Shown here: positions 1 through 26,635 of the stretch, in pieces
How positions within the stretch are numbered: the stretch's first letter is position 1
Layout of the letters: the number at the start of each line of letters is the position of its first letter
Source: Ectocarpus siliculosus
Taxonomy: Eukaryota > Sar > Phaeophyceae > Ectocarpales > Ectocarpaceae
DNA length: 26,635 nucleotides
Assembly: GCA_000310025.1 (NCBI GenBank)
Contig: FN649755.1
Span: 1,919,668-1,946,302, forward strand
Direction of reading: 5' to 3'
Made by a program: the position numbers and the translations under genes
The notes under the pieces: model-generated
What the model was told of the DNA's origin: nothing
Database searches by the model: none
Seen by the model: only the letters and a program-made list of their open reading frames with translations

Positions 1-99
1 CCCTCCCCTGGTGAGGGGTCCCGCAGTAGGCGCCACCGGAGGCAAACAAATTGGAGCAACTCGCTTCACTTCACATCAAAATCACCGTAAAATAGGCCA
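1..99. other. Unassigned left edge
   Basis: I see no coding signal, repeat or RNA here. It may be part of intron 2 of the minus-strand HHIP-like gene, since that intron has no acceptor visible to its left. Confidence 0.3.
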
Positions 100-602
100 G
101 GGGGTCTTGACGTTTTTGGGGTTTTCGTCCATGGACCGTCCATGGGCGGGCCATTGCCCCCCATGATCCCATGGCCCGGTCATGACCTAAGGCCATGGCC
201 GGGTCATGACCGGGTCAAGGACGGGCCATGACCGGTCAATCACCCGCCCATGACCCGATGGTCCATGGACCGTTTATGACCCCGGCGATGGACCGTTTAT
301 GCCTCGTCCATGGATCAGCCATGACCCGTTTATGGCCCGTTTATGACCCGTCCATGGACCATGGACCGGTCATGGTTTGGTCATAAAGGATCCATGGCCG
401 AGTCATGGCCGGGTTATAAACGGTCCATGGACGGGTCATGTACAGTTCATGGCCGGGCCATGGCCGGGTCGTGGCCATGTCATGGCTGGGTCATAAACGG
501 TCCATGGACGGTCCATGGTTGGGCCATGACCGGGTCATGAACGGTCCATGGGCGGTCCATGGACGAAAACCTAATTACGTCAAAACCCCAAACTGGGGGT
601 CT
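100..602. repeat. 11-bp CATG minisatellite bounded by inverted repeats
   Basis: From about 130 to 565 the sequence is an array of roughly 40 units close to 11 bp, each centred on CATG and mostly self-complementary (types GGTCCATGGAC, GGTCATGACC, GGCCATGGCC, with TTTATGACC variants). The array is closed by a perfect 17-bp inverted repeat, GTTTTCGTCCATGGACC at 121-137 and its complement at 554-570. TTGACGT and its complement lie just outside each arm. An 8-bp direct repeat GGGGGTCT occurs at 100-107 and 595-602 and could be a target-site duplication, which would make this a small non-autonomous DNA element filled by satellite. Because 11 is not a multiple of 3, the open frames across it are by-products. 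The repeat is seen directly; the transposon reading is inference. Confidence 0.75.
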
Positions 603-1190
603 GCCAACTGTCTGCCAAGATAGTATGTAGACTACTGGAGTAATACTATTAATATGAATTCGGGGAAGCAAGCGTTCCAATCGTATCTATCTAGACTACT
701 ACTATTGCTTCAAAGCTCAGCGCTAGGGCTTCTGCAATAGAGCTCAGCGGTAATAGCACACACACCACGAAAGGCAAGCTTGTCGCAGAAAGCGGTCAAG
801 CTCTCACAATGAGAAGAGTAGCTGCTACCTACATTTCGTGGCCTTCTTGACGTCGTGAAGCTGTGCTGTGTGTTGTGCTGTGTGTTGCTGTGTGGTGTGC
901 AGCTGCGGGGTCTACGAGAGTGATTTTCTTTCCGATATTTGTCAAATAATCAGCGCGCACAAGCACATGTTTGTGCCGTTCACTCCGACCGTGAAGGGTT
1001 CCTCTCCCTGAGGTTTGCCTTCAACTTTAATGCGAGAAGGGGGCAGCAATCTCTTCCCTCTCGTATCGATAGGGAAATATCGAAGTATCAAATACTGCTG
1101 TAGCTTGGTGAACGGCTAATTTTTCGAAACCCGAATACTGTATCGACGACGACAAGTCGATACGATATCCAAGCCTCTCCAGAGAAGCAG
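603..1190. other. Non-coding stretch, probably intron or decayed paralogue
   Basis: No convincing exon. There is a short GTGCTGT-rich stretch near 857-900 and the motif TAGACTACT twice (626-640 and 692-705). From about 1190 leftwards similarity to intron 2 of the plus-strand HHIP-like gene fades. It may be the rest of intron 2 of the minus-strand copy. Confidence 0.3.
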
Positions 1191-1463
1191 GATGTGATGG
1201 ATTGGCACCAAACAGCAAAACCCCCGTCCTCATAATCTTCGCGCCAGGCTACGCGAATCTTTATCACCTCAATACAACACTCGCGAGTGAAAAAAGATGG
1301 GCCTGGTGTAAGAGACCGCGAGAGACTTTGATGTTCACACATAGATGTGAGATGTCGGACCATTTTTCATGCAGAAGCCATTAAAAAAACCACCTGCGCG
1401 AAACACATGTGTAGTGAGACCAGACATGAGACAAGACAACACGATCAATTTGTCAACCCCCAC

Positions 1464-1869
1464 CTGCTTGTAGAGATCAGAGCAATCCCCGGTAAGCTCC
1501 ACCCCTTCCGGCGTCACTGCGCTGAAGTTGGCCATCACTAGGGCTTCCTCATCGTCCGTGCAGCAGGCACCGTACGACGTGATCGAGTTGTCGCAGAAAG
1601 TCAAGACCTGTTTGTCGTGCCGACGGAAAACAGTTTGGAAGTGCGATGCAAAGGTACAGCAATAGATGCAATCTGCAACAGAGCGCGTGTGGTGACAGTC
1701 GTGGTAATCTCGAGCGGGTGATTCTTGTTGTGTCGAATATGGAACTACATATAACTGGAGGCAATACCTGGTCATAATCCGGCTGTCTGTCGTCGAAAAA
1801 ACAGAGAGGGTGCGAGGACACCACCTTGGTGCCGACCAACGCGGCTAGACACGCGAAGAAACGCATCAT
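1464..1869 (-). CDS. HHIP-like secreted protein, paralogue A, exons 1-2 (partial)
   Basis: Two exons on the minus strand: 1869-1768 (34 aa) and 1607-1464 (48 aa), joined in phase 0 through a GT-AG intron (CAG|gtattg, AACAG|GTC). The product begins MMRFFACLAALVGTKVVSS, a signal peptide, then HPLCFFDD, and exon 2 carries LTFCDNS, GACCTDDEE and TGDCSDLYKQ. This is the cysteine pattern at the start of the folate-receptor-like domain of HHIP-like proteins (HPxC ... FC ... CC ... C.DL). Exon lengths and phases match exons 1-2 of the gene at 19524, and intron 1, part of intron 2 and about 130 bp of 5' flank are also alignable, so this is a duplicate in opposite orientation. No exon 3 is seen leftwards to position 1. 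In the other copy exon 3 is 2.1 kb away, so it could lie outside the window, or the copy could be broken. A TCTTATAGA motif near 2020 on the minus strand is a weak TATA candidate. Confidence 0.75.
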
Positions 1870-2124
1870 CACACGTCGCCTGCTGCTGGGTCTAAAAATC
1901 GGTCGGGATCCGGAGCAGCAGCAGCGGGGGGAGAGGGCAAGAGATGATGTATCCGCACACAGCGGCCGTCAGGCGACGGGTTCTGGGGAGATGGAGGACA
2001 GCAAGTAGTAAGATGGGTCGATCTATAAGAGGGCGGGCAACAGTGAGTGAGTTGGGCGAGGTATGAAAATGCGTATGCGTGCAACATACACGGAAGGTTG
2101 GCCTTTACCTCGATGCCAAAAGAT

Positions 2125-2490
2125 GTTTGCCGTGTTGGAGCTTTAGGTCAGAATGTTGTTCATTCCATTCCGCTCTCGTTTCTGCATCTCTGTCTTGTCC
2201 GCTCGCCGAAACCTCTGCTCCACCCGGGAGCCGGTAAACGAGACCTGCCAGTCTCGTTTTTTATACGCGACCCCGGGGACTAAACATGCCCATCCCCGGG
2301 GTCTCGTATGTTTTGCCGTGTTGGAGCTTTAGGTCAGAATGTTGTTCATTCCGCTCTCGTTTCTGCATCTCTGTCTTGTCCGCTCGCGGAAACCTCTGCT
2401 CCACCCGGGAGCCGGTAAACGAGACCTGCCAGTCTCGTTTTTTATACGCGACCCCGGGGACAAAACATGCCCATCCCAGGGGTCTCGTAT
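2125..2490 (+). repeat. 186-bp tandem duplication
   Basis: A segment beginning at GCCGTGTTGGAGC and ending at GGGGTCTCGTAT is present twice head to tail, about 2125-2309 and 2310-2490. The copies are nearly identical apart from a 5-bp repeat of ATTCC in the first and a few substitutions (CGCCG/CGCGG). The duplication includes the outer end of the palindrome-rich repeat described next, so the left copy of that repeat has two starts. High identity points to a recent event. Confidence 0.85.
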
Positions 2491-2840
2491 AAAAAACGAG
2501 ACCCCGGGGACAAAATGATCACATCCCCGGGGTCTCGTTTACTAAACGAGACCCCCGGGGACAGGACAGAACCATCCCCGGGGTTTCCACCCCCAGAATT
2601 ATGGCTCTCCCGCAGCTCGCAGCTGGGCGGGGCGCCGTGCACCAGACAACCACTTCGCTGTGTTTTAGGGCCTTTGAGACCTCAAGTAGGTGAAGAGCCT
2701 ATGGAAGATACAACCACTTCGCTGTGTTTTGAGACCTCAAGTAGGTAGGGAGCCTTTGGTGGATAGCAGTAGGACTGTTCCCGAGGGCAAGGCCATGCTG
2801 CTTGCTGATCGGGAGTCCCGCTGCGGAAGATGTAGGTGCT
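2226..2840 (+). repeat. Palindrome-rich repeat family, copy 1
   Basis: Starts at GAGCCGGTAAACGAGACC and ends near CTGCGGAAGAT. Its first half is a chain of inverted repeats built on GAGACCCCGGGGAC and its complement, alternately spaced by short AT-rich linkers (TATAAAAAAC, AAAATGATCACAT, TTTACTAAAC). Each arm can pair with either neighbour; the longest arms form stems of about 13-17 bp. The second half (2586-2840) is unique-looking sequence that includes a 64-bp duplication around CAACCACTTCGCTGTG (2647 and 2711). The same repeat lies in reverse at 16017-16378 without either duplication. Open frames across it (such as one starting at 2467) are by-products of the repeat. It may be a foldback or MITE-like element; no transposase or clear target duplication was found. 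Confidence 0.85.
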
Positions 2841-3616
2841 GTACAAACAGATTCAGCGGAGAACATGTTGTTGCAGTTCGAACACACAGACAGCACACAG
2901 ACAGAGCAAATTAGGAGGGGATAGTTTCGTGACTGCGCACGAACAAGCTTCACGCGTATGTGGAAGACCATGGGTGGTTGAAGCTTCCACGCGCTTCGCC
3001 TGGAGCGAATGGTAGAGTTTCCGGTGGGCGCGACTACAGCAGTACATCAGTCAAGATCCATTACAATAGTCTACAGTACTTCCAATAACATTTTTTGTAG
3101 TCTACTACTACGTCGTTTGTTTGTATCCATAGTCTATATGTAACTATACTGCACATACTACGTCATGTCATGCACATGTAGACTATACACACAACAACAA
3201 AGAGGTTTGCGTTCCTTTGTTGTAGACTACAACAAAGAGGTTGCGTTCCTTCGTTGCTTGTTTCGTCGTCAACAGGGTACTGCTGTAACGTTGGACTCGT
3301 TCAACCGAGAAGCGAGAACGTAAATTAATTGTGCTTCGGGTGCTGTTTGGGCCAACCGTGCTTTTATCGTGTCTACTGTACTGTAGTGTACCAATAGGTA
3401 CCAGAATCTCGCGCCAACGATACGTGACGTACGTGACGCGTGACCCGTGAGCGACATAATCGTGAGAGTCGCCGCTGAACTCGCAATGCAACAAGTCGAT
3501 GTGGATCGACCACCCTTTATTTCATGCTATCTGCATCCATCAATATCCATGTGCCTCTATCCGTACTCCCGCATCGTGCAGAAGCTGCTGCCGGCACTAC
3601 CATCAATTGGGAGTTA
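2841..3616. other. Gene-free stretch with a small palindrome
   Basis: No supported gene. It holds several TAGACTAC/GTAGTCTA motifs (3065-3110, 3175-3230). ACAACAAAGAGGTTTGCGTT is repeated with small changes 40 bp later (3191 and 3230), and the two copies meet in a near-perfect palindrome at 3214-3240 centred on TGTAGACTACA. The last bases before 3617 are the flank of the Helitron 3' end; the base next to it is A on this strand (T on the element strand), as expected for an AT target. Confidence 0.5.
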
Positions 3617-3660
3617 CTAGGGTAAGGTGGCCGCCCGCCGTAGGCGGCGGGACGGCCACC
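3617..3660 (-). mobile_element. Helitron 3' terminus: hairpin and CTAG
   Basis: Read on the minus strand, positions 3660-3626 fold into a hairpin: GGTGGCCG pairs with CGGCCACC and the inner CCCGCCG pairs with CGGCGGG, 15 bp in all, with a 4-nt loop and one bulged base. Five bases later comes CTAG (3620-3617), followed by T. A short GC-rich hairpin a few bases before a CTRR end, inserted between A and T without target duplication, is the defining 3' end of Helitron rolling-circle transposons. It lies 734 bp downstream of the passenger gene stop on the same strand as the Rep fragment, so orientation agrees. The spacing of 5 nt is shorter than the usual 10 or so. Confidence 0.8.
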
Positions 3661-4350
3661 CGGATATACGCACGAAGAAGGTCAATGAATGATTTGTGGA
3701 TGTGAAGTGCGGGAAATAGAAAGGAGGATGCAGGTTATGTCTATTAAAGGAGGATGTGGCAATGATGATACATCCCGCGACTTTGTTCACGACTGCAATT
3801 GAAGCGCAGTGACTTATGAGGGGCGATGAATGTGTAATCCCCATCATTTAATGAAAAGATCATTGGAAAGTATGCAGGATGGGCAGGCGGATGAATGACT
3901 CGGAAAGAGTCATCGGTGACGCCGCACTTTTGTTTCTGCAACGGAGTATTGGTGGTGAGTGTAATGCGCTCCTTGATAAGAATCAATGGTGAAAAGAGCA
4001 AGAAAACGGTGTTACCCGGTGTAGAAAGAAAGTGACGAAGATGATGTCGTGATAACTTCGAAAACAAAATCGCAATCGTGCAAGAAAGAATCGGAAAAGC
4101 CCTGAAGATGGAAGGGCAAAAAGCAGAAAATCCCGATTGCTATGCTACAGCGAAAGAAAGCGAAAAAAACTTACAAGGAAAACGCGCGCACTCATATACG
4201 CACCTCGGCAAGTACCGACTCTACAATAAGGAGTACATACGAAGCACCTACGTAGGTATGCAACGAAAACGTACGGGCCACCGCCGGGCGAGTGACGTCC
4301 AAATCCTGATGCTGTGTCCAACCCCCCGCCGTCGGGCGGCTAAAGAAGAA
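3661..4350 (-). other. 3' non-coding part of the Helitron
   Basis: Between the passenger gene stop and the terminal hairpin I see no supported gene. Open frames on both strands here lack splice or family support. The 3' untranslated region of the passenger transcript should lie here. Confidence 0.4.
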
Positions 4351-7300
4351 TCAATCTTCTTCATCGGAAGACGTGTCGTCGCTGGACGACGAAGCTTCTT
4401 CCTCGCCGGATGACGAAGCTTCGCCCTCGCTGGATGATGAAGAAGTCGGGTGTTCCTCGTCGCTGTTGTCGTCGATGGATATGATGTCAGGCTCGGGTGC
4501 AGACGAAGGTTCCTCGTCGTCGTCGCTGTCGTGGTGGACGGCTTTGTCCTTGGACTTACCGTTACCCTTGCGCTTGCGCTTGGTGTTAGTGGACGCTTTG
4601 GCCGCTGAGGAGCCGATCTCATCCATGGGTTCTTGTTTGATGGGTTTGCGGATGTCGACGAAGGCGCCGTTGACGAACTTGTGGCCGTGGATGATGTCGT
4701 TGGTCGAGACGGGCTTGAGCGCTAGGGCGGAAAGCGAGACGGTGTTCTGTTGAGTCCATAGTCCGCGCTTCATGGCGCACAGGAAGACGCGGTTGGTGAG
4801 GTGTTTGACGATCTTCTTCTTGGTTTTGTTGTCTTTGAGGACATACGATTCAGCGTCCATCCGAAACACCTCGTTGAGAACCTGATTGAGGGGAAGTGAT
4901 TATGGCGGCGAGGAAGATGACGGGTGGATGCAATGTGTAAGTGCATGTTGTACTGCGATGGAAGTGATGAACATGATCGCAAAAGAACGTATGGAATGAG
5001 TATCGTAGGGAAGGAAACGCACCTCGGTGGAGAAGGACACGGTAGTATTGACACGGTTCTTGTTGGCCAGGGGGTGGTTGTCGACGGTTTGAAATTTGTC
5101 GGCGACGGTGAAGAAGGAGAACGTGGAGAGTTGGTTCTTGCCGCGTTGTTCGTGGCCCTTCGTGGGCGCTGAGTTCTTGGTCTTCCGACACTGCGGAATC
5201 GGGAGAGTCGGATCGACAGTGAAGCGGCAGCCGTTGATGTTGCACACCAACCTGATGACGCTGTTGACGGAGTCGATGCTGATGATGGTGGGGTATGTGT
5301 CGTTGTGTGTGGTGCTGGCCATGAGATACTCGATGGTTTTGAAGTCTTTGGACGCGAGGGTGTCGGCGTAGATGGTCGTCGGAAGGACGAAGGAGGACGT
5401 TTTCGTAGACTCGAAGGAGAGAGCAGAAACGAGGAGGTCGCGGCGCGCCTTTTCAGCCTGAAGCAGATGGGGAGGGTAAGAAAGTCAATGGACGGAAGGG
5501 TTAGTAGGTAGTTATGGACAATTGATTGAAGGCAAAAGCGTTAATAGATAATGTTTGTTTAAAATGCGGCGATGGCAAAATAGGCAAACACAGCCATTAG
5601 AAGGGTACTTCATTCGCAGCTAGTAGATACGGACGCAACAATAGATGGGAGGTCATTGAATGTAATAGGGGCTTGTCGTATAAAAGCGCACTTTGAATTT
5701 CTGGCGCTTGTCTTCCTTGGATGCGGACACGGATTTCGACTTAGCCTGGTCAGGATGATCGGTGGTAAACATATCAGTGTGAATTGAAGGGATGCACGCG
5801 ACGGGATATGCACGAGGACGTGGGTTGCGGACGCGAGGCGTACCTTGGACTTGTCACGCTTGTCTTGTTTAGAGGCGGAGGACGTGCGCTTGTGCTTGCC
5901 CTGAAGAGGAAGGGATCCGAGGTGGCGACAAAAATGAGAGAGTAGAAAGAAGTGATGCGATTTGAAAAGAGTAGGTGAGGATTCAAAATGGGTTAATAGG
6001 GGGCTGTTATTATGTTGTGTAATAACGAGCGAACGATAGAGGGAAATGGTGGGAAGTAATGGCAGGGAAGGACAATACAGCAAGGGAAAAGCTACAAAAT
6101 GCACGCGATGAACGTATTGTGTTGCTGTTAAACATTTGGTGCAGCGACAGTTGTGTAGAAATTGCTAGAAATGGTGCTAGCGACGCGGACGGAGAGCGAT
6201 AAAGGGAAATGTGTTCAGCGCTTATATTGAGAAGATAACAGGAAATGTTGACCTTGGTTGCACGCCTCTTTTCGAGTGTGTTGTGCGCGTCGTCGTTGTC
6301 GTCGGGAACGAGTGTGGAAAGGGAAAGGATGGAATAGTGTCACATAGAGTCGTGTACACTATTCGGGAAGGACTCTAGTTGAAGTGTAGCGAGAGGTCGT
6401 TTAAACGAAGTATTATGAAAGGCGCTAGGAGCGATAAAGTGAAATGGGTGGGGGGCAATATGTTGAGAAAACAGCAGAAAAAGATCACCTTCGTTGTACG
6501 ACGTTTTTTGGATGTGGTGAGGGCGTCGTTGTCGTCCTCGTCGTCCTCGTCCTGTAATAAGTGGTATCGTACAGGATCGAGGAAGAGGAAGATATAATTG
6601 AAAACAGTGATTCAGTGAGTGATTCAATGCAGACGACAATGAGACGGTGAGGTAGAGATGAAGCGACAGTGACATATGATGATCAGGGGGAATTTGCATT
6701 GCATTAAACAAGTAAAGTTAGGTTCACCTGATCGTTGTTGGAGGGCTGAAGGGCTTGAGTTGATTTCTTGTTTCCTCGGTTAGACGCCGGCTTGATCTGA
6801 ATAGTGTGAACGAATGTGGATGGGAAACTTGAAAATGAATAGTATGGCATGGAGTCGTGTGTACACATACGGGGAAGGAAACCATTAGCGATGTAGCGAA
6901 AGATGGTTTAAGAAGCAGGTTTGTCATGGTGTCAGGAGCAGTAGTCGCGTAATGATGAGGGAGAGTAAATTTGCAGTAGGTTTGAGTATTTAGTAAATGG
7001 AGCGCGCGTCAGCGTGGCATTCGTGTTGAACTTGGTTGTGTGCGCAGTCAGGAGCGATAGGTTTGAGTACTTTAGTAGATGGAGGATGGAGCGCGCGTGA
7101 TCGTGGCATTCGTGTTGGACTTGATTGTGTGCGCAGTCAGGAGAGATAAAGTGAAATTAGTCGGGCGCTTTATGTGACAAAACAACAGAAAATGAACACC
7201 TTGGTTGTACGCTTTTTGGTGGATGTGGTGAGAGCGTCGTCGTCGTCCTCTTCGTGGTTGTCCTCGTCGTCCTCGTCCTGAAGGGATGGTATGGTACAGG

Positions 7301-8244
7301 ATCGAGGAAGAGGAAGAAATCAGTAAAAACAAGGCTTTAGTGTGTGATTTTGCGCATGCGATAATGAGAAAGTCAGGTTGAAATGGAGCGACTGTGACAT
7401 ATGATGAGCAGGGGGATATTGTTGTGCAGGAAAGGAGTGAAGTCAGATTCACCTGATCGTTGTTGGAGGGCTCAAGGGCGAGAGTTGATTTCTTCTTTCC
7501 TGGCTTAGATGCCGGCTTGGCCTGAATATTGCGAACGAATGTGGAAGGTGTTGTTGGAAATGAATAGTTGACATAGAGTTGTGTACACACCATTTGAGGA
7601 AGTAAGCCAATAGCGACGTAGCGAAAGATCGTTTAAGCATTAGGTTGCGAAGGCGTCAGGAGCAATAATCGCGAAATGATGAGGAAAAGTACAATTAGAG
7701 AAGGTTTAAGTACCTTAGTTGATGGAGCGCGCGTCGGTGTAGCACCTGTGCTGGACATGATTGTCTGCGCAGCATAACGTTCGTAACAGTGGAGTGGGCG
7801 GAAGAATGTACATGTTTGAAAGCGCAGGGACGGCGAAGTGTGTTCGGGGACGATGGAATGTGTGGGTGTTTTGCACAGTCAACGGAATGCGGAGACCCTG
7901 AAAATAAAGGGAAAGGGTACACATTCGGCGAGGTCGAGAAAGTAAGTGTTGAGGACGGCAGCGAAGATTGTGATAGAAAGGGGCATGACGATAGATGATG
8001 TGCGTCCAGCAAGCACAATGGACTCGTCATCGTTGTGGATACACGGCACATATAGGATGTGCAAGGAGAGGCAAGATTTAGGAGGTGTAGGAAGGTTCCG
8101 AACGCGAGGGTTAGGCAGCCACAGATTGAGGTGAGGTGAATGTGTGTGATGGCGCGCGGAAGAATAGCAATATCTACGGATAGTCACCTGTGTACTTTCA
8201 GCGTTGACGGGCTTCTTCTTGCGCAACGTCATTCGCGAAGCCAT
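4351..8244 (-). CDS. Ten-exon passenger gene in the Helitron, acidic/basic nuclear-type protein of unknown function
   Basis: Exons on the minus strand: 8244-8188, 7764-7714, 7521-7453, 7277-7200, 6796-6728, 6551-6489, 5900-5844, 5745-5692, 5457-5023, 4881-4351. Every exon is a multiple of 3, every junction is phase 0 with GT-AG, and the joined product is about 487 aa. Start: ATG in ACCATGG at 8244. The first 165 residues are low-complexity: MASRMTLRKKKPVNAES, lysine/serine stretches (KPGKKKSTLALEPSNNDQ) and acidic runs (DEDDEDNHEEDDDD) ending in KKRTTK. Exons 9-10 give a compact region of about 230 aa (KARRDLLVSALSFES to VDIRKPIKQEPMDEIG), with three cysteines (VCNINGC, IPQC), that I do not recognise. 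The C-terminus has a nuclear-localisation-like KRKRKGNGKSK and a serine/acidic tail ending SSDEED. Nuclear location and nucleic-acid or chromatin binding are inference. Helitrons of other lineages can carry RPA-like ssDNA-binding genes; I cannot show that this is one. Confidence 0.7.
6253..6303 (-). pseudogene. Relic acidic exon (third copy of the DEDDED exon)
   Basis: Minus-strand 17 codons reading DDNDDAHNTLEKRRATK, clearly related to the exons at 7277-7200 and 6551-6489, and followed by a similar intron start (gtcaacattt...). The donor GT survives, but the base run before the exon (CTCGTTCCC) has no AG, so the acceptor is lost and the exon should be skipped. It was left out of the gene model. 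Confidence 0.6.
6989..7039 (-). pseudogene. Relic of passenger exon 2 (copy a)
   Basis: Exactly 51 nt like the live exon 7764-7714, and 725 bp away from it. It reads TTKFNTNATLTRAPFTK against TIMSSTGATPTRAPSTK. The acceptor has changed from gcgcag to gcgcac and the donor GT is gone. Non-functional remnant of the duplicated module. Confidence 0.7.
7071..7128 (-). pseudogene. Relic of passenger exon 2 (copy b)
   Basis: A further copy of exon 2, reading TIKSNTNATITRAPSSIY then stop. It has the same lost acceptor (gcgcac) as copy a and a 7-nt insertion, so copies a and b share a damaged ancestor and arose by a later local duplication of about 85 bp. Confidence 0.65.
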
Positions 8245-8251
8245 GGTAGTT

Positions 8252-8853
8252 CTAGGCGGACCGTGGTAGGGGTGTCAAGACCAATTGTCCGTTACTGCAG
8301 CAAATGCCACGAGATTCACCTGTAGAAGTACAGGTGGTTGGCATGTCATTAACTATAGTTGTAGGCTGTGGCTTATAAGAACAGACGAGTGTAAATGATC
8401 GGCGTGAGGGGAGATTGAATTTGACAGTTTCATGGATATATGCCGGAATATAGCAAAGTTGGAAAACTCACCTTTGAACAACTGAGCACCGCAGTGTTGG
8501 CATGGGGAAGCAATATCAACGATGATGTTGGCAGCCCGTTGTGCGGTGTTGATGATGTCGTTCCGTGCATCCAACGTAAATGCTCTCTGTTCTTCGTTGC
8601 ACTCTGGACGAAGCAAAGGTAGTTCCCAGAACTGGGAGATGGTGGTGGACATGTTAGGACTACGCACGTATGTTGATCTAGGACGGGCGTTGTCGTGTCT
8701 GACATGTTGCTCATTAATTTGTCCCCCGCGACTGCTTCCATCACGTGAATTTCTGCGACAATTGAATGTTTCGTTCCTCCTCGCGCGTCGAAGTCGTTGT
8801 TGTTCGTTGCGTCGGTTCTGTTGAGCTCTCGAGTATTGTCGTGTTGACGGCAT
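8252..8853 (-). CDS. Helitron Rep/helicase N-terminal fragment
   Basis: Exon 8853-8472 begins MPSTRQYSRAQQNRRNEQQR, an Arg/Gln-rich basic start, and ends with SPCQHCGAQLFK. Exon 8319-8252 continues GESRGICCSNGQLVLTPLP and then stops. The intron is GT-AG (AAAG|gtgagt, CTACAG|GTGAA) and restores frame (127 codons plus 1 nt, then 2 nt). The joined motif CxxCGAxxFKGE...GICCSNGxxxLxPLP is the zinc-ribbon-like block that precedes the Helitron-like N-terminal and Rep domains in Helitron proteins. A full protein is over 1,000 aa; this one is 149 aa and stops three residues after the motif, so Rep and helicase are missing. The stop lies 7 nt before the ATG of the passenger gene, so both may sit on one transcript. 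An open frame extends further upstream (to 9309), but the codons there overlap tandem repeats, so I start at 8853. Confidence 0.75.
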
Positions 8854-8982
8854 CGGAAACGGCAGTGGAGGTGTGTGTGTGTGCCGCGTATATGATTGCG
8901 GCGGAAATGTAGATACGTAGATGCGTAGATGCGTAGATGCGTACTGTAGATGCGGGTAAACAAAATATGCGGCGGAAATTTT
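8854..8982. repeat. Short TAGATGCG repeat upstream of the Rep fragment
   Basis: At 8910-8952 the motif GTAGATGCG/GTAGATACG recurs four to five times in tandem. It is in the presumed 5' region of the Helitron. Confidence 0.6.
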
Positions 8983-9442
8983 ATTGGCGAGGTTGTGCGC
9001 AGGAAATCCGTAATTTGCCCGTATGCGGCAGCGGGCATGGGGCATCTGAATGCTGTAAATCTGCAGTGAGCATGGCCAATTGTAACTACTTGTCATGATG
9101 TGACGACGTTTGATGAATGCATAAAGGGTGGCGATGTTTGTGTTGTGTAATGTCACGTCCATGCGCGTCGATGCATGCAGAACGTGTACGTGGATGTTGG
9201 GAAGCACACAGCGGCTGAGGTCTACTTTTATTGGCGAGGTTGTGCGCAGGAAATCCGTATATTTGCCCGTATGCGGCAGCGGGCATGGCCAATTGTAACT
9301 ACTTGTCATGATGTGACGACGTTTGATGAATGCATAAAGGGTGGCAGATGTTTGTGTTGTGTAATGTCACGTCCATGCGCGTCGATGCATGCAGAACGTG
9401 TACGTGGATGTTGGGAAGCACACAGCGGCTGAGGTCTACTTT
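8983..9442 (+). repeat. Tandem direct repeat, period 247 bp
   Basis: Two copies starting at ATTGGCGAGGTTGTGCGC (8983 and 9230). They are almost identical, except that the second lacks about 33 bp containing GCATCTGAATGCTG, and ends at GAGGTCTACTTT (9228 and 9442). High identity indicates a recent duplication. It lies just inside the presumed Helitron 5' end, so it may be a terminal repeat of the element. Confidence 0.85.
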
Positions 9443-9659
9443 GGCGAAGGTCTCAAAGTCGGTGTCATAATGAGCAAGGCGTCATTCCTTTGGTAGGAAT
9501 CATAAAGTGCACGTGATGAACGCACTTGCGTGGTTTCAAGTCGTGATATGGAGTATTGGGCGAGAGAGGCCAAAAAAAGATAAAAAAAAAAAAATCTAAC
9601 CCCATATGAAGCGGATGCATTCATTAATCAAGATGTGGGACTCATTAGCCGAATCGTGA

Positions 9660-9703
9660 TATATATATATATAATTCCTGGTAGACCACCAGGAAATATT
9701 TCC
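9660..9703. other. AT dinucleotide run and adjoining palindromes
   Basis: (AT)n at 9660-9672 is followed by an 8-bp inverted repeat TTCCTGGT/ACCAGGAA around AGACC (9675-9695), overlapping a perfect 12-bp palindrome GGAAATATTTCC (9692-9703). No promoter or terminator role is assigned. Confidence 0.5.
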
Positions 9704-9900
9704 CGCCCCAAGAAGCCAGACTTTCACGGGATCAAAGGTACACCCAGCGCTATCAGCGAAAAACGGACATGGCACCTGCCTCCATTGATTGTTACCCACT
9801 CGTCTACCATGTACATTTAGGCCGTCGAATGGCAACCTACCCTCCCAGCTGTCTCCTCCCACACCTATTACCCCCACTCTTCCCAAATCTCCCAAGACAC

Positions 9901-10979
9901 TTGCGCAATTGCTGGCTTCGACTTCGCGTAGCTTGTCCAGGACAGGCTGAACGGCATCGAGCACGTGATCGTCAACACGGGTTCTTCCGAGGTCGGTTTC
10001 CTTGGAGCTGAGCCTGTACGATCGTTGGAGAAAGAGTGAAGATATGTAGGAAGAGATAAGGGTCGGGCAACAACGAAGTCACATGTTGTACCTCTTTGCA
10101 TGCAAAAGAAAGTCACACATTCCATCAAGAGGGTTGAAAACGAAAATACAAACACCAGTTACCCGGCGTGGAATGACCGGAATGACGTCTGGTTAAGAAA
10201 GACTATATGCTAAATACGAACAAGATGACACACGTTGACGAGGCCCCGCAGCGGAACTCACAAGCGAGATGCCGGGCGGAACCCTGCTATCCGCCTCTCG
10301 AGCTCCTCTTTAACCCAAACCAGGGTGGCGCGGCGATTTACTATGCGACCCCGCTTGAGCACGGCGAAGACCCCGTCCATCCTCTGAGAGGCTGTCATGT
10401 TCAGCGTCAGCGAAGTCGGATGATGGCAGCGCGACCAGTATTTCCGATGCCTGGTGTAAGACATGATACGCATCGGGTTGCTCGATGAACACTCGCACAA
10501 TAAACGTAGTTATGCCCGCCGAACGTACCGGACAACCTACGGGAGCAGTTATCTAGCACGTCTGCCAGGTTCACACCCACGGCAGGTTACTCTACTCCAC
10601 GCCATTTGTCCGCGAATGCACGACACGGAGAAGAAGAATTGCTCAGCCAACCGCCACACCACTCACTCGTACATGTAGCCTTTGACATGCTTTTCGCACG
10701 AGGATCCTTGTGCAAGCTCCTTTATCTGCTTCCATCCTCCTTCACAGTCCTGTGTGGCAAGATATGAGGCAGACGGAAGGGTTGACGGGAGGGTCGGGTC
10801 ACAGCGAAACACATTGGCACCAGTAACAGGAAGAGGGCAGCGGCCAAAGTACACGATCACGCCGTCAATTATCTCATCAACGCTCGTAATTGATCACCTG
10901 ACACCCACGTTTTCCGACACGGCGAACGCAGCAGCGTGAAGGAGTCGAAAAAAGCGTTTGGCCTTGTCCTTGAGAGCGC
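9901..10979 (-). CDS. MULE/FAR1-like transposase, C-terminal exons
   Basis: Four exons that join in frame on the minus strand: 10979-10909, 10749-10667, 10450-10262, 10013-9901 (last donor uncertain). The product reads ALKDKAKRFFRLLHAAAFAVS, then DCEGGWKQIKELAQ, then GYMYEHRKYWSRCHH, then LTLNMTASQRMDGVFAVLKR, then a Leu/Glu-rich tail (WVKEELERRIAGFRPASR) and DDHVLDAVQPVLDKLREVE. The order 'helix with W, short linker, Y..RE/RKYW..C, (T/S)QR(V/M)(E/D)G....LK' is what follows the catalytic core in MULE and FAR1-type transposases. Splice sites: AAC|gtgggt, CACAG|GAC, CGA|gtgagt, CACCAG|GCA, CTT|gtgagt, TACAG|GCT. The DDE catalytic aspartates upstream were not found with confidence, so the gene may be degraded, or its core lies in exons I could not resolve at 10980-11300. 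Confidence 0.55.
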
Positions 10980-11293
10980 CTTAGCAATTTTTCCTCGCGC
11001 ATGAACTGATGTGGGGTTGTCGGCCCGGGCGGTTGTTGGGGGGGTCGAATGAATGAGGATACGTTCATAACAAGTTGTGGAACGTTGACACCTCACCTCT
11101 GGGTGCCTTCCCCCCACATATTTCGACGTAGTGCTCCAATGCCCATTCTTATGGGGCAGTCTGCTCGTCGGAAAACAATCCCTGCGCGAGGCACCACGGG
11201 AAACACTGAGGCAAAAACACCGGAACATACAGCAATACAATACACACGAATTAGTAAAATCGGCATGGTTCTCGGGCATTTGACCGGACTCAC

Positions 11294-11495
11294 TCTCTTG
11301 CCTTTCTTAACATTTTTTTTGCCGATCTGCCCACGTTGGGCTAGTACAGTTCGGACGTCCTTCGAAACATTAGCCCACGTATCGTCCCGATCCGGCAAGA
11401 CTCTTAAGACAGGGGCGGGGCGCACATTGTCCTCGTCGGCCGCGTACTCAAAATCCAGCAGGCCCGGGCCATGCGTTTTGTCGCTCTCGTTCGTC
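11294..11495 (-). CDS. Exon of an unidentified minus-strand gene, possibly the transposase N-terminal part
   Basis: Minus-strand open exon 11495-11294 reading THGPGLLDFEYAADEDN, then APVLRVLPDRDDTWANVSKD and VRTVLAQRGQIGKKNVKKGKR, followed by a good donor (AGA|gtgagtcc). It is acidic first and lysine-rich at the end. It lies upstream of the MULE-like exons on the same strand, so it may belong to that gene, but phase continuity through the intervening 300 bp could not be established. Confidence 0.4.
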
Positions 11496-11659
11496 CTACT
11501 ATCGGCTACGTGGTGGGGTCAAAACAGTGCACATACGCGGCAAGTGTGCTGCAGGCCACGCGGCGCCATTTAATGGTAGGGGTATGCGCATGTTCAAGAC
11601 CGGTGGCAGCGCAATAATTTAAAGTGGAAGATTGCTGAAATTTGCAAGGTCTCAACTCT

Positions 11660-11800
11660 CTATGTCAGCTTGCGTTCCTCGCGCTCGTCGCACGAAAGGT
11701 CATTTTCACTCTCCCATCCGTATATCGCGTCCGAGCGATAGTCGGTGCCCTCGTCGCCGCTGTCGTCCGAGTATCCGCTGCCCCCGGCAGTGTGCAACAT
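11660..11800 (-). CDS. Acidic exon or N-terminus, unidentified
   Basis: Minus-strand frame from an ATG at 11800: MLHTAGGSGYSDDSGDEGTD, then SDAIYGWESENDLSCDEREE. The composition (Ser/Asp/Glu/Tyr) resembles acidic N-terminal segments of transposase or nuclear proteins. No clear donor precedes the stop at 11660. It could be the start of the gene that continues at 11495. Tentative. Confidence 0.3.
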   Translation of the reverse strand: MLHTAGGSGYSDDSGDEGTDYRSDAIYGWESENDLSCDEREERKLT

Positions 11801-12059
11801 CTGCCGCAGCGGCGTTGTGGCGAACGCTACAGATAGTAACACTGTGTCGTCAAACGTGGTCGGCGTCACCAGTAACGTCTGCCCAAGCGAACATGCTCAC
11901 GGGCACGTTAGAGTGCAACAGGAAACCTCCCGTACCTAAAGCGCATATTACACTGCTTCACACCGGGCGTCAACATCACTTACCCGACTACCTCGTACCC
12001 TGCTCCACTTCCTTTGACATGTAAACTCAGCGTAGCCACAGGAGGTTGGATGCTTCTCA

Positions 12060-12530
12060 CGTGAATCTTTGCATACATACTCTGTCTGCCCTGAATGAAT
12101 AAATCTGTATTCGGAGTTTGCAAAAGTTCAGTAAGAGATAATCTCCCCTTTACTTACACAGTGCTCTACCCCAGATTTTCTTTAACAAGACGCTCTACTT
12201 CAATAGATTTCGCAGAAATCCAGCTATCACCGACTTTGATTGGCCTTTCACCCCTAAACTCAAGTCATCCCAGTATTTTGCCACATACACGGGTTCGGCC
12301 TTCCAAAGAGTGTTGCCACTACGATATCAGCCTGCTCAAGCTTAGATCAGCCGGTTTCGGGTACTTAATAAAGGACTTTGAATCGCCACATAAGACTCGA
12401 TTTCTCTTAGCCTTCACTTTTACAGCTTAAGCTTGCCCTTTATCAAGATTCACTTGCCCATTATACAAAAGGTATGCCGTTGCTTAAAATGCCCGCAGAC
12501 GTGGACCACAACGAACTCGAAAAACAACTT
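12060..12530 (-). rRNA. Nuclear insertion of organellar (mitochondrial-type) LSU rRNA fragment
   Basis: Read on the minus strand this is a bacterial-type 23S rRNA segment. In order it contains TACCTTTTGTATAATGGGC, ATCGAGTCTTA, ACCCGAAACC, GGATGACTTG, GGGGTGAAAGGCCAATCAAA, GATAGCTGG, GGGGTAGAGCACTG and GCAAACTCCGAATAC. These are conserved landmarks of domain II, corresponding roughly to E. coli 23S positions 560-890. The rest is AT-richer and diverged, as in mitochondrial LSU rRNA. The core 12100-12480 is certain by motif order; both edges are approximate. It is only a part of the gene and is surrounded by unrelated nuclear-type sequence, so it is a NUMT (less likely a plastid copy) and not a working rRNA gene. 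The open frame on the plus strand here is antisense to rRNA. Confidence 0.88.
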
Positions 12531-12678
12531 GACACTCACGTCGAAGTGAAACCCTTATGCATTGCAGCAGGAAGATTGGAGGTATAAAAACATAGCATGT
12601 TGGGCGACTCTTGTTGGTGGGTTAGGACGTACCCAAAATGTATGACTGCCGTCCAGGACTGAAAACGTGACCACGCAC

Positions 12679-13114
12679 GCGCGCTTCGATGCCCACCTTC
12701 TCTAGCCGTTTCTCAGCCTTCTCGTACTCCCACCATGCTATGGCCGCCGCAGCTCTCCGCGTATTCAATTCCTCGTTGGCACCCGTGGCCGCATGGTCGT
12801 CCGCTGCCGTGCCATGCTCTCTCAATGCTTGGTCGTCGGCAGCATCCGTAACCTTCACGCAGAAACGGAAATAAACGCACCAATAAACGCAAGAACATGA
12901 CTCAGGTGTATGGGGATACCAAAACAGCCAGCATTTTCCCTACATCGGCATGTCCGACTCGTATGAAATGAGGATACGTTGCTCACCTTCTTTAGCCTGT
13001 TGTGCTGCATTTTCGCTTCCTTCGCAGTGGCTCTGCAAGACGCAACGTGGATCTCCTGCTTCTGTCTGGCGGCCGACGCCTCTTGTTCGTCTCTGTCTTT
13101 TTCCGCCTCGAGTT
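12679..13114 (-). CDS. Two coiled-coil exons of an unidentified gene
   Basis: Minus-strand exons 13114-12987 and 12852-12679, joined in phase 0 (TTGCAG|AACTCG, AAGAAG|gtgagc, GTGAAG|GTTACG, GCGCGC|gtgcgt). They encode LEAEKDRDEQEASAARQKQE, ATAKEAKMQHNRLKK, then DQALREHGTAADDHAATGAN and AAAAIAWWEYEKAEKRLEKV. This is strongly charged Ala/Glu/Lys/Gln-rich sequence that should form coiled coil. The function is not recognised. They sit between the NUMT and the 124-bp satellite and may belong with the exons at 14462-15045; the linking exon, which must end in phase 1, was not found. Confidence 0.5.
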
Positions 13115-13237
13115 CTGCAAGACAATGTGTGAGAAGGGTAACCGGGTTTCAAACCGCCTATGAATATGCCGGTTCCCGACGTTCCCTCATCTGTCCCAGG
13201 TGGTCGCAGGATCCAACATCCCTGTCCTGCTACTTTA

Positions 13238-13848
13238 GATCCCTGTCCTACTGCTCACACAAAACAAAGCCAACCACCGATCGAAAATGGGTATTCGACC
13301 CCTAACGCCGACCCACCACGAAAATGGAAGATGGCCGAGAGTGAGTGAGTATGCCTATATAGATTCCTGTCCTACTGCTTACACGAGCCAGAGCCAGCCA
13401 CCGATCAAAATTTGGTATTCGACCCCTAACGCCGACCCACCACGAAAATGGAAGATGAGCGGGAGTGAATGAGTATGCCTATATAGATCCCTGTCCTACT
13501 GCTCACACGAACCAGAGACAACCGCCGATCAAAAATGGGACCCGACGGAGATCCACTACGACAACAAAACATGAGCGGGAGTGAATGAGTATGCCTAAAT
13601 AGATTCCTGTCCTACTGCCCTCACAAAACAAAGCCAGCCACCGATCGGAAATGGGTATTCGACCCCTAACGCCGACCCACCACGAAAATGGAAGATGGCC
13701 GAGAGTGAGTGAGTATGCCTATATAGATTCCTGTCCTACTGCTTACACGAGCCAGAGCCAGCCACCGATCAAAATTTGGTATTCGACCCCTAACGCCGAC
13801 CCACCACGAAAATGGAAGATGAGCGGGAGTGAATGAATATGCGTAGAT
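13238..13848 (+). repeat. 124-bp satellite with a 364-bp higher-order period
   Basis: Five head-to-tail units starting GAT(C/T)CCTGTCCTACTG at 13238, 13362, 13486, 13602 and 13726. Four are 122-124 bp; the middle one is 116 bp and diverged. Units 1-2 and 4-5 match far better to each other than to their neighbours, and the stretches 13287-13472 and 13651-13836 translate identically. The array therefore grew as a three-unit (364 bp) block. It lies in an intron or between genes; open frames over it are by-products. Confidence 0.9.
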
Positions 13849-14461
13849 CAGACAGATCAAATAGATACTCGTACACGAACGCAACGCTGACATTTTCATG
13901 AGCGAGAGTCGAGCATAACCGTTGTACATGAACGTAGTCGAACGGCTTCTCGCACTGGAGGATTAAAGAAGAGGAGGACGAACGTTGAAGGCATGTTTGC
14001 GCTTCGGGAAAAAAAACGTAACTGCAGCACCTTTCGCAGCACTGCAGGCCGTGTGCTTGTGTCTGTCAGTGGTGTCTGCGTGTTGCCATCCCATCCATTT
14101 TCTCCACGTCAATATCAACCTAACTCAGGATATTTCGAAAATATAGCCAGGGCATACGGGAGGCGGGCGGGCCACATGCTTTGAACCTTCGCGCACGTAT
14201 CATGTACCCGGACAAAGTCTACGCGGATTAGCTCCCAAACTGAAGAGGACCCGTTGAACCGCCCGAACGAACGGGTAAAACTACTCATCGGGATTAGCCC
14301 GAATTTACAATCTTCGACAACCACGCGGCATTGCACTTGATTTGGTGTCTCGTGCTTGGCGTGACGTGATCATTGTATCTTTCGCAAACAAGGCTACTGT
14401 AGTCTAGGCCTGACGGCGTTCACTTAGAGTAGGAACCGCTTTTGAAACAACCATGACGTAC
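13849..14461. other. No firm gene
   Basis: A minus-strand frame around 14160-14250 (SSVWELIRVDFVRVHDTCAK) has an AG in front (TCTTCAG) but no confirmed phase with neighbouring exons. Otherwise I see nothing assignable. Confidence 0.3.
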
Positions 14462-15045
14462 CTCTTGAAACATCGCCTTCAGAGGTGATAGGTTTCCCGA
14501 TGTGCACGGCGGCAGGGCGCCACGGGTACTGCGGAACACCTCCACGCCGCAGTTCTCCTTGACGAACTCTACCAGCTTCACACCGGCAGATTTCGGTGTC
14601 GGTGTCTCCCCCGCACCATTCTTCCGAGCATTGGGTCGTTCGGCTGTCCTACGAGTCACGTTCTGAATGAAGGCTTTCAGCTGCCTCAAACGACCGTCGG
14701 CTTGGCTGTCCGAGATAGGTCCCCGGCCTCGACGCTGCTGCAAGCGGAAACATGCACAATAATCAAAACTGTTTACGCAGCTGTGATGAATTCGAACTTC
14801 GAACAGGGCAACGCCTATGCAAATCAGTGGACTACTCGACGTATCCGTCGTGTGCTCGTGATGTAAGTACCTTTCGATGACGGTGGACGTGATGACCCTA
14901 CTCTGGCGATTAACATCGCAACAGGGACTCGTTGAATTTTGCTAGAAATGCTCACCTCGCCCTTGGTCGTAGCGCGTTGACCTTTCGTCGGCGGGCCGAG
15001 GTCAATTCCCTTTCTCTCCGGCTCACTTTTGTTACTGGGAGCACA
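14462..15045 (-). CDS. Two exons of an unidentified minus-strand gene
   Basis: Exon 15045-14956 (30 codons: CAPSNKSEPERKGIDLGPPT, KGQRATTKGE) and exon 14737-14462 (92 codons: QRRGRGPISDSQADGRLRQL, KAFIQNVTRRTAERPNARKN, then GVKLVEFVKENCGVEVFRST, ending SPLKAMFQE) join in phase 0 with good sites (GGCGAG|gtgagc, CTTGCAG|CAGCG, CAAGAG|gtacgt). The product is basic and soluble, with a predicted helical segment LRQLKAFIQNVTRR. No family is recognised. No start codon is seen upstream; the true first exon may lie between 15046 and 15900. It may continue into the coiled-coil exons at 13114. Confidence 0.5.
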
Positions 15046-16016
15046 CTATTTCTGCTTAGTTGTTGTTGTTGTTGTCGTTTTCTCACATTAGCTCTAGCCC
15101 ACAAAAGATGGGGAACCCGTCGTCTCAAAACCCGGCATACACGACCCCACGAACGAAACAAAAAAAAATAGGGTATCCCTGCATGAACCCGGGGAAACGT
15201 TTGCTGTCCGTGAAGCACATAGTACAGCAGTATTTCGACTACAATGCAGCAGTATTTCGACTACATACAAAAAATCTAGGCGATTTTCATCCCGCGCACG
15301 CTCTCCACTGCCACTTGATGCTCGATATATTATTACTTTGTACTGCCGTGCTATATCCCTGGTGGTGCTGTGCTGGCGTGATTTCCTGGTGTGTTCATGG
15401 TATGAGGTGGTTTGGCCCCGCCGTGCTTCGCTGTGAGCCTGCCTGCTGGCTTAGCCTGCCTGCTGTTGAGGTGCTGTTGAGGGGTTGAGTGCTCGTGACG
15501 CAATACGTGACGTGTAAAGTTGAAATTCAAAAAGAGCCTCCGCTCTGAGGTCCTGCCCGCCGAATCGCTCATTATCCCGCACTGCAACACGGCGACCCAA
15601 CAACTTTGCTGTGGACTCAGCATTTTTGCTGCTGTCCTAAATGGCGTGATCCTCTACCTTAGACGTCATTCAACATCGCCGTGCTTTGCTTGGGCCTGCC
15701 TCGCTCTGCTGTGCTGTTGGGGCTGTCGCTCTGGGGCTGTCGCTCTGCTGCTGTGCTGTGTGTGCCCATGAGGTCTCCACCCCTGAGCGCAACCCTTACG
15801 GCGAGGCCGCATCACCAACGGCAAAATTATCACGGGCTAGTGCACCACCAACACAACATATCCGCATGCGGTGGGGTTGACACCACAGACATTCGTTCGG
15901 CTACTCTCTTTGGGCAACTCTCTTTGGCCCACCTGTTGTCGTTGTTGTCGTTGTTCTCGTTGTTCTCGCTCTTGCTTGTCATCTTCCCGCCCTTACTTTT
16001 CACGATCGACGCTCGA
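15046..16016. other. Non-coding stretch with simple repeats
   Basis: No supported gene. It has a (GTT)n run at 15060-15076, a 19-bp direct repeat GCAGTATTTCGACTACA at 15229 and 15248, GCTGTGCT-rich sequence at 15700-15765 and a (GTTGTT/GTTCTC) run at 15936-15972. Confidence 0.4.
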
Positions 16017-16378
16017 TATCTTCCGCAGCGGGACTCCCGATCAGCAGGCAGCACGGCCTTGCCCTCGGGCACAGTCCTACTGCTATCCATCAAAGGCTCC
16101 CTACGTAGTTGAGGTCTCAAAACACAGCGTAGTGGTTGTCTGGTGCACGGCGCCCCGCCCAGCTGCGAGCTGCGGGAGAGCCATAATTCTGGGGGTGGAA
16201 ACCCCGGGGATGGTTCTGTCCTGTCCCCGGGGGTCTCGTTTAGTATGCGAGACCCCGGGGATGTGATCATTTTGTCCCCGGGGTCTCGCATAAAAAACGA
16301 GACCCCGGGGATGGGCATTTTTTGTCCCCGGGGTCGCGTATAAAAAACGAGACTGGCAGGTCTCGTTTACCGGCTCCC
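16017..16378 (-). repeat. Palindrome-rich repeat family, copy 2 (inverted)
   Basis: Reverse complement of the repeat at 2226-2840, with the same end GAGCCGGTAAACGAGACC (here complemented, at 16378) and the same inner limit at CTGCGGAAGAT. It has the same chain of GAGACCCCGGGGAC palindromes but lacks both the 186-bp and the 64-bp duplications, so it is closer to the original form. Outside both ends the two copies are unrelated. The copy ends 50-80 bp from the LINE remnant. Confidence 0.88.
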
Positions 16379-16429
16379 CTACAGCAGCAGTACTACAGCT
16401 ATTGTAGTTGCCGTACCACCAAACACCAA

Positions 16430-17307
16430 CCAGCCCAACGTTCTCGCCCTGCCCTACTACCGACTTCCGGTACCTCGGTGGCCTCGTCAACGAACATGGC
16501 GACCTCACCCGGGAGATCAGCTACAGGAGCAGAGGAGCGTGGGCGTGCCTCAGGCGATATGGCCAGGAGCTCTTCGACAGACCGAAAGCGCCATTCCGAC
16601 TCAAGATCCGCCTCCTCCAGGCGGAGGCGATGGAGGCACTGCTGTACGGCTGCATGACATGGTCACCACTCAGCGGCCACTATCAGACGCTGCGGTCGAC
16701 ACACCACCGACTGCTCCTTCGAGTTATTATCGGGTACAAGCGCAAGAAGGACACCTACCGGCAGCTCTCGTACGCCCAGACGCTGAAGAGGGTCGAATGC
16801 CAGAGCGTTGAAGCCACGATCCGACAACGACGCCTACTGTTCGCGGGAGCACTGGCAAGGCAGCCGGACGGGCGACTCCCGAAACGACTGATGCTTGGCG
16901 AGCTGGCGGGGGGGGAGAAGCCACGTAGGGGGGGACAGGAACAGAACTGGCCGACGTGTGTTCTCGACGACCTGAAGGCCTTCGGGGCCGACCACGGATC
17001 TACGAAAACCGACCCAAGTTGTCTCGGAATTCCCGTACCGAAAGACACGGCACCGAAGTCAAGGTGGACGGAAGCCGCGAAGGTGGAGGGGGGAGTACCC
17101 TGGCATGCGGCGGTGCTGCAGGGAGCTGAGAGGTTCATGACCTCCTGGCACGAGAAGGAAGAAGAGGCCAGCCGACAACGAGCGCTCAAACGAAACCACA
17201 AGCCAACAACCAATGGGGCGGGAGGGCGGCAGGAGACGGACGAGACGGCGAGGGAAGAAAGCAAACGAGAAGAGACGGACCGAGTGGCACGACACGTGCC
17301 GGATTGA
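16430..17307 (+). pseudogene. 5'-truncated LINE: C-terminal end of reverse-transcriptase ORF2
   Basis: Open frame ending at 17307. It reads TDFRYLGGLVNEHGDLTREI, then SRGAWACLRRYG, KIRLLQAEAMEALLYGCMTW, THHRLLLRVIIGYKR, RQRRLLFAGALARQPDGRLP and GGEKPRRGGQEQNW. This is the post-polymerase (thumb and connection) region of ORF2 of non-LTR retrotransposons: F.YLG, a helix with K..L..A....LLYG...W, H...LR.I.G, R.L..G...R..D.RLPK and the GG..K.RGG....W block. The fingers and palm with the YADD active site and the endonuclease are missing, so it is a dead 5'-truncated insertion, the usual outcome of target-primed reverse transcription. The highly charged end (KREETDRVARHVPD) is intact. The frame can be followed back to about 16408, but its first 20 codons look unrelated. 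Confidence 0.82.
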
Positions 17308-17660
17308 ATTTCTTTTAGCCAATTCCCCCGCCCCAACGCTGCACCATTGCACCAACCCCCCAGTAGTGATTTCGTACCATTACAATGTATCGCTGGTTGG
17401 TGGCCATGTTTGCGTGTTTGCTTGTTCGTTAGTGGTCTCTCCACCGTGTGCCTTGTTCTACCTCATACTTCTTGTTATTTTCGGCCTGGTCCCTCTTTGT
17501 CCTCGCCCTTTTTCATTTATTTTCATTTTATTTCTTTTATTTATTTTTTCTCTTCTCCTTATACGGTTTCCATTTTTCTCTTTTTTTTCTCTTTTTTTCT
17601 CTCTTTTTTTTCTCTCTTTTTCTGTGCCAGATGGCCTTGTCTCTGCTTGCGTTGTGAAGT
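17308..17660 (+). repeat. Probable LINE 3' region and polypyrimidine tract
   Basis: After the ORF2 stop there is untranslated sequence, then at 17497-17632 a nearly pure pyrimidine strand (TTTTCATTTTA, then CTCTTTTTTTTCTCTC repeats). It could be the LINE 3' tail or simple sequence at its end. No target-site duplication was identified. Confidence 0.45.
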
Positions 17661-18500
17661 ACCAAGATTGAACCAAGCGGGTGCACCTCTTTCTCTCCGG
17701 CCCATGATAGATAGTGACTGCTAGTCTCAGTTGATACCTCGCATAGCGCGACGAGGGAGTGGAGGATTCCAGAATATCTGTCGTTGATTTCTATTGACTT
17801 GCGGACCCCTCGGGGCCAGTTTATTTGAGTGTACCTTTTTAGGGTAAGTTAACCTGTGACCACGGGAATCGACCGCGTCGAGTGTTGGATCAGTACGGAC
17901 ATACGAAGGTACTGGGTAGAGAGGGATCGGAACGGTTTTTAATGTGAAGACAACAACAACAACAACAACTACTACTACTACAATACCAAGGAACTCTGGC
18001 CAAGCGCGTAGAGGATTCCCTCTCTGTCTGTGTGCATCCATCTCCTATCTGTCCATGTACCGTAGTTGAAACGAGCACGCATGTACTACAACGTCTTTGC
18101 CTACAAAAAAAGGACGAAAACACAGAAACACTATATCGTACAGGAGCAGTGTCTACCGCATGTATGCATGCGCGACGAAATAACACGAGAACCCCTCGCT
18201 GCTCCGCTGGTGCGGACTCTTTTCTGCGGCCTCTGGTCAATTCGTCATAGACAGCGTGAAGAGAGGGGTTAGGAATTAGATGCATCGGGGCGGTCGTTGT
18301 GTGTGTGATGACGTGATGACAGAGGGCGGCGGCCCGGACACGAAATGTCTGTGTATATACCACAAGAACAGACAGGCTGCTGGGAATAAGCTGTGTGCCT
18401 CGCGAAAAAGTAAATAAATAGCGGACAAAGAGAAATCGCAATCGAAAACAAGCTGTCAATCGAGAGGTAGTAGAGCAGTATAACCAGCGGATTCGTGGAC
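17661..18500. other. Gene-free stretch
   Basis: No supported exon. A trinucleotide run (AAC)n(TAC)n is at 17949-17982. Long minus-strand open frames here are not supported by splice sites or family similarity. Confidence 0.4.
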
Positions 18501-19260
18501 GACTTTTTTTATGTTCGAGAGGAACTCGCGGGCGAATGCTACTACTGCTGTACCATCGATAGACAAGCCGAAGGAGAGTTTCTGCGAGCGGGCAAGTCAG
18601 ATGCAGACACAGACAGACGCAGAAAGAATGATGAGGAGCGGACGGAACGGAACGGAACAGAGAGCAACAAAGATCCAAGGCGAGATGGAAAATATCTCCC
18701 GGGTAAACTTTCTGAATCGATTACATGCAAGCAGTGACAAGGATGCATGTATCTGAGAGAGCTGAGAGAGAAAGATACTACTGCTGTGCTCCTGTGCGGT
18801 GGACCGCTGTGAATGGGTGGATGGGGGAGGAGAGGTTTCCGCGAGCGGGAGAAAACAGATATATATGCAGAGACAGAAAGACAGACGCAGATATATATGA
18901 GAAGCATAAAATGGAACAGAATAGAGCCCAAAAGATCCCGTAAAATATGGGATGATGTTCTGGACATCTGTGCTGAAAGATGACATGTTCGACATGAATG
19001 TATCCATGTAGGCCCATTCATGTATGCATGTATCTGAGAGCCGAGCAATAGAGGACTGCTGTTCTTGCTGCTGTAACGTGAACTGCTGTGAATGGGTGGA
19101 TGGAGCAGGGATTTCGACGCGCGGACGAGAGAGGTAGGTGCCGAGATGGACAGACAGATGCAGAAACGACAAAATGAACGGAAAGGCTTTCCAACGGATC
19201 CCGGGCAGCTACATGTGGCCTTGTGAGAGTGCTGTGTGAAAGGCGGAGAGAGACAAAACG
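18501..19260 (+). repeat. Diverged tandem repeat, period about 280 bp
   Basis: GCATGTATCTGAGAG recurs at 18745 and 19026 and GAATGGGTGGATGG at 18812 and 19092, giving a period of 280-281 bp. The shared order is: (AC)TACTGCTGT, GCGAGCGGG, GACAGACGCAGA, GGATCC/AGATCC. An older, more diverged third unit lies at about 18538-18740. It also contains a short CGGAA run (18645-18658) and ATATAT stretches. It lies upstream of the plus-strand HHIP-like gene. Confidence 0.75.
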
Positions 19261-19523
19261 GAGGGTTTCAGAGCCCATGATAATCTTCTGGCTCGGGGAG
19301 AGGAAACATCTGGATCTTTAACGGCAAATACACGAGGTACGCACACCCCCCATCAGTCCCCCACTCATTCACTCGACACATCTTGTTATCCACCCATCTT
19401 ATTCTATACTCCGTCTCCCCAGAACCCGCTGCCTGACGGCCGGTGTGTGGGCATCATCTCTCGCCCTCCCCCACTGCTGCTGCTCCGGATCACGACCGAG
19501 TAAAACCAGCAGCAGGCGACGCG
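19261..19523 (+). promoter_or_regulatory. 5' flank of HHIP-like gene B
   Basis: From about 19385 to the ATG the sequence aligns with the flank of paralogue A (CTCCCCAGAACCC, GCCTGACGGCCG, GCTGCTGCTCCGGATC, CAGCAGCAGGCGACG), so 5' untranslated and promoter-proximal sequence was part of the duplication. TTATTCTATACTCC near 19398 is a weak TATA candidate. No other regulatory motif is assigned. Confidence 0.45.
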
Positions 19524-22500
19524 ATGATGCGTTCCTTCGCGTGTCTAGCCGCGCTGGTCGCCACTCAGGTGGCGTCGCACCCTCTCTGCTTCATCGACGA
19601 CAAACCGACGGATTATGACCAGGTGATCAGTTAGTGTTTGCCTCTACTTGTACGTAATTGATTGTTTGACACAACAACAATCACCAGCGTAGCAGCAGCG
19701 TAGCAGAGACGTGCCTGCTCGAGATTACCAAGACCGTCCCCACGCGCGCTTTATGCATGAAGGTCCGTTGGAAACTGCAATTAGTTGCTGCCTACACTTT
19801 CAAACTTTTTCCCGTCGGCACAACAGGTCTTGACCTTCTGCGACAACTCGATCGCGTCGTCCGGAGCCTGCTGCACGGACGATGAGGAAGCCCAAGTGGT
19901 AGTCGACTTCAACGCCGTGACGCCTGTAGGGGAGGAGCTCACCGGGGATTGCCCTGATCTCTACAAGCAGGTGCGGGGTTGACATACCTGAGATCGTTTG
20001 GTAGTCTCATATACTCCGCACACTCGAACATGTGTTTGTTTCGCAACTGGTCTTTGGAGGCTGCACTATCCATGTGCATGAAAATCGGTCCAACATCGTG
20101 ATGTCTACAATATCGATTGGTGGATATCGAAGCCTCTCGCGGTCTCTTCTTTCGGGCCAGTGTTTAGTGTCACCCCCGCGTCGTCTCGTGAAGATGCCAA
20201 ATGAGGTTCGCCTATTGCCCGACGTGGAGAATACCAGGAGGACGTCAAGTTTGTGCTGTCCGGAGCCAACGCATCCCCTGCTTCTCTTCTGGGGGAGCGT
20301 TTTTTGGCAGCGAGTTGTTGGAGGTTTTTTGCTGAGAGGAGAAATTACTTGGCTCGGCGTTTTGTTCCGAGAACACGACGCAGCGGCAGACATTTGTGAC
20401 AAGGAGCAAATGTGTGTGTACCGTGTTATAGGCGACACGCACTCTGGGAGGGTGGCGCAGGCGAATGACTTGATGTGTTCGAAAAGATGATGGGTTGGTC
20501 TTCAAGGAACGGAACGGGTCCGGCTATTGTTGTTGTTTGTATCTTGCCGCTGAGCGGAAAATCTGACGAGAACAACGTGCATTACTTGGTTGCATACGTG
20601 AGATTCCCCGCGCCCCCTGGACCGATTCTCAATGCTCGACGACTCCGCTACAAAGAGGCGAGCAACTGATACGGTTTCGACAAGCTCTCGAGGAATCGGG
20701 TCATTCCATCGCCGCCATTTTCGGCACCCTCCCCAACTCCTTTTTTCTGCGGAGAAAATCGAGATTTCAAATCATTGGTCCAAGTAGGGCTGTGACATCT
20801 AAATAACAACCTACAGCAGTAACATGCTGCTGTCTCACTCCACTCACTGAAAAGACTCCACCACATCCCATTCGACTGCTCTTAAGGGTATATCTCGAAT
20901 GGGTAGTCTTTCTGTGTGTGTGTTTATTATTCCTTAACACGGTAATCATTGGAAACAGCTGTTGTCCGAGCAGCAAAGCCGCTCTATTAGGCATGAACTA
21001 TCCGCCAAGAATATGCCCTCTCGCGCAATAGAGCGAAAAAACGTGACCAATTTTACGCCGTAAAAATATTTACTTCACACAACAGCTTACAACAGCGCAG
21101 CACCTTTGCAGTTGTATTTATTGCCGGTCCTACGGGAGTACCAGTGTCCTCCAATACATGTTTTGGGGCTTTTCGGGCCTCGTATAGGCCACATCATGTG
21201 CGTTCGCGCATCTGGCTGAGATTTATACAGCGCACGGTCTGCACTTCTGTACGTAGCCATGTGTCCCACCGCGAAAGAATCAAATATTTTACACGAACGC
21301 TCGGCTCGGCGACAACAGGGTAGTTGTCGTCCTCGTGAGTTCCTGACCCCCTCCTCTTGTTCATGTCCGTAGGTACCACACACGCCCCGCAATTGCCGCA
21401 GATAAAGCCCCTCCGTCCCGTCCCGTCCCGCCCGCCGGCCCGCTAAATACTGCACCTCGCTACTGTACGGTAGTTAGGTGGTGGGTAGCTTGGGAGGAAA
21501 CGTGGCACTCTGTGTGATGTTCACGATATGGGATACATACTTGGCAGCGATCTTGTCGCAAGCCCTTTTTTTAGCCCCAACCAAGAGGCCGCAAAAGGTT
21601 GCAGTCAATTGGGCAATTAAGCTGGCCGGAAAAGGGAAGACGACGTCGGCCTAAGAGCTACGGCCAAACCCTTTCTTTTTGCCGGTTTAGTTTCGGCACG
21701 GGTAACCGTAACCGAGGGAGGAACTGTTTGGCTTGGACTGCCGTCTACGCTCGTTTCCTTCTTTCCGTGCATCCTCCTACAAATACTTGTGTGTACGTTT
21801 ATCCTTTGACTGACTGACGCGTTTGTTTGCCACTGGTGGTGCTCCTTCTTTTCTTCGTTCGGACGGACGCGAAATTGTACAAAGATTTCATATGCACGTA
21901 TGGTACACAAAGCGAGCAAGGATATTGGATACCGAAAAGAGCTCAGGCAGGGGGCACGCAGACCATAACCCTAACTCCAACTCCAACTCAGCCGATTCTA
22001 TCCCTTCTTCCAGTATGCTCGCTTACTTCGAAAAACCTGCGTGAACCGCACTGAAATAAAAACACGGAACTTCAAACGAAACAGGTGGTCTGCGCGAGGT
22101 GCCACTCCTACAGCGCGCACCTGTACGAGTACCTCGGGGCGGAGCTCGGCATGCTCGACGGCCTGACGATGAAGAGCGACTTCTGCGCCGAGCTGGTCAC
22201 AGCGTGCGACGGCCAGATCAACTTCCCGACGTACGACGGCGGAAGCGTGGACTACTGCACGAAACACACCGGCGGGGGATCCGACTTCTTCTGGTCGTAC
22301 CCCTACGAGGAACGTGCGTCCGTCCTGGGGCCACCCCACCCCACACTTCCGGTGTTGTTTTCGTTGTTGTTTTTTCTTTCCGTACTGGTGTGTGTGTCCA
22401 TTTAAGTAGCATCGACCGCGTTGTTGTTAACCGGCTGAGCAATGAAGGGAAGTCGTCGGTCTCAGCGCTGTCGAAAAAAAAAAATGCTTACATAGGCCGT

Positions 22501-25500
22501 GATCTGGGACCCCCGTGAGGGGATGGTTTGTGTGTTGTGTGTGTGTGTGTTTTTTTTTTGTTAGCATCGACCGCGCTAACCGGCTGAGTGTGTTCGTCCC
22601 ATCTTTTTGGCCATCCCTTTCCCTCGTCGACCATCAAGCCGACGTGTGGTTCCTGATTAATCCGCCCATGGGCTGCTAATGGGCACGGCCTCGTGCCCAT
22701 GGGCTGATTTGTGAATCCCCCCGTAGTGTTGGGGAGATCGGGACCGCCACACACCATCGCACATCGCACCCACCTTCCGAAGTTTTTTCATCTCTCTCTG
22801 AAGCGTTTCGCGCCTCGAGCTTTGTGTACAGCTCGTGCCCGATCTTACTACCTCGGCTAATAAGAAAGATAGCCTCAAGCAGCGCTTGTAAGCGTGGTGT
22901 CAACAACCCCTCCACTATGATCCATATAGAGCCCATTCGTAGGTTTTCGTGTAGGCTTCTTGATCGGGTTCCTCTTGTTTTGCCCAAGGTAGTACGTCTT
23001 GGGACATTTTGGGCTCTTTCTCTCAATTGCACAGCAGGTCATTCACTGGTGGTTCGTTCTCCACATACCGTAGGTACGGACTCAAGAGAACGCATGGTTC
23101 GGTGATATCGCACGTACACTGGAGACGTCGCACCCACGTGCGAAGAAGAAAACCAAGGAACAAAATGATTTTGTTTTTTTCGATTTCCTAACGGGATAAT
23201 GGGTGGCATTGTACATACACCCTTGCGATAACAAGTCGATGACGAAATAATCTAAAAACCGATTGCACCCCCATGTGTTGCCTCACACTCTTCACCTACC
23301 AGCCGAGATTTTCGAGCCGGGACTCAACGAGGTATTCCCGGACCTGGCCGACGACCAACAGCCCGGTGATACCGTCAGCATGAGACAGGTAGGTATGGGT
23401 TCTGATGTCGCTGCGGGAGACAATTCAGGTCGGGCGTTAAATTAGTGGAAGGGTGAGCATGACACAGGTGGGGGTGGGGTTTGATGGCGCTTCGGGAGAC
23501 AGACACGTGCGCCTGTGACCGCGCAGTGTACACGACACGAGTGCGGACGGGCACATAGAGTTGCTGGGAACGTTTTTTTTTTTTTTGTGAAGACAAACAG
23601 CAACAGAAACGATACCAGCAGCAGCAGAAGCTCGAAGTAGGCACTGCTGTAGATCCCTGCCTCTTTTCCCTCGTTGTGTGTAGTGAGTGTGTCCACATCC
23701 GAAACGAACTGGCATGGAGATGCGAGCTCCCTCGTTCGTACCTCGCGTCTCGATGGCACAGTTAAACGTCCCTCCCTCCCTCCCGCCGCCCCATTTTTTC
23801 CCGGTTGTTGTCCCCCGTCTTGCGCCGCGAACGAAACAGACTCCGGACGGTAGCCAATGGTGGTTGCTGGGCATCTCGGGACAAATCTACGCGGTGAGCC
23901 GACATTATCGAGGCTATGGGTTTCTTTCTCTGCCAAGTTCTGAAGTGCAAGCGCCGTCTGCGCGGCCAAGTAGTCGGCAACGCCCTAGGGGTGATCATCA
24001 GCTTGCGATTGGCAACATCCATCTATAACGATGCTTGTCGCTGCCAGAAAGCTTTTTGAAGGCCAGGTGATGATTGTCTACCTATCCCCTGGTCGATTGA
24101 GGGTGTGATATCCCTTATTTTTTGTTTCGTTTCTCTTCCTCTCTCCCGCGTCGTGCACAGGTGAACTAGGACAACTGATTGCCTGATTACGTTTTTTTCA
24201 TTCGTTCTCTCCTTTCTCTCATCGTGCAAGTCAGCTGATTGGCCTATAATGCTTTTTTCCATTTCTTGTGTGTATGTATTTTTCTTCCCCGTGCAGGTGG
24301 ACTCGGACAGCATGGATGAGTCCGAGCTGGTGATTGACGTCTCCGGGCCGGTCCCCTCCGGAGGCAACTTTTACGACGACTTCGAGGAGGTGCGAGGGGT
24401 CCGCGATTAAGAAGAATTGGGGGTGGGGGGTGGGCATGGTCGTTAGGCTGTTGATTGACCTCGCCTCTTTGCACAACTGGCACGGAGAACGCCGAGTTCT
24501 CACCGGGCCGGGAAGGGTGTTATGGGTTGCAAATAATGGCCACAAACTGCAGTCGTTGCTGTTCATGTTGAGCTTGTGGGGGGGGGGGGGCGTTCGAGAT
24601 TTCGAAGAAAAGACCGCTGAGCTATAGGTTTCTGCCCAAGAATTTGCCGGCGTTGCGGAATTAACGCATTGCGGCTCCTTCGTTTCGCCTCTACAAGAAG
24701 CCATGGCAACGATAATTGTTGCGCTCTTGACCTTCGGAGTCCTGCAGCCCCACCTCTCCCGTTACCTTGCTGACGAAACGCCATGCCCATATCGCGCTTT
24801 GTGCACGTACATGCGGAGGAAGTGCTGCCGCGCCCAACCATTTTTACTTTTTTTTTTCTGCTTTGCGTGCGTGTGTGCCTGGACAGGGTCTTCTGGACGT
24901 GGCATTCGGGCCAATGTTCGGCGACAACTCCTACCCGCAGTACTTCTACGTCAGCTACACGGTCCTGCTTGACGACGGCGTGAGTCTTGCGTAGGTCGGC
25001 GACCGGCCCGCCGGCGGTGCTGGTGTTTTGTTGTTTATCCGTTCGGTATGGTCGCAGTCGGTTGGTTGTCGTCGTTGCTGCTGCCTCTGCTGCGGTTTGT
25101 TTGAACCCATTGGAGTGTTTTTCAGGGTGTATGCTACTACCGGCTCGCCAAGTTTACCTGTATCGCGAAATTCCGAACCTGCCTTGGTTAGCTTGTTACC
25201 TTTATCGCGTACCCTCGGTACGCTACAGGAGACGCGACGCAACCGGCTCGCCAAAAGTCACGTTTATCGCCAAAATCGCTTCGTGAGGGTGTAATACTTC
25301 TCAACCGGCTCGCCAAGGTTCGCGACTATCGCAAAGTCGTTCTTTATGTCAACCAATCGCGCCCTTGTTCCTCTACAGGAGAACGCAACCGGCCCGCCAA
25401 GGGTCACGTTAATCGTCAACATCGTTTTCTTGGGTGTATTGTAATTCTCGATCTCGGGGTTATCTGCACGGGAGATACGCAACGCAACGGGCTCGCCAAG

Positions 25501-25734
25501 GTTCGCGACTATCCCGAAAATCGCTTTGTAAACAAATGTGTGCTCGTTCATCTCAATCGCTCCTCCGTTCCTCTGCAGGAGATGCAACGCAACCGGCTGG
25601 CTAAGTTCACGTACTTCCCGGAGGACCCGGTCGCCACTCGCGCCTCGGAGGAGGTGTTACTGACCACCGTCCCCAAGTATAACAGCATTCACTCCGCCGG
25701 CTGGCTTGGCTTCAAGCCCTCTGACTACGGCAAT
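19524..25734 (+). CDS. HHIP-like protein, paralogue B: folate-receptor-like domain plus glucose/sorbosone dehydrogenase propeller (3' end outside window)
   Basis: Eight exons: 19524-19622, 19827-19970, 22085-22313, 23303-23388, 23840-23893, 24297-24389, 24887-24979, 25579-25734. All have GT-AG junctions and the frame is continuous for 318 codons. Residues 1-18 are a signal peptide (MMRSFACLAALVATQVAS). Residues 19 to about 160 are a cysteine-rich folate-receptor-like domain (HPLC, FCDNS, GACC, CPDLYKQ, CARCHSYSAHLYEYL, DFCAELVTAC, DYCTKH). From about 180 the start of a glucose/sorbosone dehydrogenase-type beta-propeller follows (VSMRQTPDGSQWWLLGISGQ, EEGLLDVAFGPMF, YFYVSYTVL, RNRLAKF, SEEVLLTT, HSAGWLGFKPSDYGN). 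This is the HHIPL architecture, usually 600-800 aa. The remaining propeller exons lie past 26635. The usual HNGG motif is HSAG here, so enzyme activity is doubtful. A secreted or surface protein is inferred. Confidence 0.85.
22409..22592 (+). repeat. Direct repeat and GT run in intron 3 of HHIP-like gene B
   Basis: AGCATCGACCGCG...TAACCGGCTGAG occurs at 22409-22438 and again at 22563-22588, the first with an extra TTGTTGT. A (GT)n run and a T-tract lie between them. Confidence 0.7.
22679..22700. other. Hairpin in intron 3
   Basis: ATGGGCACG and CGTGCCCAT form a 9-bp stem around GCCT. CCCATGGGCTG occurs on both sides (22665 and 22697). No function is assigned. Confidence 0.5.
25134..25520 (+). 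repeat. Array of decayed copies of the exon 8 start within intron 7
   Basis: The first bases of exon 8 (CAACCGGCTGGCTAAGTTCA) recur in degenerate form at about 25136, 25183, 25223, 25299, 25373 and 25466, each followed by a CG-CTATCG or CGTTTATCG block. Those at 25223 and 25373 keep the acceptor (CTACAG|GAG). The unit at 25229 reads ETRRNRLAKSHVYRQNRF in the same phase as exon 8 before a stop. Spacing is about 75-110 bp. Confidence 0.75.
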
Positions 25735-25757
25735 GTGAGAACTGTAGAATATCAAGC

Positions 25758-25940
25758 GCTTGGTCGTTTGGCTTTTTCTCGAGCCCTCCGTCTGCAGTAG
25801 TAGGGTGAGTAAACTATAGTACATTGTTGGTTGTTCTTCTGGCTTGCTTTGAAGCCCTCTCCCTGCTGCACAGCAGGAGGGGTAGGGAGGACTTGGTTTG
25901 TCTGAAGCTTAGTTTCAAGCCCCCCTTCTACAACGACTCG
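25758..25940 (+). repeat. Decayed copies of the exon 8 end, downstream of exon 8
   Basis: The last part of exon 8 (GGCTTGGCTTCAAGCCCTCT) recurs as TTTGGCTTTTTCTCGAGCCC (25767), CTGGCTTGCTTTGAAGCCCT (25839) and AAGCTTAGTTTCAAGCCCCC (25904), the last followed by CTACAACGAC like the exon's CTACGGCAA. Spacing is about 65-72 bp. Confidence 0.6.
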
Positions 25941-26542
25941 GGAAAGTTTGTGGCCTCCACCGAAAACAAATCCAGGGTGTCCTTGAAAAAGCTGTGCCAG
26001 AATTGACAGGCCAGACAGAGCGCTTCGGCGGGGGCAATGCAGACGTGACACGAAAACAATTGGGAGGGCGGGGGGGGGCTTGCGACCTCCCGAAAAAATG
26101 CTGCTGGGTGTCGATTCCGACTTGTGCAAAGCTCTCGCCTCGGTTCCATGCCTCGGCGATGGCGGCAATGTTGTCCACGAAAGAAATTCGGTTTAGACTG
26201 AGCGCTAGTTTGTAGTAGACGTCAGTCGCCCAGTTGCTCATGTGGCGTTTGATTGTGTTCTCCCGTTCCGTTGTTCGCACGGCGGTGTGAGAGGCGAAAC
26301 CGACCGGTGGTTACGTTGTGAATTTCAAACATATCGTGTTGTCGTACTACTGCTACCCTCTTTTGTCGCCCTTGGTCCTTGCTCAACGTGACTTCCAGCA
26401 GCTTGCCGTAGCGCCGTTCAGGATGTAGTGTTCGAAACCTTTGCCCCATCAACATGGGTTCCAAGACCTGTTCTAGACACCACCCCGCCCATCCCTTTGT
26501 TACTGTTTTTGCGGAAAGAAACGTTTTTTCGATCTTGTGCAC
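25928..26542 (-). CDS. Unidentified coding-like exons on the minus strand
   Basis: Three minus-strand stretches look coding. 26542 to about 26300: KTVTKGWAGWCLEQVLEPML, YGKLLEVTLSKDQGRQKRVA, QHDMFEIHNVTTGRF. In a different frame, 26290 to about 26120: TTERENTIKRHMSNWATDVY, YKLALSLNRISFVDNIAAIA, EAWNRGESFAQVGI. In another, 26025 to stop at 25928: ALCLACQFWHSFFKDTLDLF, SVEATNFPESL. The frame changes could be short introns or frameshifts; I could not settle the junctions. The stretch 26120-26290 is the most protein-like. No family is recognised; a transposon gene is possible. It converges with HHIP-like gene B and, if that gene continues, lies inside its intron 8. Confidence 0.35.
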
Positions 26543-26635
26543 AGAAGCTTTGCGCGCGTGGCTTGGCTCGCCTTAACCCCCCCCCCCCACCACCTTCCCG
26601 ACCGGTTTTTTTTTTAAAAGAAAAAAAGGTGTCAA
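26543..26635. other. Homopolymer-rich right edge
   Basis: A C-run of about 13 followed by T-run and A-run sequence (26577-26630). These are prone to sequencing or assembly error. Confidence 0.5.

What the first reader, a model, noticed from the sequence alone, without database searches (positions are those of the whole stretch)
3617..9580. Helitron with only the Rep zinc block left, carrying a complex ten-exon passenger gene
The minus strand shows a Helitron 3' end (hairpin, CTAG, T), the Helitron N-terminal motif CQHCGAQLFKGE...GICCSNG, and between them a gene whose ten exons are all phase 0. Rep and helicase are gone. Helitrons are known to capture host genes, but a retained Rep leader directly ahead of an apparently intact passenger gene is an uncommon layout. 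Either a host gene was captured and is expressed from the Helitron promoter, or this is a standard accessory gene of an undescribed Helitron lineage, perhaps acting on ssDNA or chromatin.
Basis: partly seen in the sequence, partly recalled or inferred. Interest (0 to 1): 0.85.

Follow-up and report, generated by a model that had tools for sequence, protein, structure and literature searches.

The report
Helitron carrying a lineage-specific accessory gene
A jumping gene (a rolling-circle Helitron) in what looks like a brown-alga genome has lost its own replication enzyme but kept a ten-exon helper gene of unknown fold; relatives in the same genome suggest this helper is a regular part of that Helitron lineage rather than a stolen host gene.

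Summary
The element spans 9659 to 3617 on the minus strand (6043 bp; 5' A|TC, 3' hairpin, CTAG|T), and other genomic copies share its ends. Copy C111 keeps the zinc block, Rep and the start of a PIF1 helicase, then jumps into the passenger's last exon and the same 3' end. The window copy made the complementary deletion: Rep/helicase lost, passenger kept. A second Helitron family (300 matching 3' ends) has Rep copies and passenger copies with one 3' end; its passenger is about 25% identical, with the same phase-0 intron and an acidic tail. Two more decayed elements have passenger sequence just downstream of Rep/helicase sequence, same strand. So the passenger is most likely an accessory gene of this Helitron lineage, not a recent host capture. 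No intact element with everything was found. The product matches nothing useful in Pfam, PHROGs, NCBIfam or PDB sequences. An ssDNA-binding role is my best guess, by analogy with the RPA-only rice Helitron Mothra and a C-x4-C-x12-C...H pattern, but the profile test against RPA failed and the fold attempt was uninformative. New variant of a known kind; moderate interest.

The parts
3617..9659 (-). whole Helitron, RepHel-less deletion derivative, 6043 bp, inserted between A (9660) and T (3616)
   Evidence: ends shared by copies C111 and C217 (both ends) and C26 (5' end only):
9650..9659 (-). 5' terminus TCACGATTCG
   Evidence: 4 copies (3 independent insertions)
8979..9442 (-). 5' subterminal stretch whose parts (9442-9226 and 9228-8979) match overlapping pieces of C111, a diverged repeat
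8472..8853 (-). first coding exon of the Helitron protein, ends in CQHCGAQLFK/G
   Evidence: 98.5% identical over 129 aa to C111 (L018) and C217; donor read
8263..8319 (-). start of the second Rep exon, ESRGICCSNGQLVLTPLP, cut by the deletion at 8263
   Evidence: homology to C111 stops at 8263; acceptor read
8188..8244 (-). passenger exon 1, MASRMTLRKKKPVNAESTQ
7714..7764 (-). passenger exon 2, TIMSSTGATPTRAPSTK (STGATPT also readable in the family-2 copy C121)
7453..7521 (-). passenger exon 3
7200..7277 (-). passenger exon 4
6728..6796 (-). passenger exon 5 (duplicate of exon 3)
6489..6551 (-). passenger exon 6 (duplicate of exon 4)
5844..5900 (-). passenger exon 7
5692..5745 (-). passenger exon 8
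5023..5457 (-). passenger exon 9, core with the C-x4-C-x12-C...H pattern
4351..4881 (-). passenger exon 10, rest of core, basic linker, acidic/serine tail, stop
   Evidence: from 4654 to the 3' end shared with C111 at 98.7%
3617..3664 (-). 3' hairpin, TTACC spacer and CTAG terminus

Best explanation
It is a non-autonomous deletion derivative of a Helitron whose parent had, in one orientation, zinc block, Rep, PIF1 helicase, and a separate downstream multi-exon accessory gene. Internal deletions gave complementary children: the window copy lost Rep/helicase and kept the accessory gene, C111 kept Rep and the start of the helicase and lost most of the accessory gene, C217 kept the ends and a little Rep. 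Such copies would move with RepHel supplied in trans through the shared ends (inferred). The accessory product has a low-complexity basic/acidic N-terminus, a ~230-aa core with a putative CCCH metal site, and an acidic tail; I think it most likely helps rolling-circle transposition by binding the displaced single strand, in the role proposed for RPA in plant Helitrons (inferred, about 0.4; a chromatin or histone-binding helper is the main alternative). Deletion structure and shared ends are shown by alignment; the parent's full gene order is inferred from pieces; protein function is not shown. The confidence given is for the architecture and lineage claim.
For: Shared ends and complementary deletions: window, C111, C217. 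C111 has Helitron_like_N and PIF1 matches and is fused to passenger exon 10. Second Helitron family: Rep copies C71:197k, C460 and C12:872k and passenger copies C71:28k and C173 end in the same hairpin + CCTTAACCCTAG|T; the C71 Rep and passenger copies are 96.8% identical over 1484 bp of 3' region; 300 places match this end with up to 2 mismatches, 0 in the reversed control. Passenger homology between families on both core exons (tblastn on fetched loci, E 5.8e-6 and 1.7e-4 for C71), same phase-0 intron between them, acidic tail. C12:3.43M: PIF1 (E 1.7e-16, on a query read across one stop) then the passenger core about 1 kb downstream, same strand, 51% identical to family 2 over 115 aa. C16:3.209M: a homologue of the stretch just before the PIF1 domain (44.6% over 175 aa) then passenger last-exon sequence (55% over 42 and 63% over 27 aa) about 0.5 kb downstream, same strand. 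Between families 2 and 3 the passenger DNA gives no blastn match while the protein aligns (dN 0.41 over 112 codons, dS not computable).
Against: No single element with Rep, full helicase and intact passenger was found; the parent is inferred. In the whole-genome search the family-2 passengers scored only E 0.21, 0.38 and 0.92; the better values come from a small database with filters off, and the exon-10 match runs into the low-complexity tail. Of 7 helicase regions whose downstream DNA was fetched, 3 (C111, C12:3.43M, C16:3.209M) have passenger sequence and 4 (C464, C30:3.395M, C254, C12:2.81M) show none better than E 0.03; C12:2.81M is 6118 N of 9900, and C254 and C12:2.81M belong to a more distant helicase group, about 30% identical. 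The 3 fetched Rep copies of family 2 lack the passenger. Two passenger fragments (C13, C19) show no Helitron end in the 9.0 and 3.2 kb held, and C121's 3' end was not found. Among three family-2 copies dN/dS is 1 or more in 5 of 6 exon comparisons and dS is zero in the sixth. Profile comparison with RPA-C: probability 0.1%, E 0.39. Fold of exon 9 alone: mean pLDDT 32.9.
Confidence: 0.75

Rival explanations
1. The passenger is a recently captured host gene, expressed from the Helitron promoter.
For: It is the only intact close copy found in the genome, and its first ATG sits 18 bp behind the retained Rep leader, as a promoter capture would place it.
Against: No host paralogue found; 6 of the 9 passenger-like loci are in a shown Helitron context; about 25% identity with a shared intron position means an old association.
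Confidence: 0.07
2. The passenger is a Helitron RPA (RPA70-C-like zinc-ribbon OB fold) diverged beyond sequence detection, so the element is the counterpart of Mothra. This is a special case of the best explanation.
For: C-x4-C-x12-C spacing close to RPA70's C-x4-C-x13-C; three Cys and a downstream His invariant in 5 rows, three of them near-identical; strands predicted in that stretch (very low confidence); RPA genes are recurrent Helitron accessories.
Against: hhalign probability 0.1%; no Pfam Rep_fac-A_C match for any of 5 members at E up to 10, though HMMER's filters drop most weak matches; no PDB RPA hit; RPA's fourth Cys is missing. PF08646 matches one place only in this genome, C16:734-736k in four pieces, taken to be the host RPA1.
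Confidence: 0.3
3. The passenger is functionless cargo captured once by an ancestral Helitron and carried along.
For: Near-neutral change among recent copies; several fetched Helitron copies lack it.
Against: Reading frame, intron position, Cys pattern and acidic tail kept between families whose passenger DNA no longer aligns.
Confidence: 0.15

Closest known systems
DHH_Mothra mother element of rice (PMC4683698)
   Same: RepHel-less Helitron of 6.5 kb with one complete multi-exon accessory gene, a deletion derivative, and a proposed RepHel-bearing sister family (passages, section 7)
   Different: its gene is a recognisable RPA; here no homology to RPA is detected, and a Rep zinc leader is retained
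proto-Helentron-Pi of Phytophthora infestans (PMC4067079)
   Same: stramenopile Helitron-like element, 3' CTAG, A|T insertion, extra ORFs including two hypothetical proteins (passages, section 11)
   Different: 5' TT rather than TC, intron-less 1783-aa Rep/Helicase, SET-domain ORF; its hypothetical proteins were not compared here
Ectocarpus Helitrons (PMC12477816)
   Same: brown-alga genome; a table row gives 13 Helitron entries and 1.10% (passages)
   Different: no accessory gene content in the passages seen; supplements not opened

Membership tests
Helitron | 5' TC and 3' CTRR, insertion between A and T | tested here: met
   A|TC...CTAG|T in window, C111, C217
Helitron | 3' GC-rich hairpin a few bases before CTRR | tested here: met
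Helitron | several copies with the same ends at unrelated sites | tested here: met
   3 exact 3' ends with different flanks
Helitron | precise empty site without target duplication | tested here: inconclusive
   joined 402-base flank query found no empty site in the assembly
Helitron | RepHel protein | tested here: not met
   only the N-terminal block is left in the window copy; Rep and the helicase start are in copy C111. The window copy is therefore filed as a non-autonomous derivative, not as an autonomous Helitron
Helitron-encoded RPA | sequence/profile similarity to RPA70 | tested here: not met
Helitron-encoded RPA | OB fold | tested here: inconclusive
   mean pLDDT 32.9 for exon 9 alone
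Helentron | C-terminal AP-endonuclease on RepHel | not tested
   the C-terminus of this lineage's helicase was not recovered

The most novel reading that the evidence does not exclude
A Helitron lineage of brown algae encodes a previously undescribed class of accessory protein, unrelated to those known in Helitrons (RPA, OTU protease, AP-endonuclease, SET; Fanzor from a paper listing, and recall), with a CCCH-coordinated core and acidic tail, kept under selection as a transposition helper and able to persist alone on RepHel-less copies.
Probability: 0.4. Interest if true: 0.65.

Novelty: new variant of a known kind. Interest (0 to 1): 0.48.

Why it matters
As far as I know (recall and four paper searches), Helitron accessory genes outside plants and animals are little charted. 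A helper gene that recurs next to RepHel in what looks like a stramenopile genome would give a handle on what rolling-circle transposition needs beyond RepHel, and on how an autonomous element splits into complementary partial copies.

Tried and rejected
RPA identity of the passenger: rejected as a membership claim after profile, Pfam and PDB sequence searches; kept as a functional guess. Other library matches were of no weight: Pfam best E 0.064, PHROGs 0.2 (3 of 5 members) and 0.32, NCBIfam none, PDB 0.95. Relatives in viral contigs: none, for the passenger alignment (20 pattern matches, none confirmed) or the Rep piece. Empty site: none in the assembly. The 5' end of family 2 was not settled (C71 and C460 differ just before TGTTTTTGC). 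DNA upstream of the C71:28k passenger, beyond an N gap, holds frames that look by eye like a Ty1/copia-type retrotransposon and no Rep or helicase match.

Host: probably a brown alga, because EsV-1-7 repeats (PF19114) give 150 scored matches of 880 candidates and ring in 0 of 14 control genomes. That this family is large in brown algae is recalled; two papers listed name it but were not opened.

Full report
The window lies at G000:C30:1919668-1946302 in a 189-Mb, 492-contig assembly. The element is on the minus strand. Its 3' end is a strong hairpin (-35.4 kcal/mol), TTACC, then CTAG at 3617 followed by T; it is the only site in the 10 kb scanned that passed the filter, while a stricter stem script missed it. 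The exact 22-base end occurs at 3 places in the genome, plus 5 with two mismatches, against 0 for the reversed pattern. The 5' regions of the window, C111, C217 and C26 agree from A|TCACGATTCGG onward; C217 and C26 share a flank and count as one insertion. The element is thus 9659-3617, 6043 bp, with Helitron TC and CTAG ends. No empty site was found in the assembly.

The zinc block is the N-terminus of a Helitron protein. In C111 (L018) the same first exon (98.5% identical) is followed by a frame with a Helitron_like_N match (E 5.9e-13) and a later frame with the start of a PIF1 helicase (E 2.1e-8). The window's homology to C111 stops at 8263 and resumes at 4654; between them lies the passenger gene. 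In C111 the helicase frame stops after the Walker A region and joins passenger exon 10 at the position of 4654, then goes on to the same 3' end, 98.7% identical. C217 is a smaller derivative that keeps some Rep sequence (93.9% over 114 aa) and about the last 443 bp. These are most simply complementary internal deletions of one parent that had Rep, helicase and passenger.

The passenger reads as ten exons, all phase 0 with GT/AG borders, from an ATG at 8244 to a stop at 4351 (the start of exon 10 at 4881). Exons 3-4 and 5-6 lie in a duplication spaced 725 bp, 78-80% identical. The ATG lies 18 bp after the deletion junction, so any promoter of its own further upstream has gone; if this copy is transcribed, the Helitron's own leader is the likely source (inference).

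Relatives of the passenger were found by protein search at E up to 10, by DNA alignment and by tblastn on fetched loci (composition adjustment and low-complexity filter off, small databases). Nine loci in all: window; C111 (tail only); C13:1500143 (63% identical fragment with a stop); C71:28k, C121:138k and C173:72k (family 2, 25% identical in the alignment, two core exons with the same phase-0 intron between them and an acidic tail); C12:3.43M (51% identical to family 2); C16:3.209M (last-exon sequence, 55-63% identical to family 2); C19:2.70M (fragment, 37-38%). In the genome-wide search the family-2 loci scored only E 0.21-0.92 and C19 0.06, so the case for family 2 rests on both exons matching in order, the intron position and the tail. 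Six of the nine are in a shown Helitron context: the window and C111 share both ends; C71 and C173 end in hairpin + CCTTAACCCTAG|T; C12:3.43M and C16:3.209M have Helitron Rep/helicase sequence just upstream in the same strand. C121 is 97.4-97.9% identical to the other two but its own 3' end was not found; C13 and C19 show no Helitron end in what was held.

The second family matters most. Three Rep-bearing copies fetched (C71:197k, C460, C12:872k; Rep 58-59% identical to C111 over most of the match) and the passenger-bearing copies C71:28k and C173 share the same 3' end, and the C71 pair is 96.8% identical over 1484 bp before it. The pattern of this end has 300 places in the genome with up to two mismatches, 0 for the control (100 places listed). 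So here too Rep and passenger travel on separate derivatives with one end. None of the three fetched Rep copies has the passenger, and no element with everything intact was found. Of seven helicase regions whose downstream DNA was fetched, three have passenger sequence and four do not, one of these four being mostly N and two belonging to a more distant helicase group.

Constraint: between families 1 and 2 a short piece of Rep DNA still aligns (72-74% over 237-263 bp) but the passenger DNA does not, so the passenger changes faster than Rep. Between families 2 and 3 the protein aligns at 51% with dN 0.41 and dS not computable, which fits long-term constraint but does not measure it. Among the three recent family-2 copies dN/dS is 1 or more, or dS is zero, as in decay after insertion.

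Function: no match of weight in Pfam, PHROGs or NCBIfam for the five aligned members or in PDB sequences. Three cysteines and one histidine are invariant in the five rows, of which three are near-identical. The window spacing C-x4-C-x12-C resembles the zinc ribbon of RPA70 (C-x4-C-x13-C-x2-C, sequence), but profile comparison with three RPA70-C sequences gave probability 0.1% and the single-sequence model of exon 9 is unusable. I commit to a single-strand-binding helper as most likely, at about 0.4, by analogy with plant Helitron RPA.

Literature: the Mothra paper (passages, section 7) describes a RepHel-less rice Helitron with one complete RPA gene and a deletion derivative, so the layout is known. 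Known accessory domains are named in PMC6431247 (passages) and PMC4067079 (passages; section 11). The Ectocarpus TE paper (passages) counts Helitrons without accessory content in those passages. In the listings of the four answered paper searches I saw no title or abstract start that describes this accessory gene; most subscription papers, Repbase entries and supplements were not searched.

Noticed in passing
window 2419-2748 (+) and 15830-16520 (-): The same kind of short tandem repeat in two places, read as PGVS/PGSR...RDPGDKM in translation.
   Followed up: no
window 16408-17307 (+): Open frame of 299 aa that looks by eye like the C-terminal part of a non-LTR reverse transcriptase; no Pfam match at E up to 1.
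   Followed up: partly
G000:C71 near 199.7k and 204.4k (L028 3746-5224 and 8845-9894): Two family-2 Helitron 3' ends in the same orientation about 4.7 kb apart, and diverged repeats of a few hundred bp in the 3' region of family-2 copies.
   Followed up: partly
G000 (150 scored places): Very large EsV-1-7 repeat family, pointing to a brown-alga host.
   Followed up: partly
L020 (C26:6303501-6310500), from about 2684: The C26 copy of the element's 5' region runs into a stretch of N and then other DNA, so its 3' part is not seen.
   Followed up: no
G000:C16:1889830-1889916 (L017): An 86-bp piece of the element's 5' region (window 9606-9521, 95% identical) on its own.
   Followed up: no
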